64,000 bases of DNA, taken from positions 2,927,501-2,991,500 of the forward strand of contig NZ_JAVSJA010000001.1 in assembly GCF_032027425.1 (NCBI RefSeq). Direction: 5' to 3'. This DNA comes from Microcystis wesenbergii NRERC-220. Its GTDB lineage: Bacteria; Cyanobacteriota; Cyanobacteriia; Cyanobacteriales; Microcystaceae. The notes beneath the pieces were generated by a model that searched no databases, was not told the origin of the DNA, and saw only the letters and a program-made list of their open reading frames with translations. The number at the start of each line of letters is the position of its first letter. Within the stretch, counting starts at the first letter, position 1. Positions 1 to 64,000 of the stretch are shown here, piece after piece. The position numbers and the translations under genes were made by a program.

Positions 1-1
1 A

Positions 2-1414
2 CCTGTGGAGTTAGGAGATATTGTCACCGAAGCAGAAGCGGAGGACTTATTAAAATTAGAAGCTGACGATTTTGCTGAGTTAGTTACCAAAAAAGTAACA
101 GTAGGACTCAATCAGAATCAATTCGATGCTCTAGTTTCTTTTTGCTACAACGTCGGTGGTGGGGCGTTTCAAGGAAGTACCCTACTGAAAAAACTTAATA
201 GTGGTGATTTTACTGGAGCGGCAGAACAATTTTTAGTTTGGAATAAAGCAACACAAAACGGAGTGAAAATTGTTTTAGAAGGTTTAACTAATCGTCGCCG
301 TGAGGAAAAGGCTTTATTTGAAAAATCTGGAAGTGAAGGAAAACCTTTAGACAAGCCTGAACCCTCCTTACAAGCTCAAGTTGATTGGTTAGAGGGCTAT
401 CGAGACAGAAATAATGATGATACGATTATTGTGGCTCGAAAAGGCTCTGATGTTATAGAAATTTTGACTGTAGAAAGCCCAGATAAAGAGGACTTAATTA
501 CCGTCATACGTCAATATCCTAATGCTAAAAATTTCCTCATTGCCCCCCAGGAAAAACAAGTACCTGCGGGGGAAAGAATCTTAATTCAAAAAAGGGAATT
601 TGCGACAATCACAAAAGTTGATGCTCCTCCCTCATTGGATAATCAACTTTTAATAATTGGAATGGGAGCAGACGAAGATACTCCCGCCAGTTTAAAGCAA
701 GATATTGAGGAATTGCAGTTACGTTTGCGAGATTTGGGCTACTATCAAGGGGAAATTGACGGCAACTTTGGTTCAGGAACGGATCAAGCTGTTAAAGCTT
801 TCCAAGCCAAATTTTTTGGAGCTAATGAAGCAGATGGCAAAGTCGGCCCCCTGACTTGGAAAAAACTGTGGGAAGGAAATCCAGTTCCTGTAACTCCTCC
901 TGTCGGCGTATCCAGTCCGGGTAAAAATTATCTTAAATTAACCAAAACCAACAAAAAAGATGAATTTGGTTGTTTCATTTTAAAAATGGAATACTTTAAA
1001 GATGGACAACTGAAAGACAGTCTTAATGTCTGTTCTGGTACGCCATCGAGACAGATTTTTAAGACGGCTACCGCTAGTGTACCTAAATCATTTGAGCCGC
1101 TACCAGAAGGGTTATGGCGAATTGAGAATATTAAATGGGCAGGGGGTCCTGCACACAAAGATGATTACTCTGGAAAATTTGTATTTCCTGATCCTGGAGT
1201 TGGTCCAGTGTCAACGCCTTTAACTTATCAAAAGCCCAATTCAACCCGTAGAAGTGCTATTGAAATTCACATCGACTGGAATCGCCGCAAGAAGTCTCCT
1301 GGTACCGCAGGATGTGTGGGAATTTATACGATTGGCGATTATCAACGTTTTGTTCGTTGGCTTCGGGAAACTGACCCACGAGACTGGGAGCATCTCATTT
1401 ATGCAAGTGAGTAA
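2..1414 (+). CDS. Lysozyme (GH24-type) / peptidoglycan-binding / L,D-transpeptidase-like protein, 5' partial
   Basis: Cell-wall active protein whose start lies before the window; the frame is open from base 2, so the GTG at 5 is probably internal. Residues 1 to about 110 match the second half of a phage-type GH24 lysozyme (QNQFDALVSFCYNVG, then the LTNRRREEKALF end); the catalytic Glu would be upstream. Residues about 230-290 form a PG_binding_1 domain (LQLRLRDLGYYQGEIDG). Residues 305-460 end with HIDWNRRKKSPGTAGCVGIY, which resembles the His...Gly-Cys active site of YkuD-like transpeptidases. The combination suggests glycan cutting plus peptide cross-link chemistry; this is inferred from motifs only. 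The last ten residues are encoded by a MITE-like insertion (1386-1506) and are not the ancestral C-terminus. No promoter is visible. Confidence 0.75.
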   Translation, partial: PVELGDIVTEAEAEDLLKLEADDFAELVTKKVTVGLNQNQFDALVSFCYNVGGGAFQGSTLLKKLNSGDFTGAAEQFLVWNKATQNGVKIVLEGLTNRRREEKALFEKSGSEGKPLDKPEPSLQAQVDWLEGYRDRNNDDTIIVARKGSDVIEILTVESPDKEDLITVIRQYPNAKNFLIAPQEKQVPAGERILIQKREFATITKVDAPPSLDNQLLIIGMGADEDTPASLKQDIEELQLRLRDLGYYQGEIDGNFGSGTDQAVKAFQAKFFGANEADGKVGPLTWKKLWEGNPVPVTPPVGVSSPGKNYLKLTKTNKKDEFGCFILKMEYFKDGQLKDSLNVCSGTPSRQIFKTATASVPKSFEPLPEGLWRIENIKWAGGPAHKDDYSGKFVFPDPGVGPVSTPLTYQKPNSTRRSAIEIHIDWNRRKKSPGTAGCVGIYTIGDYQRFVRWLRETDPRDWEHLIYASE

Positions 1415-1506
1415 TTATACTTGTCCCTAAAACTGGTTTCTAGCAAGGCTTTCAAAATATCTTGACATAAAACCTGATTTAGGGGTTACAAAGGTGAGAT
1501 GCTCCC
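1386..1506. mobile_element. MITE-like element with 8-bp target duplication
   Basis: A 121-bp element with perfect 12-bp terminal inverted repeats: gggagcatctca at 1386-1397 and its complement at 1495-1506. It is flanked by a perfect direct repeat acgagact (1378-1385 and 1507-1514), the expected target-site duplication. No coding capacity. It lies across the 3' end of the lysozyme-like gene and supplies that gene's stop codon. The TIR matches the ends of the elements at 17209-17414 and 23875 (gggtgcatctca), so they form one family. The autonomous parent is not in the window. Confidence 0.8.
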
Positions 1507-1646
1507 ACGAGACTTTTTTGTGGATTGGGGTTTAGGAACTTGTCCCAAACCCTAGCCTATCTTTAATAAGGGGCAATTGAATTGTTTAATGATGATTCAA
1601 TTGTCTCTAGTAATTATTGGTACATTGAAAACTTTTCTAACCATAA

Positions 1647-2282
1647 ATGTTAGGCACAATTACCATTTTTTCCTTATCTTTATTGCTAACAGGTAACTCA
1701 ATTGTTAGCGCAGAATCTTGTCAAAAATTTTTTGTTACCGCCCGCGATGGTTATGTGAATATCCGTTCCTATCCTCAAATACAAGGAAATAACGTTATTG
1801 CCACTTTACCTAGCGGCAGTTCTGTACAATTAAGTGAGCGTTATCAAAAATGGCTGAAAATTAAATTACCTCTTGCCGGTTGGTTAGCTGGTAGTCAAAT
1901 TTCTCGAATTTCTTGTGATCAAGGTCGTGATTTACTTATAGAATTGGGACTGCCGACTATAATTAAACTTGGAAAAAAAGCAGCAATTGGCTATCAAAAA
2001 GATGCAGAAACTTTGGTTAAAATGTCTCCGTATATAGATGGAATAGTTGAAGAAAATTATGCCCGAGTTATTGTACAATGGGCTAATCAAAATCCGAAAT
2101 TTTTAGTTGCCATTCTCGATCGTCAAAGTCCAACTATTCGCCGAGCAGTTTTATCTTCTCTCGATTTTGGATTAGGTACTAACACAAATGAGCGTCAAAA
2201 CTTGGAAAAATTTATGCAAAATATTTCTCCAAAAAGTTTAACTTACGTTGATTGGTATAGGCGTAATCCTGTTTATCCTTAG
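1647..2282 (+). CDS. Secreted SH3-domain (SH3b) protein
   Basis: A 211-residue protein. A hydrophobic N-terminus ending near ...GNSIVSAESC looks like a signal peptide, so export is likely. Residues about 27-90 form a bacterial SH3 domain (GYVNIRSYPQIQGNNVIATLPSGS, WLKIKLPLAGWLAGSQI), a fold usually used to bind peptidoglycan or peptides. The remaining 120 residues are predicted mostly helical and I do not recognise them. It follows the lysozyme-like gene on the same strand, 232 bp away, with a MITE end between them, so an envelope role is plausible but inferred. The ATG at 1647 is the only start that preserves the signal peptide. Confidence 0.7.
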   Translation: MLGTITIFSLSLLLTGNSIVSAESCQKFFVTARDGYVNIRSYPQIQGNNVIATLPSGSSVQLSERYQKWLKIKLPLAGWLAGSQISRISCDQGRDLLIELGLPTIIKLGKKAAIGYQKDAETLVKMSPYIDGIVEENYARVIVQWANQNPKFLVAILDRQSPTIRRAVLSSLDFGLGTNTNERQNLEKFMQNISPKSLTYVDWYRRNPVYP

Positions 2283-2434
2283 TAGCAAATACAAGATCAA
2301 TATTATTCTTTTAATTCATTAAGGAGGCTCTTACTTGAAAACTAAGTAGTCATCAGAATATCAATTATAACTGTCATAAAAACTATTTTAGTTGCCTGTG
2401 GAGCTTCCCTTGAAGTGAACAAGAAGATGGCAGT

Positions 2435-2551
2435 TATAGCGTTTTTCAGTCTGCTGAGGTACAAAAGTTATGGGTTTTAGGCAAAAGGCAAGAGGCAAAA
2501 GGCAAAGGGGAAGAAAAACAGGTGTACCTCACTAGCTTAGGAAACGCTATA
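2435..2551. mobile_element. MITE-like element, TIR atagcgttt...tgaggtaca
   Basis: Imperfect inverted repeats of about 28 bp: 2436-2463 begins atagcgttt and ends gaggtaca, and 2523-2550 is its near-complement, ending gaaacgctat. Outer TA dinucleotides on both sides would fit a TA target duplication as in IS630/Tc1-type elements. The interior is the low-complexity ggcaaaaggca tract. No ORF. Confidence 0.5.
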
Positions 2552-2735
2552 TTCGGTTAAATATCGTTAGTATCGACAATAAAAAATGCGACATTAACTG
2601 TGGAATTAGATTATTAATATAGTTTAAAATTATCAAAAAATCTAACAAATTAGGAGAAGAAAAAGTTAAAAATATCGAAACCAAGAGTCAGGAACATCCG
2701 AGTTAAAAAAAATTCAAGTTCAAGCGATCGCCATT

Positions 2736-2763
2736 CCGATTAACCCGATTTCGGGTTAATCGG
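2736..2763. terminator. Perfect 13-bp stem palindrome with nearby T-run
   Basis: ccgattaacccga and its exact complement are separated by a TT loop, and a T7 run lies 8 nt downstream (2772-2778). The stem would make a strong hairpin, but the gap before the T-run is long for a classical intrinsic terminator, and the nearest upstream gene ends 450 bp away. It could end an unannotated small RNA or be a dyad protein-binding site. Confidence 0.35.
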
Positions 2764-2898
2764 AGTTATCCTTTTTTTGTCAAACTAGAAGGCTCTCTTG
2801 GTCTTTTTTTATTTTTTTAACTCAATTCAGTCTGCCGTGGGGACATAACATCGTTATCTCCTCAACATCGTTATCCCCTCAATGACCGCGGCCGCATC

Positions 2899-2925
2899 TT
2901 AGCACTCAAGCCCTAAGAGTGCTAA
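2899..2925. promoter_or_regulatory. CIRCE operator (HrcA-binding site)
   Basis: Exact consensus ttagcactc-N9-gagtgctaa, 36 bp upstream of the groEL2 start. CIRCE is bound by HrcA and represses chaperonin genes until heat shock. It is followed by a ribosome-binding site (aaggag, 2935-2940). Confidence 0.97.
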
Positions 2926-4644
<1,719 letters not shown>

Positions 4645-4811
4645 TTCCTGATGCCGTCTGGCCTCTCAAAATAATCTCATTCAATTGAGCCAATCTGTCC
4701 CTTTTCTCGTTATCATCGGCATTAGGGGCAGGTTTTTTTTCCTCAACCACAGAGATCGCCTTTTTCCTCTGATGTAGAAAATTATAAATTGCTCCAATTG
4801 TCTGGAAAAAT

Positions 4812-5861
4812 CTAGAATAATGATCCTTGAATATGAGTATTGCTTCTTTCTTTTTTAAATCTTTTAAATCTCTCTGCAGCTATCTCGCAATAGTCTTGTC
4901 GAATTTCAAAACCCACAAAAATTCTTCCTAATCCCAAGGCCGCTATTCCTGTAGAACAAGAACCAGCAAAGGGATCAAGAATTATTTCTACGGGATTAGA
5001 TGAAGCTTGTATAATTCTCTCGACAATTGCTAAAGGAAATTGTGCAGGATGTCCAGTTCTTTCCTTAGAACTGCGCTTTTCTCCTGTAGTGACTTTAGGA
5101 ACTTCCCACACATCAGAAGGATTTTTACCGAGGGGATTACAACGATATTTACCATTTTTCTTTTGATTGGGATACTTAACGTTAGGGTCACGAATATTAT
5201 CTAAGTTAAAAGTATATTCTTGGCAATTTTTGAGATAAAAAAGCCATTTTTCATTGCGAGGACTAAGACGATTTTTTGTAGAAACACCTGCCCCATATTT
5301 CCAGACAATTTCTTGTAAAAGATAAAAGGGAGACTTATCCCAAAGAAGATAGGGAATCGGAACACATAATCCCTTTTCTGGTACTTCTAAATAACCGACA
5401 TTTAGCCACAAAGCACCGTTATCTTGAGTAATCTGATAAATTTGCCGCAGCCAATTAGCACACCAATCAACATAGTCATTGATTGAAAGAACTCGTTCAT
5501 ATTCTTTGCCAATATTATAAGGTGGTGATGTAACAGTGAGGTCAATTTTTATGTCACTATGAGATAGTTTAGACAAAAAGTCTATGGCATCTCCTTGATA
5601 AAGAATAAAGCCGTTGTCTGAGTAAAAAGGTTGACCAAGATGACTAACCAGAATTTCTTGAAGAAAATTAAATTTGTTGGCTCTATCTTTTTCTAACTCT
5701 GGAGAAAATGGCTGTAGTAAGGAGGAAGGGGCAATCTGAGTTGATTGATGATCAACAATTGCCTCTGCTAGATAAGAGTTTTGTTCCTTATTGGCAATTG
5801 GACGAGACTCATCTTCCCTAGACGATAGTTTTTTTTGTTTCCCCTGGTACTCTACAACCAT
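4812..5861 (-). CDS. Beta-class site-specific DNA (amino) methyltransferase, orphan
   Basis: A 349-residue methyltransferase acting on exocyclic amino groups (N4-cytosine or N6-adenine). Motif IV TSPPYNIGKEY lies near residues 111-121, and the AdoMet motif DPFAGSCSTGIAALGLGR follows near residue 300. This order (IV before I) defines the beta class. A target-recognition region lies between them. The first ~65 residues look extraneous, so an internal start is possible. No restriction endonuclease gene lies next to it, so it is either an orphan regulatory methylase or the survivor of a restriction-modification pair. The recognition sequence cannot be read from the protein. Confidence 0.85.
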   Translation of the reverse strand: MVVEYQGKQKKLSSREDESRPIANKEQNSYLAEAIVDHQSTQIAPSSLLQPFSPELEKDRANKFNFLQEILVSHLGQPFYSDNGFILYQGDAIDFLSKLSHSDIKIDLTVTSPPYNIGKEYERVLSINDYVDWCANWLRQIYQITQDNGALWLNVGYLEVPEKGLCVPIPYLLWDKSPFYLLQEIVWKYGAGVSTKNRLSPRNEKWLFYLKNCQEYTFNLDNIRDPNVKYPNQKKNGKYRCNPLGKNPSDVWEVPKVTTGEKRSSKERTGHPAQFPLAIVERIIQASSNPVEIILDPFAGSCSTGIAALGLGRIFVGFEIRQDYCEIAAERFKRFKKERSNTHIQGSLF

Positions 5862-6004
5862 AATCTCAAAGGACAGGTAAGTATTTTGATAGTTTCAATT
5901 ATGCCCTTATTTTACCAAAATATCACTGGAGTTGTGCTTAATTTAATAACTTTTGTAATCATTCTCCTTCCCTTACCCTGGATGGGGGGGGTAGAACCCC
6001 ACCA

Positions 6005-6086
6005 AGAGTCAAAGATTGACTGATAAAGCAGCGAGTTTTCCTTGAAAAATCTCAACTGAGTAGATTGATAATTATGAGATGCACCC
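6005..6086. repeat. Dispersed repeat, related to 55627-55729
   Basis: About 80 bp similar to 55627-55729 (shared aaagattga.tgataaa, cgagttttcc, gtagattga and the terminal gagatgcaccc). The end gagatgcaccc is the complement of the gggtgcatctc TIR seen at 17209 and 23875, so this is probably a solo end or a remnant of the same transposon family. Confidence 0.6.
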
Positions 6087-6097
6087 GAAAATTATCC

Positions 6098-7108
6098 CTA
6101 AAATGGTGGTAAATAACCCATGGCATTTTTGACTCGATCGAGAGTTTGATTGGCCACCGCTGCTGCTTTGAGACGACCTTGCCGCAAAACTGTGGCTAAA
6201 TAATCTTTATCCTCTCTAATTTGAGCGTATTTTTCCTGAATAGGTTTCAGAGATTCTATGGTAACTTCTGTTAACATCGGTTTAAATTGTCCCCAACCTA
6301 AATCGGCACATTCTCCCGCGACCACCTCTTTACTTTTTGCCGATAAAATACTATATAGAGTTAGTAAATTATGGCATTCGGGACGTTCTGGATCATCGAA
6401 AGTTAAACCCTTAACTAGATCGGTTTTACAGCGTTTAATTTTCTTAGCAATGACATCGGGACTATCGAGAATATTAATCCGACTCATCTCGGAAGGATCG
6501 GATTTAGACATTTTATTCCGGCCATCGGTTAAACTCATCACCCGCGCTCCTTCCTTGCGGATCATCGGATCGGGAAGTTTTAAAATTGGTTGTTTCGGTT
6601 GTCCAAAAAGATGATTAATTCTAACGGCTATATCGCGGGTTAATTCTAAATGTTGTTTTTGATCTTCTCCCACGGGTACTTTATCGGCATCGTAGAGTAG
6701 GATATCGGCGGCCATCAGTACGGGATAATCGAGTAAACCTGTGCCAACATTTTCCCCCTGTTTAATCGCTTTTTCTTTAAATTGAATCATGTCGGTTAAC
6801 CAATTTAAAGGGGTGATACAATTCAATAACCAAGTTAATTCCGTATGGGCCTTAACGTGGGATTGGACAAAGATAGTCGCATATTCTAAATCAATTCCGC
6901 AGGCTAAATATAAAGCGGCAATTGCTAAAGTATCCTCCGCAAGAGTGGCGGGATTATGGGGAACAGTGATCGCGTGTAAATCGACCACACAAAAGAAATT
7001 ATCGTAGTCTTTTTGTCCCTCCACCCAATTGCGGATCGCACCGAGATAATTGCCTAAATGTAAATTGCCGGTTGGCTGCACACCAGATAAGATTCTTTGT
7101 TTACCCAT
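6098..7108 (-). CDS. trpS: Tryptophanyl-tRNA synthetase
   Basis: Charges tRNA-Trp with tryptophan. At 336 residues it has the usual bacterial length. Class I signatures are present: the HIGH-type motif GNLHLGNYLG near residues 15-24 and the KMSKS loop near residue 200. The N-terminus MGKQRILSGVQPTG is characteristic. It is on the minus strand, 62 bp from the end of the next upstream minus-strand gene, and is probably transcribed alone. Confidence 0.97.
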   Translation of the reverse strand: MGKQRILSGVQPTGNLHLGNYLGAIRNWVEGQKDYDNFFCVVDLHAITVPHNPATLAEDTLAIAALYLACGIDLEYATIFVQSHVKAHTELTWLLNCITPLNWLTDMIQFKEKAIKQGENVGTGLLDYPVLMAADILLYDADKVPVGEDQKQHLELTRDIAVRINHLFGQPKQPILKLPDPMIRKEGARVMSLTDGRNKMSKSDPSEMSRINILDSPDVIAKKIKRCKTDLVKGLTFDDPERPECHNLLTLYSILSAKSKEVVAGECADLGWGQFKPMLTEVTIESLKPIQEKYAQIREDKDYLATVLRQGRLKAAAVANQTLDRVKNAMGYLPPF

Positions 7109-7169
7109 AACTCCTGCGATCGCTTTTTATCATGATTTCATTGTATCAGTTTTTGCGGGTAATTTCATC

Positions 7170-8483
7170 CTAAATCCAATTGGGAAAAATCATTCTCAGA
7201 TAATAATCCCGCACTGACAGGGGAATGCCTAAATAAATTGGTAGCCAATAGATAAAAGCAAAAATTATCAAAATTATCAGCGAGCGCGAGCCATTTTTAT
7301 AAATAGGACTGGAACTTTCTAAACCATCGGCTAAGAGCCAAGCTAGGGCAATCCAAGTGAAGCTATAGGCAGCCATATAATGATAGAGAAAGGTACAGCG
7401 ACTAATTTTTAACCAGGGCAGCAGATTGGCAATATAGTTACAGATAAGATAGGCGGAAATTAATCGCTCTTTTCGGTTAAATAATCGACTAAAAACCACT
7501 AGAATTGCTCCCGTAGAAAGCCACCACAAAAACGGATTACCCATAGCGTGAACATCATAAATTTTATCACCTACTCTCTCAAAATAATAAGCCACTGGTC
7601 GCCCCATTACTAACCAACTATACCAGGGAGAACAATAGGGATGAACATCAGCTTGATTGCCCTTTATTCTCTGATGAAATGACCAAATTTCCTGATGTAC
7701 TTGCCAAAAATTATATTGATGGTTGACGAGAAGATGCGGTATCCACAGTAAACTATAGGTAACTAGGGGAAAGACAATTAAAGCGATAAAAATGTCCTCT
7801 AATCTCAGGTTAGTTGCCTTTGTCCAAAGATGATCTTTTGACTGCTCTTGCTTCAATAATTTTATTAACCAAGCAATACCGATAAAAATAAATATTCCCA
7901 GTAAAAATCCTAAGCCATTCCATTTAATATTTGCCGCTAAACCGAAACAAACCCCCGATAATAATAGCCAATTGAGTTTCTGATTTTTCTGGAGTGCTAA
8001 TAAAAAAAATAATTGTCCAGACAAACCGAATAAAATTAAGTAAATATTATTGAGAGCATAGCGGGATTCCACCAGAAATAATCCGTCTAAACTGGCGAGC
8101 AAAGTTGTGATTAAAAATACATTTTTTCTCTGGGTTAATTGATAAGCAATTGCGCCAATAATTAGGGGAATAAAAGAACCAGTCAAAGCATTTAACCAGC
8201 GATAACTAAAAGTTGAGCGCAGGGAACCTGTTAAATTATTAATGGTTTCAGGATCGGCAGGAAAATGGGAACCAATCCAGATACCAATAGCAATTAAATA
8301 TTGACTTAACGGTGGGTGAGACTGGAAAAAATCTTTACCGATGAGATATTCATTGCCGTATTTAGCATAATAAACTTCATCGAAAACAAGAGTATTAAAT
8401 TGACTGAGATTCCAGAATCTTATCGCCAGAGAAAATAAAAATATTGCTAGGATAGATAGGTTAAATTTTACTTGATAATTCAT
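7170..8483 (-). CDS. PMT/GT39-type membrane glycosyltransferase
   Basis: A 437-residue polytopic membrane protein resembling dolichyl-phosphate-mannose protein mannosyltransferases. The first loop has the acidic motif FDEVYYAKYGNEYL followed by FFQSHPPLSQYL, the catalytic-loop pattern of GT39. MGRPVAYYFE lies in a later loop, and about ten hydrophobic segments are evident. It would transfer a sugar from a lipid-phosphate carrier to protein or glycan on the outer face of the plasma membrane. Substrate unknown. It follows the Uma2 gene by 16 bp on the same strand, which may only reflect read-through. Confidence 0.8.
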   Translation of the reverse strand: MNYQVKFNLSILAIFLFSLAIRFWNLSQFNTLVFDEVYYAKYGNEYLIGKDFFQSHPPLSQYLIAIGIWIGSHFPADPETINNLTGSLRSTFSYRWLNALTGSFIPLIIGAIAYQLTQRKNVFLITTLLASLDGLFLVESRYALNNIYLILFGLSGQLFFLLALQKNQKLNWLLLSGVCFGLAANIKWNGLGFLLGIFIFIGIAWLIKLLKQEQSKDHLWTKATNLRLEDIFIALIVFPLVTYSLLWIPHLLVNHQYNFWQVHQEIWSFHQRIKGNQADVHPYCSPWYSWLVMGRPVAYYFERVGDKIYDVHAMGNPFLWWLSTGAILVVFSRLFNRKERLISAYLICNYIANLLPWLKISRCTFLYHYMAAYSFTWIALAWLLADGLESSSPIYKNGSRSLIILIIFAFIYWLPIYLGIPLSVRDYYLRMIFPNWI

Positions 8484-8499
8484 GGAAAAATAATAGTTA

Positions 8500-9126
8500 T
8501 TATAACTGGGAATTTTCTGTTAAACGCAAGCGAAATTCTTTGACGGCAAGACGGGGATTAGGATGGTTGACGTATTCGGCTAATAATTCTAAATTTAAAT
8601 CTGGTAATAAAGCACTTTTAGGGATTAAAATATATTCGCCATTCTCTTGCAAAGAATAGATTTTTAACTGATTATCTTGCCAAAACCAAACCTCTTGAGT
8701 TCCCAATCTTTTATAAACTTCTAAAACTTTCAGGCTGCCACTGGTTAAGATTATTTCGATCGCCAAATCAGGAAACTCTTTTTCTGTAAATAAACAAAAA
8801 CATTTGTCAGGTTCTTTCCCAGCTTCTTTTTCCTGTTTTCGCAACGTGGTGGAACCTAATCCCCAGAAATCAATTTCAGCATATTCTAAATAAGCTTCCA
8901 CTAATCTACCGATATCTTCTTTGCTAACTTCATGACGACGACTAGGAGCCATAATTTCTACCATTCCATCTAAGTAAGTAATGCGATAACTGGAACTATC
9001 TTCTAAATGTTTTAAGAGGGTTTCGTACTGTTGCCAATTAACCCCAGAAATTAACATTCTTTGTTCAGGATCATTAGCTTTTAACTCGAAACCTTCTAAT
9101 CCTTGTAACCGAATCGTAGTCATCAT
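8500..9126 (-). CDS. Uma2 family endonuclease (DUF820)
   Basis: A 208-residue member of the Uma2 family, greatly expanded in cyanobacteria, with a PD-(D/E)XK nuclease fold. Visible are YLDGMVEIMAPSRRHE, the core PDLAIEIILTSGS (catalytic Asp, with the usual Glu in AIEII) and YKRLGTQEVWFWQ, where the usual Lys is placed differently. The start is either of two consecutive ATG codons. Biological role unknown. A second member lies at 47992-48684. Confidence 0.85.
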   Translation of the reverse strand: MMTTIRLQGLEGFELKANDPEQRMLISGVNWQQYETLLKHLEDSSSYRITYLDGMVEIMAPSRRHEVSKEDIGRLVEAYLEYAEIDFWGLGSTTLRKQEKEAGKEPDKCFCLFTEKEFPDLAIEIILTSGSLKVLEVYKRLGTQEVWFWQDNQLKIYSLQENGEYILIPKSALLPDLNLELLAEYVNHPNPRLAVKEFRLRLTENSQL

Positions 9127-9160
9127 AAAATTAATTACCTCGTCTATTTTACTTAATTAC

Positions 9161-11209
9161 TCAGGAAGACTTATTTTGATTTCTTCTGGCGTTAATTTTA
9201 GCGCGTAAAACCCTAACTTTATAGGGATCAGCATCTTTTCGCCACAGAATCTGATAGCCTTTGATTGTAGCACAATGATCCTCTAAACATTTTTGCCAAC
9301 CCTGTAAACGTTCGATCGCTTTTCTATCTTCTAACAATCCCCAATCCTTTTCTAATTTAGTTAAGCGAAGCAATTTATCATAGTTGGGATAATCCGCCGT
9401 TACTAAAAGCTCTTTTTCGTGTAGAATTGGCGGATTAGGACTATCACGATAATCGCGAAAACTAAAATCAGCCGAACCTAAATATACATCCATGCTAGTA
9501 GCTAAAATCGGATGGATTTCTGTATCAAAATCGGGATAATAGAGATAGGAAATTTTGGGTTGACGAAAAGATAAACGAATAACATTAGCATTTTCTAACC
9601 GTCCGATAGTTTGACTAGCACAACCTTCATATAAGCGTAATAACATCGGTAATTTTTCCAGAATGCTAATATGAATAGTTAGGGAATAACGGGAAAGTTT
9701 GCCTAAAGAACTATTTTCACAAGTACGAGCGATCGCTGGCAGATTTCCCGCACTTATTAATACTTCTTCTGCTAAAGCGCAAGCATTGCGATAACTGCCA
9801 AATAAAGCTTTAAAATCGGCACGGGTAGCGGGGGATAATTCTCGTACTTTTGGACATTGGCTAAATTGACTTAAAGCTAAATAAAGTAAAAGATCGGCGC
9901 GTCTTTTATCAGCAATTATCTCCCATTCTTCCGCTTCTGTTACTTGTAAAATCACTTGAAAAGCGCGTCTAAAAGTGCCAAATTCTGCCTTAATTTCTTC
10001 CTCTTGTAATAATTCTCCTGCGACGGGTAAACGTCCCTGCTGGGTGTAAAATTCCATCAGGGGAGTTAATAAATCTTCGTAATCTTCAAAGCGTTTGAGA
10101 TGGGTTTTAATTTTAGGAGTGGTAGCGCGGGAAAGACATCTCGATAAACGAAAAGCTTCCGCTTTTTCTTCCTCTCGAAAAACTAGATAAACTCCCAAAG
10201 TTATCGGAATAGAATCAACTCCTAAACTGCTATCAATATACTGTTTTAGTTCTTCCTGTTGATAGTATTTTTGAAAGGTATTGCGACGGGTTATAATTCC
10301 ATCTTCATAAGCCATTAAACCCCGTTCGCTATCATCAATTAAAATCTGTGCCGAAACGATTAAAACTTGACGGGTTAATTGCCAAGCTTTTAATAAAGCT
10401 TCCTGCCGTTCTTCGGCGGATTCAATAACATTAATTACATAGCCTAAATTAACAATATCAGATTCAATTAAAGGACTATCGGGACGATAATAAGGATCCC
10501 AACCTTCACTTTGATAACCCTGTTCAGCTATGCGTTCTATATCACCTCCATAACCACAACCGTAATCAAAAAAAGTGGTTTCCGGAAGGAATAATCCCGC
10601 CGCTAATGCTAATCTTGTCGGACGAGAAAGGGTTTTGCGAACAAGAGCGGCTTTGTGGCGATCAATTATTATCGATTTTTCCTTTTGTCCCTCTAGATTA
10701 CAAACTAAATAATCTCCTGCAAAATCAAGGTGATGCTTTCTTAAAAGCCGTTGCCATTCCTGTTTAGTACCGATGGGATAAGAACTGTTTAAAAGTCCTA
10801 AAGCACTCTCGATTTTTGTGAGATGCTCGAATTCTTGATAAAGAGGATAGTCCCTAGTAACAAAAGTTTCTTTTCGGTGTAAAATGGGCGGATTATCAGC
10901 ATTTTGATAATTCCATTCACTTAAGATTAATGTCCCCATATCTACCACTAAACTTTTAGTTAAAACTGGGTGAGGTTCCCGATCAAAATCGGGATAAAAA
11001 AGATAGGATATTTTCGGTTTATCGGTGCTAAATTTAATTATTGTTGCCTCAGATAAATGCTGATTAATTCTTGCTTGTTGTTCGTAATTCTGGAGAATAG
11101 GATCCAGTTGCTGTAATGCTTCTCGATGAACATAAAGCGCCCCCGGTAATAGTTTACCGATGGGACTAACTTGACACAGTTGCACGATTACGGCGAAATT
11201 CTCAGCCAT
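9161..11209 (-). CDS. DNA phosphorothioation-associated putative methyltransferase with duplicated flanking domain
   Basis: About 682 residues from the ATG at 11209; a TTG at 11233 would add 8. The centre (about 190-360) is a SAM methyltransferase-like domain: KAALVRKTLSRPTRLALAAG, then FFDYGCGYGGDIERI and VNLGYVINVIE. This is the signature of the family annotated as DNA phosphorothioation-associated methyltransferase. The N-terminal part (10-160) and the C-terminal part (500-650) are copies of one domain: both contain KISYL(F/Y)YPDFD.E.HP(V/I)L, NPPILH.KE..VT.DYP and a following LTK.E...GLL. No dnd genes are in the window, so the link to phosphorothioation rests only on family membership. 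It precedes the S4 gene's neighbourhood without overlap. Confidence 0.75.
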   Translation of the reverse strand: MAENFAVIVQLCQVSPIGKLLPGALYVHREALQQLDPILQNYEQQARINQHLSEATIIKFSTDKPKISYLFYPDFDREPHPVLTKSLVVDMGTLILSEWNYQNADNPPILHRKETFVTRDYPLYQEFEHLTKIESALGLLNSSYPIGTKQEWQRLLRKHHLDFAGDYLVCNLEGQKEKSIIIDRHKAALVRKTLSRPTRLALAAGLFLPETTFFDYGCGYGGDIERIAEQGYQSEGWDPYYRPDSPLIESDIVNLGYVINVIESAEERQEALLKAWQLTRQVLIVSAQILIDDSERGLMAYEDGIITRRNTFQKYYQQEELKQYIDSSLGVDSIPITLGVYLVFREEEKAEAFRLSRCLSRATTPKIKTHLKRFEDYEDLLTPLMEFYTQQGRLPVAGELLQEEEIKAEFGTFRRAFQVILQVTEAEEWEIIADKRRADLLLYLALSQFSQCPKVRELSPATRADFKALFGSYRNACALAEEVLISAGNLPAIARTCENSSLGKLSRYSLTIHISILEKLPMLLRLYEGCASQTIGRLENANVIRLSFRQPKISYLYYPDFDTEIHPILATSMDVYLGSADFSFRDYRDSPNPPILHEKELLVTADYPNYDKLLRLTKLEKDWGLLEDRKAIERLQGWQKCLEDHCATIKGYQILWRKDADPYKVRVLRAKINARRNQNKSS

Positions 11210-11252
11210 GGCAATTAATCTGTCTAATAACAAATCCTAGAGACAGAAAAAA

Positions 11253-12032
11253 CTAAATAAATCTAGTTAAATGAACCCGATAGCGCTCTTTTTTGGTCAC
11301 AGTAACCTCACCCACTTCTAGACGACCTTTTCCCCGAAAAGAAATCAAATCACCGGTTTTAACGTTATAACTAGATTGACTGATATCTTTCCAGTTAACT
11401 CGCACATCCCCAGCGCTAATTGCCTCGGTCATTTTACTGCGAGAAATGCCAAAACCCGCCGATGCGATCGCATCTAAACGTAGGGAAGCTTCCACAGTAT
11501 TAATTTCTTTTTTTTGCGGTGGTCTAACTTTTAATTCCGTCAAAGGAATCGGGCTAGTTTTCACGGGAACTGAACGCACTTGTCGCAAATTAGCAGATAA
11601 AAAATCTGCCAATTCAGGCACTACAATCGCCTGCGCTCCTCGCTCACCTAAAACGATTATATCGCCCACTTTTTCCCGAACGATCCCCGTCCCCAACATC
11701 GCCCCTAAAAAATCCCGGTGGTTAGCGGTATCAAAAAGAAAATTACCGGCAATATCAAGGGCAGATAGGGGAATATCTGTCACTGCCAAAGGTAGATCAA
11801 CTCTAGCAATACCGAGGCGCTGTCTTTCTGCTTGGGGATAACCGCCCGATTTTTGCATTGACACATCGGTTAAACGCTGAAAAACCCGTTCTACTTCTGC
11901 CAAAACCGCAGGAGAAAGAAAGTCTGTCACCGTCACTTCCCAAGTCTTGATCGCTTGTTCGGCTTTATCAATAACTTTCGCTATCTCCTCGCGGTTCTCG
12001 ACACCCTTTAGTAATTCTTCTCTTGGTAACAT
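11253..12032 (-). CDS. Photosystem II S4 domain protein (RNA-binding)
   Basis: A 259-residue protein from the ATG at 12032; the frame also opens at a TTG (12053), which looks too early. A C-terminal S4 RNA-binding domain is clear (RLDAIASAGFGISRSKMTEAI, VRVNWKDI, YNVKTGDLISFRGKGRLEVG). The N-terminal two-thirds match the YlmH-like cyanobacterial and plastid family named photosystem II S4 domain protein. It is thought to bind RNA; the exact role is not settled. It lies 43 bp upstream of the methyltransferase gene on the same strand. Confidence 0.85.
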   Translation of the reverse strand: MLPREELLKGVENREEIAKVIDKAEQAIKTWEVTVTDFLSPAVLAEVERVFQRLTDVSMQKSGGYPQAERQRLGIARVDLPLAVTDIPLSALDIAGNFLFDTANHRDFLGAMLGTGIVREKVGDIIVLGERGAQAIVVPELADFLSANLRQVRSVPVKTSPIPLTELKVRPPQKKEINTVEASLRLDAIASAGFGISRSKMTEAISAGDVRVNWKDISQSSYNVKTGDLISFRGKGRLEVGEVTVTKKERYRVHLTRFI

Positions 12033-12103
12033 TGTTTTCTGGTAATTAATCAAAAATTCTTAGGAAAAAATCAGATGACCGATAACTTATTCCTAATAAC
12101 CGT

Positions 12104-12613
12104 TCACCGTTCTAGGGCGTATCCTTGCAGATTTTCGGGGTTAAATTGACGGAGGATAAGAGTCGCTTGATTTTTTAGGTTTTCTGAACCCTGCACGATA
12201 ATAATATATTTTCCAGCACCGAGACGATTGCGATAGGGAAGTGCATCGCCACTGCCGGACGACAAACCCACGCCACCACCGACGAAAATACTGCCCATCG
12301 CCCCCCCAATCGCCCCGGCAATGCCGCCAACAATATGATTGCCCGGTTCTCCGGCCCAATCAAAGGTATGCAATCCCGTAATCAGGTTAAAAAGGTAGCC
12401 ACCGGCAAAACCGAAGGGAATTAGCCAAAAAGCCATGAGAGTAGCCCGTTTTTTGGCTTGTTGGAAGGGATCGATCAAACCGAACTCATCGGCACTTTTA
12501 TAGCCGCGACCGAGAATGGTCACTTGAGATTGGGGAATTCCCGCTTTTTCCAGGGCAACGGCAGCTTCTTCTGCTTGTATGCGATCAGCTAACACGGCAA
12601 TGAGATAATTCAT
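12104..12613 (-). CDS. Conserved cyanobacterial glycine-zipper membrane protein, unknown function
   Basis: 169 residues from ATG 12613 (MNYLIAVLADRIQAEEAAVALEKAGI). The first ~50 residues look like a small alpha/beta ACT- or GSP-like domain (IPQSQVTILGRGY). They are followed by a helix pair, ATLMAFWLIPFGFAGGYLFNL and a Gly/Ala-rich stretch (HIVGGIAGAIGGAMGSIFVGGGVGL), resembling a glycine zipper. A final short alpha/beta piece (KYIIIVQGS) mirrors the start. Similar proteins in cyanobacteria are annotated hypothetical or stress-related; I assign no function. Confidence 0.6.
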   Translation of the reverse strand: MNYLIAVLADRIQAEEAAVALEKAGIPQSQVTILGRGYKSADEFGLIDPFQQAKKRATLMAFWLIPFGFAGGYLFNLITGLHTFDWAGEPGNHIVGGIAGAIGGAMGSIFVGGGVGLSSGSGDALPYRNRLGAGKYIIIVQGSENLKNQATLILRQFNPENLQGYALER

Positions 12614-12821
12614 ATTCTCCAACTTTTCAGGCTATCTTTATCTCCCATTGTAAGGATTTTGGGTACGCAAAAGCCGATCGATCGAGAAAATATTAAAGGG
12701 GAGGCGTTAGTCAATGGTTAATTCAGTTTTAGCTGTTGCTGAATCAAGGTATGAATGCCAACTGTGCATCCTATCCAAAAGTTAGTTTGGGTCTAGGTTT
12801 TAAAAATTCCGAAAAAGGTTT

Positions 12822-14294
12822 CTATGATTGCTTTTGACTGATTGCCGTCCCGGTTAATAACATTGATGCTTGGTTTTCACTCCAGTGAATCATCCAACTC
12901 GGTTGTAATCCCAAAACAATAATAAATAAAGCCAAAGCAATTTCGGGAAATCTTTCGGGCCAGGTACTGCGAGGAATGCGCGATAATTCGGGGGTTAAAC
13001 GACCAAAGAAAACCCGATTAATCATCAGGAGAAAATATACTGCGGTTAAACCACTAGCGACCAAACATAGGAGGGTTTGTATCGGGAAAATCGGGAAACT
13101 GCCACGAAAGACCAAAAATTCGGCGATAAATCCTACCATTCCGGGAATGCCGGCGCTGGCCATAGCCGCTAAAATCATTAACATTCCCGTGATTGGTAAA
13201 CCTCTTTCTGGATTTAATAAACCGCGTAAATAATTCACATCCCGACTGCCGGTTTTTTTATACACTACTCCCACCAACAAAAATAACAAAGCGGAAATTA
13301 AACCGTGACTAATCATCTGCAAAATTGCCGCGGTGATGCTTAATCTGGTGGTGGCCGCCGCCGCTAGTAAAATATAGGCCATGTGGGAAATGGAAGAATA
13401 GGCCACTACTTTTTTCATATCCTTTTGGGCAATAGCGCAACTGGCCCCGTAGAGGGCGCTGATAGCTGCTATCGTTGCTAACCAAGGGGCGATAGTCACC
13501 CAAGCGTCGAGAAATAAACCGACTCCAAAGCGCAGCAGTCCATAGGTTCCTAATTTGAGTAATATTCCCGCTAAAAGCACAGAAACGGGGGTAGATGCTT
13601 CGACGTGGGCATCCGGTAGCCAAGTATGAAAGGGAAAAATCGGGATTTTGATGGCTAATCCGATGAGAAGGGGGATGAGGAGCAGTAATTGGGTTTTAAC
13701 GTCTAAATTATTCGATAAAAGGGGATTATAGGCGAAATTATTAGCACCGGTTAGCCAAACTAAGCCGAGGAAAGAGATTAGCACTAGAAAGCCTGAAATT
13801 GCCGTGTATAATAAAAATTTCATGCCCGCGTAGCCGCGTCTTTGCCCCCCCCAAATAGCAATGAGAAAGTAAAGCGGGACGATTTCTAATTCGTAAAATA
13901 GGAAAAATAGCAGTAAATCCTGCGCTAGAAAGGCCCCCGCTACTCCGGCATTGAGTAACAGGAGCAGGGAATAGTAAAATCTCGGTCGGTTAACCTCTGT
14001 CCCACTAGCATAAAGAGCAATTATTGTCAAGATGCTGTTAAGAAAAAGTAACGAAAATGATAAGCCATCGACCCCGAGGGCATAATTGAAACCGAGGAAA
14101 TTAATCCAAGGCAGGTTAACCGTGAACTGCATTTGCGGGTTCCTAGGGTCAAATTGCCAGCCAAGAAGAATATTAAGCAGTAAGAGAACGACAGCAAGAG
14201 TTAGAGCTAATCCTCGCACTTTTTTCGCCTCTAGAGGCGTGTAGGCAATCAGTATCGCCCCTATAATCGGTAGCCAAATAAAAGCGTTGAGCAT
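12822..14294 (-). CDS. ndhD: NAD(P)H dehydrogenase subunit NdhD (NuoM family)
   Basis: A proton-pumping antiporter-like subunit of the NDH-1 complex in the thylakoid membrane, 490 residues with about 14 membrane segments. Diagnostic stretches are FFLFYELEIVPLYFLIAIWGG (the conserved Glu of NuoM), IKIPIFPFHTWLPDAHVEA and KDMKKVVAYSSISHMAYI. Cyanobacteria have several NdhD paralogues, and those for CO2 uptake normally sit beside ndhF and cup genes. This copy stands alone, so I cannot assign the isoform. Confidence 0.92.
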   Translation of the reverse strand: MLNAFIWLPIIGAILIAYTPLEAKKVRGLALTLAVVLLLLNILLGWQFDPRNPQMQFTVNLPWINFLGFNYALGVDGLSFSLLFLNSILTIIALYASGTEVNRPRFYYSLLLLLNAGVAGAFLAQDLLLFFLFYELEIVPLYFLIAIWGGQRRGYAGMKFLLYTAISGFLVLISFLGLVWLTGANNFAYNPLLSNNLDVKTQLLLLIPLLIGLAIKIPIFPFHTWLPDAHVEASTPVSVLLAGILLKLGTYGLLRFGVGLFLDAWVTIAPWLATIAAISALYGASCAIAQKDMKKVVAYSSISHMAYILLAAAATTRLSITAAILQMISHGLISALLFLLVGVVYKKTGSRDVNYLRGLLNPERGLPITGMLMILAAMASAGIPGMVGFIAEFLVFRGSFPIFPIQTLLCLVASGLTAVYFLLMINRVFFGRLTPELSRIPRSTWPERFPEIALALFIIVLGLQPSWMIHWSENQASMLLTGTAISQKQS

Positions 14295-14388
14295 TCTTTA
14301 CTTTAATGGGGATGATAAACTTAATATTATTGCCTAAGCGGTCAATCTTTAGCAAGATAGCTATCAACTTTTAACATTTATTAATAAA

Positions 14389-14763
14389 ATGAGCCAGAGA
14401 TTACCATTACCAGAAATTCGTCGGGAAAAAAACAGCGATTTTGCTGCCATATACCGAGTAAATTCCTTGGCTTTTGGCCGGGAAAATGAAGCCAATTTAG
14501 TCAATGCTTTCAGAAATAATGTCCCTGTCTTTTCTTTTGTTGCTGTAAAAGAAGAAAAAGTTATCGGTCATATTCTCTATAGTCCAGTGTCTTTAGAGTC
14601 GGAAGATAAACCTAATTTAAATCTGCTGGGATTAGCACCCCTAGCCATTTTACCCGATTATCAAAGCAAGGGCATCGGTTCTCTTTTAACTCAATATAGT
14701 CTAAGGGAATGTGCCGCTAGAGGAATTGATGCAGTGGTGGTTTTAGGAAACCCGCATTTTTAA
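14389..14763 (+). pseudogene. GNAT N-acetyltransferase, internally deleted and frameshifted
   Basis: The 124-residue ORF matches the YhbS-like GNAT fold: IRREKNSDFAAIYRVNSLAFG, FVAVKEEKVIGHILYSPV, and the acetyl-CoA loop PDYQSKGIGSLLTQYSL. It stops abruptly after VVVLGNPHF, where intact proteins continue with YYPRFGF. In another frame immediately after (about 14760-14807) the sequence reads LTGAQGLVKYRREFD, which resembles the normal C-terminal end (...G.VKYH..FD). About 35-40 residues have therefore been lost at 14757-14762 with a change of frame. The enzyme is probably inactive. Its remnant runs into the convergent menE end. Confidence 0.7.
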
Positions 14764-14781
14764 CAGGAGCGCAAGGTTTGG

Positions 14782-16143
14782 TTAAGTATCGTCGAGAGTT
14801 TGACTCGGTGTCAAAAAAGTTTCAGCTAATTTAATTAAAGTGGTTCGATTAATCTTACCCTGAAGACTTTTTGGTATCTCTGGTAATTTTATCCAATGTT
14901 TCGGCAGTTTATAATTGACTAATTTATCTTTAATCTGGGATTGAATAATTTTCTGGCTTATCTGAGAGTTAACGGGTACATAAAAAGCGACAATTACCTG
15001 TACCCATCGAGAATCTGGCAATCCTAAAACCACCACATCTTTAACTAAATTAGTTTGTCTAATGGCAGTTTCTACCTCAAAAGGATAAACATTTTCTCCT
15101 CCAGTAATTATTTTTTGACTATCCCGACCAATGATATATAAATAACCACTTTCATCCAAATAACCTAAGTCATCTGTCTCGAAGTAGCTTGCTTGATTAA
15201 GATGGGGATAATAGCCTAAAAATAAAGATTTCGCTTCAATAATAATTTTCTGGTTATCGGGATTAATTTTTATCTGAGCATGGGGTAATACCTGTCCATT
15301 ACTATTATTGCCTCGTCGAAAATCTTCTGGTTTAAGAGTGACAATTTGTGAGGCAGTTTCCGTCATTCCGTATGTGGGAGACAGAGAAATATTATATTCT
15401 CTAGCTTTTTCTAGTAAAGATGGCCATGCAGGGGAACCTCCTAGTAAAACTGTTTTAAAATTGGCTAACCATCGAGGATCATTTTCTAGAAAGAATTGTA
15501 ATTGAGTGGGGACTAAGGAGATAAAATAATCTTGAAGATTGAGATTATTTACCCGCTTTTCTTTGATTTTATGGTAAGGAATAACAGCAAAATCTCCCCC
15601 CGTTAAAAAACTTCTGAGAAACTGCATTAAACCACTAACATGATATAAGGGCAGTAGGCAAAAAGAGTTAACCCGCTTGACTTGAAAATATTCAGAAAAA
15701 CCTTTGACAGAAGCAGTTAAAGTTAACCAGTTATGGATAGCAAAGCGAATTTTTCCCGAGGTTCCTCCCGTGGGTATCATCAGAGAATTAGTCAAAGGAT
15801 TAACAGGAGGAGAATTATAGTTAAAAACCTTGATATTTTCGCCAAAAATATAATCGGGTTGCATCAGAGAGAAAACCTGTTCCCATTCGTTAGTTTTCCA
15901 GTCAGGATTAGCTAAAAATAGGCAACTTTTTGACCTGACGGCAGCCAAGAATATCGCTAAGAATTTAATGGGATTGCCTTCGGCCAGCAGCATAGTTAAT
16001 CGAGGATTATCTGCGGCGATAAATTGCTGAGAATAGGACTGATATAATTGATAAAATTTCTGGCTATTGTATCCATATAACCAATCTTTTTGACTGAGAT
16101 ATGCTAATTGTTTGCTGATGTCGTCCACAGTTTTTCTAACCAA
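14782..16143 (-). CDS. menE: o-Succinylbenzoate-CoA ligase
   Basis: Activates o-succinylbenzoate with ATP and CoA in the phylloquinone (vitamin K1) pathway that supplies the photosystem I electron carrier. About 450 residues with adenylate-forming motifs: MIPTGGTSGKIRFAIHNW (P-loop type), SPTYGMTETASQIVTL, then DDLGYLDESGYLYIIGRDSQKIITGGENVYP, and a C-terminal LQGKINRTTL lysine. The frame opens at TTG 16143; a GTG at 16128 is an equally good start. Either overlaps the end of menC, implying translational coupling. Confidence 0.92.
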   Translation of the reverse strand: MVRKTVDDISKQLAYLSQKDWLYGYNSQKFYQLYQSYSQQFIAADNPRLTMLLAEGNPIKFLAIFLAAVRSKSCLFLANPDWKTNEWEQVFSLMQPDYIFGENIKVFNYNSPPVNPLTNSLMIPTGGTSGKIRFAIHNWLTLTASVKGFSEYFQVKRVNSFCLLPLYHVSGLMQFLRSFLTGGDFAVIPYHKIKEKRVNNLNLQDYFISLVPTQLQFFLENDPRWLANFKTVLLGGSPAWPSLLEKAREYNISLSPTYGMTETASQIVTLKPEDFRRGNNSNGQVLPHAQIKINPDNQKIIIEAKSLFLGYYPHLNQASYFETDDLGYLDESGYLYIIGRDSQKIITGGENVYPFEVETAIRQTNLVKDVVVLGLPDSRWVQVIVAFYVPVNSQISQKIIQSQIKDKLVNYKLPKHWIKLPEIPKSLQGKINRTTLIKLAETFLTPSQTLDDT

Positions 16144-17069
16144 TCGGGGTCACTATTATTAAACCATTGTTGCACACCAAAACCTAAAGCTCGCTCCTTT
16201 CGGGGGTATTCTTGTGCTAGACGTAAAGCGGATTTTCTGCCGATATTAGTTTCTAAAACGGAGGAAAATACTAAATCTAAGGGATATTTTTTCCAGAGAT
16301 TTCTTAACCCTTGTATTGAACCAGTAATAGCAGGTTTAATCACAAAAATTCCTCGCCATCCCCGTTGATAACATTCCTCTATTTGTCGAAGATTGGCCAC
16401 CGATTCATCTAAGGCAATTCCTGTGGTAAAATCTTGACTTAATTGCAACATTTCTAACCATTGAGACGGGGGTAAAGGTTGTTCGATAAATTCAATTATT
16501 TTACATTCATCGGCAATTTTTAACCAGATTTTACTCTCAGCAATACTTAATCCCCCATTTGCATCTAAACGCAATTTAATTTTCCTGGGTAATCGGTCAA
16601 TTAATTTTTCAAATAGTTTTAACTCTTGTGGGAGAGAATTGACCGCAATTTTCCATTTATAAGTATTAGTTTGATTAGCGGCTAAAATATCATCCAAACA
16701 GGGAAATACTGCCGCACCAGTGGGCAATAAATAACTATAGTTTTTCGGTTCTAATTCTCTCGATTGATTCTCTATATTTAAATCTTCTAAAGCTGATTCA
16801 AAGGCAAATTGACAAGCGGGAAATTGTTCGGGAATAGAAAAAATTGAAGTTATTGATAGGGGATTTTCGAGATTTTGACAGAATAATATTGCTGCCGATA
16901 ATGTTTCTGAACCAAATTCAGGTAAAGGAGCAATTTCTCCCCATCCTATACGTCCATCTTCCGCTTCTAAGCGAATAATAATTCCTTCCCTAATTTGCCA
17001 TAGTCCGTGATGGGTTTGTAGGGGACGCAGCAAAGGACGCTGATAAACACGAAATTGCCAGAAATACAT
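16104..17069 (-). CDS. menC: o-Succinylbenzoate synthase
   Basis: Dehydrates SHCHC to o-succinylbenzoate in phylloquinone synthesis. A 321-residue member of the enolase superfamily: catalytic Lys region TYKWKIAV (KxK), metal ligands in KLRLDANGGLS, IEFIEQPL and IALDESVA, and the late Lys in GIFVIKPAITGS. It starts at ATG 17069 and is directly followed by, and overlaps, menE, forming a two-gene menCE operon. Confidence 0.93.
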   Translation of the reverse strand: MYFWQFRVYQRPLLRPLQTHHGLWQIREGIIIRLEAEDGRIGWGEIAPLPEFGSETLSAAILFCQNLENPLSITSIFSIPEQFPACQFAFESALEDLNIENQSRELEPKNYSYLLPTGAAVFPCLDDILAANQTNTYKWKIAVNSLPQELKLFEKLIDRLPRKIKLRLDANGGLSIAESKIWLKIADECKIIEFIEQPLPPSQWLEMLQLSQDFTTGIALDESVANLRQIEECYQRGWRGIFVIKPAITGSIQGLRNLWKKYPLDLVFSSVLETNIGRKSALRLAQEYPRKERALGFGVQQWFNNSDPDWLEKLWTTSANN

Positions 17070-17208
17070 GATTAACTATAAGTAGTAGTGAGAAATTAAT
17101 TTTCTAGTTGAGATAGGAGACCTTTCAGTAATCAGTAAACAGTAAACAGTGAAAGGCTGCAGCTCAATTTTATAGAAATATCTATATCATATTTTGGGCT
17201 TGTAGGGA

Positions 17209-17414
17209 GGGTGCATCTCATTTTTGCACTCTCAAAAATTAATTATACAAGAACTCTATAGTAGGGTTGATTCATGAATCAACCCTACCCAAACCCCAGA
17301 GCGCATTAGTTTTTCGGTGGGATGCTTACAGGCAGCTGCTGATATATCTGTAATAATTTAAGGGTCACTGATAATTGCTGATTGTCGGTATTTCTGCAAA
17401 TGTGAGATGCAGCC
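17209..17414. mobile_element. MITE-like element, TIR gggtgcatctca, imperfect 8-bp TSD
   Basis: 206 bp bounded by gggtgcatctca (17209-17220) and tgagatgcagcc (17403-17414), an 11/12 inverted match. The flanks tgtaggga (17201-17208) and tgtgggga (17415-17422) agree at 7 of 8 bases, a likely decayed target duplication. The interior has a palindrome built on gttgattcatgaatcaac (near 17267) and a stretch of the family whose copies lie at 31195 and 51034 (ctctcaaaaattaattata). The right 155 bp is repeated in inverted orientation at 23875-24030. Confidence 0.7.
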
Positions 17415-17598
17415 TGTGGGGACGAATTGCATTCACCCTCTTTTAATAACTGCTGCTGCTGATCATAATTGGGAGAAAGTACCGAGATGCACTCGATAAA
17501 TATTGACTATATCGCCATATTTTGGCTTCTTTTTTGAGGTTTTGTTCTGCTAGACTCAATTGCTCAATACTTCATCGATGAGCAAATGGGAAACCATG
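17415..17598. other. Spacer between MITE and IS630 fragment
   Basis: No convincing gene. One reading on the minus strand (about 17440-17560) gives a short open stretch with LAEQNLKKEAKIWRY, which I do not recognise; it may be decayed coding sequence. Confidence 0.3.
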
Positions 17599-17985
17599 TT
17601 ACTTTTTCGCCAACTTTCTCGGACTCCTGTGGAATTTTTTGGGAAAACTTTGATTCAGTTTTTTGGTAATTCGCCCTAGGGTGGCTCTACTGACTTTAAT
17701 CTGTGTCTTTTCATAGAGTAAGTTAGATAATTCTTGCAGGGTTGCATCCCTGTTAGCTTCGATGATTTCCACAAGAATTATTAATTGCTCACTATTTAAC
17801 TTGGTTGGGGGACTGCCTCCCTGGGGACGAGGACGGATATCTCCAGTTTCTCGATATTGTTTCAATAACTTTTGAATAAAGCTTTTGGCCACATTAAATC
17901 TTTTGGCCAGTTCTCGAATAGAAATTTTTTCTTTTTCCCAGATATCGATAATTTTTTGGCGAAAATCTACTGAATAGGGTCTCAT
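17599..17985 (-). pseudogene. IS630-family transposase, N-terminal HTH fragment
   Basis: About 128 residues from ATG 17985 (MRPYSVDFRQKIIDIW); the frame opens slightly earlier. The sequence is the winged helix-turn-helix DNA-binding half of IS630 transposases (ISIRELAKRFNVAKSFIQKLLKQYRETGDIRPRPQGG, then ATLQELSNLLYEKTQIKVSRATLGRI). The DDE catalytic domain that should follow is missing: the frame stops after SPRKLAKK. Inverted repeats bounding an intact IS are not evident, so this is a remnant. Confidence 0.8.
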
Positions 17986-18003
17986 GTCTGCTCTGGCTCT
18001 CAA

Positions 18004-18543
18004 TTATTTGTCTATTTGCCTTCTATTGTACCTCATGACTCCAATAATTGCCATATTTTCAATGGTAAGCTAAGACGCATTTAAAGCGCTTATTCTTAAG
18101 ATTAGCCGAATCTCCCCCAATCCCTTTACTGTTGCCTCTTGCAAGAGTGCCTCTTGCCTCGTCTCAACAAGCAATTTAAATGCGCGGGCAGCTTAGCGAT
18201 CAATCTTTGTGTCCTTTGTGTTTTTGTGGTTCGTTCCATTCGCTCCCCCGCAGGACTGTATCTTAGAATACATTCAAACCCAAGAGAGCCATCAGCTTTT
18301 TTCTCCCTACTCCCCCTAACCCCCAACCCCGATTTAGATAAAAAAAACTGGAGCGAGCGCTTTTCGCTACCCCAGTGCTGTCACGGAATTCAATTCTGTA
18401 TCTAAATTAACACATTATTGGCAGCAAGCATGATTAAGGAAATTGGAAATTTTTCCAAGAGGGGCTTGTAAGGGCTGTAACCTTTACTAACAGGGGATTT
18501 CAAGCCTTATAAGGCCAAAGTTTTTTGAGTCTATCCTCGAAAA
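18004..18543. other. Gene-free spacer with an inverted-repeat element
   Basis: 540 bp without a supported gene. gctaagacgcatttaaa (18069-18085) and its partial complement tttaaatgcg...cttagc (18175-18197) bound a ~129-bp stretch that may be another MITE remnant. The rest is low-complexity spacer with C-rich and A-rich tracts. Confidence 0.4.
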
Positions 18544-19971
18544 TTAAACTTCGGCACTGAGATGTTCCCCCAGATGAACGGTTTTCACCCATTTTAAACG
18601 TTTAGGACGCAAAGCCATCCGCAGGCTGACACTGGGAATAATAATAAACCAGTGCATCATATAAATCATGCCGCGAATGGTTTGAGCAAGGATGTCTAAA
18701 CCGAGAGCAAAAGTCAATTTTTTACCCGTATTGACTCGGATTAATCCTGTCACCATACCCCAGAGAGAAAGGGAAAGAGCCAAACCAGTTAAAGGAGTTA
18801 AAATCGGAGCTTGATGCTGGGTAATAGTGATTAAAAGATCGGGAATAGCGGCCGCAGGTAAGATATATTGAACGATCAAAAAAGCAATTAAATCAAACTT
18901 TTTCGGCCAAGGCATGGGAGACTTTAAAATTGCTTTCCAATAGTCGAGATAACGCTGAAAACCACCTTCGGCCCAGCGATTGCGCTGATGCCATAAAGCG
19001 ATCGCAGTTGTCACCCCTTCTTCCGCTACTGCGGGAAAATTTAAGACATTAATTTTCCAATTATCGATATGGAGACGAATAGTTAAATCAAGATCGTCGG
19101 TGATCGTTTGTTCATTCCAACCCCCGCAACGATTTAAGGCACTACGACGGACAAATTGACCATTTCCGCGCAATTCTCCGATCCCTCCCACCGCGATCCG
19201 TTGCTGTTGAAAACAGCTATCAAAGATCATTTCTACCGCTTGTCCTTTTGTCCAGAAGTTTTCGGCGGCATTGGCGATCGCTTTTCGCACCTGTACCGCA
19301 CCCACTTCTCGATCGTCGAACATCGGGACGACATGACGCAGTAAATCGGAGGATAATCCCGCATCGGCATCGAATACACCGATAATTTCCCCGTTAGTCA
19401 GGGATAAAACCTGATTCAAGGCGCCGGATTTGCCACCTCCGGCATTAGCAGCACGATGGAGAATTTGTAATTGGGGATATTCTAAAGCAAGGCGATCGAG
19501 AATTGCACCGGTGTTATCGGTACTATAGTCATCGACGATCCAAACTTCTAACTTATCTTGGGGATAGTCTAGATGACAGAGATAATTAACCAGTTTCGTG
19601 ATTACGGTTTCTTCATTTTTGGCCGCTACTAAGAGGGACACCCTAGGTACAGAGGCTAAATCCTTATCCAGTAAGGGAATTGGCGGCGTTTCCGGTTTGG
19701 TGAACAGCAGCCGCAAAGCTTGCCCCGATAGTACGATAGTTAAGGCGATAATTGCCCAATAACCCCAACTAAGCCAATGAAGTCCGATAATTATTGTCCA
19801 GATCGCCATCAGGCTAAAAGCCGCTTTCTGTCTGCGTCCCGATCGGCCTTGAAAAATTTCGCTCCTAAATTCGTCCTCCTCGTCTTCGGGATCGGACCAG
19901 TCAGATAGGAGGGAACCAATCGGGTCTAATTCTTCGTTATCATCCTCTCGCGACCAATAATTTTCTGCCAT
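18544..19971 (-). CDS. mgdA: Beta-monoglucosyldiacylglycerol synthase
   Basis: Transfers glucose from UDP-glucose to diacylglycerol, the first step of galactolipid synthesis in cyanobacterial thylakoids. A 475-residue GT2 enzyme with processive-type motifs: VSLLVAAKNEE, WIVDDYSTDNTG, GGKSGALNQ, FDADAG, TITDDLDLTIRL and the QRNRW box in WHQRNRWAEGG. An acidic N-terminus (EELDPIGSLLSD) precedes two membrane segments, and two more follow the catalytic domain. I recognise the ELRGNGQFVRR and GVTTAIALWHQRNRWAEGG blocks from MgdA; GT2 membership is certain, MgdA identity very likely. Confidence 0.87.
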   Translation of the reverse strand: MAENYWSREDDNEELDPIGSLLSDWSDPEDEEDEFRSEIFQGRSGRRQKAAFSLMAIWTIIIGLHWLSWGYWAIIALTIVLSGQALRLLFTKPETPPIPLLDKDLASVPRVSLLVAAKNEETVITKLVNYLCHLDYPQDKLEVWIVDDYSTDNTGAILDRLALEYPQLQILHRAANAGGGKSGALNQVLSLTNGEIIGVFDADAGLSSDLLRHVVPMFDDREVGAVQVRKAIANAAENFWTKGQAVEMIFDSCFQQQRIAVGGIGELRGNGQFVRRSALNRCGGWNEQTITDDLDLTIRLHIDNWKINVLNFPAVAEEGVTTAIALWHQRNRWAEGGFQRYLDYWKAILKSPMPWPKKFDLIAFLIVQYILPAAAIPDLLITITQHQAPILTPLTGLALSLSLWGMVTGLIRVNTGKKLTFALGLDILAQTIRGMIYMMHWFIIIPSVSLRMALRPKRLKWVKTVHLGEHLSAEV

Positions 19972-20182
19972 AATCGACTCAGGTTAAGTAATTGTTCAAA
20001 TAGAAGCTTATTTCTTGCTTTATCTTACCGAAAATTGTTAAAATTTTTAACAGAATCTTAAGTTTTTTCGGGAAAGAAACCCCAGTTTTTCAGGCTATTG
20101 GTTCCTTTTACCCGATAAATGCGCTTTTTCGGTTAAGATTGCTTTGTTTACATTCGTTGAGAAAATTTAACATTTATCCCCT

Positions 20183-21418
20183 ATGTCAAACCTGCTCCTC
20201 TGTGTCGGACTGATTTGTGGCTCAATTATTTGGGTGGAGATCGTGCGTGATTGCTATCATGCTCTGGCCCACCATTGGCAGCCCCTTTATCGTCTGCACG
20301 TCTGGCATCATCGGGTTTTTCGTCCCGATCTGTCGGTAATGAGCGAGGAAATTTATCGTCGGGCCCACTGGTACAATGATGTACCGGAGGCCTTGGTGAT
20401 GTTGGCTGCCAGTGTTTTACCGGTACTACTGGCCTACTCTTGGGGGTTCGATCGCCCTTGGTTGGGTTGGTTAGGTTCCCTTTATACTTTGGCTTTTCTC
20501 AGTACGGCGATCGGTCGAGGTTTAGGTATCGCTAATCTGGAGGAATTAACCGATTTAACCCATCGTCCGGGGCAATTTGAGAGTTTACCCGCTCAATGGC
20601 GCGTTAATCGTACCTACCACTGGCGACACCATTTTGATAACCAAAAGGCTTATTATTGTGGAACTTTCACCTTTATGGATAAATTGATGGGGACGGCACT
20701 TTCTCTCAAGGGTAAAACGATCGCCATTACTGGGGCGAATGGAACTTTAGGGCGATCGCTGTTAAAGTACCTACAACTGAAGGGAGCCAAGGTGATCGCT
20801 CTCACTTCCGGAGATAATGCGATCGCTATTGAAATTAACGGCGAATCAGTACCTGTCAAAACCGTAAAATGGCAAATCGGTGAAGAAACGCAACTTGAGG
20901 ACCTATTTAAGTCTGTAGATATACTGATTTTAAATCACGGCGTTAATGTCCACGGCCAAAGAACCCCAGAAGCGATCGAATTAGCCTACCAAGTGAATAC
21001 TTTTTCCGTCTGGCGTTTAATGGAATTATTCTTCAAAACTGTCCGCACTAACGAGCAAATTGCCCGCAAGGAAGTCTGGGTGAATACCTCGGAAGCGGAG
21101 GTTAATCCTGCCTTTAGTCCCCTCTATGAACTCAGTAAACGGGCGATCGGTGATATGATTACCCTGCGTCGTTTAGATGCCCCCTGTGTGGTAAGAAAGC
21201 TAATTCTTGGCCCTTTTAAGAGTAATTTAAATCCTGTGGGTATTATGTCCGCCGATTGGGTGGCTAAACAGATTATCAAGGCGGTACAGAGGGATAGCCG
21301 CAATATTATTATTACTATTAATCCCTTGACTTTTATCACCTTTCCAATTAAAGAATTCTCTGTTTCTACCTACTTAAAACTATTTACTCGTTCCCCAAAA
21401 AATCAGGAAAAACCCTAA
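20183..21418 (+). CDS. Bifunctional desaturase/hydroxylase-like and short-chain dehydrogenase fusion
   Basis: 411 residues in two parts. Residues 1 to about 170 are membrane-associated with His clusters of the fatty-acid-hydroxylase/sterol-desaturase type (ALAHHWQPLYRLHVWHHRVF, THRP, YHWRHHFDNQ), which would bind a di-iron centre. From about 175 a short-chain dehydrogenase follows: GKTIAITGANGTLGRSLL (NAD(P)-binding), LILNHGVNVHG (NNAG-like) and YELSKRAIGD (YxxxK). Proteins of this architecture occur in other cyanobacteria under this name; the substrate is not known to me. It is transcribed away from mgdA across a 211-bp divergent spacer. Confidence 0.8.
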   Translation: MSNLLLCVGLICGSIIWVEIVRDCYHALAHHWQPLYRLHVWHHRVFRPDLSVMSEEIYRRAHWYNDVPEALVMLAASVLPVLLAYSWGFDRPWLGWLGSLYTLAFLSTAIGRGLGIANLEELTDLTHRPGQFESLPAQWRVNRTYHWRHHFDNQKAYYCGTFTFMDKLMGTALSLKGKTIAITGANGTLGRSLLKYLQLKGAKVIALTSGDNAIAIEINGESVPVKTVKWQIGEETQLEDLFKSVDILILNHGVNVHGQRTPEAIELAYQVNTFSVWRLMELFFKTVRTNEQIARKEVWVNTSEAEVNPAFSPLYELSKRAIGDMITLRRLDAPCVVRKLILGPFKSNLNPVGIMSADWVAKQIIKAVQRDSRNIIITINPLTFITFPIKEFSVSTYLKLFTRSPKNQEKP

Positions 21419-21453
21419 CTAGGGTTTGCGGCAAAAAGTTTGTTGGTGGGGGT

Positions 21454-21631
21454 AGGGTGTGGGGTGTGGGGTGTGGGGTGTAGGGTTTTACCCATTTTCA
21501 GGGGGTTAATTACCTAAAATTCAGGGAAAAAGTCCAGAGATTTTCCTCCCAATCACTCCAATCGCTGGCACTTTTTGATTTCAAAAAAGTCTAAAAGTGT
21601 TACCCAACAAGGTTTTCAGATTTATTCAGCA
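21454..21631. repeat. Dispersed repeat copy 1, with gtgtgggg tandem head
   Basis: Starts with about four 8-bp units of gtgtgggg, then ~150 bp that recurs in the same orientation at 43454-43610 (shared cagggaaaaagt, ggcactttttgat.tcaaaaaag, caacaaggttttcaga, tttattc.gca). Each copy directly follows a plus-strand stop codon region. Non-coding. Confidence 0.75.
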
Positions 21632-21649
21632 ATCCCTAACTATTTATCC

Positions 21650-22594
21650 TTAATCGGGGATCAGGACTATTTTTCCGCGCACTCTTTCCGATTCACTATA
21701 ATTATGAGCTTCTACCACCTGGGAAAAAGTATAGGTGCGATCGATTCTAACAGTTAATTTTCCCGATTCGATCGCTTCTTTGAGAAATTGCCAGTCGGAC
21801 GCTTGTGCTTGAGCAAAAAATATCAGTTTCCCTTTTTGGGGCAACCAAGCACCGAGATAATTTAAGAGGATAATTCCGGGATTTGGGAGGGTGGTTATAT
21901 AGCTCCCTTGGGGTTTTAAAAGCTGACGACAGTGCCAAAAAGAAGACTTAGCCACAGCATCGAAGATTATATCATATTTCTGCTCAGTTTTTCTCCAATC
22001 TTCTTGGGTATAATCGATAACTTTATCTGCTCCTAAAGAGGTGACATAATCGATATTTTTACTACTACAAACTCCATCTACTTGTGCGGAGAAAATTTTC
22101 CCTATCTGCACGGCAAAGCTACCCACTCCTCCCGATGCACCATTAACTAAAATCCGATTTCCTGCTTGAATATTGCCAAAATCGCGCAAGACTTGCAAAG
22201 CGGTAGAAGCGGCTAAAGGAGTGGCGGCAGCTTCAATAAAGCTCTGATTATGCGGTTTTTTAACTAATAGGGAAGCGGGAATAATCGCATATTCAGCATA
22301 GGTTCTACCGGGTAATTGATTGAGAAAACCAAAAACCTCATCTCCGATCTGGAATTGTTCCACCTGACTACCTTTTTCAACGATAATTCCCCCATAATCA
22401 AAACCTAATTGCAGGGGAAATTTATTACCTGTGGCTATTTTGAGCATTCCCCGACGAATCTTCCAATCAATCGGATTAATCCCCGCTGCCATAATCTTAA
22501 TTAAGACTTCTTTCCCTTGGGGAATTGGCTTTTCTATTTCGGTGTATTGGAGAACATTACTATCGCCATAGCGATTAATGATAATAGCTTTCAT
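21650..22594 (-). CDS. NAD(P)-dependent alcohol dehydrogenase / quinone oxidoreductase (MDR, zinc-independent)
   Basis: 314 residues from ATG 22594 (MKAIIINRYGDSNVLQYTE). The frame is open 22 codons further but without support. Medium-chain reductase signatures: IMAAGINPIDWKIRRG, FPLQLGFDYGGIIVEKGSQVEQFQIGDEVFG, and the Rossmann motif ILVNGASGGVGSFAVQIGKI. The structural-zinc cysteines are absent, as in quinone oxidoreductases. Substrate unknown. It starts 2 bp after the stop of the upstream membrane-protein gene, so the two form an operon. Confidence 0.85.
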   Translation of the reverse strand: MKAIIINRYGDSNVLQYTEIEKPIPQGKEVLIKIMAAGINPIDWKIRRGMLKIATGNKFPLQLGFDYGGIIVEKGSQVEQFQIGDEVFGFLNQLPGRTYAEYAIIPASLLVKKPHNQSFIEAAATPLAASTALQVLRDFGNIQAGNRILVNGASGGVGSFAVQIGKIFSAQVDGVCSSKNIDYVTSLGADKVIDYTQEDWRKTEQKYDIIFDAVAKSSFWHCRQLLKPQGSYITTLPNPGIILLNYLGAWLPQKGKLIFFAQAQASDWQFLKEAIESGKLTVRIDRTYTFSQVVEAHNYSESERVRGKIVLIPD

Positions 22595-22596
22595 AA

Positions 22597-22983
22597 TTAA
22601 GAAAAAAGTTGATAAAATAGTAAGGGAGCAAAAGTAATGATCAAGAGAACAAAAATCCAAACTCGTCCCGCTAAAAGATTATAATCTTGACCTAATCTTG
22701 ACCAAGAGTGACCGGCGATAAAATGACCGAACAAAAATTCAAAACCCACTGTTAATAGTAACCAAATTAAACCGATAGTAATTGCTTGACCGGAGGATTC
22801 TAGACCCCAAAAATAGACAAGAGTGCCAATATAAAGACTAAAAAAGAGGATTCCTGTCAGGGTAGAAATTTGATGAGCGCGTAGTTCATCGAGATATTTT
22901 CCGTAGGTGGTTTCTCGGAGGATACCGTTACTAATTCCTATTACGATCATCGGGAGCCATAGGACAATGTAGCGACTAATCAT
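22597..22983 (-). CDS. Small four-helix membrane protein, unknown function
   Basis: 128 residues, four predicted membrane helices with RETTYGKYLDELRAHQIST in the first loop. I do not recognise the family. It is the first gene of a two-gene unit with the quinone oxidoreductase (2-bp spacing). Confidence 0.6.
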   Translation of the reverse strand: MISRYIVLWLPMIVIGISNGILRETTYGKYLDELRAHQISTLTGILFFSLYIGTLVYFWGLESSGQAITIGLIWLLLTVGFEFLFGHFIAGHSWSRLGQDYNLLAGRVWIFVLLIITFAPLLFYQLFS

Positions 22984-23068
22984 AAGTTGTTGGTTTAGAA
23001 CTCGCTCTAATTGGATTATAGCTATATTTGGCTGATAACTTGAGATATTTTGGTAAAAATTAAGATTG

Positions 23069-23800
23069 TTACTTGCCTAAATTTTCAGCCAGATAATCAA
23101 CTAGCTTTTTCACTGTTGTAAATTCTTGGCATTTTTCGTCTGAAAGTTCTAGATCAAATTCTTCTTCTAAAGTCATGATTAATTCAAGTGTATCAAGTTC
23201 ATCTCCTCCCCAATTTGATAATAAGTCAGACCAACTATTCCGGACAAAAGAACTACAAGAACTATAAGAACTATAAGAACTATAAGAACTATAAGAACTA
23301 TAACTACCGACGTTTTCCTTAGATTTTAAATAAAATAGTTCATCATCAATATGTATCTCAGACTTTTCCACATCTAATTGATCACTAATTATCTCTTGAA
23401 CTTTGATAAAAATTGCCAGTTTTCGTTCATTGTCTTGTGACGTTATTTTCTCGGTATCATCATTTTTTTTATCGTTAATAACAGCATTAGCTTTTTGTTC
23501 TGCTATTTTAATAGCTTTCTCTTCATCGATTCTCCTTGATTCCAATAGACTGGATTGACTGAAAAATAACTGATATCTCATAACTTCAATTCTAGAATTA
23601 ATTAAGTTTCGTATTATATGAAATTCTACTTTATGACCACTTTCCTTGTAAATTTTTGTGGCTAAATCCCAAACAATCTGATCGCGGTTTGCCTCTAGCT
23701 GATTTAATTTTTCTTCACTCAGAGATACCATATCATCTAAATACTGATTGATCATCATTGCCAGAATTTGCATCTCATAATTTTTGCTGTCTTCATTCAT
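23069..23800 (-). CDS. Acyl-carrier-protein-like protein lacking the phosphopantetheine serine, with Ser/Tyr repeat insertion
   Basis: 243 residues from ATG 23800, which has a good upstream aggatc-type RBS; the longer frame runs into a MITE copy. Residues 1-125 are charged and helical, with no family I recognise. From about 130 the protein aligns with acyl carrier proteins: FIKVQEIISDQLDVEKSEIHIDDEL, then SNWGGDELDTLELIMTLEEEFDLEL, then FTTVKKLVDYLAENL. In true ACPs the centre reads (D)SL with Ser carrying 4'-phosphopantetheine; here it is DEL (Glu near residue 201), so the domain cannot be modified in the usual way. The loop before it contains a low-complexity insert of Ser/Tyr triplets (SYSSYSSYS...) encoded by 9-bp repeats. 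A structural or regulatory role is inference. Confidence 0.65.
   Translation of the reverse strand: MNEDSKNYEMQILAMMINQYLDDMVSLSEEKLNQLEANRDQIVWDLATKIYKESGHKVEFHIIRNLINSRIEVMRYQLFFSQSSLLESRRIDEEKAIKIAEQKANAVINDKKNDDTEKITSQDNERKLAIFIKVQEIISDQLDVEKSEIHIDDELFYLKSKENVGSYSSYSSYSSYSSYSSCSSFVRNSWSDLLSNWGGDELDTLELIMTLEEEFDLELSDEKCQEFTTVKKLVDYLAENLGK
23249..23304. repeat. 9-bp in-frame tandem repeat inside the ACP-like gene
   Basis: About six units of agaactata (one variant agaactaca). On the minus strand they encode repeated Ser-Tyr-Ser/Ser-Ser-Tyr triplets. The unit is a multiple of three, so copy-number changes would lengthen or shorten the insert without shifting the frame. Confidence 0.9.
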
Positions 23801-23874
23801 TTGATTAGATCCTCTGCTGCAAAAAATCTCAACCGTATTATATCTCAAGATAAATACTTTTCTAAAAAATCTAG

Positions 23875-24110
23875 GGGTGCATCTCACATTTGCAGAAATA
23901 CCGACAATCAGCAATTATCAGTGACTCTTAGATGATTACATACATATCAGCATCTGTCTGTAAGCATCCCACCGAAAAGCTAATGCGCTCCGGGGTTTGG
24001 GTAGGGTTGATTCATGAATCAACCCTACCTTGAATCAACCCTACCTTGAATCAACCCTACCTTGAATCAACCCTACCTTGAATCAACCCTACCTTGAATC
24101 AACCCTAGGG
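23875..24110. repeat. Inverted partial copy of the 17209 MITE, with 16-bp tandem expansion
   Basis: Begins gggtgcatctca (23875-23886). 23875-24030 is the reverse complement of 17258-17414, with scattered mismatches. It continues into six tandem 16-bp units of tgaatcaaccctacct (24015-24110, last unit altered). The distal TIR found at 17209 is not present. The remaining spacer to the usp gene (24111-24320) shows nothing else I can support. Confidence 0.8.
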
Positions 24111-24320
24111 TATCGTCTCGGAGTCTCCCCAAATTGTTAATTTTTTTGCTAATTCAGCTACATTATCCGAAAAATGTCACACTAGAGGTAGAGGAGCGTC
24201 AACTATCAATCATCAGCTTTCAGCAATTTTTGGCTATTTCCCCAGGGTATTGCTGGCAGCCGGTGGGAAAAAAGATTAACTTCAACCCTGACTTTATCTG
24301 CTATCGAGGAGGTTAATTCT

Positions 24321-24851
24321 ATGAATAATACGGAAACACTCTCAGTCGATCGGGATACCAACAAACTCTATAATAAAATTCTCGTGGCTGTGGATTATCA
24401 AGATGTCACTCCAGAGGTATTGAATACGGCTATTCTCTTAGCGAAAACCTACGCTAGTGAGTTGCGAATTGTTTATAGTCTGTCTCAACCTTTGACTCCC
24501 TACACGGAAACTTTTATTTACGGTAATCTGATCGGTTATGGTGGCGGTTATCCCCCCGATATGATCGCCTTAGAACAACAAATCACGGAAGAAATGCAAG
24601 CGGAATTACAAGCTTGGTTAAACGGTTTAGTCGATCGAGCTAAGGAAGATAATATCACGGCTCGGGCTGATTATTATATCGGTGATCCGGGGCAGAAAAT
24701 TTGTCAAGTTGCCCAGCAAGAGGGGATAGATTTAATTATTGTTGGTCGTCACGGTCGATCGGGTTTATCTGAGTTAATCTTAGGTAGTGTCAGCAATTAT
24801 GTGGTACATCATGCTCCCTGTTCAGTTTTGGTAGTACACATCACTCATTAA
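24321..24851 (+). CDS. Universal stress protein (UspA family)
   Basis: A 176-residue single-domain Usp. The N-terminus KILVAVDYQDVTPEVL and the C-terminal ATP-binding loop IIVGRHGRSGLSELILGSVSNYVVHHAPCSVLVVH (GxxGxxG-9x-G(S)) are textbook. A strong RBS gaggagg lies at 24306-24312, 8 bp before the ATG. The last 11 bases overlap the convergent comEC gene. The usual role is nucleotide-binding stress adaptation; the exact trigger is unknown. Confidence 0.93.
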   Translation: MNNTETLSVDRDTNKLYNKILVAVDYQDVTPEVLNTAILLAKTYASELRIVYSLSQPLTPYTETFIYGNLIGYGGGYPPDMIALEQQITEEMQAELQAWLNGLVDRAKEDNITARADYYIGDPGQKICQVAQQEGIDLIIVGRHGRSGLSELILGSVSNYVVHHAPCSVLVVHITH

Positions 24852-27000
24852 TTAGAAAGGGTTGAAATCCATTTTTTGCTGTCCATTGAATCGCTCCATC
24901 TCTCCCGGTCCAGTAAGTCTTAATACCGGCCTTTCTCAGTTGATTTCTGGCATTACGGGAGAGATTGGTGGTGACAGCGATTGCTGTTTGTGGTCGAATT
25001 GACTCTAACCATTGTTTATCTAGATTGCTTCCCTGCCATAATAACACTAGGGGGCTGACTTCTTGGGATAAATTAACGGAAATTTTCGGGTTGATAATCC
25101 ATAGCCAGGATTGATTTTTTACCTGAAATTTAAATAAATTTTTCTCGATCAATTGTCCGGTAATTTCGCCGAGATTAAAATTTTCTAACTGGGATAAATT
25201 AAGAGTTTTTTTGATCGGTATGCTCTCACTGATATTTGAGAATTGCGCCGGATTATTGACAGTTATTGCCCCTTGTATTTGATTAATTCCCTCCTGTCGC
25301 AAAAAGGGTAAAACTGTATAACGTGCTGTTGCGGGTTCTTCCCCATTAATTAACAGAGTATTTCCTCGATTTTGAATAATTATTACTGGTTGCGATTTGG
25401 TGGCTAAAACTGTCACCTGAGTTAAAGTTAAATGCTGATAAATAATCGGTATTAAAATTACAGCGAGTATAAATAAACCGATTAAATGCCAACGTTGACG
25501 AAACCAGAGATTAAAGCAGATTAAGGTAAGGCAAATATAAATAATTAACATCACTCCTAAAGATAATTTACCTGTGGAGTAGGTACTAAAAGGAAGCAGA
25601 CTAAAAAAGTTGGTAATTTGCAGTAATAACTCTAGAGGGTAATAGAGAATACTAGCGCTGATACTGCCCAAAGGGGGATAAATTAAACCTAAAAAGGCAG
25701 TAAAAACTCCTCCTAAACTAATTAGGGTAACTAGGGGAGTTGTGATAATATTAATGGGGATATTATAAAGAGCGATCGAGTTAAACGTAAACATTAATAA
25801 AGGCATAGTCCAGAGAGTAGCAGCTAGACTAATAGCTATAGGTTCAGCGATTAAATTAGGGAAATAGTCAATTTTATTTTTCAGTAAAGGAACGGTAATA
25901 ATTAATCCCAAAGTCGCTAAAAAACTTAACTGAAATCCTAAATCCCAAATCCAGAGAGGCTGCCATAATAATAGAATAGTAGCCGCTAGTAACAGGGAAC
26001 CTAAACTATTAACTTGTCGATTATAAAGCAGACCGATTAATGCACCAATTCCCATCAAAATCGCCCGCAGGACTGAAGGTTGTAACCCTGTTAAGGTGCC
26101 GTAAATTATTAAGATAGTAAGGGCAATAATAAACTGTTTTTTAGGGGATAAATTGCGAGTAATAGTTAAAACAAATCCCAACAAAATAGCCACATGAAAG
26201 CCAGAAGCTGCTAAAATGTGAGCTAATCCAGTTTTAATAAATAAATCGGTGATTTTTGCTGGCAAATTAACCGCTTGTCGTCCGAGGGTAATCGAACTTA
26301 ATAAAGTCCCTTTTTCTTGGCCTAGTCCTTGAATTTGTGCCTCAACAATGCGCTGACGAATCTGCCAAACTCCCCAAGTCGGTGACTTTTTATCGATAAT
26401 TATTTCCCCTTTTAAACCAGCAAAAGCACCCTGATGCGCTAGATAATTAGCAAAGTCAAAAGCATTGGGATTATTGGCACGACGGGGACGATAAAGTAAT
26501 CCTTTAACTGTTATTTCTTGTCTGGGATAAACCTGATTTTCTGCTAGATTTGGTAGAGTAACGTAGAGTTTACCTGTGGATTTTTCTGTCGGTAAATTCT
26601 TGAGGCTAAATTCTTTTACTTCTAACCAAAATTGTAAATTTTCTCGGCGATTGAGACGGATTTCTGATATAATATTCCCCGTGATTTTAATAGAGTTAAC
26701 TACATTATTTTTTAAAAGATGACTGATATCGTTTGCGCTGGGGTAAGGAGTGCGAATTTCTAGATAAACAACGGCAAATATAGCTATTAATCCCGCTATC
26801 AGCCAAGTTTTTTTCGGGGGACTTTGCCACCAAAAACGACGGATAAAAATTGTGGTTAACAGGGTAATTAAACCAAGAATAACAATTCTAATTACCACTT
26901 CTTGCCACCGGTTTAACTGCGGACTAAAATCTACCAGACCTGTAGATAACAATCCCAAAATATAGGCTAAACCAAGAATAACGCTATTAGGGCGATTCAT
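24841..27000 (-). CDS. comEC: ComEC/Rec2 DNA-uptake channel, C-terminal domain lacking metal motif
   Basis: Inner-membrane channel for single-stranded DNA in natural transformation, 719 residues. The order is two N-terminal helices, an OB-like DUF4131 region (SIKITGNIISEIRL), and then the competence domain with GLAHILAASGFHVAILLGFVL and about eight helices. The C-terminal part has the fold context of the beta-lactamase-like domain (VLPFLRQEGINQIQGAITVNNPAQFS), but the HxHxDH metal-binding motif expected where NNPAQFS stands is absent. Any nuclease role of that domain is therefore probably lost. Single gene, convergent with usp. Confidence 0.9.
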   Translation of the reverse strand: MNRPNSVILGLAYILGLLSTGLVDFSPQLNRWQEVVIRIVILGLITLLTTIFIRRFWWQSPPKKTWLIAGLIAIFAVVYLEIRTPYPSANDISHLLKNNVVNSIKITGNIISEIRLNRRENLQFWLEVKEFSLKNLPTEKSTGKLYVTLPNLAENQVYPRQEITVKGLLYRPRRANNPNAFDFANYLAHQGAFAGLKGEIIIDKKSPTWGVWQIRQRIVEAQIQGLGQEKGTLLSSITLGRQAVNLPAKITDLFIKTGLAHILAASGFHVAILLGFVLTITRNLSPKKQFIIALTILIIYGTLTGLQPSVLRAILMGIGALIGLLYNRQVNSLGSLLLAATILLLWQPLWIWDLGFQLSFLATLGLIITVPLLKNKIDYFPNLIAEPIAISLAATLWTMPLLMFTFNSIALYNIPINIITTPLVTLISLGGVFTAFLGLIYPPLGSISASILYYPLELLLQITNFFSLLPFSTYSTGKLSLGVMLIIYICLTLICFNLWFRQRWHLIGLFILAVILIPIIYQHLTLTQVTVLATKSQPVIIIQNRGNTLLINGEEPATARYTVLPFLRQEGINQIQGAITVNNPAQFSNISESIPIKKTLNLSQLENFNLGEITGQLIEKNLFKFQVKNQSWLWIINPKISVNLSQEVSPLVLLWQGSNLDKQWLESIRPQTAIAVTTNLSRNARNQLRKAGIKTYWTGRDGAIQWTAKNGFQPFLINE

Positions 27001-27054
27001 AGAAATTTTTGTTAAAGAATTTCAGAATTAGCGGGCATTATTTTTACATAAGTA

Positions 27055-28869
27055 TCAGCGAAAATCGAGATTAAAAAGTAACTTAGCATAAACACTATGG
27101 GGATCATTAAATGTAGGTAACTTCAATAATTCCTGCTGAAAATTTTGCCATTCCTGCGTCAAAGGGTGATTATTTTTAGTGAGAGGAGGAAGATAGGTTT
27201 GCAAGAAATTAGAGAGAAGTTCTTCTTGCCAACTTTGCGATCGAGGATATTCTTTAAGACTCCAATCATCCCCTAATTTAGCTGTTTTGGCCGCGTATTG
27301 CACGGCCGCTTCTAGACCACCAATTTGATCAACTAAACCAATTTTAACCGCATCTTTTCCCGTCCAGACGCGACCTTGGGCCACAGTTCTTACCTTGTCT
27401 GGTGATAATTTTCGCCCCTGGGCCACCGTCTCGATAAATAAATCATAGAACTGATTAACTGACCCTTGATAAATTTCTAATTCTTGGGGATTTTTCGGTC
27501 TGGTAATAGTAGATATATCGGCCAATTTTCCAGTTTTCACCGTATCCCAATCGATGCCATTATTATTAGCAATCTTCTGGATATTTAACAATAATCCAAA
27601 CACACCGATCGAACCAGTAATTGTATCATGATCGGCAAAAATTATTTGACCCCCCATGGCGATCCAATAACCCCCAGAAGCAGCCACATCACCCATAGAA
27701 ATAATTACTGGTTTTTTCGCATCTAAACGCTTAATTTCTCGCAGAATCACCTCAGAAGCAGTGGCACTTCCCCCCGGACTATTAATTCTCAAAACTACCG
27801 CTTTTACCTCCTCCTTCTCTTGTAATTTTCGCAGTTCCTTAGCCAATTTATCCCCACCGATTTCCCCTCTATCTCCCTGACCTTCTACGATTGTCCCTTC
27901 TGCATAAACTATCGCTATTTGATGGCTACTATCTCCCCCCTCATCATCGAGAGAACTAGCATAATTAGCTAAAGAAATTTGCGAAAAGGAGCCAGAATTT
28001 TCCTCCTCATTAGTTTTATTTTTTGCTTCTCCCGTCAACTCTTTAGCTAAAACAATTACTCGATCTAAATGGGCCACTTCATCGACAAAACCAGCCTTTT
28101 TCGCTGTGGTTGCTTCCAGAATACCTTGAGTATCGGAAATAGTTTGCACTTCTTGGGTCGTTAAATTGCGACTTTTGGCCACTGTGGAACTATAATTAGA
28201 CCAAATTGTATCGAGTAGGGTTTGCAGCTGCTGACGATTCTGGACACTTAAATCCTGACGCGTATAGGGTTCCACCGCACCTTTAAAAGAACCCACTTTT
28301 ACCACTTGTACCCCCACACCATACTTTTCTAGTGCATCGGCAAAAAAGGTTTGTTGACTACTTAAACCATTAATTTCCATTCTCCCCACGGGATTAATAA
28401 TCACCTTTTCAGCAACGGAAGCGAGATAATATTCCTTTTCCGTCCATTCCATATCGTAGGCGATAATTTTTTTACCCGATTGGCGAAATTTTGCCAAAGC
28501 TTGCCGCACTTCCGTCAGGGTAGCATAGCCATATTCACCGATATTGTCGCGACCATAGAGTAACAGACCGACAATATTATCATCAAGGGCGGCCTTTTCG
28601 ATCGCCGCTATCACCTGTCGTAAATTTAAAGTGGTCGTACTCTCACCGGTCAAACTATCGGCTAAACTGGAACTAGGGGGAGCATCGCTGATATTGGTGG
28701 CTAAGTTAAAAACTAAGACTGATTTTTCCTTAACTGAGGAGCTATCGCTAGACATCAGGGAAGAAAGCAGTAAAAATGCTAATCCCCCCACACCTAAGAC
28801 CGAAAATGCCAATAATCCCAGTAAAGTTCCCAAGCAACTAGCGAAAGTTTGTTTAAAAAACTGCCCCAT
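27055..28869 (-). CDS. sppA: Signal peptide peptidase SppA (67K type)
   Basis: A membrane-bound serine protease that degrades signal peptides, 604 residues, double-length type with two S49 domains. The N-terminal anchor is FLGTLLGLLAFSVLGVGGLAFLLLSSL. The first domain has VDLLLYGRD-like and AYDMEWTEKEYYLASVAEKV regions (Lys of the dyad). The second has INSPGGSATASEVI and MGDVAASGGYWIAMG, where the Ser is the nucleophile. In cyanobacteria SppA1 is also linked to phycobilisome degradation in high light; which SppA this is cannot be decided here. Confidence 0.93.
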   Translation of the reverse strand: MGQFFKQTFASCLGTLLGLLAFSVLGVGGLAFLLLSSLMSSDSSSVKEKSVLVFNLATNISDAPPSSSLADSLTGESTTTLNLRQVIAAIEKAALDDNIVGLLLYGRDNIGEYGYATLTEVRQALAKFRQSGKKIIAYDMEWTEKEYYLASVAEKVIINPVGRMEINGLSSQQTFFADALEKYGVGVQVVKVGSFKGAVEPYTRQDLSVQNRQQLQTLLDTIWSNYSSTVAKSRNLTTQEVQTISDTQGILEATTAKKAGFVDEVAHLDRVIVLAKELTGEAKNKTNEEENSGSFSQISLANYASSLDDEGGDSSHQIAIVYAEGTIVEGQGDRGEIGGDKLAKELRKLQEKEEVKAVVLRINSPGGSATASEVILREIKRLDAKKPVIISMGDVAASGGYWIAMGGQIIFADHDTITGSIGVFGLLLNIQKIANNNGIDWDTVKTGKLADISTITRPKNPQELEIYQGSVNQFYDLFIETVAQGRKLSPDKVRTVAQGRVWTGKDAVKIGLVDQIGGLEAAVQYAAKTAKLGDDWSLKEYPRSQSWQEELLSNFLQTYLPPLTKNNHPLTQEWQNFQQELLKLPTFNDPHSVYAKLLFNLDFR

Positions 28870-29367
28870 CGGTTTTCATCTGCTACTAATTATCCTGTTT
28901 TCCATTGTAAGGATTCCCCGCCCAGAAACAAGTTTTTTATTCCCGAACAGATGTACTAAAAACTTACTCTCGCTCTATTTTAAGGAGTATGATTAACCGG
29001 TCGCGGCAAACTAAGTAGCCGTTGACAATTAAAGATAAAATACAGTAAAACGTAGTGGACTGTTTCAACTAAAATAGGGCAATAGATTTCGGCTTAAAGT
29101 CTTAGATTATAGAATTTCTAGCATTTTTCTAATACACCAAATTAGCTGAAACAGTCCAGTAGGGTGCGTTAGACGGCAAAAATTCCTGCTTTGACTTGAA
29201 GGTAACAAGCCTTCGTAACGCACCACCTGTCATCAACTAAGTAGCCGGTTACAATTAAAAAACAGGAACCAGAAGCCTGTCCTACTATCTAACAATTAAT
29301 TGAGATTACTTACCTAACAGCTAATTGGTTTTTTGGTTTTGACTTTTCACTTTAACTACTTAATCTT
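28870..29367. other. Divergent spacer sppA/obgE holding nested repeats
   Basis: No gene. Direct repeats aactaagtagccg..tacaattaaa (29009-29033 and 29235-29259) flank a MITE-like element (29056-29158) and a second hairpin, ggtgcgtta...taacgcacc (29164-29224). The promoters of sppA and obgE must lie at the two edges. Confidence 0.6.
29056..29158. mobile_element. 103-bp MITE-like element, TIR tggactgtttca, TSD gtag
   Basis: 17-bp terminal inverted repeats tggactgtttcaactaa / ttagctgaaacagtcca (one mismatch) at 29056-29072 and 29142-29158, flanked on both sides by gtag (29052-29055, 29159-29162). No coding capacity. No second copy in the window. Confidence 0.7.
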
Positions 29368-30396
29368 ATGCAGTTTATTGATCGCGCCGAAATAGAAGTG
29401 GAAGGGGGTAAGGGAGGTGATGGAATTGTCGCTTTCCGTCGGGAAAAATACGTCCCCGCCGGCGGTCCGGCCGGAGGTAATGGGGGAAAAGGTGGTTCGG
29501 TGATTTTCGTGGCGACTCAGAACCTGCAAACCCTGCTAGATTTCCAATATAGTCGCTATTTTAAGGCCGATGATGGTAAACGGGGCGGACCCAACAACTG
29601 CACCGGAGCCAACGGTAGCGATCGCATTATTAAAGTTCCCTGTGGTACAGTGGTTTACGATCTCGATAGCGAGGAAATTATCGGCGATTTGGTCACTCCC
29701 GAACAGACTTTAATCGTGGCTGCCGGGGGAAAAGGGGGATTAGGCAACCGCCACTTTTTAAGTAATAATAATCGCGCACCCGAATACGCTTTACCCGGTT
29801 TAGACGGAGAAAAACGCCATTTACGCCTAGAATTGAAGTTATTAGCGGAAGTGGGCATTATCGGGCTGCCCAATGCGGGAAAATCCACCCTAATCTCCGC
29901 CGTTTCCTCTGCTCGTCCCAAAATCGCCGATTATCCCTTTACGACTCTCATTCCTAACTTGGGAGTGGTACGCAAACCCACGGGAGATGGGACGGTATTC
30001 GCCGATATTCCGGGATTAATCGAGGGAGCGCACCTAGGAATCGGCTTAGGACACGAATTTTTGCGCCATATCGAACGCACACGCCTGTTAATTCATCTTG
30101 TCTCCTTGACATCAGAAGACCCGATCGCCGATTATCAAATTATTCAAGGGGAATTAGCCGCCTATGGTCGGGAATTAGAAAAGCGATCGCAAATACTGGT
30201 TTTCAACAAAATTGATGCTGTGGACGAGGAAACGATAGATAACTATCAAAAGCAGTTTGCTAAAATCACTAATGCCGAGATTTTGACTATTTCCGCCGTG
30301 ACGGGAGCCGGATTAACCACTTTACTCGCCAAAGTTTGGCAGCAATTAGAGCAACTGGAGAGGGTCGAGGATGAAACCCCTTCCCTGTTTTCCTAA
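29368..30396 (+). CDS. obgE: Obg/CgtA GTPase
   Basis: An essential GTPase associated with the 50S ribosomal subunit and stress control, 342 residues. The N-terminal glycine-rich Obg fold ([30 protein letters not shown]) is followed by the G domain: GLPNAGKST (G1), FTTLIPNLG (G2), DIPGLIEGA (G3), NKID (G4) and SAVTG (G5). The variable C-terminal OCT domain is short or missing, which is common in cyanobacteria. Convergent with the rpsP operon, 9 bp between stop codons. Confidence 0.97.
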
Positions 30397-30405
30397 AATC
30401 GCTCG

Positions 30406-30771
30406 TTAGTTGTTGAGCTGCCGGGGTGCGGGTGGTCGGCGATTACTCGGTCTTCTTTCCGTACCTTCAAAGTTACCATTAGAACGACGGGTGCGGCGCT
30501 GTTCGCCTTCATTTTCGGCCGCATAGACTTCTAGATAAAGAGAGCGACCCGCACTCGCGGCCGCCATTTCTAGGGTAGTTCTAATCGCCTGTAAATTGCG
30601 TCCTCCCCGGCCGTAAACTTTGCCTTTATCGGCATCATCGAAGGCTACACGCACCCAAAGACGTTCATTTTCCTTACAGCGCTCGATATCCAATCTCAGA
30701 CTGGCCGGATCTTCCAAAAACGGCTCGATCATAAATTTCACCAGTTCGAGATAGTTGGGGGTACTAGGCAT
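30406..30771 (-). CDS. khpA: KH-domain RNA-binding protein (KhpA-like)
   Basis: About 121 residues from ATG 30771 ([19 protein letters not shown]); the open frame extends upstream inside rpsP and should be ignored. The KH core has the GxxG-like loop [17 protein letters not shown] basic, Arg/Pro-rich tail ([17 protein letters not shown]) follows. The start overlaps the rpsP stop by 8 bp, so translation is coupled. The same rpsP-KH order is widely conserved in bacteria. Confidence 0.9.
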
Positions 30772-31012
30772 TGATTTTCTCGAAAATTTTCTGTTTGGTG
30801 AGAATGCTGCGTACGGTGTCCGTCGGTTGCGCTCCTTGTTGTAAGCGTCGGATAATCCCTTCTTCATCGAGACGCACTTCATCGGTGCGGGGATTGTAAA
30901 ATCCTAATTCCTCTAGGGGACGACCATCGCGACGACTGGTGCTAACGGCCGCAACGATACGATAACTGGCTTCGCGTTTTTTACCAAAGCGTTTTAGACG
31001 TAATTTGATCAT
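30764..31012 (-). CDS. rpsP: 30S ribosomal protein S16
   Basis: An 82-residue small-subunit protein: [37 protein letters not shown] and the [14 protein letters not shown] motif are diagnostic. First gene of the rpsP-khpA operon. A hairpin lies about 140 bp upstream (31152-31175). Confidence 0.98.
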
Positions 31013-31151
31013 GGTTACTCAAAAATTCTCCTTTCCGATTCTAACTCATCCAGGCGGTAATTCCACAAGTGGCGATCGAGGGAACGGTCGGCAGCCATTG
31101 GATATTATTGAAAATAACGCCAATATCTTAATGGTGAGGTACAAGGTTTAA

Positions 31152-31175
31152 GTGTGTTAGTTTTCGCTAACACAC
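31152..31175. other. Hairpin gtgtgttag/ctaacacac in the rfbB-rpsP spacer
   Basis: A perfect 9-bp stem with a 6-nt loop, between the end of rfbB and the start of rpsP on the minus strand. It could be a factor-assisted terminator for rfbB or part of the rpsP leader. No adjacent T-run. Confidence 0.4.
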
Positions 31176-31194
31176 CCAAAATTAAGATTAAATT

Positions 31195-31367
31195 AAACCT
31201 CTTGCATAATTAATTTTTGAGGGTTCAAAAACGTCAAAAATAAGGATTAAATCGCATAAAATCTGTCAATAGACCATTTAACTGATTAATGCTCATTTTT
31301 CATTCTCCTGACTACTGGCTACTGACTCCTAACCCTAACAACAATTTTTGATTTTTACAAGAGGTCT
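31195..31367. mobile_element. MITE-like family B, copy 1
   Basis: 173 bp with ends acctcttgcataa and tttttacaagaggtct (imperfect TIR acctcttg). The body is shared with 33537-33694 (same orientation) and 51034-51267 (inverted): aataaggattaaat, atagaccattta, attctcctgact, gactcctaaccctaacaac, tttttgatttttacaag. Non-coding. Confidence 0.75.
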
Positions 31368-31382
31368 AGTTTTTACCCTTCT

Positions 31383-32459
31383 CTAACCGTAAACTTTCCC
31401 ATAATACTCTTGATATTCTTTGGATAACAAAGGTTGCCACCAATCCCGATGATCGAGATACCATTGAATGGTTTTTCTTAATCCCCCCTCTACGGTTTCT
31501 TGAGGTTGCCAACCTAATTCGGTGCGAATTTTAGTGGCATCAATAGCATACCGGCGATCGTGTCCGGGCCGATCCTTGACAAAAGTAATTAAATTCCGAG
31601 CGGGTTTCACGGGTAAATCGGGAGCTAATTCATCCATTAACTCACATAACATCCTGACTAAATCGATATTTTTTACCTCGTTATTTCCGCCAATATTATA
31701 GGTTTCTCCCACTTTTCCTTTGTGAATAACTGTATCTAAAGCTTGACAATGATCCCGCACATATAACCAATCTCGAACATTTTGACCATCACCATAAACA
31801 GGTAAAGGTTTACCCAAAAGAATATTAATACACATCAAAGGAATTAACTTTTCTGGGAAATGGTAGGAACCATAATTATTAGAGCAATTAGTAATAATTG
31901 TCGGCATTCCGTAGGTATGAAAATAAGCTCTCGCTAGATGATCACTCCCCGCTTTTGAGGCAGAATAGGGACTATTAGGAGCATAGGGAGTAGTTTCGGT
32001 AAAAGCCGGATCATCTACTCCTAAACTGCCATAAACCTCATCGGTGGAAACGTGCAGAAAACGATAGTTATCGGGTTGATGATTACTTAACCAATGTTGC
32101 CGAAAACTTTCTAATAGAGTAAAAGTTCCCACCACATTAGTTTGCACAAAAGCCCCAGGTCCAAGAATCGATCGATCCACATGGGATTCGGCGGCAAAAT
32201 GGGCAACTGTATCGATATTTTCACCGGCAAATAATTCATCAACTAAAGCTCGATCGCAGATATCCCCTTGCAGAAAACGAAAATTCTTTCTATCTTTCAG
32301 TGTCGCTAAATTATTCAAATTGCCCGCGTAGGTAAGAGCATCAAGAACAATTACACGATCCTCAGGATAATTCTCGCACCAATGATGAACAAAATTCGAG
32401 CCGATAAATCCTGCTCCACCAGTAATTACTATGCTTCTAGCTTGATTTTCCGTCGTCAT
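31383..32459 (-). CDS. rfbB: dTDP-glucose 4,6-dehydratase
   Basis: Converts dTDP-glucose to the 4-keto-6-deoxy intermediate for deoxysugars such as rhamnose. 358 residues from ATG 32459, preceded by gaggtgg; the open frame before it overlaps the CDF gene. Rossmann motif [26 protein letters not shown], catalytic [12 protein letters not shown] (YxxxK), and [16 protein letters not shown]. The other rml genes are not adjacent. Confidence 0.95.
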
Positions 32460-32505
32460 GGCCACCTCTAGCAAAAGTTTGCTACTTATTTTAGGCCTTT
32501 TTGCT

Positions 32506-33432
32506 TCACACTTCTTCATCAAAAGTGATCTGATCGGAACGATAATCCGGCGGTTCAACGTGAATTAAAATTCTCACAGGGCTAAATTGTTGGGTTAATC
32601 TTGCTTCTACCGCTTCCGTGATCCTGTGAGCAGTTTCCACATCTTGAGCGGAGACAACTAGGTGCATTTCTATAAATACCTGTCTTCCCACCACTCCCCG
32701 AGATGCGATCGCATGACAATTAAGCACCCCCGGCACCTGCATCACAATTTGATGAATCACCTCAGGAGCGATCGCCATTTCATCCACTAACAAAGGTAAA
32801 TTCTCCATCAGGACTTTCCAACCACTGCTAAACACCAAAAAAGCGACGGGAAAGGACAAAATCACATCTAACCATTGTAATTGGGGAATATTAGCCGTAT
32901 TGCCCACCCAAACCCCGACTAAACCCAATAAAACCGTAATTGTCACCCACACATCACTCATGGTATGACGAGCATCGGCAATCAAAATCGCACTACCGAC
33001 ACGCTGCCCCACGGATCTTTCATAATAGGTGACAAAAATATTCACCCCTAAAACGATAATTAATAGCCATAACTCAGGACCTGCAATCTCGACGGGTTTG
33101 CCTCCTTTGATAATACTCATGACCGCCCCTTGCAAGATTTCAAAACAGGCAATCCCCAAAAATGCGGCGATCGCTAAAGCTCCGATCGCTTCGTATTTCA
33201 GATGTCCGTAGGGATGATCTCGATCGGGATAGGGAGAGGAAAACCGCATCGCTACTAATCCCAAGACATTATTAGCACTATCGGTGACACTATGGAGAGC
33301 ATCCGCTTGCAGACTTAAAGCACCAATTCTCAAACCCACCCCCGCTTTGATCGCCATAACCAAAATGTTCAGCAGCAGGGTGATCCAAAGAACTTTTTGG
33401 ACGGTAGCCCGATTATCTTTTAAAACAGCCAC
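32506..33432 (-). CDS. Cation diffusion facilitator (CDF) transporter
   Basis: A divalent-metal/proton antiporter, 308 residues from GTG 33432. Six membrane helices: helix 2 motif [15 protein letters not shown] with the HxxxD metal site, and helix 5 [17 protein letters not shown] (HxxxD). The C-terminal cytoplasmic ferredoxin-like domain includes [15 protein letters not shown] and VFIEMHLVV. Metal unknown (Zn, Fe or Mn are usual). It ends 46 bp before the rfbB start on the same strand. Confidence 0.92.
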
Positions 33433-33436
33433 AGGA

Positions 33437-33494
33437 TTATCAGTTATCAGTTATCAGTTATCAGTTATCAGTGGGTAAGTTATCAGTTATCAGG
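33437..33494. repeat. Heptamer tandem repeat (atcagtt)
   Basis: Five units of atcagtt plus two further units after a short gap, immediately upstream of the CDF start. The same heptamer array lies at 59961-59991. These are short tandemly repeated repetitive sequences typical of cyanobacteria; the unit is too short and spacer-free for CRISPR. Confidence 0.9.
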
Positions 33495-33536
33495 GAAATT
33501 TCAACTAAAACCCCAAAACCCCAAAAACCCAACTAC

Positions 33537-33694
33537 TTGAGGGTTGAAAAAGGGCAAAAATAAGGATTAAATTGCCTAAAGTCGGTAAATAGACCATTTA
33601 ATTGATTATTATTCATTTTTAATTCTCCTGACTCCTGACGACCGGCTACTGACTCCTGACCCTAACAACAATTTTTGATTTTTACAAGAGGTCT
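33537..33694. mobile_element. MITE-like family B, copy 2
   Basis: Same body and right end (tttttacaagaggtct at 33679-33694) as 31195-31367; the left end is truncated at cttgagggtt. It abuts the 3' end of purQ, 2 bp from the purQ stop. Confidence 0.75.
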
Positions 33695-33696
33695 AG

Positions 33697-34383
33697 TCAA
33701 CAACAATTGATCAACTCCTGAAATAACAGACTCCCATCGGTCAAATTGAGCATCCGATCGGCGGCGCGTTCGGGATGAGGCATCATTCCTAGCACATTTC
33801 CTGCTTTATTGGTAATTCCTGCAATATTATTTAACGAACCGTTGGGATTCCCTGACTCATTTGCCTCTCCTGTGGGAGTACAGTAACGAAAGAGAATTTG
33901 TCCGTTATCCTCCAGAGATTTTAACGTATCTTCTGCGCCATAATAACGCCCTTCTCCGTGAGCAATCGGCAAATTAAGCACCTGTTGCGGTTGATAGCCT
34001 CGCGTCCAGACAGATTGATTATTTTCCACTTTTACCGGCACTCGATCGCAGATAAAATGTAAATCGCGATTGCGAATTAACGCACCGGGTAGCAGTCCGA
34101 TTTCCGTTAATACCTGAAAACCGTTACAGATGCCTAAAACTAATTTACCTTTTTCGGCTTCTTCTCGGACAGTTTTCATCGCTGGTGAAAACCGAGCGAT
34201 CGCACCACAGCGCAAATAATCGCCGTAACTAAATCCCCCCGGCACCACGATCACATCCAAATCCCCTAGATCCGTCTCTTGATGCCAAACATAGCGGGTG
34301 GGTTGCCGAAAAATCCCCTCCGTCACCGTTGCCACATCTCGATCGCAATTCGATCCGGGGAAAACAATAATCCCAAACTTCAT
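33697..34383 (-). CDS. purQ: Phosphoribosylformylglycinamidine synthase subunit PurQ
   Basis: The glutamine amidotransferase subunit of FGAM synthase in purine synthesis, 228 residues. Class I motifs: FPGSNCDRD, VPGGFSYGDYLRCGAIA, the nucleophile in LVLGICNGFQVL, and the His/Glu pair in GMMPHPERA. It follows purS on the same strand; 143 bp of low-complexity repeats lies between them. Confidence 0.97.
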   Translation of the reverse strand: MKFGIIVFPGSNCDRDVATVTEGIFRQPTRYVWHQETDLGDLDVIVVPGGFSYGDYLRCGAIARFSPAMKTVREEAEKGKLVLGICNGFQVLTEIGLLPGALIRNRDLHFICDRVPVKVENNQSVWTRGYQPQQVLNLPIAHGEGRYYGAEDTLKSLEDNGQILFRYCTPTGEANESGNPNGSLNNIAGITNKAGNVLGMMPHPERAADRMLNLTDGSLLFQELINCC

Positions 34384-34431
34384 AATTTTTAACTTGGTTA
34401 ATTCATTTTGCAGAAAGCTCTCATCAGATGG

Positions 34432-34548
34432 GTGTTAGGCTGTTAGGGTGTTAGGGTTTTAGTTGAATTCCCCCATTCTCCCATTTCCCTATCCCCTAAT
34501 CCCCCATTTCCCCATTTCCCTATCCCCTAATCCCTATCCCCTATCTCC
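34432..34548. repeat. Low-complexity C-rich repeat between purS and purQ
   Basis: A gttagg-type tract followed by about three partial copies of cccatttccctatcccctaat. It extends into the last codons of purS (34527 onward). A typical cyanobacterial spacer repeat, not a gene. Confidence 0.75.
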
Positions 34549-34802
34549 TGACAATGCAAATCAAAGCGATAATTTTCAATTACAGGATTAGCCAATAGTT
34601 GATCGCACATTTGAGCCAATTGAGCGCGAGCGCTGGTTTCGTCCGCTGCTGTCACGGTAAGCTCAATATACTTACCAATTCGCACCCCGGCCACAGTATC
34701 ATAACCTAATTGCTTTAATCCCGACTCTACCGCCGTACCCGCCGGATCGAGCACCGAGGGGCGCAGGGTAACATAAATACAGCACTGATAATTTTTTGGC
34801 AT
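34527..34802 (-). CDS. purS: Phosphoribosylformylglycinamidine synthase subunit PurS
   Basis: The small third subunit of FGAM synthase, linking PurL and PurQ. About 91 residues from ATG 34802 (MPKNYQCCIYVTLRPSVLDPAGTAV); the longer open frame overlaps the divergent zur gene. The motif GYDTVAGVRIGKYIEL is typical. Its promoter must lie in the 31 bp shared with zur or within that gene. Confidence 0.93.
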   Translation of the reverse strand: MPKNYQCCIYVTLRPSVLDPAGTAVESGLKQLGYDTVAGVRIGKYIELTVTAADETSARAQLAQMCDQLLANPVIENYRFDLHCQEIGDRD

Positions 34803-34833
34803 AGAATTAACTTTGATCGCTGACCTTTTTGAT

Positions 34834-35217
34834 ATGAAATCCCAACGCACCCGATCGCAAGAGCGCATTATCCACTTACTCAAAACCTTAAATCGGGCAG
34901 TATCCGCTCAAGAATTGTTTGTGGAACTCCGTCAGCGTGACCAAAATATGGGGTTAGCCACTGTTTACCGCGCCCTAGAATCCCTAAAACTACAGGGTGC
35001 AGTGCAGGTGAGAACCCTAGCCACAGGAGAATCCCTCTACAGTTCCGCTCAGCAGGATCAACACCATCTTACCTGTATTCATTGCGGTCGGTCTATCGTC
35101 TTTAATGAGTGTCCCGTTCACGAATTGGAAGAAAAACTCGAAAAATCCCACCAATTCAAGGTTTATTACCACACTCTCGAATTTTTTGGACTTTGCGATC
35201 GCTGTCAACCCAGTTAA
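34834..35217 (+). CDS. zur: Fur-family regulator, Zur (FurB) type
   Basis: 127 residues from ATG 34834. Winged HTH: SQERIIHLLKTLNRAVSAQELF...MGLATVYRALESLKLQG. The dimerisation/metal part is HHLTCIHCGRSIVFNECPVHELE with a final CDRC, so both CxxC pairs of the structural zinc site are present. The overall pattern is closest to cyanobacterial Zur/FurB as I recall it; it would control zinc homeostasis. It is divergent from purS with a 31-bp gap. No Zur box was recognised nearby. Confidence 0.8.
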   Translation: MKSQRTRSQERIIHLLKTLNRAVSAQELFVELRQRDQNMGLATVYRALESLKLQGAVQVRTLATGESLYSSAQQDQHHLTCIHCGRSIVFNECPVHELEEKLEKSHQFKVYYHTLEFFGLCDRCQPS

Positions 35218-35317
35218 GTAAGCTGTACTACATTGAAACTGCCCATCGGGAAATTTTAGTACAAATGCTCAGGCTCTCAACTCCGGCACTCCCAACTCCA
35301 GGTCCGTCCTACAGGGA

Positions 35318-36268
35318 TTAAACTGTTGTTTGGCCCTGGACTGTTTTAAGAGGGATTAACTCCGGTTGACTGTAGTGATGATGGCTGTTGAGGGGGGATA
35401 ACAAGGGAAAAAAGGGCTGATGTAAACTAATTAATTGGGCCAGGGTTTTCTTGAGATGGGTACGGGGAACGATCGCATCGACAAACCCGTGTTTTAATAG
35501 GTATTCCGATGTTTGGAAACCTTCCGGTAATTTCTCGCGCAAAGTCTGTTCAATTACCCGTTTACCAGCAAAACCGATAGTAGCCTTTGGTTCGGCGATA
35601 ATAATATCTCCCAACATGGCAAAACTGGCCGTGACTCCCCCCGTGGTGGGATTAGTCAAGACGGGAATATAGAGTAATTTTGCCTCCCGATGCCGGTTAA
35701 GAGCGCCAGAAATCTTGGCCATCTGCATTAAACTTAACATTCCTTCCTGCATTCTCGCCCCGCCAGAAGCGCAGATAATCACCAGGGGTAAACTTTCATC
35801 GGTAGCGCATTCCGTCAAACGACAGAGTTTTTCTCCCACCACCGATCCCATGCTACCCCCCATAAAACGGAAGTCCATCACCCCTAAAGCTAAGGGTAAA
35901 CCATCGATCGTCCCCGTTCCCGTTCGGACAGCATCCGTCAGACCGGTTTTTTCTTGGGTTTCCCGCAGGCGATCGCTATAACTTTTCCGATCGCGAAATT
36001 TGAGCGGATCCGTCGGTCGAATCTGTTCATCGAGGCAATTCCAAGTATTAGCATCGACTAACTGGCGAATTCTTTCTTCACTTTCCACCCGATTATGATG
36101 ACCGCAATCGAGACAAACCAGTTGATTAGCTAATAAATCCTTCGTATAGGCCAAAACGCCGCAATTTGGGCATTTTGTCCATAAACCATCGGCTATTTCT
36201 CGTTCCTGTTGTTGTTGAACCTTGGGTTCTGTTTTTTGGCGATTTGCAAACCAATCAAATAGAGACAT
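35318..36268 (-). CDS. accD: Acetyl-CoA carboxylase carboxyltransferase subunit beta
   Basis: Forms malonyl-CoA with AccA, the committed step of fatty-acid synthesis. 316 residues with the N-terminal four-Cys zinc finger ([23 protein letters not shown]) and the carboxyltransferase core: [58 protein letters not shown]. Confidence 0.97.
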
Positions 36269-36287
36269 AGTTTAAAATAAAGACAAT

Positions 36288-36437
36288 TTATCGACTTTCT
36301 TCTAGAGGACTTAATAACAAAAGTGCTGTCCAGCGATCTTGGGGACGCACTTGTAGGGCGGCCTGATGCCCCTGGCCGCAATAAATACCAAGGCCAATAG
36401 CGATAACGGGACTGGGGATGTCGTGAGCTTTGAGCAT
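36288..36437 (-). pseudogene. Short ORF, probable C-terminal remnant of an unknown gene
   Basis: 49 residues (MLKAHDIPSPVIAIGLG...PLEESR) between accD and the prepilin peptidase gene. The frame upstream reads ADWLQE and then hits a stop, so this may be the surviving end of a longer protein. The composition looks like real coding sequence, but I do not recognise the family. Confidence 0.35.
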
Positions 36438-36538
36438 TTCCTGTAGCCAATCGGCTTACCCTAGACTGGGGGGTGTTCTAATGGTGATCCAAGACACGGA
36501 AGACTATTGTATCAAGATTTAATTACAAGATAGCTTTT

Positions 36539-37348
36539 TTACAAGAAAGGGAAAAAAATGGTTTGATAGGCTGAGATGATCTTATCACTCCAAAAGACAC
36601 TCATCAGAGCGCCGAGGGCAAGAAATGGACCGAAGGGTATGGCCTGTTTTTTGGCCATTTTACCCATAAAAATGCCCGTCATACCGATCGCCGCCCCGAT
36701 AGCGCAGGCCAGAAAAGCGGTGACTAATAATGCTTGCCATCCTAACCAAGCGCCGATCATGGCCGCTAATTTCGCATCTCCTCCCCCCATGGCCTGTTGT
36801 CCGAGGGCAAAACTCCCCCCCCACCGGATCAGATCAAATAACCAGACTCCTAAAACCGCACTAGCGATCGCTGAAAAGAGATAGATAACAGTTTGATTAT
36901 TTTGCCAACCTAAAAGAGTTTGGAAAACTATCCCTAAAACTAATCCCGATTGGGTGAGGGAGTTGGGAAGCGTCATCGTGTCAAAATCGATCAAAGCTAA
37001 AGCTAATAACCAACTGAGGAGAATCCAATAGCCGAGGGTCTGCCAAGAAAAGCTAAAATCTCCTAAAACCAGACAAAATAACAAACCGGTAAAAGTTTCG
37101 ACGGCTGGATAACGGACAGGAATCGGGGTTTTACACCAGCGACAGCGACCCCCTAGCCATAACCAGCCGAAAACAGGTATATTCTCGCTTTTACCTAACC
37201 TATGGTGACATTTCGGACAGTGGGAAGGGGGATAAACTAGAGATATCCCCTTAGGTAATCTATAGATGACCACGTTTAAAAAACTGCCCACCGAGGCACC
37301 AAAAGCGAAGACAAAGGCAAAAGTAACTAGATGAAAGAGGGTTTCCAT
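36539..37348 (-). CDS. pilD: Prepilin peptidase / N-methyltransferase
   Basis: Cleaves and methylates type IV prepilins; in Microcystis-type cells this serves pili and DNA uptake. 269 residues, A24 family. The N-terminal FGASVGSFLNVVIYRLP is followed by the cytoplasmic domain with two CxxC pairs (CPKCHHRLG, CRWCKTP). The two catalytic Asp are in LIDFDTMTLPN and GGGDAKLAAMIGAWLG. Eight membrane helices. With ComEC (24.8 kb) it fits a competence-capable genome. Confidence 0.96.
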   Translation of the reverse strand: METLFHLVTFAFVFAFGASVGSFLNVVIYRLPKGISLVYPPSHCPKCHHRLGKSENIPVFGWLWLGGRCRWCKTPIPVRYPAVETFTGLLFCLVLGDFSFSWQTLGYWILLSWLLALALIDFDTMTLPNSLTQSGLVLGIVFQTLLGWQNNQTVIYLFSAIASAVLGVWLFDLIRWGGSFALGQQAMGGGDAKLAAMIGAWLGWQALLVTAFLACAIGAAIGMTGIFMGKMAKKQAIPFGPFLALGALMSVFWSDKIISAYQTIFFPFL

Positions 37349-37593
37349 CCTTAAACTGGCAGATAGTTGATTAGTTGGTCATCGCCCATTATAGGGGAAA
37401 AGATGCCCCTATCTCCCCTCTTAAGCATCCAGTAATAATACTTCAGGCTCATCCCTAAAGGTGAATTTTCTTCTGGGCTTTTTTGGTGGTTAATTAGCGG
37501 GGATAACCCTACATAATCGGGGGTAAAACCCCACTATCAGAGCCAAGGGGAACCTGACAAAATTAAATTATCGCCGTCAACGAGGAAAAATTA

Positions 37594-37899
37594 ATGAAAC
37601 CGATTGTTGAATCTTTTTACAACTGGTACAGCAGCAAAATCACTCACCCTAAATATCGTTGGATTATCATTCTGGGAACTATGGTTTATCTATTTAGCCC
37701 CCTCGATATTTCTCCTGACGTTTTCCCGATTATTGGTTGGATCGATGATGGCATTGTCCTCACCCTTTTAACCACGGAATTATCGCGATTAGTTCTTGAT
37801 TATCGCGGTCGCCGTCCGGGGGGAGTAAAGAATCAAACCGAAGTTTCTTCCACAACCAATGCCGTTGATACTGACGCGGTAGAAGTCCCCCTTCAATAG
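37594..37899 (+). CDS. YkvA family protein (DUF1232)
   Basis: A 101-residue small membrane-associated protein with the DUF1232 core RWIIILGTMVYLFSPLDISPDVFPIIGWIDDGIVL. Function not known. A stand-alone gene; the upstream spacer (37349-37593) shows only a gggggtaaaacccc hairpin. Confidence 0.85.
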   Translation: MKPIVESFYNWYSSKITHPKYRWIIILGTMVYLFSPLDISPDVFPIIGWIDDGIVLTLLTTELSRLVLDYRGRRPGGVKNQTEVSSTTNAVDTDAVEVPLQ

Positions 37900-38419
37900 T
37901 CTTTTCTTCTCACTCCTACTTCCTTTTTTTCCTTAACTTACCACCAGCAATTAATCATGATTACCTTGACCGAAATAACATGGGATCATGAAAGCCATTG
38001 TCTTTTTAAGCAATGGATGAAATGCGACTCGACCGGTTTTAACCCATCCTATCCTTTTCCTCTAATTTTAGACTAGAACTTTTGCAATTTAATTATATGT
38101 TATACAGGGTAAGCGCACCTAAAGATGTAGTCGATTATACAGACATATAGGGAAAAGCAGAAAAAACGGGCAAGAGGCATGACAATTTGTCAGCTTTCCT
38201 TCCCTGGAGAGGACTTTTAGAGGATGATAGTTGTTGTCCCACTGATTCCCGACCCTCTCAGGGTAAGCTCATCTAATTTGGTATAAATTGTACTTGACAA
38301 AGATTTCTAAATATGGTTCATAACTATACGATTGCTGTGCTGAGAGCCTTTTTTCAAGCCTAATTGAGATGCTCTTACCCTGCTTAAATAGTCAAAAGAT
38401 TGAATTGGGGAATGTAGAA
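37900..38419. other. Spacer with inverted repeat cagggtaag...
   Basis: About 520 bp without a supported gene. cagggtaagctcatctaattt (38259-38279) is inverted at 38359-38382, bounding ~124 bp; a further cagggtaag lies at 38105. The ends resemble transposon TIRs, but no matching target duplication was found. A 39-codon ORF at 37957-38076 has no recognisable features. Confidence 0.4.
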
Positions 38420-38731
38420 ATGTGGATGAATGAACAAGTAAATCCTACCTTAAAATTTTGTATTCATTGCGGAAAAAAAGTTGATAAATATCAATATTCA
38501 TCTATTGACTATGGAGATGTTTATGAATATGGTAATGACGTTTTTTCTCTGGCGCATTACCTGAGAAATAGATCGGGAGTTGTTACTTATCAATGTAGCT
38601 GTCATGATGAAGAATTACTTGCTCCTAATTTATGTAACACCGGATCTTGTTGTCCAGATTGTGGACATTTTATGAATTTTTTTGCCGAATATTGTGGTGT
38701 TTGCTCAAGAAAACTATGGTTCGGAGAATGA
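38420..38731 (+). CDS. Zinc-ribbon protein, unknown function
   Basis: 103 residues from ATG 38420, which has a gggg-type RBS; an upstream in-frame ATG at 38369 lies in repeat sequence. Cys pairs: FCIHCGKK near the start, CSCH in the middle, then CCPDCGHF and YCGVCSRK. The first and last pairs suggest two treble-clef or zinc-ribbon sites around a central region I do not recognise. Confidence 0.55.
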   Translation: MWMNEQVNPTLKFCIHCGKKVDKYQYSSIDYGDVYEYGNDVFSLAHYLRNRSGVVTYQCSCHDEELLAPNLCNTGSCCPDCGHFMNFFAEYCGVCSRKLWFGE

Positions 38732-39507
38732 ATCAGCCCTACCCTGAAAAACCTGTACTCCCCTGCTTTCTAGGGTCGTTTCATTCTCTGAAATGTCATT
38801 CTCTCAAATCCTTATCTGGCAACCTTTTTAGTCGATTTCTCGGAAATAAATAGCTGAAAATTTGTCAAAACGTCGTGCTTTGCTTACCTCATAAACAATT
38901 AAGGGCAGCAAAAAAAAAATTAGATTCGGAGAATGAATCAGCCCTACCTTAATCCCCCCTGAATAAGCTATCCCTTATCGGGATATTTCTTAACAATTTT
39001 TTCAGTAAGCACTCCAACCCTTATCCTGACTTGATTTCAGTTTTTTCTTTGTCAGTAAGGGTGTCAACAAGGAATATTACAAATTGTTAACCGAGTCTTG
39101 AAAGCCCTGTGCTACAAAGGTTTGAAATGTTAAGAAAGATGTGACTAATGGACAGCTTAATAAGGGGGGTATCTGATAGTTTTTAACCCCCAACTACCAG
39201 AAATGTTGAATCCGTACATAAAACTTTACATACGCCGAGAACAGCAGTTGACTGGGCAAGAGAAATGTCGATATATGGTTCTGCTCGCTGTCTATACTGG
39301 GGAGAAATCCCTCTGGCATTTCTCCCGTGCGGAATCTGGGCTAAAAATTAGCTCAGTCAGGAAATCTTGATGTTAAATTCCCCAAAAATTGCGCTAGGAT
39401 CGGCTTAATAGCACAGGAAAGGCGATCGAGTGGGATAACCGATCCTGTGGCTTGAGAAGGTGACTGTATAATTGTTAGAGTGTCAATAGATCAATTCCAG
39501 AGGAATC
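38732..39507. other. Long spacer upstream of cp12
   Basis: 776 bp with no supported gene. A 24-bp direct repeat (ttcggagaatgaatcagccc...) occurs at 38720-38743 and 38925-38948. A hairpin, ggagaaat...atttctcc (39301-39325), lies ~190 bp before cp12. The length suggests a long leader or an undetected RNA. Confidence 0.5.
39467..39472 (+). promoter_or_regulatory. Putative -10 element of cp12
   Basis: tataat 36 bp before the cp12 ATG. No clear -35 at the right distance. Followed by the RBS agagga (39499-39504). Confidence 0.35.
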
Positions 39508-39732
39508 ATGAGCAATATCCAAGATAAAATTCAAGAAGAGCTAGAAAATGCCAGAGCCGTCTGTAGTACGGAAGGTGCTACCTCTGGTGAATGCGCCGCC
39601 GCTTGGGATGCGGTGGAAGAATTACAAGCAGAAGCCGCTCACCAACGTCAGGATCACCCCCAAAAAACCTACTTCGAAAATTATTGTGATTCTAATCCCG
39701 ATGCCGCCGAGTGTCGCATTTATGAAGATTAA
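39508..39732 (+). CDS. cp12: CP12, Calvin-cycle regulatory protein
   Basis: A 74-residue intrinsically disordered protein that joins GAPDH and phosphoribulokinase into an inactive complex in the dark. Both redox Cys pairs are present (AVCSTEGATSGECAAAWDAVEEL and NYCDSNPDAAECRIYED), and the conserved AWD.VEEL core is intact. A strong intrinsic terminator follows, so it is monocistronic. Confidence 0.97.
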   Translation: MSNIQDKIQEELENARAVCSTEGATSGECAAAWDAVEELQAEAAHQRQDHPQKTYFENYCDSNPDAAECRIYED

Positions 39733-39782
39733 TGGAGTCGGGCAGCGGTTTTTTCTCTCCTCACAGTAGAATCCTAGCTTTA

Positions 39783-39822
39783 GGGCGATCTCAACTATAA
39801 AGGGATCGCCCCTCGTTTTTTT
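39783..39822 (+). terminator. Rho-independent terminator of cp12
   Basis: Stem gggcgatc/gatcgccc (39783-39790, 39804-39811) followed by a run of seven T (39816-39822). Confidence 0.9.
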
Positions 39823-39905
39823 GTTTGTTGGTCAAGCTGTGACCGATTTTGGCTCCTGCGTCCGAAGACAGTAAAATGTTGACAGTGTAATTGTCTGAAT
39901 AATTT

Positions 39906-40499
39906 ATGAATCAACTTTGGTTTCGTCCTCTCGTTTGGATAGATTATCGTTTAGCCGTCCTATTTACGGTGATTATTCCGGCAATTTTGTTGATTTGGTC
40001 TTTATTTGCAAAAATCGAATCATTGCAGAAATTGTTGATTATCTATTGGCGAGTGGCTAGTCTTTTATTAATTACCGTATATTTAATGATCGCTTCCTGG
40101 CCGATTGGTTTTGTTACCAGTTTTTTAGCTAAGATTTTAATCCCGATTTCTCTCTGGTTTTGGGTGGATATTAACGATGAAATTAAAGATTTACCCGCTA
40201 GTCCGATTAAATTTGTCACCACTGCTTGGCGTTGGGCAGTAACGATTTATTGTCCTTTGGGTGCAATTTCTACCTTACCTTTTCTCTCCTGTGCTATGTC
40301 AGGGGAATTGCTAAATTCTCCCTATTGTCAGGTTTGGCAGGAAGCACCCTGGCAGTTTCGCGAGATTTTTCATTCAGAAGCTACTGCTAATGTTTTGGGC
40401 TTTTTTGGTTTAGTTGGTCTCTCTTTTTATACTCTCTATTTTGCCCATTTTCTTCTTATTCGCCTTGGCAAACAGGGACGTTCAGCTTTACAACAGTAA
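39906..40499 (+). CDS. DUF3177 family membrane protein
   Basis: A 197-residue protein with five hydrophobic segments, restricted as far as I know to cyanobacteria. Typical block: RPLVWIDYRLAVLFTVIIPAILLIW followed by IIYWRVASLLLITVYLM and PISLWFWVDINDEI. Function unknown. The next gene is 32 bp downstream on the same strand and may be co-transcribed. Confidence 0.8.
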   Translation: MNQLWFRPLVWIDYRLAVLFTVIIPAILLIWSLFAKIESLQKLLIIYWRVASLLLITVYLMIASWPIGFVTSFLAKILIPISLWFWVDINDEIKDLPASPIKFVTTAWRWAVTIYCPLGAISTLPFLSCAMSGELLNSPYCQVWQEAPWQFREIFHSEATANVLGFFGLVGLSFYTLYFAHFLLIRLGKQGRSALQQ

Positions 40500-40531
40500 G
40501 TTTTTAGCTATCGATGATTAGCCATTTTTCT

Positions 40532-40816
40532 ATGAATATTGGTCAACAACTCGAACAATACACCCTCAAAAATCCCCACGAGGTTTTATTGGTGACTATT
40601 GCTGTGGATGGGGAGGAAGAAGAAATCTCTATTTTTAAGGGTTTTTCTAGTTCCCTTACCCGCAGCACCCCCTACGATCCCGATATTCCGCTCATTCCTG
40701 AAACGGCTAGAATTATTAGGATAGATCGTCTTGCTAGTCCCTATCATCCCCTTAAACCTCGCTACATTCAAGAAAATCTTACCTTAGAGGAAATGCAGTC
40801 TTTACTGATTAATTGA
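40532..40816 (+). CDS. Conserved small protein (DUF7734-like)
   Basis: 94 residues from ATG 40532 (MNIGQQLEQYTLKNPHEVLLVTI). Contains GEEEEISIFKGFSSSLTRSTPYDPDIPLIPETARII, a block I associate with a cyanobacterial and plastid family of unknown function. Likely co-transcribed with the DUF3177 gene. Confidence 0.65.
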   Translation: MNIGQQLEQYTLKNPHEVLLVTIAVDGEEEEISIFKGFSSSLTRSTPYDPDIPLIPETARIIRIDRLASPYHPLKPRYIQENLTLEEMQSLLIN

Positions 40817-41046
40817 ACTGGTAATTTTGCTTGGATAACATCAGCACTCATCTCTATCGATTTAACAGCTTTTATTTACGATCCATAAACTTTGTCTATC
40901 TAGACAAGAGGTAAATTTTGCGGCGTTTTAGTGGTAAAATTACCAAAGAACAATAATCTCTGCCAGCATTCAAGCTGTCAAAGTGGATTTCGTCCCCAGC
41001 ATCGATCGAGAACAATCAAAAAACTGGAGAATAATCTGGAGAATCT

Positions 41047-42057
41047 ATGCAGTTTAAACCATCTAACCAAGAACTCTTACAAATTGAGTATTTAGCCACC
41101 GCTGCCACCGGTCAAAATATGGTTAAAGACGAGGGAAAAGATGTGATTAAAGGATTAACTAAAACCCCCAAAAGTTTACCATCTAAATATTTTTATGATC
41201 GGCAAGGTTCCCAACTTTTTGAAGCAATCTGTCAATTACCAGAATACTATCCCACTAGGACAGAAGCCGCTATTCTCCAAGAATATGCTCAAGAAATTGT
41301 CGCCTATACAGGGACCTGCGAATTGATCGAATTAGGTAGTGGTAGTTCCACGAAAACTCGTCTGTTATTGGACGCTTATTATCGGCAACAAAAATCCTCT
41401 AAATATGTCCCTATTGATGTTAGTGAAACTATTCTCAAAGCTAGTGCCATAGAATTACAAAAAGAATATCCTAATTTACCCATTCAGGGCTTAATTGGAA
41501 CCTATGAACAGGCCTTAGCTTATTGTCAAAACCCTTCCTATAATACCAGAATGATTTTTTTCTTGGGAAGTTCGATCGGTAATTTTTCTGCGGCTGAATG
41601 TGATAAATTTTTAGAAAAAATTGCTACGGTTCTAAAAGCTGGAGATTATTTTTTATTAGGGATTGATCTGCAAAAACCAGTGGCAATTCTAGAAGCAGCT
41701 TATAATGATGCTCAAGGGGTGACAGCCGCTTTTAATTTAAATATGCTTTCCCATTTAAATTGGCGTTTTCAAGCTGATTTTAACCTTGATTTATTTAGTC
41801 ATCAAGCTATCTATAATCAAGAGCAATCCCAAATTGAAATGTATTTAATTTGTCAAAAAACTCACCATGTTCATCTCAAAAAACTCGATTTAACGGTTAA
41901 TTTTCAAGCGTCGGAAAGTATTTTAACAGAAATCTCGCGTAAATTTAACCTAGAAACTATGCAAAAAGACCTAGAATCAAAGGGATTAAAACCGCTTAAG
42001 GTTTTCACCGATCCTGAAAATTTATTCGGTTTAATTCTCTGTCAGTTATCACCGTAA
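41047..42057 (+). CDS. egtD: L-histidine N-alpha-methyltransferase (EgtD)
   Basis: Trimethylates histidine to hercynine, the first step to ergothioneine. 336 residues with KSLPSKYFYDRQGSQLFEAICQLPEYYPTRTE at the N-terminus (the FD..GS.LF..I..LPEYY block), the SAM motif ELIELGSGSSTKTRLLL, then IFFLGSSIGNF and LLGIDLQK. It is 40 bp upstream of the sulfoxide synthase, in one operon. Confidence 0.93.
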   Translation: MQFKPSNQELLQIEYLATAATGQNMVKDEGKDVIKGLTKTPKSLPSKYFYDRQGSQLFEAICQLPEYYPTRTEAAILQEYAQEIVAYTGTCELIELGSGSSTKTRLLLDAYYRQQKSSKYVPIDVSETILKASAIELQKEYPNLPIQGLIGTYEQALAYCQNPSYNTRMIFFLGSSIGNFSAAECDKFLEKIATVLKAGDYFLLGIDLQKPVAILEAAYNDAQGVTAAFNLNMLSHLNWRFQADFNLDLFSHQAIYNQEQSQIEMYLICQKTHHVHLKKLDLTVNFQASESILTEISRKFNLETMQKDLESKGLKPLKVFTDPENLFGLILCQLSP

Positions 42058-42097
42058 ATAATGAGAAAATTATTAGCAGTAATAGAGGCATAAAAAC

Positions 42098-43453
42098 ATG
42101 GAAAAGATTCAAGCACAGGCTCCTATCTCTCTAAATAACTGTAGTCGAGAAAATATACTGGACTATTTTGACAATGCTTGGCAATTAGAAGAGCTGCTGT
42201 TAAAAAGCATCATCAAAGAAGAAACTTTTTATTGTAACCCTGACGATTTAAGAAATCCCCTCATTTTTTATTTAGGTCATGCTGCCGCTTTTTATCTGAA
42301 TAAATTGCAGCTGGTTAACCTATTAAAAAAAAGCCCTAATCCTGACTATGAATTATTGTTTGGAGTGGGAGTAGATCCAGCAACTCCTGAAGAATTAAAC
42401 TCTGCTATCGCCCAAATTCAGTGGCCCGGGGTGGCTAAAGTTTGGGAATATCGGCAACAAGTCTCTGAAATTGTGGTCGAAATCATTAAAAATATCCCCC
42501 TTAATCTTCCTATTCATCCTCGCCATTCTCTCTGGTCATTAATGATGGGAATTGAGCATCAGCGTGTTCACTTTGAAACATCTTCAATGTTACTCAGACA
42601 ACTGCCCTTAGATTGTCTGCAACGTCCTCCAGGTTGGCATTATGCTCCTGCTTTTGGTCAAGCTTATCCTAATCAAATGGTGGAGGTTTCTGGGGGAATG
42701 GTAGAAATTGGTAAACCCCAAAATTCTCCTATTTATGGTTGGGATAATGAGTATGGTTATCGTCAAGTTCAAGTTAACAATTTTCTGGTGAGTAAATATA
42801 TGATTACCAACGGAGAATTTAAAGAATTTGTCCATGATGGTGGCTACGAAAATCCCTGCTATTGGGATGAGGAAGCTTGGCAATGGAAAAATCATTATCA
42901 AGTCAAATATCCTAAATTTTGGCTGGTAGATGAGGGAGGAAATTATCAATATCGAGCCATGTTTGATGTTTTCGATTTACCTCTCGATTGGCCAGTAGAA
43001 GTGAACTATTATGAAGCGATCGCTTACTGTCGTTTTCAAGGTCAAGGAATACGTTTAATGACGGAAGCTGAGTGGAATTTAGTCACCTATGGCAGTCAAA
43101 AAAATCGATGTTATACCCTAGAAAACGATAACTTTGATGACTATAACCTCAATTTAAAATTCTGTTCTCCCACTCCCGTAGGAATGTTAAAAAATGCTGG
43201 TAATAACTCAGAAATTTATGATTTACGCGGTAACGTCTGGGAATGGCTAGAAGATGATTTTAATCCCTTAACTGACTTTCAACCCCATTACCTCTATGCT
43301 GACAATTCCACTCCTTTCTTTAATAGTCAACATAAAATGATGTTAGGAGGAGCTTGGGTGACTAACGGCACAGAAATCCTACCCTACTATCGCAATTGGT
43401 TTCGCAGGAATTTTTATCAACACGCTGGTTTTAGAATCGCGCAAAGTCTTTAG
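42098..43453 (+). CDS. Non-heme iron thiohistidine sulfoxide synthase, OvoA-like (ergothioneine pathway)
   Basis: 451 residues. The DinB-like N-terminal half carries the iron site HX3HXE (GIEHQRVHFETSS) and an extra His in IFYLGHAAAFYLNKL. The C-terminal half is an FGE-sulfatase/C-type-lectin domain (VSGGMVEIG, RLMTEAEWNLVTYGS, DLRGNVWEWLEDDF, MLGGAWVTNG, FRIAQ). The N-terminal blocks (NPLIFYLGHAA, FGVGVDPATPEEL, WSLMMGIEHQR) resemble OvoA (5-histidylcysteine sulfoxide synthase) more than canonical EgtB. The C-terminal methyltransferase of OvoA is missing. Pairing with egtD implies it uses hercynine, giving ergothioneine. I recall a report that some cyanobacteria adapted an OvoA-type enzyme this way. 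Confidence 0.85.
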   Translation: MEKIQAQAPISLNNCSRENILDYFDNAWQLEELLLKSIIKEETFYCNPDDLRNPLIFYLGHAAAFYLNKLQLVNLLKKSPNPDYELLFGVGVDPATPEELNSAIAQIQWPGVAKVWEYRQQVSEIVVEIIKNIPLNLPIHPRHSLWSLMMGIEHQRVHFETSSMLLRQLPLDCLQRPPGWHYAPAFGQAYPNQMVEVSGGMVEIGKPQNSPIYGWDNEYGYRQVQVNNFLVSKYMITNGEFKEFVHDGGYENPCYWDEEAWQWKNHYQVKYPKFWLVDEGGNYQYRAMFDVFDLPLDWPVEVNYYEAIAYCRFQGQGIRLMTEAEWNLVTYGSQKNRCYTLENDNFDDYNLNLKFCSPTPVGMLKNAGNNSEIYDLRGNVWEWLEDDFNPLTDFQPHYLYADNSTPFFNSQHKMMLGGAWVTNGTEILPYYRNWFRRNFYQHAGFRIAQSL

Positions 43454-43610
43454 GTGGGGTGTGGGGTGTGGGGTGTGGGGTGTGGGGTTTTATCGATTTT
43501 CAGGGAAAAAGTGCCTAAAATTTCCCTGCGATTACTCTAAGAGTCGGCACTTTTTGATGTCAAAAAAGCCTAAAGATATTATCCAACAAGGTTTTTAGAT
43601 TTATTCTGCA
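43454..43610. repeat. Dispersed repeat copy 2
   Basis: Same element as 21454-21631, same orientation: gtgtgggg units, then cagggaaaaagt...ggcactttttgatgtcaaaaaag...tttattctgca. It begins at the stop codon of the sulfoxide synthase gene. Confidence 0.75.
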
Positions 43611-43708
43611 AACTTTAGGTAATTGCCAATTTTTTAAAAAATTCCTGTAACAGTTGCCCCTCGATCGCTACAATAGAACCTAGTAGAGCGCGGATAAAAT
43701 CGATCGCC

Positions 43709-44143
43709 ATGAATCAACCTGCAATTTTTCATCTCGCTATTCCGATTACCAATGTGTCCACCGCTAAAAGCTTCTACTGTGATGGTTTAGGTTGTTTAGC
43801 AGGAAGGGAAACCGAGAAAGCGATAATCTTAAATTTCTACGGTCATCAGGTAGTCGCTCACGTCACCGAAATGCCTCTTACTCCCCAAAATAGCATTTAT
43901 CCTCGCCATTTTGGTCTAATTCTGCCAGATGCCAGCGATTGGGACAATCTTCTCGAACAAGCACGAGTCAATCAACTACAATTTTATCTAGAACCAAAAA
44001 CTCGCTTTACTGGGGAGATAACCGAGCATAAAACCTTTTTTATAGAGGATCCTTTCTATAATCTCCTGGAATTTAAACATTATCGCCACTACGAAGCTAT
44101 TTTTGCCAGTCGGGAATTAACAGCGATCGGCGATCGAGCTTAA
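43709..44143 (+). CDS. VOC (glyoxalase/dioxygenase superfamily) protein
   Basis: 144 residues, one vicinal-oxygen-chelate unit: FHLAIPITNVSTAKSFYCDGLGC at the start (metal His), a central HFGLILPDASDW (second His) and the C-terminal TFFIEDPFYNLLEFKHYRHY with the conserved Glu. Reaction unknown. Stand-alone gene. Confidence 0.85.
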   Translation: MNQPAIFHLAIPITNVSTAKSFYCDGLGCLAGRETEKAIILNFYGHQVVAHVTEMPLTPQNSIYPRHFGLILPDASDWDNLLEQARVNQLQFYLEPKTRFTGEITEHKTFFIEDPFYNLLEFKHYRHYEAIFASRELTAIGDRA

Positions 44144-44278
44144 AATAAACAACAGGTGACTTTTTTGTAACCGGTTAGTTCTATCTTTAACTGCGACAAA
44201 AATAGGGGAACTTCCCTCAGATTTTCTCATCAAAACTACAAAAACCTTGGCTTGTAATGATCAATTCTTAGGAAATCT

Positions 44279-46057
44279 ATGAAAAAAATTTTATTGTTAA
44301 CCCTATTTATTATCGGTCTAGGATTTGCTCTCTTTAACTTTACTGGATTAGCAAATCGGGGCGAATATCAATCAATTTTGATCGACTTTAAGGACGATAT
44401 ACCCGTCATTGTCCTCGATGAGCAGTTAAATGCTATCAACAAAAAAGCGGGAAAAACCACCAGTTTAAATAGTATTTTTTCCATCGATGAACATCTTTAC
44501 ACCGTCGATGGAGATAGCAAACTCCTGAAAACTCTCCGCAATTCCGACCTAAAAAAATACACCGAATCGATCGAACCCGATTATATTTATCATGCTTTCA
44601 TCGCCCCCAATGACCCCGACTATAGCAAACAGTGGAACTTGAGGGGGATAAACATCGAACGCGCTTGGGAAGAAAATCACGGTGAAGGGATCACCGTCGC
44701 TGTTATTGATACAGGTGTATCAAGAGTTCCCGATCTGCGAGAAACCGAGTTTGTCGAAGGCTACGACTTCGTCAACGATCGCAGCAATGCCGAGGACGAT
44801 AACGGTCACGGAACCCATGTAGCGGGAACAATTGCCCAATCGACCAATAATAACTACGGGGTAGCCGGAATCGCCTACAAAGCCAAAATTATGCCCCTCA
44901 AGGTACTTTCCGGGACGGGTGGGGGAAGCGTGGGAGATATCGCCGAAGCGATCCGTTTTGCCGTCGATAATCAAGCCGATGTCATCAATATGAGTTTAGG
45001 GGGTGGAGGCGAAACCCAAGTAATGAAAGAGGCGATCGAATATGCCTATAGTAAAGGTGTGGTAATCGTCGCCGCCGCCGGTAATGCCGACGATAATTCC
45101 GCCGCCTATCCCGCCCGTTTTCCCCACGTTATCGGCGTTTCTGCGGTAGATGCCTCCGGAAATAAAGCTCCCTATTCTAATTTCGGGGCCGGAATCGATA
45201 TTGCTGCCCCCGGCGGCTCCGATACGGGTAAAATTATCCAAGAAACCATCGATCCCGCTCAGGGGGGGGAACCGGCGTTCCTCGGTTTTCAGGGAACCAG
45301 CATGGCAGCCCCTCATGTTGCTGGGGTGGTAGCTTTAATCAAGGCCGCGGGAATTAAAGAACCCAGTGCAGTTTTAGAGGTTTTGCAACAGTCGGCCCGT
45401 AAGATCAATGATGATCCCTTTAATCATTTTGGGGCCGGACAATTAGATGCGGGCAGTGCCGTACAATTGGCCCTAAAAGGACAGATTACTTTCCGGGATT
45501 TTTGGCGTTGGTTGCGCGATAACGGTTATCTCAATCCCCGTTTCTGGATTGATGGCGGTGCGGTGGCGGTTTTGCCCAAAATGGCGATGGTTTTGGGTTC
45601 TTATCTCCTCGCTTGGTGGCTGAGAAGTTATTTTCCCTTCTCCTGGAACGGATTTTTGAATGCTGGTCTAATTTTTGGCAGTTCTGGCTTATTTTTCCTC
45701 AGAGGTCTTTATATCTTCGATTTACCCCAATGGCCTTTCCGAGTCATGGGGAGTTCTCTTTCTGACTTAGGAGGCGTTATTCAGGGAAGTTCTGCCCTTA
45801 ATCCGCTTTTTGCCAGTGTTATCCTGCCCTTTGTCCTGATTGCTCTGCTTTTAGGCCATCCCCAAGCAAAATGGTTAGCGGTGGGGGTAACTTTAGCCAT
45901 GGCGGTGACTTTAGGTATCAGTGCTGTTATCCATCCTACTCTGATCTGGTTAGGTTCTGGCAGAAGCGCTCAGGCATTTTTGGGCGTAAATGCGCTTTTA
46001 TGTCTCGGTTTAAGTTATTTAGCCCTAAAAAGTGCTACTTCATCCCGATACGCTTAA
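44279..46057 (+). CDS. Subtilisin-like (S8) protease with C-terminal polytopic membrane domain
   Basis: 592 residues. An N-terminal hydrophobic segment is followed by a ~90-residue propeptide-like part, then the S8 domain with the complete triad: Asp144 (VAVIDTGVS), His177 (DNGHGTHVAG), the oxyanion Asn near 269 (AAAGNA) and Ser341 (GTSMAAPHVAG). After a linker (FRDFWRWLRDNGYLNPRFW) come about five to six membrane helices (430-585). Most S8 proteases are soluble or have one anchor, so a multi-helix tail is unusual. The catalytic domain probably faces the periplasm or thylakoid lumen. Substrate unknown. A terminator follows. Confidence 0.9.
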   Translation: MKKILLLTLFIIGLGFALFNFTGLANRGEYQSILIDFKDDIPVIVLDEQLNAINKKAGKTTSLNSIFSIDEHLYTVDGDSKLLKTLRNSDLKKYTESIEPDYIYHAFIAPNDPDYSKQWNLRGINIERAWEENHGEGITVAVIDTGVSRVPDLRETEFVEGYDFVNDRSNAEDDNGHGTHVAGTIAQSTNNNYGVAGIAYKAKIMPLKVLSGTGGGSVGDIAEAIRFAVDNQADVINMSLGGGGETQVMKEAIEYAYSKGVVIVAAAGNADDNSAAYPARFPHVIGVSAVDASGNKAPYSNFGAGIDIAAPGGSDTGKIIQETIDPAQGGEPAFLGFQGTSMAAPHVAGVVALIKAAGIKEPSAVLEVLQQSARKINDDPFNHFGAGQLDAGSAVQLALKGQITFRDFWRWLRDNGYLNPRFWIDGGAVAVLPKMAMVLGSYLLAWWLRSYFPFSWNGFLNAGLIFGSSGLFFLRGLYIFDLPQWPFRVMGSSLSDLGGVIQGSSALNPLFASVILPFVLIALLLGHPQAKWLAVGVTLAMAVTLGISAVIHPTLIWLGSGRSAQAFLGVNALLCLGLSYLALKSATSSRYA

Positions 46058-46158
46058 ACAGGGGTTACAATGGGACAACAAAGGTGATTTACCGATAAAA
46101 ACCTCTTTGGTCTTGGTATCTCCCTTTTGTTTGGCATTGAGTTCTCCTACAACAGCAG

Positions 46159-46183
46159 CCTCGGACATTAACCGAGGTTTTTT
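46159..46183 (+). terminator. Intrinsic terminator after the S8 protease gene
   Basis: Stem cctcgg/ccgagg with a 7-nt loop followed by six T (46178-46183), about 100 bp past the stop codon. Confidence 0.8.
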
Positions 46184-46307
46184 CTTTATAGTGTATGTTA
46201 GTTTCTAAGGGTTTTTTGGGAATGCTGAATCTGTTTCTCGAAAGTTTCCCTCAATACCCCCTCGAATCATCGAGCTTATCTATTGTCTCTTTTCTAAGGT
46301 GTATATC

Positions 46308-46856
46308 ATGTCAAATCATAAAATTCTCGTTATCGATGACAGTAAAGTGATCAGGATGCACATTCGCGATATGCTACCAGAGGGTAACTTTGAAGTCCTC
46401 GAAGCTAAAGACGGATTAGAGGGCTATCATCTCATCCGGGCTGAAAACCCGAATTTGATTATTTTGGACTTCCTTCTCCCGAAAATGAGCGGTTGGGAGG
46501 TGTTTCAGCAAATCGAAAGCGAAGATAATCTCAAAAGTATTCCCCTAGTGTTAATGTCGGGACGGAAAGAGGAGGTAGTAGAGAAAATCCCCGAACCTTT
46601 CCAGCATTTTGCCTTTATTGAGAAGCCTTTTGACCAAAAACAATTGGTACAAGCAATTAAAGAAGCGATGGCCAAGGCCAAACAGTATTCTCCTAAACCA
46701 ACAGTTTCTAGCCCGAAACTAGAGGAACTCACTGGGGATTATACCACCGATATTCAGACTCTCCATGCCCAAATTTCCCAAATGCAAACAGAAATGGCAA
46801 GTATGAAGAGACAAATGGCTCAATTAGTGGCTTTTATTAAGAAAAAACTGGCCTAG
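46308..46856 (+). CDS. Response regulator with receiver domain and C-terminal coiled coil
   Basis: 182 residues from ATG 46308. CheY-like receiver at residues 5-125: KILVIDDSKVIRM (acidic pocket), phospho-acceptor Asp in LIILDFLLPKMSGWEV, VLMSGR (Thr/Ser position) and Lys in FIEKPFD. A linker and a heptad-like helix (IQTLHAQISQMQTEMASMKRQMAQLVAFI) follow, probably for oligomerisation. No DNA-binding domain and no adjacent kinase gene, so it is likely a protein-protein signalling regulator. Confidence 0.9.
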   Translation: MSNHKILVIDDSKVIRMHIRDMLPEGNFEVLEAKDGLEGYHLIRAENPNLIILDFLLPKMSGWEVFQQIESEDNLKSIPLVLMSGRKEEVVEKIPEPFQHFAFIEKPFDQKQLVQAIKEAMAKAKQYSPKPTVSSPKLEELTGDYTTDIQTLHAQISQMQTEMASMKRQMAQLVAFIKKKLA

Positions 46857-47215
46857 AACTATTTATCCCGATCTTTTATAACTTGGGCAAGCAGTTATCG
46901 TTATCCGGCGGTGCCAATTTCTGGCTAATCTCCTGTCCCTTTTAAACAGGATTTAGTTGAAGTGGTATTTATGGCTCTTCTAGAGTAGTTATGATATATT
47001 AGCAGAAAATAATCCACGCAAGCCTTGCCAAAAGGCTAACCAGAATTCAAAAAAGCAATTTTAATAAAAAAAAGCTTTTTGCTTTGTTGGATTCCAGGCT
47101 ATTTAAGGGGTTAGGCTTATTTCAACTACTAATTTGCTATCACCAGTCTAGGAGAGCCGTATTTATTTGGTGAGTGACGGCGAACCCTAAGTTATTAATT
47201 AACTGATAACTAATT
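46857..47215. other. Spacer with repeat fragment
   Basis: 359 bp, no gene seen. ccttttaaacaggatttag (about 46936-46954) recurs at 51505-51523, where it marks the junction at which the cysteine desulfurase gene is cut. The rest is A/T-rich. Confidence 0.45.
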
Positions 47216-47995
47216 ATGAATTGGCAAGAAATAGCAGGTAATTGGGTTTTTCTCCCCCGTCGTCCCCGGGGTATCATTCACTTTTTAGGTGGGGCATTTG
47301 TGGCGGCAGCCCCGAATATTACCTATCGTTGGTTATTAGAAAGCCTTGGTAATTCAGGATACGCTATTGTTGCTACTCCCTTTGTTAATACCCTCGATCA
47401 TAAATCGATCGCCCGCACAGTTTTAAACCGTTTTGATAATATTATTGAACGTCTGCGCTGGAATCATAGTCTGCCCCAAGGTTATCTCCCCATCTACGGA
47501 TTGGGTCACAGTATGGGGTGTAAACTACATTTATTAATCGGTAGTCTCTACGAAGTCGAACGGGAGGGAAATATCCTAATTTCCTTTAATAATTATCCCA
47601 TTCGTCGAGCTATTCCCTTTATCGAACCTTTGCAAATTGACACCACTTTTAACCTCGAATTTACCCCTTCTCCCGAAGAAACGAACGAGTTAATTTTCCA
47701 AGATTATGCCATTCGTCGCAATCTTTTAATCCGTTTTCAAGACGACACGATCGATCAATCTCTGGTATTAAATCCCCTGCTAAAAAAACGCTTTAATGAT
47801 TTAATTACCCTGCGAACTCTCCCGGGCAATCATCTCACTCCCTTGAGTCAAGATGTCAGTTGGCAAACCGGAGAAGTATTCACTCCCCTCGATGCGATCG
47901 GCCAATGGTTAAAACAGGGACTTGCCCGGGATAATTCCCGTCTCAAAGATGAGATTCTCCACTGGTTAAATCCCGTCCTTCCGGCCTCTCGTTAG
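47216..47995 (+). CDS. DUF1350 family protein (alpha/beta-hydrolase-like)
   Basis: 259 residues: WVFLPRRPRGIIHFLGGAFVAAAPNITYRWLLE at the N-terminus and a nucleophile-elbow-like GLGHSMGCKLHLL. The family is found in cyanobacteria and plastids; hydrolase activity is inferred from fold only. Its stop overlaps the convergent Uma2 gene by 4 bp. Confidence 0.85.
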   Translation: MNWQEIAGNWVFLPRRPRGIIHFLGGAFVAAAPNITYRWLLESLGNSGYAIVATPFVNTLDHKSIARTVLNRFDNIIERLRWNHSLPQGYLPIYGLGHSMGCKLHLLIGSLYEVEREGNILISFNNYPIRRAIPFIEPLQIDTTFNLEFTPSPEETNELIFQDYAIRRNLLIRFQDDTIDQSLVLNPLLKKRFNDLITLRTLPGNHLTPLSQDVSWQTGEVFTPLDAIGQWLKQGLARDNSRLKDEILHWLNPVLPASR

Positions 47996-48684
47996 CTTTC
48001 CTCTAGATTAATCCCCATTGCCCGTAATTGCGCCTCTATGCGGGCTAATTTTGCCTCAGCCAATTCGGCCCGTTGACGTTCCTGTTGGGCTTGCTGTTCG
48101 GCTAATTCCGCTTTTTGCTTGATTTCTAGGGTGGTCAAAAACCGGGAGCCATCGGGATAAAAAATAGCTAACTGGGGACTCTCCAGTTGAAAACGAATCT
48201 GTAGCCGCGGACTCAGCCAATTATCGATCGCGGGAATCATCTCCAATTGATCACCCCTTCGCCACCAACCCTGTAGATAATTAGCATCGGGATCGTAGAG
48301 ATAATATTCTTCTACGCCAAAACGCTGATAAAATTGCCATTTTCGGCGCATTTCAGCTTTAGTGTTGCCCGGAGAGAGAATTTCAAAGACCACCTGCGGC
48401 GCAATCTGGTTTTCTAACCATTGCTTATAGGAACCTCGATCGCCCTTGGGTCTGCCAAACACCACCATAGCATCCGGTGCTTGACAAGTTTTATTATCTC
48501 CCTCGACCGGATACCACAACAGATCGCCGGCGATAAACACATGGTCATTCTCTGCGAATAAACATTCGAGATTTTCCTTGATCATCACGATCCAGCGAAA
48601 CTGTTTGGTATTATCGGCCATCGGTTTACCATCACTATCGGCATAGATAATCTCCGACTCAGAGAAAGATTGGGCTTTTACCAT
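47992..48684 (-). CDS. Uma2 family endonuclease (DUF820) with C-terminal coiled coil
   Basis: 230 residues. The core has PDAMVVFGRP, PQVVFEILSPGNTKAEMRRKWQFYQRFGVEEYYLYDP, with the PD-(D/E)XK Asp, Glu and Lys visible. The end is a Glu/Ala/Gln-rich coiled coil (KQKAELAEQQAQQERQRAELAEAKLA), common in this family. Role unknown. Confidence 0.88.
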   Translation of the reverse strand: MVKAQSFSESEIIYADSDGKPMADNTKQFRWIVMIKENLECLFAENDHVFIAGDLLWYPVEGDNKTCQAPDAMVVFGRPKGDRGSYKQWLENQIAPQVVFEILSPGNTKAEMRRKWQFYQRFGVEEYYLYDPDANYLQGWWRRGDQLEMIPAIDNWLSPRLQIRFQLESPQLAIFYPDGSRFLTTLEIKQKAELAEQQAQQERQRAELAEAKLARIEAQLRAMGINLEES

Positions 48685-48722
48685 CGTTCTACTCCCTAGT
48701 GTACTAGCTATTTAGTATAGCA

Positions 48723-49976
48723 TTAAATCCCCTGACGAAAGAGGGCAAAGGCCGAGGTATAACCGTGTAAAAAAGTGCGACCAGCCACAGGCCCGATTTC
48801 TCCATTGCAAAAGAAACCAGCGAGGGGAACATTGGCGAAATAACGCTGAAAAAGACCCGAATCAAAGTCCGGTTTTTCGTAGAGATTTTCCCCGCGGCCG
48901 AGACAGGAAAAGATTAAAGCACCTAGTACCTCCGAACTGTCGGGTTTTTCTTGGGGAAAAGCTTGCAGAAGTAATTCTAAATCTAGGGCGGAAGTGTCGG
49001 CATCGCGGAGGTGAAATTGTACCCGCTGCCCCGGACGAACTCGATCGCCAATTGCGATCGCACCTTGACGAGGATCTACTCCCAAAACATTGCGAATTAA
49101 GAAATCCCCGGCCCGCAACTGCATTTTAAACTCATCCCTAGCAATACCGATAAAAAGGGAGTGTTGCGCTAATTCTCGGTCTTTTTCGCTCAAGGAGGCA
49201 ATTAAATCCCGCAGTAGATTTAAAGGTGGTTGCGAAGTCCCATCGGCCCCTTTACCGGTCATGGAGATGATAATATTGCGTTCTCCCTCACTCACCTGAT
49301 AAATCGGTCCGATGGGACGACAACCTTGGGCGACGATAGTTTCGACGATAATATTGCCAGAAAGGGCGATTCCTACGGTTCCCTGACGATAGAGATAGGT
49401 ATTACGGGGTTTTTGTTGATCGTGATAGAATAGACCCCCAGAACGTTCGATCATGCCACCACTGACTAAACCGCCGATTTTGGCCGAACCGGGGTAGGCA
49501 AAATCCAAACCCTCTAACAGATCATTGACGCGACTGGAAAAAGGATCGGCTAAAAGGATAAATTGGGGATTTTTGGCCGCTTCTACCCCTAATAATTCTG
49601 TCCAACTAGAGGGGGAACTGTCGAGATCGGGCATTTCCGCCGCTTCGATATAGAAGGGCTGCACTTCCACACCGGGCAAATGGGCGACGGTGAGACTTAA
49701 AGCCGGACTCGCTTCGATTTCTCGCGCTTTTTCCCTCTCACCCATGCCGACAATCCCCGCCCCACCGCAGCCGATCAGCACAGTAACGGGGAGTTTATCC
49801 AAGATTAAGGGAACTAAACGGGGATAGTCGCTGGCATAGGCAGAAGAAATAAAAATTATGGCTAGATCTGCCGATCCGACTAATTTATCTTGCACTTTTT
49901 CTACTACCTCCGTCACCGCCGCTTCTAGGGAGGGACGGGTTGATAGGGCATTAATCCACTCGATGCGATCGCTCAT
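48723..49976 (-). CDS. FIST-domain sensory protein
   Basis: About 417 residues from ATG 49976 (MSDRIEWINALSTRP). N-terminal FIST (ADLAIIFISSAYASDYPRLVPLIL, LIGCGGAGIVG) and C-terminal FIST_C with the end block FFCNGEIGPVAGRTFLHGYTSAFALF. FIST domains are predicted to bind small ligands such as amino acids. No output domain and no signalling gene adjacent. Confidence 0.88.
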   Translation of the reverse strand: MSDRIEWINALSTRPSLEAAVTEVVEKVQDKLVGSADLAIIFISSAYASDYPRLVPLILDKLPVTVLIGCGGAGIVGMGEREKAREIEASPALSLTVAHLPGVEVQPFYIEAAEMPDLDSSPSSWTELLGVEAAKNPQFILLADPFSSRVNDLLEGLDFAYPGSAKIGGLVSGGMIERSGGLFYHDQQKPRNTYLYRQGTVGIALSGNIIVETIVAQGCRPIGPIYQVSEGERNIIISMTGKGADGTSQPPLNLLRDLIASLSEKDRELAQHSLFIGIARDEFKMQLRAGDFLIRNVLGVDPRQGAIAIGDRVRPGQRVQFHLRDADTSALDLELLLQAFPQEKPDSSEVLGALIFSCLGRGENLYEKPDFDSGLFQRYFANVPLAGFFCNGEIGPVAGRTFLHGYTSAFALFRQGI

Positions 49977-50129
49977 GTTTCTTGACCCCAAATTTGGTCT
50001 AAATGGTCAAAAATGATCATCTTAACAATAAATTAACCTAAAAATCCGCTCTTCGTGGCTGGAGGTGGGGATAAATTATAAAATTGTCATGACGTGAGCA
50101 AATACAGCCGCAAGGGATTGCCAGTTATT

Positions 50130-50384
50130 TTAATCATATTTAATCTTAAAATAGAGAATTGTCCCCGCTAAGATAAAAGTAACAAAATTAGCGACAATAA
50201 TCGGTTTGCTGCTCATATAAATCCCGTAGATTAGCCAAAGAAAAACCCCCAGACAAAAGCAAATAAACATAGTTAGGGACAAGTCCTTAGCCGAACGATA
50301 ACGCCAAGTTTTAATCACTTGGGGTAAAAAGGAGACAGTTGTTAATATTCCCGCCACGATCCCGATTAGTTCGATAATATTCAC
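50130..50384 (-). CDS. SemiSWEET-type sugar transporter (PQ-loop)
   Basis: 84 residues, three membrane helices: GIVAGILTTVSFLPQVIKTWRYRSAKDLSL is the PQ-loop signature. Works as a homodimer; sugar specificity cannot be read. Starts at GTG 50384. Confidence 0.88.
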   Translation of the reverse strand: MNIIELIGIVAGILTTVSFLPQVIKTWRYRSAKDLSLTMFICFCLGVFLWLIYGIYMSSKPIIVANFVTFILAGTILYFKIKYD

Positions 50385-50509
50385 CGATTATCCTCTTTGC
50401 TTAGTTTCTCTCATTTTAAACTGTTGACTATCTAAATTACTCCTGAAGACGGCTCTCCCGACATCATCGGGTAAAGTGTTGGTAAATGTGACATTTTTTC
50501 CCATTGTTT

Positions 50510-51010
50510 CTATTGAGCGATTACTATCACTGAAGTGCCGATTTGTACCTTTTCAAATAAAGCCTTTATATCTCGATCGCGCATCCTGACGCAACCGTGG
50601 CAGACGGCGCTGCCGATGAGATTTTCTGGGGTTGTACCGTGAAAACCGATAAAATTCTCGCCATTAGTCCAAAATCCGAGCCAAAGCACCCCTAAAGGGT
50701 TGTTTTTTCTCGATGGCACCAGTTGACCGGTGAAAGGATGTTCCCAGACCGGTTCCCGCACCATCTGAATCATCCGAAATTGTCCCGTCGGGGTTTCCCA
50801 ACCCGGACGACCGATCGCCCCTGGGTAAGAAGCAATTATTTTCTGTACTTGGTAAACAAAAACCCGTCTTTTTTTTAAATTCAGCAGCAAACGGGTTTCC
50901 GTTCGGGTTGCCGTGGTTGCGGGAAGGGAATTGACGGGACTAACTGGGGGATTGAGCAAAAATTCCCCCATTCCTAGACATAAACAGAGAATCGGCAGCA
51001 AAACTCGCAT
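50510..51010 (-). CDS. L,D-transpeptidase (YkuD family)
   Basis: A 166-residue exported enzyme (signal peptide VLLPILCLCLGMGEFLL) that cross-links peptidoglycan through 3-3 bonds or anchors proteins. The active site is FIGFHGTTPENLIGSAVCHGCVRM: His, then Gly-Cys-Val-Arg-Met. The residue before HGC is Cys in place of the usual Ser/Thr. The product of the gene at window position 2-1414 carries a related C-terminal motif. Confidence 0.9.
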   Translation of the reverse strand: MRVLLPILCLCLGMGEFLLNPPVSPVNSLPATTATRTETRLLLNLKKRRVFVYQVQKIIASYPGAIGRPGWETPTGQFRMIQMVREPVWEHPFTGQLVPSRKNNPLGVLWLGFWTNGENFIGFHGTTPENLIGSAVCHGCVRMRDRDIKALFEKVQIGTSVIVIAQ

Positions 51011-51448
51011 CTGATACCAGCAAAGTCAAAATTAGACCTCTGGCAAAAATCAAAAATCTTCCGTTAGGTGAGGAGTAAGGCTTCGGCCGTGAGATCAGCG
51101 TTCGACAAAAGCTCACGCCGAGGTCCGAACGGAGCCAGTAGTCTCAGAGTCAGGAGAATTAAGAATGAGCATTAATCAATTAAATGCTCTATTCAGGGAT
51201 TTTATGCAATTTTATGCCTATTTTTTCTCATTTTTGAACTCTCAAAAATTAATTATGCAAGAACTCTATTTTTTATCTGCATTCTAATCTGATTGTGACG
51301 ATGTAATAAGTACCTAAGCAAAATTAATTACACATATCTAACCACCTCTTGCCTCTTGCATGAGTGCCTTTTGCCTATCTTCACTAGGAAATTTATTTTG
51401 CACGACTACTTACCAAATCCGTTTTTAATAGTGTGATTAACTCACAAG
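51011..51448. other. Spacer filled by a MITE-B copy
   Basis: 438 bp; most is the repeat at 51034-51267 with its nested palindrome. The remainder (51268-51448) is low-complexity spacer with gcctcttgcatgagtgcc-type sequence. No gene seen. Confidence 0.6.
51034..51267. mobile_element. MITE-like family B, copy 3, with nested GC-rich palindrome
   Basis: Inverted relative to 31195-31367: agacctctggcaaaaatcaaa at the left, aattatgcaagaactct at the right, and the shared body gaattaagaatgagcattaat. Into it is inserted a GC-rich segment (51079-51132, ggcttcggccgtgag...) that recurs at 55437-55491. Confidence 0.75.
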
Positions 51449-52057
51449 TTATGGATTGTTTTCCCCCACCTCCCACTTCCCACTTCCCACTTCCCACTCT
51501 CCTATACCTTTTAAACAGGATTTAGTATGAACATCAAAGAAGCTAGGTCGTTGAACGCTTCGCCCGCTGGCATGGGGGACAAAAAGGGGATCGATCGCAA
51601 AGCGCTCGCTACGCGAGAACGCCGCGACCTGAACAAGCTGTTCAGGCTTGGCCACTACGGCCGGAAGGTCGGGGATTTTTGTTTCTAACTCTTCAATGAA
51701 GTAGAAAGAGGAGGTGGCTAAGGGTACAGCCAAGGGTTTACCCTGCTTGCCCTGAGCTTCGTCGAAGGGAGCTACGTCGAAGGGAACTGTGGGCCGTTCG
51801 CCCACAGCAGCCGGGGAGGTTGCTGCGGCGGATGGCACCAGATAATCCCGATCCGTACTCAACCCCTTCGCCACCTCGGCCTTAAGGTCGTGCCGTTGTA
51901 GTTCTTGAATTATCGTCTGGGCGAGATGCTCAAGAAGGTCAGGTTGAAATAAGGGGTTAAGAGAAATGTTCTCGACCTCAGTTAGGGCAGTCGTGGGCGG
52001 GGATACAGAGGGTAGATTCCCCCCCGCCTTTTCAGGGATCAGTTCGGGGTTAGTCAT
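51449..52057 (-). pseudogene. Truncated cargo: N-terminal targeting region of family 2A encapsulin cysteine desulfurase
   Basis: Begins at ATG 52057 (MTNPELIPEKAGG), overlapping the encapsulin stop by 8 bp (ATGACTAA); an in-frame ATG at 52084 is possible. It is a disordered N-terminal region followed by FYFIEELETKIPDLPAVVAKPEQLVQVAAFSR.ERFAIDPLFVPH and ...SFFDVH, where the SufS-type catalytic domain should begin (FDVHAIRRDFPIL in homologues as I recall). After FFDVH the frame enters repeat DNA (GIGEWEVGSGKWEVG from cccacttcccactt repeats) and stops. The PLP lysine and catalytic Cys are therefore lost. A palindromic repeat (PFDEAQGKQGKP) is inserted in frame in the linker. Confidence 0.8.
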
Positions 52058-52423
52058 AGTCGTAGATGTGGTATTGGTTGACATCAACGTTCTCCAGTAC
52101 GGCCGCCGCATCGTCGGTCAACACTGCCAACGAACAGTAGAGGGAGACTAGGTAAGAGGAGATCGCCTTGCGACTAATCCCCATAAATCGCACCGACAAG
52201 CCAACTCCCTGTTGACCGGGTAAATTGGGCTGATAGAGACCGACCCCCCCTTGACGGCTTTCTCCTACCCGCAATAACAAAATATTGGTTTTGCCTTGTT
52301 CATTCACGGCCAACTTATCGGAAGGAATCAAAGGCACGCCCCGCCAGGTAATAAACTGAGACCCGAATAATGACACCGTGGCAGGGGGTACACCCCGTCG
52401 GGTTGCTTCTCGGCCAAAGGCCG

Positions 52424-52453
52424 CGGTCTCGCGTAGCGAGCGCGTTGCGACCG
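52424..52453. repeat. Short palindromic repeat inserted in frame in the encapsulin gene (copy 1)
   Basis: 30 bp identical to 52634-52663, with outer arms cggtc/gaccg and an inner dyad ctcgcgtagcgag. It encodes VATRSLRET, which interrupts an otherwise conserved LAHP.A(V/I)AAFGRE. The net gain appears to be 24 bp. Confidence 0.9.
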
Positions 52454-52633
52454 CTTTAGGATGGGCGAGGAAAAATGCCGGTTCCTTCCACACCTTCACC
52501 AGCAACTCATCCAAATCGTCTGGCGTGGGCGCACCATTGCGAGGTTGCACTTTCTGAGAATCAACAATATTGTTCAGCAATCCGTACTCATGGTTGTTGA
52601 TCAACTCATTTTCTTGACGTTCCTTCAGGGTTT

Positions 52634-52663
52634 CGGTCTCGCGTAGCGAGCGCGTTGCGACCG
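52634..52663. repeat. Short palindromic repeat inserted in frame in the encapsulin gene (copy 2)
   Basis: Identical to 52424-52453. It encodes the same VATRSLRET between EQLRLT and ETLKERQENELINN, where homologues read straight through. A third related stretch (tctcgcgtagcgagcg) lies in the cargo gene near 51600-51625. Confidence 0.9.
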
Positions 52664-53107
52664 TCAGCCGCAATTGTTCATGGATCTGATCGTGGGGACT
52701 GCTGTAGAGATCGGACACGCGAGTGTGAACATCCAGTACCGTATTCACCGCACTCAAGAAATACTACCGGGGGGTCTCTTCGTAATCCACAAACGTTTCG
52801 GGCAGCTCCCGCTCCGAAACGTTCAGAGCAGGCCACCTCAACGCGGGAGGCATCCCTGACTTTGTTCAGACGATAAATCCCCGCTTCAACGGGTAGCCAA
52901 TGCAAGAGGCGAACGAACCACCGGGGCGAAATGGTCAATAACTGAGGAACGGTCTTCGTGGCATTGGCTAACTGCCGAGCGGCAGCATCTCCCAAAGCCA
53001 GTTGCAATTCATGATCTTGGCTATACGTCATCGAGTTAAACCCTCCAATTCAAAAAAAAGTAACAAAGCGACTCTCATGGCCGAACATTCACAGTCAGGA
53101 CAGCACC

Positions 53108-54067
53108 TCAAATTCCAGAGCCGTCATCAAACATTTCCTGTCGTAGTTGAGCCTGGGAGACAAAACCCCCCGGCGGCACACTGCGGGTTAACCAAACATT
53201 TCCACCAATGGTTGCGCCCCGACCGATAGTTACCCGACCGAGAATCGTTGCACCTGAGTAAATCACCACATCATCTTCAATAATCGGATGACGGGGTTGA
53301 CCTTTGATTAAACTGCCCGATTCGTCCCGGGGAAAGCTTTTTGCCCCGAGCGTGACCGCTTGGTAAAGGCGCACGCGGTCGCCAATCACCGTGGTTGCCC
53401 CAATCACCACCCCCGTCCCATGATCGATAAAGAAGCTATTGCCAATCGACGCACCGGGGTGAATGTCAATCCCCGTTAAGGAATGACCAATTTCACTGAT
53501 AATCCGCGCCAACAGGGGCGAGTCCAACCGATACAGGGCATGGGCAATGCGGTGATAAGTGATGGCCGTTACCCCGGGGTAACAAAACAATACTTCATCT
53601 AAATTTCTGGCCGCCGGATCACCTCGATAGGCCGCGGTGATATCGGTTTCCAGCAGAGCCTTCAGATGGGGTAATTGAGTGGCAAAGGCTTGTACCGTTC
53701 CTTGGGCGTGCTTCTCAATCTGGTCTGACGACCAGTGCAACTGCGACCCCAGCAACCACTGTTCACGACAAACTTGGTGATGCAGCAGTTGTAGGACTTC
53801 ATTGAGGGTATGACCGATAAAATAGCGGCTGGATGTTTCGCCTAAATCGGGATTACCAAAGTGATAGGGAAAGAGAACGGCGCGCAGTCGATCGACAATC
53901 CTAAATAAGGCCTCACGGGAGGGCAAGGGGAAATGGCTTCGTGATTGAGACCAACTGTGGAACGACTCGCCACGAGGTTGAGACAATTGAGTGATAATCT
54001 CATCGAGAGCCAAGGACAGGGGCGGTTGGGAGAGAGCGCCAGAACTGCTCGGATGCTCGCTCGTCAT
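53108..54067 (-). CDS. srpH: Serine O-acetyltransferase, SrpH/EpsC type
   Basis: Makes O-acetylserine, the precursor of cysteine. 319 residues: a helical N-terminal part ([22 protein letters not shown]) and then [34 protein letters not shown]. The C-terminal part is a left-handed beta helix, [39 protein letters not shown], with the catalytic His in DHGTGVVIG. Intact. Its ATG overlaps the cysteine synthase stop (ATGA), and the encapsulin gene follows after 76 bp. Confidence 0.93.
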
Positions 54068-55044
54068 GCCACTAACCCTTGCTCATTAAATACCCCTTGG
54101 AACAGGATGGAACTCAAGTACCGTTCTCCGGAATCTGGCAAAATTACGACAATGGTTTTGCCTTGGTGTTCGGGTTGTTGTGCCAAGCGAGCGGCGACGG
54201 CGGCGGCGGCACCGCAGGAAATGCCGGAGATAATCCCTTCTTCCTTGGCCAATCGTTGGGCATAAAGAATGGCATCTTCGTTGGAAACGGTTTCAATCCC
54301 ATCCACGAGGGATAAATCCAGAACTTCGGGAATAAACCCCGCCCCAATGCCCTGAATTTTGTGAGGGCCGGACTTTAAGGGCTGACCTGCCCGGGCTTGG
54401 GATAGTACCGGGCTGGCCTCTGGCTCCACCGCTACCGATAAAATCGGTTTTCCTTGGGTCTTTTTGATGTAGCGCGAAACTCCCGTAATGGTTCCGCCCG
54501 TTCCCACACCCGACACGAGAATATCGATCGCCCCATCTGTGTCCTGCCAAATTTCGGGGCCGGTGGTTTCCTCATGGATGCGGGGATTGGCAGCATTGCG
54601 GAACTGTTGCAACAACACATAGCGATCGGGATTAGACGCGGCAATTTCTTCTGCCTTTGCCACCGCTCCGGTCATGCCCTTGGTCCCTTCTGTTAACACC
54701 AGATTGGCTCCATAGGCGAGCAATAGTTTGCGCCGCTCCAAGCTCATGGTTTCAGGCATGGTTAGGGTCAGGGGAATCCCCTTGGCGGCGGCTACAAAGG
54801 CTAGGGCGATGCCTGTATTGCCACTGGTGGGTTCGACCAGTTCTTTGCCCGGCCCCAATAATCCCCGTTGTTCCGCATCCCAGATCATGGCCGCACCAAT
54901 ACGACATTTGACCGAATAGGCCGGATTGCGACCTTCAATCTTGGCCAGAACCGTGGCGTGACTGTTGCCAACGACTCGATTAAGGCGCACTAGAGGAGTC
55001 CGCCCGATCGACAAACTGTTATCTGCGAACCATTTCTTACTCAC
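54064..55044 (-). CDS. srpG: Cysteine synthase (O-acetylserine sulfhydrylase), SrpG/CysK type
   Basis: A PLP enzyme joining O-acetylserine and sulfide to give cysteine. 326 residues from GTG 55044, with ggag 10 bp upstream. Motifs: [33 protein letters not shown] (PLP Lys in SVKCR), [37 protein letters not shown] (PLP-phosphate loop) and [11 protein letters not shown]. First gene of the srpG-srpH-encapsulin-cargo operon; two tandem 22-bp repeats lie upstream at 55097-55140. Confidence 0.95.
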
Positions 55045-55096
55045 AAAATGGCAACTCCATGATTAAAATACGACAGTTCACCAGATTGGCTCATCT

Positions 55097-55140
55097 TGAA
55101 TTCATTTGTAATTCATTCTGAATTTATTTGTAATTTATCC
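55097..55140 (-). promoter_or_regulatory. Tandem 22-bp repeats upstream of srpG, candidate operator
   Basis: Two adjacent 22-bp units (tgaatt(c/t)atttgtaatt(c/t)at..) at 55097-55118 and 55119-55140, 18 of 22 bases identical, 53-96 bp before the srpG start. The position suits binding by a sulfur-responsive regulator; the regulator is not identified. Confidence 0.5.
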
Positions 55141-55436
55141 TAGCCGATGCACTATCAACCTCTGGTCAAGCTAAACAAATCTTTATAATTAAGGGGTGTA
55201 GGCGATCGCTGAGGTGGAAGAATCTATCCTGAATTATTCACCAATTGCCAAAACCCTGATTATGAGAGGGTCTCAAAAAACAGTCTGTTTTTTAGCTAGA
55301 GCCCTGAATGATTTTCCTAGCAAGGCTTTTGAGTATTTTCCCAAATTTTCATGAATAATACAGGCTATGAGGGATCTGGGCATAACTTTGGCGTTAAGTG
55401 GGTGGGTGGAATTAAATATAAGATGAACGTAGGTTG

Positions 55437-55491
55437 GGCTTCGGCCGTGAGCTTTTGCGTTCGACAAAAGCTCACGCCGAGGTCCGAACGG
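55437..55491. repeat. GC-rich palindromic repeat, second copy of 51079-51132
   Basis: Perfect 12-bp arms cgtgagcttttg/caaaagctcacg (55446-55457, 55465-55476) flanked by cggc and ccg. It is inserted inside another repeat: gtaggttggg before it and ttgaagcatgaaaccc after it rejoin if the palindrome is removed. Confidence 0.8.
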
Positions 55492-55626
55492 TTGAAGCAT
55501 GAAACCCAACGCCCGCATAGTTTACGCTACCGCTAACCCATCCTACAAATAATTGTGCCTCCCTACTTATGCGGCCTAGGTTATCAGTGCCATGGCGAAG
55601 GGACTGCCTAGCAGTACGCCGCTCCA

Positions 55627-55729
55627 GAGGAAAGATTGAGTGATAAAATCGGCAGTAACGCCCAATTTTAGCCGAGAGTTTTCCCTTAAAAATCCCAACT
55701 TAGTAGATTGACAAAAATGAGATGCACCC
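55627..55729. repeat. Dispersed repeat, related to 6005-6086
   Basis: Ends gatgcaccc like the TIR family at 17209. It carries an extra ~18-bp segment compared with the 6005 copy. Confidence 0.6.
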
Positions 55730-55828
55730 CTATCCCTAGATAAAATTTTACAACCATAATCAGCGATTACTAAAAATGATATCATTAAAAACCCCTATCG
55801 GTCATTAAAGAGATAGGGGATAATTATT

Positions 55829-56953
55829 TTAGATACTTTCTGTTTTTTCTGACTTGCTTCTATAAGTATCTTGAGTCAGATAGCGGATACGAGATTTCAG
55901 AAATTCAGCGACTCCATAAATTTCATCAAGACTGTTTATATTAGTGGTTGCTTCTCTACCAGTTTCGACGTTATCGGGAATACTGATTGATTTCTTGCCA
56001 GTTCTTTCATGGAAGCGCAGACGACAGACTGTTTTAGTTACTTTTCCATCTAAGTTGATACCAAAATAACTTTTAGTGTCTTTGAATTGAATGCGTGCGG
56101 TATTGATTTCTTCCCGTAGAATTGATTTAATAATGTAAAATCCTTCCAATTCTTCGGGGGTCGTATTAATTTTATCTTCCCCTGTTTCTTCTGGTGGAGT
56201 ATCTTCTGCTGCTGGTGTATCAGGAGGATTTGGTTCAGGTTCTTTTCCTAAGACTTCCTCAAATTTTTCTTTGATGATATCATTGATATACTCTTTGAGA
56301 GAACGCTTAATAATTTCTTTGAATTTTTCGACAACCGATGCAGTTTTCACCCCAGAATATACATGACTAACAAAAAACTTAACAAATTCGGGGGAAGGAT
56401 CACTTAATTGCTGGGCAATCACTTTTTTAACTTCTTTGGTGTACAATAAATTGCGAGCAACCTCTCCTATTTCGTCAGAATTAAAGCTAGATTTAGAAAA
56501 TCGTTTTAATTCGTTAACGGAAGAGTCGTCAAAGTCGAGGATGTTAAACTCAAAAAATGGCTTATCGTCCATGATATTATCCTTGACGATATCCGTATAA
56601 AACCGATAGATAATCCCATTAGTTAAAACTCCAAAGTTAGCTCCAGTTGCGTTAAAATATCGATGCAGTTGGGAACTATGTTTAGGATGCTCAAGATTTT
56701 GATGACAGCTTTTACATTCCATCAAAATAATCGGTTGATTGTCCAAACAAATAGCATAATCTACTTTTTCCCCTTTTAATCCAGTTAAATCGGCACTATA
56801 TTCGGGGTGAACTTCCATGGGATTGAACACATCGTAACCCCATGCTTGCAAAAAAGGCATAATAAAAGCTGTTTTGGTTGCCTGTTCGTTTTGGATTTGA
56901 GAACGAGAGGTTTCAACTTTTTGAGCAATTTCTTTGAGTTTATCGATTTCCAT
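55829..56953 (-). CDS. HsdR_N-type restriction nuclease-like protein, orphan
   Basis: 374 residues. The first ~150 match the N-terminal nuclease domain of type I restriction R subunits: TKTAFIMPFLQAWGYDVFNPMEVHPEYSAD, GEKVDYAICLDNQPIILMECKSC (PD-(D/E)XK: Asp, Glu-x-Lys), NFGVLTNGIIYRFYTD. A helical middle, a Pro/Glu linker (EPEPNPPDTPAAEDTPPEETGEDK) and a C-terminal domain with YFGINLDGKVTKTVCRLRFH follow. There is no helicase and no hsdM/hsdS, so it is a stand-alone nuclease, probably defensive (inference). Confidence 0.82.
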   Translation of the reverse strand: MEIDKLKEIAQKVETSRSQIQNEQATKTAFIMPFLQAWGYDVFNPMEVHPEYSADLTGLKGEKVDYAICLDNQPIILMECKSCHQNLEHPKHSSQLHRYFNATGANFGVLTNGIIYRFYTDIVKDNIMDDKPFFEFNILDFDDSSVNELKRFSKSSFNSDEIGEVARNLLYTKEVKKVIAQQLSDPSPEFVKFFVSHVYSGVKTASVVEKFKEIIKRSLKEYINDIIKEKFEEVLGKEPEPNPPDTPAAEDTPPEETGEDKINTTPEELEGFYIIKSILREEINTARIQFKDTKSYFGINLDGKVTKTVCRLRFHERTGKKSISIPDNVETGREATTNINSLDEIYGVAEFLKSRIRYLTQDTYRSKSEKTESI

Positions 56954-57157
56954 GATAGCCTCATTATCTAGGATGTGTGGGTTATCTTCTCAGCCTAACC
57001 ATAATTTAACCTTTTTTTTACCTCAGGGTCAAGCATTTTTTACTGTCATCATCATTGATTCACAAATATTTACACTAATACAGTGCCATCCGGATATTTT
57101 GTGCTATCATTTCTAGGAACGGGTTATTTTTCTTCTGTCGCCATTTTGTCAAAGACA

Positions 57158-57607
57158 ATGCTTGCTTTAGAACAGCTTTATGAACGGGAGTATGATCGCT
57201 GGTTAATCGAGACGATCGAGTTATTAAAAAATCGCCAGTTTGATTGGGTAGATTACGAACATTTAATCGAGGAGTTGGCAGCTTTGGGACGAAGCGAAAA
57301 AACTGCTGTTAAAAGTTTAAGTTTACAAATAATAATCCATCTCCTAATCTATCAATTTTGGACAACAGAAAGAAAAAGAAATAGTAATCATTGGGCGGCA
57401 GAGATGATCACTGTTCGAGTACAATTAGAAGATAAGTTCACCACCAATTTAAGCAAATTTCTAGAACTAGAGTTGGAAAATATCTATGAAAACGCCCGCT
57501 TAATTGCCGAAAAAAAGACAGGATTAAAAAATTTACCGATAATTTGTCCCTACTCTCTGACACAAATTCTTGAGAAACAGTGGTTTCCCGATACAGATAA
57601 TCAATAA
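57158..57607 (+). CDS. DUF29 family protein
   Basis: 149 residues from ATG 57158 (MLALEQLYEREYDRWLIETIELLKNRQFDWVDYEHLIEELAALGRSEK), the classic DUF29 start. All-helical, widespread in cyanobacteria, function unknown. Stops 12 bp before the ABC ATPase start. Confidence 0.88.
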   Translation: MLALEQLYEREYDRWLIETIELLKNRQFDWVDYEHLIEELAALGRSEKTAVKSLSLQIIIHLLIYQFWTTERKRNSNHWAAEMITVRVQLEDKFTTNLSKFLELELENIYENARLIAEKKTGLKNLPIICPYSLTQILEKQWFPDTDNQ

Positions 57608-57619
57608 ACTCTCAAAAAT

Positions 57620-58369
57620 ATGGAATCTCACAACAGTGAACCGATTATAATTGCCGAAGCGGTGGAAAAATGGTACGATAACCGCTTTCATGCTTTACGG
57701 GGAGTCAATCTCACCGTTAATAAACAGGAAGTTGTCGTGATTATGGGTCCGTCTGGTTCGGGAAAATCCACCTTTATCCGCACTTTTAACGGGTTAGAAT
57801 CCTATCAAAAAGGCCGCATTATTATTGACGGGATAACTGTTTCCCACAACCTGAAAAATATCGAGGCAATCCGTCAGGAAGTTGGCATGGTTTTTCAACA
57901 ATTTAACCTATTTCCCCATCTGACGGTATTAGATAATGTCACCCTTGGTCCGATGTGGGTGCGCGGTTGGAAAAAAGCGCAAGCGGAGGAAATAGCGACA
58001 AAACTCCTCGAAAAAGTTGGTATTCTCGAACAAGCGCTTAAATATCCCCCTCAGTTATCGGGAGGACAACAGCAGCGGGTGGCAATTGTTCGCGCTTTAG
58101 CCATGCAGCCGAAGGTGATGTTATTCGATGAACCCACCTCAGCTTTAGACCCAGAAATGGTGCGAGAAGTCTTGGAAACGATGCAAAGTTTAGCCAAATC
58201 GGGGATGACCATGGTTTGTGTCACCCACGAGGTAGGATTTGCGCGAGAAGTGGCCGATCGAGTGGTATTTATGGATCAGGGTGTAATTTTGGAAATTGCC
58301 CCCCCAGCAGAATTTTTTAATAATCCTCAATCCGATCGAACTCAGCAATTTTTAGCAAAAATTCTTTGA
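57620..58369 (+). CDS. bgtA: Amino-acid ABC transporter ATPase (BgtA-like)
   Basis: A 249-residue ATP-binding subunit: Walker [12 protein letters not shown]-loop [17 protein letters not shown], signature [15 protein letters not shown], Walker [16 protein letters not shown]-loop [10 protein letters not shown]. No permease or binding protein adjacent. In Synechocystis the stand-alone ATPase BgtA serves a basic-amino-acid/glutamine transporter, and the EAVEKWYDN start fits that; substrate is inferred. Confidence 0.9.
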
Positions 58370-58387
58370 TTTCCCATGACTTGATCA

Positions 58388-59953
58388 TTAAACCATCTCT
58401 TTTTCTTCTTCTACCTCGACTAAAAGGGGAACGAGATTTTCATTTAAACGACCGGCTCGAATTAATTCTGCGTAGGTATTAGCTTCTATATCGAGTAAAG
58501 TATCTTGAAATTGTTCGGCCACCACATCTTTTAATTGTGGATGTTCCTGTAGTAATTTTTGCAACTGATCTGCCAAGGACTTTAATTGTCCTTCCACCAG
58601 AGTTTTTTTATAGCGATAAAATTCGGGATCGATATCGGGAAAACGTTCTGGTTGTTGCAGATAATTGGCAACCCTAGTTAAGGCAATTTGACGAGCAATT
58701 AAGGCCGAATATTCGCTCCGAATCGGTTGATCACCGATAAGATTGAGGGCATTTAACAGCCATTGTATAGATAATCCTTGCACCAATAAAGTAAATAAAA
58801 CCACCCCAAAAACCACGTCAATAATTTCTTGACGGTAGGGGATAGACGTAGGAACACTTAACGCTAGGGCGATCGAAACCGAACCGCGCAATCCTCCCCA
58901 CCATAACACCGTTCTTTCCTTGAAACTGATCCTATTACCCGTAATTAGGTTACTAATTCCCCCTAGTCCAAAAATTGAGAACAGACGGGAAACCACCATA
59001 GCAGCGATCGCTATTAAAATCCCGGTTAAGTGACTACCAAGACTCTCAAAACGGGTTTGATCACCGATCAGTAAAAAGATGATGGAATTGACAAAAAAGG
59101 CGATAAATTCCCAAAATTCGCTAACTACTAGGCGCGTGCGGGGACTCATACCAATGCGCGAACCGAGATTACCGAGAATAATCCCGACAATCACCACCCC
59201 AATCACACCAGATCCGCCTAATTTTTCCGTGACGAGATAGGTTCCGTATGCAGAAACTAGGGTGAGAGACTGTTCCACGAAAGGCAGATCGAAGCGTTGG
59301 GTAAGGTAGGAAATGCCGAAACCGATCACGCAACCGACACCGATGCCAATCCCCACAAAGGTGCAGAAACGAGCGATCGTCACGGGAATTGAGAAGGTAT
59401 CGACTCCCAAGGGAATCCCCACCAAGAGGACGAAAGCCACCACAGCGACCCCATCATTAAAGAGACTTTCCCCTTCCATCAGGATCGTCAGTTTTTTACT
59501 GGCCCCCAATTCTTTAAATAGGGCAATCACAGAGACGGGATCGGTGGCAGCTAGGGCAGCACCCAAGAGAAACGCGATCGATAGGGGTAAATTAGCAAAG
59601 ATATGTAGGGGATAGGCGACTCCCAAAACGGAGATAATTACCCCGATAACGGCAAAAAGGACGATAGTAACCCAATATTCCTTTAATTTAGCCCAAGGAA
59701 TATTCCAAGCGGCTTCAAAAAGGAGGGGAGGCAGAAAAATTTCCAGAATTAATTCTGGGGAAAGATTAACTAGACGCAAATCTAAAAAAGCTAAACCCAT
59801 ACCGACAATAACTAACAGCAGGGTGTAGGGAATTTTGCGGAGGAAGGCAACGGTTCTCGATAAAGTGGCGACACTCAAGGAAATGGTCAAAACCAGCAGG
59901 AATTGCTCTAAATTATGAGCGATCGCCTCATTAGCAGTGGATTCTAGACTCAT
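58388..59953 (-). CDS. Na+/H+ antiporter, CPA1 (NhaP) type
   Basis: 521 residues, about 12 membrane helices, then a charged C-terminal tail of ~110 residues. Core motifs: PPLLFEAAW, AALAATDPVSVIALFKELG and EGESLFNDGVAVVAF (the ND carboxylates), and a late helix RGSVSIALALSVP. It exchanges Na+ for H+ to keep cytosolic pH and sodium; direction and membrane cannot be told from sequence. Confidence 0.93.
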   Translation of the reverse strand: MSLESTANEAIAHNLEQFLLVLTISLSVATLSRTVAFLRKIPYTLLLVIVGMGLAFLDLRLVNLSPELILEIFLPPLLFEAAWNIPWAKLKEYWVTIVLFAVIGVIISVLGVAYPLHIFANLPLSIAFLLGAALAATDPVSVIALFKELGASKKLTILMEGESLFNDGVAVVAFVLLVGIPLGVDTFSIPVTIARFCTFVGIGIGVGCVIGFGISYLTQRFDLPFVEQSLTLVSAYGTYLVTEKLGGSGVIGVVIVGIILGNLGSRIGMSPRTRLVVSEFWEFIAFFVNSIIFLLIGDQTRFESLGSHLTGILIAIAAMVVSRLFSIFGLGGISNLITGNRISFKERTVLWWGGLRGSVSIALALSVPTSIPYRQEIIDVVFGVVLFTLLVQGLSIQWLLNALNLIGDQPIRSEYSALIARQIALTRVANYLQQPERFPDIDPEFYRYKKTLVEGQLKSLADQLQKLLQEHPQLKDVVAEQFQDTLLDIEANTYAELIRAGRLNENLVPLLVEVEEEKEMV

Positions 59954-59960
59954 TATTTTC

Positions 59961-59991
59961 AGTTATCAGTTATCAGTTATCAGTTATCACT
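59961..59991. repeat. Heptamer tandem repeat (atcagtt)
   Basis: Four units of the same heptamer as 33437-33494, between the antiporter and the RND pump genes. Confidence 0.85.
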
Positions 59992-60010
59992 GAAAAAGTC
60001 TCCTAACACC

Positions 60011-63000
60011 CTAGTCATTCGGGGACTGAGGAGAGATTTTCAAAGAGGAAATGGCCCCTTCTTCTATGGGGGTTTCTGATGTATTCCTTTCCCCATCGAG
60101 AGAAGGGGTTTTTTTGCCGCCAGAACCGCCACTTTTCGGGGGTTTCGAGGAGAGGAATCGGGCCTCGAACTGTTTGATCAGCACATACAACACCGGGACG
60201 AGAAATAAACTCAACACCGTGGAAATCAGATAACCGCCTAGGATTGCAGTTCCCAGAGACCAACGACTCATCGCCCCGGCGCCGGAAGCGATAACCAAGG
60301 GCAAGAAACCGACTAAACCGGAAATAGCCGTCATCAGAATCGGTCTTAAGCGTTCCGTCGAGGCCCGGGCTGCCGCATCGGGAATACTTAAACCCAAAGT
60401 ACGGGACTGGTTAGCGAATTCCACGATCAAGATGGCATTTTTAGCCGCTAAACCGATCAACATGACCAAAGCCACCTGAGCATAGATGTTATTATTCACC
60501 GTCGGGAAGAGACTACCCACTTGTAGGAAATTCGCCCGCAACAGTAAGGCCCCCATGGCACCTAGGATCGCTAGGGGAACGGTAATCATGATGATAATCG
60601 GGTCGATATAGCTTTCGTACTGGGCTGCGAGTACGAGGAAAACCACGACAAAGGCTAATCCGAAGATAATTGGGGCAGCCCCGGCGGAAGTTTTTTCTTG
60701 GAAAGCCGTACCCGTCCAAGCGTAACCGAAACCGGGCTGCAGGACTTTCCGACAAACATCTTCCATCACTGCGATCGCCTGTCCCGTACTAAAACCGGGG
60801 GCGGGACTACCCTGAACGTTAATCGAGGGATAGAGGTTAAAGTTAGTGATAATCGGTGGATAGGTGAAGCGTTTGACGCTAACTAAACCCGATAGGGGAA
60901 TATTGGCCCCGGTACGGGAACGGACGTAAAGACGGTTAATATCTTCAGGATTAGAACGATAATCCGCTTCTGCTTGGGCAAAGACTCGATACAAGCGATC
61001 GCCTAAGACGAATTGGTTGACGAAGTTGGAACCGAGATAGGTTTGCAGGGTACCGAAAACGGCCTGCATATCGACGTTTTGCGCCTGTAGCTGGTTGCGA
61101 TTGATGGAAAGTTCCAGCATCGGCGTGTCGGTGGTAAATTGGGTGAAAATTCCCGATAATTCTGGTCTTGTTCGGGCCTCGGCCATGACTTTATTAGCGT
61201 TGGCAATCAAAGCGTCCATGGGGAAAGAAGCGCGGTTTTGGATAAATAACTCGAAACCGCCGGTAGAACTTAATCCATCCACGGGGGGCGCATTAACGGC
61301 GAAAGCGCGAGCATCTGGGACTTTAGTGGCTAATTGTTGGTTAATTTTCCGCAGAACCCCGAAAACCGACTTATCTTCCCCGGGCCGTTCCGACCATTCT
61401 TTTAACTTGACAAAAAATAGCCCTTGGTTGCTGCCACTTCCGGCAAAACTAAAGCCCGCCATACCGACAAAGTGTTCGATTTCTTCGATACCGTCGAGAA
61501 TTTCTTCGTTAATCTGACGGATAACCTGGTCGGTGTAGCGCAGGGAAACCCCGGGGGGTGCTTGCACCAAAACGAAGGCATAACCTTGGTCTTCTTCGGG
61601 GATAAAACCCTGGGGAGTGGTATTGTAACTCCAAGCTGTGAGAAAGAGGGCGGCGATAAAAAAGGGTAAAACCAGAAACCGGATGCGGATCAGAAATTCG
61701 ATCGAGCGTCGATAGCCCTCTTTAACTGCGTTGAAACCCCGATTAAAGCCCTCGAAAAACAGTCCCAAGGGTCCGCGGGTGCCTTGGGGCGGTTTCATGA
61801 TAATCGCAGACATGGTGGGGGAAAAACTGAGGGCGTTAAAGGTGGAGATCAGAATTGAAGCGGAGATGATGACGGCAAATTGTCGATAAACGATCCCCAC
61901 CGTACCGGGGAAGAAGGTGACGGGAATAAAAACCGCAAATAGTACAAGAGAACTGGCAATTACCGCCGAGGTTAACTCACCCATGGCATCGAGGGAAGCT
62001 TGAAATGGCCGCATTCCCTGTCGTAATTTTTCCGATACCGCCTCTACAACCACGATGCCGTCGTCCACCACTAACCCGGTGGCCAGAATGACGGCAAACA
62101 AGGAGAGGTTATTGAGAGAATAGCCTAAAGCGAGGGCGACGGCCATGGTTCCGATCAAAGATACGGGAATAGCGATCGCTGGAATGATCGTGGTGCGCCA
62201 ATCCTGAAGGAAGATAAAAATCACTAGAATAACCAGTAAAATCGCCTCCACCAGAGTGCCAAGGGCTTCTTCTAGGGAAGCGGCGACAAAGGCGGTATTA
62301 TCGAGGGTAATGGCGATATTTAACCCCGGGGGGAAACTTGGTTCTAGTTCCGCCATTTTTTCTTTTACCAGTTTGGCGGTATTCCAAGCGTTGGAACCGG
62401 GTAACTGATAGACGATATAGACGACGGCGGGGGATTTGTCGAAATAGGCGGCGGTACTGTAGCTTTCGGCTCCGATTTCTGCGCGTCCTACGTCTTTAAT
62501 GCGGATTAAATCGCCATTTTCCCCGACTTTGACGACGATATTTTCTGCTTCCTCCCCGGTGGCAACCCTACCAACGGCGCGAATGGCGATCTGGAATTGC
62601 TGCTCTTCGGGACTGGGATCACCGCCAATTGTCCCCGCACCCACCTGAATATTCTGTTCTCGGATTGCCTGTACTACTTGTTCCGCCGATACGCCCCTAG
62701 CGGCTAAAGCATCGGGATTAAGCCAAAAACGTAGGGCGTATTCCCTCTCCCCGATGATTGTTGTACTACCAACTCCCTCGATCCGACGAATCTCGGCATC
62801 GATGACCCGATCGACAAAGTTACTTAAAAAGACCGTATCGTAGGGATAATTGCCCTTTTCGTCCGGTTTGGCGGAAATCCCGTAGGCAAGGGTAACGCTG
62901 GGGGATTGGGTATTGGTAGTCACCCCCTGCCGGTTCACTTCTTCCGGTAAACTAGCGGCGGCGGTACTGACGCGGTTTTGTACCAAGACTTGGGCAATGT

Positions 63001-63313
63001 TACGATCCATTTCTACCGGGAAAAAGACATTCACCGTACTTTGTCCGGTGTTGGTACTCTGGGACTGCATATAAACAATCTGTTCTGTCCCGTTAATCTG
63101 GCGATCGAGTACCGTGGTAACGTTATCCTGTACGGTTTTGGCATCGGTTCCCAAATAGTTGGCATTTACCGCTACCTGAATAAATGCCAACTGGGGCAGT
63201 TTTTCTAGGGGTAAAAAGGGAACAGCGATCGCTCCGATCAAAACGATTAAAATCGAGCAAACTGTGGTCAGAACGGGTCTTTTAATGAAAGTATCGGCAA
63301 TACTAAGGATCAT
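60011..63313 (-). CDS. RND multidrug efflux pump (HAE1/AcrB-like)
   Basis: 1100 residues, 12 helices and two large periplasmic loops, full length for AcrB-type pumps. Helix 4 has LATGLVVDDGIVVVEAVSE (the Asp-Asp proton relay) and helix 10 has GLAAKNAILIVEFANQ (the relay Lys). The N-terminus IADTFIKRPVLTTVCSILIVLIG is typical. An uncommon Ser/Gly/Lys-rich tail ends the protein. No membrane-fusion or outer-membrane partner is adjacent; instead it begins 6 bp after pxcA. Confidence 0.94.
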   Translation of the reverse strand: MILSIADTFIKRPVLTTVCSILIVLIGAIAVPFLPLEKLPQLAFIQVAVNANYLGTDAKTVQDNVTTVLDRQINGTEQIVYMQSQSTNTGQSTVNVFFPVEMDRNIAQVLVQNRVSTAAASLPEEVNRQGVTTNTQSPSVTLAYGISAKPDEKGNYPYDTVFLSNFVDRVIDAEIRRIEGVGSTTIIGEREYALRFWLNPDALAARGVSAEQVVQAIREQNIQVGAGTIGGDPSPEEQQFQIAIRAVGRVATGEEAENIVVKVGENGDLIRIKDVGRAEIGAESYSTAAYFDKSPAVVYIVYQLPGSNAWNTAKLVKEKMAELEPSFPPGLNIAITLDNTAFVAASLEEALGTLVEAILLVILVIFIFLQDWRTTIIPAIAIPVSLIGTMAVALALGYSLNNLSLFAVILATGLVVDDGIVVVEAVSEKLRQGMRPFQASLDAMGELTSAVIASSLVLFAVFIPVTFFPGTVGIVYRQFAVIISASILISTFNALSFSPTMSAIIMKPPQGTRGPLGLFFEGFNRGFNAVKEGYRRSIEFLIRIRFLVLPFFIAALFLTAWSYNTTPQGFIPEEDQGYAFVLVQAPPGVSLRYTDQVIRQINEEILDGIEEIEHFVGMAGFSFAGSGSNQGLFFVKLKEWSERPGEDKSVFGVLRKINQQLATKVPDARAFAVNAPPVDGLSSTGGFELFIQNRASFPMDALIANANKVMAEARTRPELSGIFTQFTTDTPMLELSINRNQLQAQNVDMQAVFGTLQTYLGSNFVNQFVLGDRLYRVFAQAEADYRSNPEDINRLYVRSRTGANIPLSGLVSVKRFTYPPIITNFNLYPSINVQGSPAPGFSTGQAIAVMEDVCRKVLQPGFGYAWTGTAFQEKTSAGAAPIIFGLAFVVVFLVLAAQYESYIDPIIIMITVPLAILGAMGALLLRANFLQVGSLFPTVNNNIYAQVALVMLIGLAAKNAILIVEFANQSRTLGLSIPDAAARASTERLRPILMTAISGLVGFLPLVIASGAGAMSRWSLGTAILGGYLISTVLSLFLVPVLYVLIKQFEARFLSSKPPKSGGSGGKKTPSLDGERNTSETPIEEGAISSLKISPQSPND

Positions 63314-63319
63314 AGGGCG

Positions 63320-64000
63320 TTACTGGTTCATCTTTTCTAGGATAGTTGCGGCGGTGGGAGATTTACGAGTCAGATAATTAAATATTAATAGTTTAAAGAT
63401 GGTATCTAGGATAACGGGAACCGTGGCCACAAACAAGCTAATAAATGTAATATTCTCGCGCCAACCAAAGTGCCGGAACAAAGTTTCTAAGATTACCGTC
63501 CAACCCTCCGCCGAGTGAAACCCGACAAATATATCGGTAAAGAGAATAAAGATAAAGGCTTTGGTTATATCATTTAAGCTGAGAAAATAACGACTAACAT
63601 AAGCTCGCGTAATTGCCAATTGTTGACGACCAAAAATTAAGATGGCGATAAAGGCTATTAATCCAGTGATATCGGATAGTAAGTTTTTCCAACCATCTTG
63701 ACTTTCATAACCCGCTTCTTTAAATAATTCCTGCACCTGTTCCCGAAAATTTTCTTCTGATTCATGCCCTGCTTTTACTACTCCTAAAACGTGCTTGATT
63801 TCTTCAATTTCTTGAAGTCTAGCAAATTCCCTGAGATATTTTTCGCCAATTTCCTGAGAAATATAAACTTCTGATATTTTCGCTCTATCCACACCAAAAT
63901 AGTTTAAAATAGGGCTAAAGACGAAGTTTCTACTAATAACCTGCACCAAGAGAGGAACTAAAATAATAATCAGGATAAAACGAATGGCAATCCGTTGCTG
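63320..64000 (-). CDS. pxcA: Proton extrusion protein PxcA (CemA/CotA homologue), 5' partial
   Basis: The frame is open to the window edge, so the start lies beyond it (the TTG at 63949 is internal). The C-terminal block is the CemA signature: FVGFHSAEGWTVILETLFRHFG, then FISLFVATVPVILDTIFKLLIFNYLTRKSPTAATILEKMN. Preceding helices: FILIIILVPLLVQVISR, LLSDITGLIAFIAILIFG and ITKAFIFILFTDIFVGFH. Needed for light-induced proton extrusion at the plasma membrane. It precedes the RND gene by 6 bp. Confidence 0.93.
   Translation of the reverse strand, partial: QQRIAIRFILIIILVPLLVQVISRNFVFSPILNYFGVDRAKISEVYISQEIGEKYLREFARLQEIEEIKHVLGVVKAGHESEENFREQVQELFKEAGYESQDGWKNLLSDITGLIAFIAILIFGRQQLAITRAYVSRYFLSLNDITKAFIFILFTDIFVGFHSAEGWTVILETLFRHFGWRENITFISLFVATVPVILDTIFKLLIFNYLTRKSPTAATILEKMNQ

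What the first reader, a model, noticed from the sequence alone, without database searches (positions are those of the whole stretch)
51449..55044. Decaying family 2A encapsulin / cysteine desulfurase operon with its cysteine-synthesis half intact
On the minus strand the order is srpG (intact), srpH (intact, ATGA overlap), encapsulin shell (frameshift plus nonsense), cargo cysteine desulfurase (only the targeting region left). The same gene set is known as the sulfur-regulated srp locus in Synechococcus, where the shell encloses a cysteine desulfurase. Here the compartment is lost while cysteine synthase and serine acetyltransferase remain open. This is a natural knock-out that separates the enzyme half from the compartment half. 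The locus also looks more GC-rich than its surroundings (not calculated), which may mean acquisition by transfer.
Basis: partly seen in the sequence, partly recalled or inferred. Interest (0 to 1): 0.85.

Follow-up and report, generated by a model that had tools for sequence, protein, structure and literature searches.

The report
Broken sulfur compartment, intact cysteine genes
In this Microcystis genome the genes for a protein shell and its sulfur-releasing enzyme are recently broken, while the two neighbouring cysteine-making genes still look whole; the gene set itself is already known, so this is a natural mutant of a known system rather than a new one.

Summary
On the minus strand lie a cysteine synthase gene (srpG) and a serine acetyltransferase gene (srpH), both open. 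They are followed by a family 2A encapsulin shell gene with a frameshift and a TAG stop, and by a cargo gene reduced to its targeting domain. A same-species genome (G011) carries the whole operon intact at the same chromosomal site. Against it the window shows a hairpin-forming frameshift patch, a nonsense codon, four small in-frame inserts (three of one repeat family) and a 1,408-bp deletion removing the desulfurase domain. Of 12 Microcystis genomes held, six keep the whole operon, five lack srpG, srpH and shell, and only the window is split. The loss looks recent. srpG and srpH show purifying selection overall, but the branch is too short to tell whether they are still selected since the shell died. 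The G+C excess is real (53% against 42%), yet synonymous divergence resembles that of a flanking gene, so acquisition was not recent. The reading is partly supported: a genuine, young natural knock-out of a known, apparently dispensable system.

The parts
54064..55044 (-). srpG, cysteine synthase A (O-acetylserine sulfhydrylase), intact, GTG start
   Evidence: TIGR01139 450.8 bits over cut-off 350.95, PF00291; 97.5-98.2% identical to six Microcystis relatives, no internal stop
53108..54067 (-). srpH, serine O-acetyltransferase (EpsC/CysE type with long N-terminus), intact, overlaps srpG by ATGA
   Evidence: NF041874 162.2 bits over cut-off 150; TIGR01172 167.4 bits, below its cut-off of 210.65; 95.0-98.1% identical to six relatives; C-terminal GI invariant in 7 aligned sequences
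52050..53031 (-). family 2A encapsulin shell gene (srpI), pseudogene
   Evidence: two pieces match NF041162; PF19307 283.5 bits for the 3' piece; six relatives have an uninterrupted 310-aa gene
52792..52823 (-). frameshift patch (52819-52815, net +1 base) that completes a hairpin; arms 52823-52814 and 52801-52792
   Evidence: private to the window in a 7-sequence alignment; predicted fold -12.9 against -5.5 kcal/mol in each of the six relatives
52764..52766 (-). in-frame TAG nonsense codon in the shell gene
52639..52662 (-). 24-bp in-frame repeat insert 1 in the shell gene, at a GATCG/GATTG site of the relatives
52429..52452 (-). 24-bp in-frame repeat insert 2, identical to insert 1, inside what is a HIP1 site (GCGATCGC) in the six relatives
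51449..52057 (-). cargo cysteine desulfurase (cyd) remnant: N-terminal targeting domain, then 24-26 codons of former intergenic sequence
   Evidence: 84% identical over aligned columns to L011 CyD; matches stop where the catalytic domain begins
51731..51778 (-). 48-bp in-frame insert in the targeting domain
   Evidence: absent from L011
51599..51622 (-). 24-bp in-frame insert in the targeting domain; same repeat family as the shell inserts, opposite orientation
   Evidence: 26-mer found with 3 mismatches on the + strand at 51594-51619
51528..51529 (-). junction of the 1,408-bp deletion that removed the desulfurase domain; ATAC at both edges in L011
55045..55224 (-). conserved upstream (promoter) block of the operon, retained
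   Evidence: shared by all 7 Microcystis operons; homology ends at 55224 in five of the six relatives

Best explanation
This is the srp operon of Microcystis in a strain that recently lost the compartment half. In intact relatives SrpH and SrpG would make cysteine from serine, and the cysteine desulfurase CyD would be held inside the SrpI shell through its N-terminal domain. Here the shell reading frame is broken by a frameshift patch and a stop, and the CyD catalytic domain was removed by a deletion with a 4-base repeat at its edges, so no filled compartment can form. srpG, srpH and their upstream block are unchanged in form and most likely still give a working serine acetyltransferase / cysteine synthase pair. 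Shown: gene identities, lesions, intact copy at the same site in the same species, recency (rough estimate). Inferred: enzyme activity, expression, the order and mechanism of the lesions, and that the compartment was dispensable for this strain.
For: Profiles; order identical to S. elongatus pANL; intact 310-aa shell and full CyD in 6 of 12 genus genomes, one of them same-species at the same site; no close copy of the CyD catalytic domain elsewhere in the genome, best match 49% identical; several independent lesions, so not one sequencing error; srpG and srpH dN/dS 0.07-0.16 against six relatives; upstream block kept.
Against: No expression data. On the window branch srpG plus srpH have 5 replacement and 11 silent private changes against 11 and 37 on the other six together, slightly more replacements, so mild relaxation is not excluded. 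The genome holds further CysK- and CysE-like genes, so srpG and srpH may be redundant and simply not yet decayed. The private-change count assumes a star-like phylogeny and ignores recombination.
Confidence: 0.85

Rival explanations
1. The whole operon is dying: srpG and srpH are open only because too little time has passed since the shell and cargo broke.
For: The shell itself has few private changes outside the lesions (4 silent, 1 replacement, 1 stop), so its loss probably fills only part of the branch; srpG plus srpH unconstrained for up to about 20% of the branch is compatible with the counts (P 0.12). Five of 12 genus members lack srpG, srpH and shell together. Paralogous CysK- and CysE-like genes exist.
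Against: No inactivating change in about 1,940 bases of srpG plus srpH, against two inactivating lesions in the shell and one in the cargo gene; this is weak because few stops are expected.
Confidence: 0.4
2. Assembly or sequencing artefact: the strain really has an intact shell and CyD.
For: A lone 1-base frameshift could be an error.
Against: The genome is 2 contigs at 100% completeness; the frameshift is a clustered patch that creates a hairpin; a nonsense codon, inserts of a repeat family found in all 12 genomes, and a 1,408-bp deletion are separate events. Raw reads were not available.
Confidence: 0.03
3. The remnants still act: the targeting domain or the 3' two-thirds of the shell is made and has a use of its own.
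For: The cargo remnant is a 202-codon open frame with the targeting region; the 235-codon shell piece is open and scores 372 bits, close to the profile cut-off of 380.
Against: The shell piece carries two 8-residue inserts relative to SrpI and lacks the conserved N-terminus; there is no complete shell to target.
Confidence: 0.03

Closest known systems
srpGHI-cyd operon of Synechococcus elongatus PCC 7942 plasmid pANL (SrpI family 2A encapsulin with CyD cargo; Nichols et al. 2021, PMC8049743)
   Same: Gene order cysK, epsC, srpI, cyd; shell 3' piece 75% identical to SrpI
   Different: Chromosomal here; shell frameshifted and stopped, CyD reduced to its targeting domain; no match at E <= 1e-3 to the pANL downstream rhodanese in the window or the six relatives' loci
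Intact operon of the same species, G011:C69 (68,554-base contig, same length as Microcystis wesenbergii FACHB-1317 contig160, L064, whose four srp proteins are 100% identical)
   Same: Same site between the HSDR_N-like gene and the YkuD/PQ-loop/FIST genes; 95.8% identical DNA over aligned columns
   Different: Shell and CyD full length; none of the window lesions
Small dispersed repeats of cyanobacteria, module SDR5 (Elhai et al. 2008, paper not held; recalled, and cited in a passage of PMC4390886)
   Same: Very small repeat; insert 2 sits inside HIP1, where SDR5 is said to insert between nucleotides 3 and 4 (passage)

Membership tests
Family 2A encapsulin shell (NF041162 / PF19307) | Profile match, better to 2A than 2B | tested here: met
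   372.2 against 301.2 bits for the 3' piece, 75 against 51 for the 5' piece; 404.8 bits over the 380 cut-off with the stop read through by the tool
Family 2A encapsulin shell (NF041162 / PF19307) | No N-terminal cyclic-nucleotide-binding domain (that marks 2B; PMC8049743 section 5) | tested here: met
   No such Pfam match in the window pieces; intact relatives have 310 aa; the 5' piece matches from profile position 1
Family 2A encapsulin shell (NF041162 / PF19307) | An open, full-length shell gene able to assemble | tested here: not met
   Frameshift patch and TAG; assembly itself not testable here
Family 2A cargo cysteine desulfurase CyD | Disordered N-terminal targeting domain | tested here: met
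   84% identical over aligned columns to the L011 CyD N-terminus; a FYFI-E segment aligns with S. elongatus CyD; disorder itself not computed
Family 2A cargo cysteine desulfurase CyD | SufS-like catalytic domain | tested here: not met
   Removed by the 1,408-bp deletion; no match above 49% identity elsewhere in the genome
srp operon | Order cysK, serine acetyltransferase, shell, cargo on one strand | tested here: met
srp operon | Induction by sulfate starvation | not testable with these tools
   No expression data held
Cysteine synthase A | Equivalog profile TIGR01139 over its cut-off | tested here: met
   450.8 over 350.95
Serine O-acetyltransferase | Profile over cut-off: EpsC (NF041874) | tested here: met
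   162.2 over 150
Serine O-acetyltransferase | Profile over cut-off: CysE (TIGR01172) | tested here: not met
   167.4, below 210.65; so filed as EpsC-type, as pANL srpH is annotated
SDR5 repeat | Insertion between nucleotides 3 and 4 of HIP1 | tested here: inconclusive
   Fits insert 2; insert 1 is at GATCG only; repeat sequence not compared

The most novel reading that the evidence does not exclude
srpG and srpH form a self-standing conditional cysteine synthase module that selection keeps after the encapsulin half is lost, so that the operon is two separable units and the compartment is the expendable one. A lone srpH-type gene in G308 and in other genomes, and the converse case of a truncated srpG beside an intact shell in Spirulina subsalsa, fit such separability.
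Probability: 0.3. Interest if true: 0.45.

Novelty: new member of a known kind. Interest (0 to 1): 0.32.

Why it matters
What the sulfur encapsulin does for the cell is unsettled; knock-outs in S. elongatus showed no growth defect with or without sulfur (PMC8049743 section 6). A strain that lost shell and cargo but kept srpG and srpH open, with an intact same-species strain at the same locus, gives a natural pair for testing whether the two halves work together. It also shows that the compartment can be lost in nature although the shell is more constrained than srpG and srpH in the six relatives that keep it (dN/dS 0 to 0.05 over 15 pairs), which I take to suggest a condition-dependent benefit (inference).

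Tried and rejected
Relocated CyD: rejected for the catalytic domain; the best of five matches in the own genome is 49% identical. All five begin at residue 224 or later of the query, and the window's own targeting remnant was not listed either, so that search says nothing about the targeting domain. Recent horizontal acquisition: rejected for this strain; srpG+H dS 0.105-0.129 against FIST dS 0.091-0.121 for the same six pairs. Plasmid origin: a tblastn search of 72,556 plasmid records returned 32 records with the shell; Synechococcus (6) was the only cyanobacterium in the 20 rows and 10 names I saw, 12 rows and 2 names were not shown, and the tool may leave out records of the window's own genome. 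srpH as an obligate partner of the shell: rejected; of 53 srpH-type loci found in genome contigs 9 have a shell within the fetched flanks, some contigs being short; the scan used two peptide patterns and missed at least two genomes known to have the gene (G001, G010), so 53 is a lower bound. Papers on a decayed encapsulin: searches 'encapsulin' + 'Microcystis' (2 papers) and 'encapsulin' + 'pseudogene' (4 papers) listed none on this subject by title and abstract start (listings only). Profiles for the cargo remnant: nothing in Pfam or NCBIfam; in the PDB one chance-level match (E 0.77).

Full report
What is there. The window is G000:C1:2927501-2991500, from a genome of 4,683,915 bases in 2 contigs at 100% completeness. 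On the minus strand srpG (55044-54064) and srpH (54067-53108) are open and overlap by ATGA. srpG is a cysteine synthase A (TIGR01139, 450.8 bits over 350.95). srpH passes the EpsC serine acetyltransferase cut-off (162.2 over 150) but not the CysE one (167.4 under 210.65). Next come two pieces of a family 2A encapsulin shell in different frames (NF041162: 75 and 372 bits; PF19307: 283.5 bits for the 3' piece) and an ORF without any match in Pfam or NCBIfam. That ORF aligns with the N-terminus of the cargo cysteine desulfurase CyD and stops where the catalytic domain begins. The order is that of the srp operon on S. elongatus pANL.

How it is broken. G011, labelled same species, carries the operon uninterrupted between the same neighbours: the HSDR_N-like gene upstream and the YkuD, PQ-loop and FIST genes downstream. 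The DNA is 95.8% identical over aligned columns. Against it the window shows seven changes of note. (1) Five bases at 52819-52815 stand where the relatives have four, which shifts the shell frame; together with a further private base in the other arm they complete a hairpin, and the predicted fold is -12.9 against -5.5 kcal/mol in each of six relatives. I infer a template-switch event. (2) A TAG codon lies at 52766-52764. (3, 4) Two identical 24-bp inserts sit in the shell gene. (5, 6) A 48-bp and a 24-bp insert sit in the targeting domain; the latter is of the same repeat family in the other orientation. (7) A 1,408-bp deletion removed the desulfurase domain, with ATAC at both edges in L011. 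The four inserts keep the frame; the inactivating events are the patch, the stop and the deletion. The 26-mer of the family occurs three times in the window with up to 3 mismatches, none expected by chance. Its 16-base core occurs exactly in all 12 genus genomes, 16 times in this one, with 0 for the reversed control in each. Insert 2 lies inside what is a HIP1 site in the relatives, as described for the SDR5 module (PMC4390886, passages; the original SDR paper is not held).

Who else has it. Of the 12 Microcystis genomes held, own included, 7 have the shell; six are uninterrupted and the window alone is broken. Those six carry srpG, srpH, shell and CyD. The other five have no shell match, and their best srpG and srpH matches are 60-62% and 47-49% identical, the level of the paralogues that the operon-bearing genomes also have; CyD was not searched in those five. 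So srpG, srpH and shell are present or absent together in 11 of 12, and the window is the only split. In the five relatives of other species the fetched stretches (14.8-18.0 kb) show none of the window's neighbours, so the operon is a block that has moved or been rearranged within the genus. Among 388 genomes of the order, 13 have an srpH match at E <= 1e-60, and 12 of these, the window included, also have a shell of this type. The exception, G308, has a lone srpH-type gene between an FtsH-like and a BioF-like reading frame, the two named by eye and not by a profile search. In all, 59 of the 388 match the shell profile at E <= 0.001 and 28 pass its cut-off; 16 of these 28 have no srpH match, so shells of a more distant kind occur without srpH (I did not look at their neighbours). 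In the 84,980-species collection the scan found 53 srpH-type loci; 9 have a shell in the fetched flanks.

Is the enzyme half still working. Pairwise dN/dS of the window against six relatives is 0.07-0.15 for srpG and 0.07-0.16 for srpH, within the range among the relatives (0.05-0.19 and 0.04-0.24); the shell in the relatives has 0 to 0.05. Private changes on the window branch are 5 replacement and 11 silent in srpG plus srpH, against 11 and 37 on the other six together. Outside the patch and the insert edges the shell shows 4 silent, 1 replacement and 1 stop. Four further private replacements printed lie in the patch (2) or at insert edges (2) and were dropped. A rough Poisson estimate makes it unlikely that srpG and srpH were unconstrained for 30% or more of the branch (P 0.02), and unlikely that the shell was for 50% or more (P 0.046). 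The data therefore cannot say whether srpG and srpH are still selected since the shell died. The genome has two more CysK-like genes (62 and 59%), two more distant relatives (36 and 27%), a further CysE-like gene (49%) and five genes matching the CyD catalytic region, best 49%, so loss of CyD need not be costly (inference). About 180 bases upstream of srpG are conserved in all seven operons.

G+C and transfer. The operon has 53% G+C against 42.5% for the window; srpG and srpH GC3 are 0.57 and 0.54 against a mean of 0.375 (sd 0.09) for 35 other mechanical ORFs, two of which reach 0.546 and 0.560. Four of the six intact relatives were measured and show the same contrast. Synonymous divergence of srpG+H between window and six relatives (0.105-0.129) is like that of FIST (0.091-0.121). 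Any transfer thus lies as far back as the divergence of the sampled genus members.

Against what is known. Nichols et al. (PMC8049743; abstract, sections 5, 6, 7 and part 1 of 2 of section 12 read) showed that the CyD N-terminal domain loads cargo into SrpI, that both proteins rise on sulfate starvation, and that knock-outs had no growth defect. PMC8346489 (passages only) reports serine acetyltransferases and rhodaneses as the most enriched accessory genes of cysteine-desulfurase encapsulin operons. The intact system here is that system. What is added is a recent natural null of its compartment half, with the intact same-species counterpart.

Noticed in passing
L053:9492-8181 (G082; 53,306-base contig, same length as Spirulina subsalsa FACHB-351 NODE_108, L069): srpG is cut after about 120 codons and runs straight into srpH, while shell and CyD match over their full length: the converse of the window. 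Draft genome, reads not checked..
   Followed up: partly
L012:6380-6728 and L015:7397-7745: Two Microcystis genomes (G010, G006) carry a nearly identical 349-base insert between srpG and srpH, hairpin-like at the ends by eye; possibly a small transposable element.
   Followed up: no
   Followed up: partly
window 55569-55397 and 51132-51081: Extra stretches absent from L011 share the repeat CCGTTCGGACCTCGGCGTGAGCTTTTGTCGAACGC; about 80 bases at 55490-55569 recur in 3 of 8 further genus stretches (L056, L061, L062).
   Followed up: no
window 50510-51010 against L011:11609-12235: The YkuD (L,D-transpeptidase) gene is open in the window but carries a 126-base insert in L011, where only a 103-aa frame is listed.
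   Followed up: no
L011:3210-5932: 2.7 kb upstream of the operon with ORFs of 319 and 431 aa is absent from the window.
   Followed up: no
window 51594-52662: Three copies of one repeat family lie within 1.1 kb (two with the exact 16-base core, which occurs 16 times in the 4.68-Mb genome): local clustering of small repeats in a broken gene pair.
   Followed up: partly
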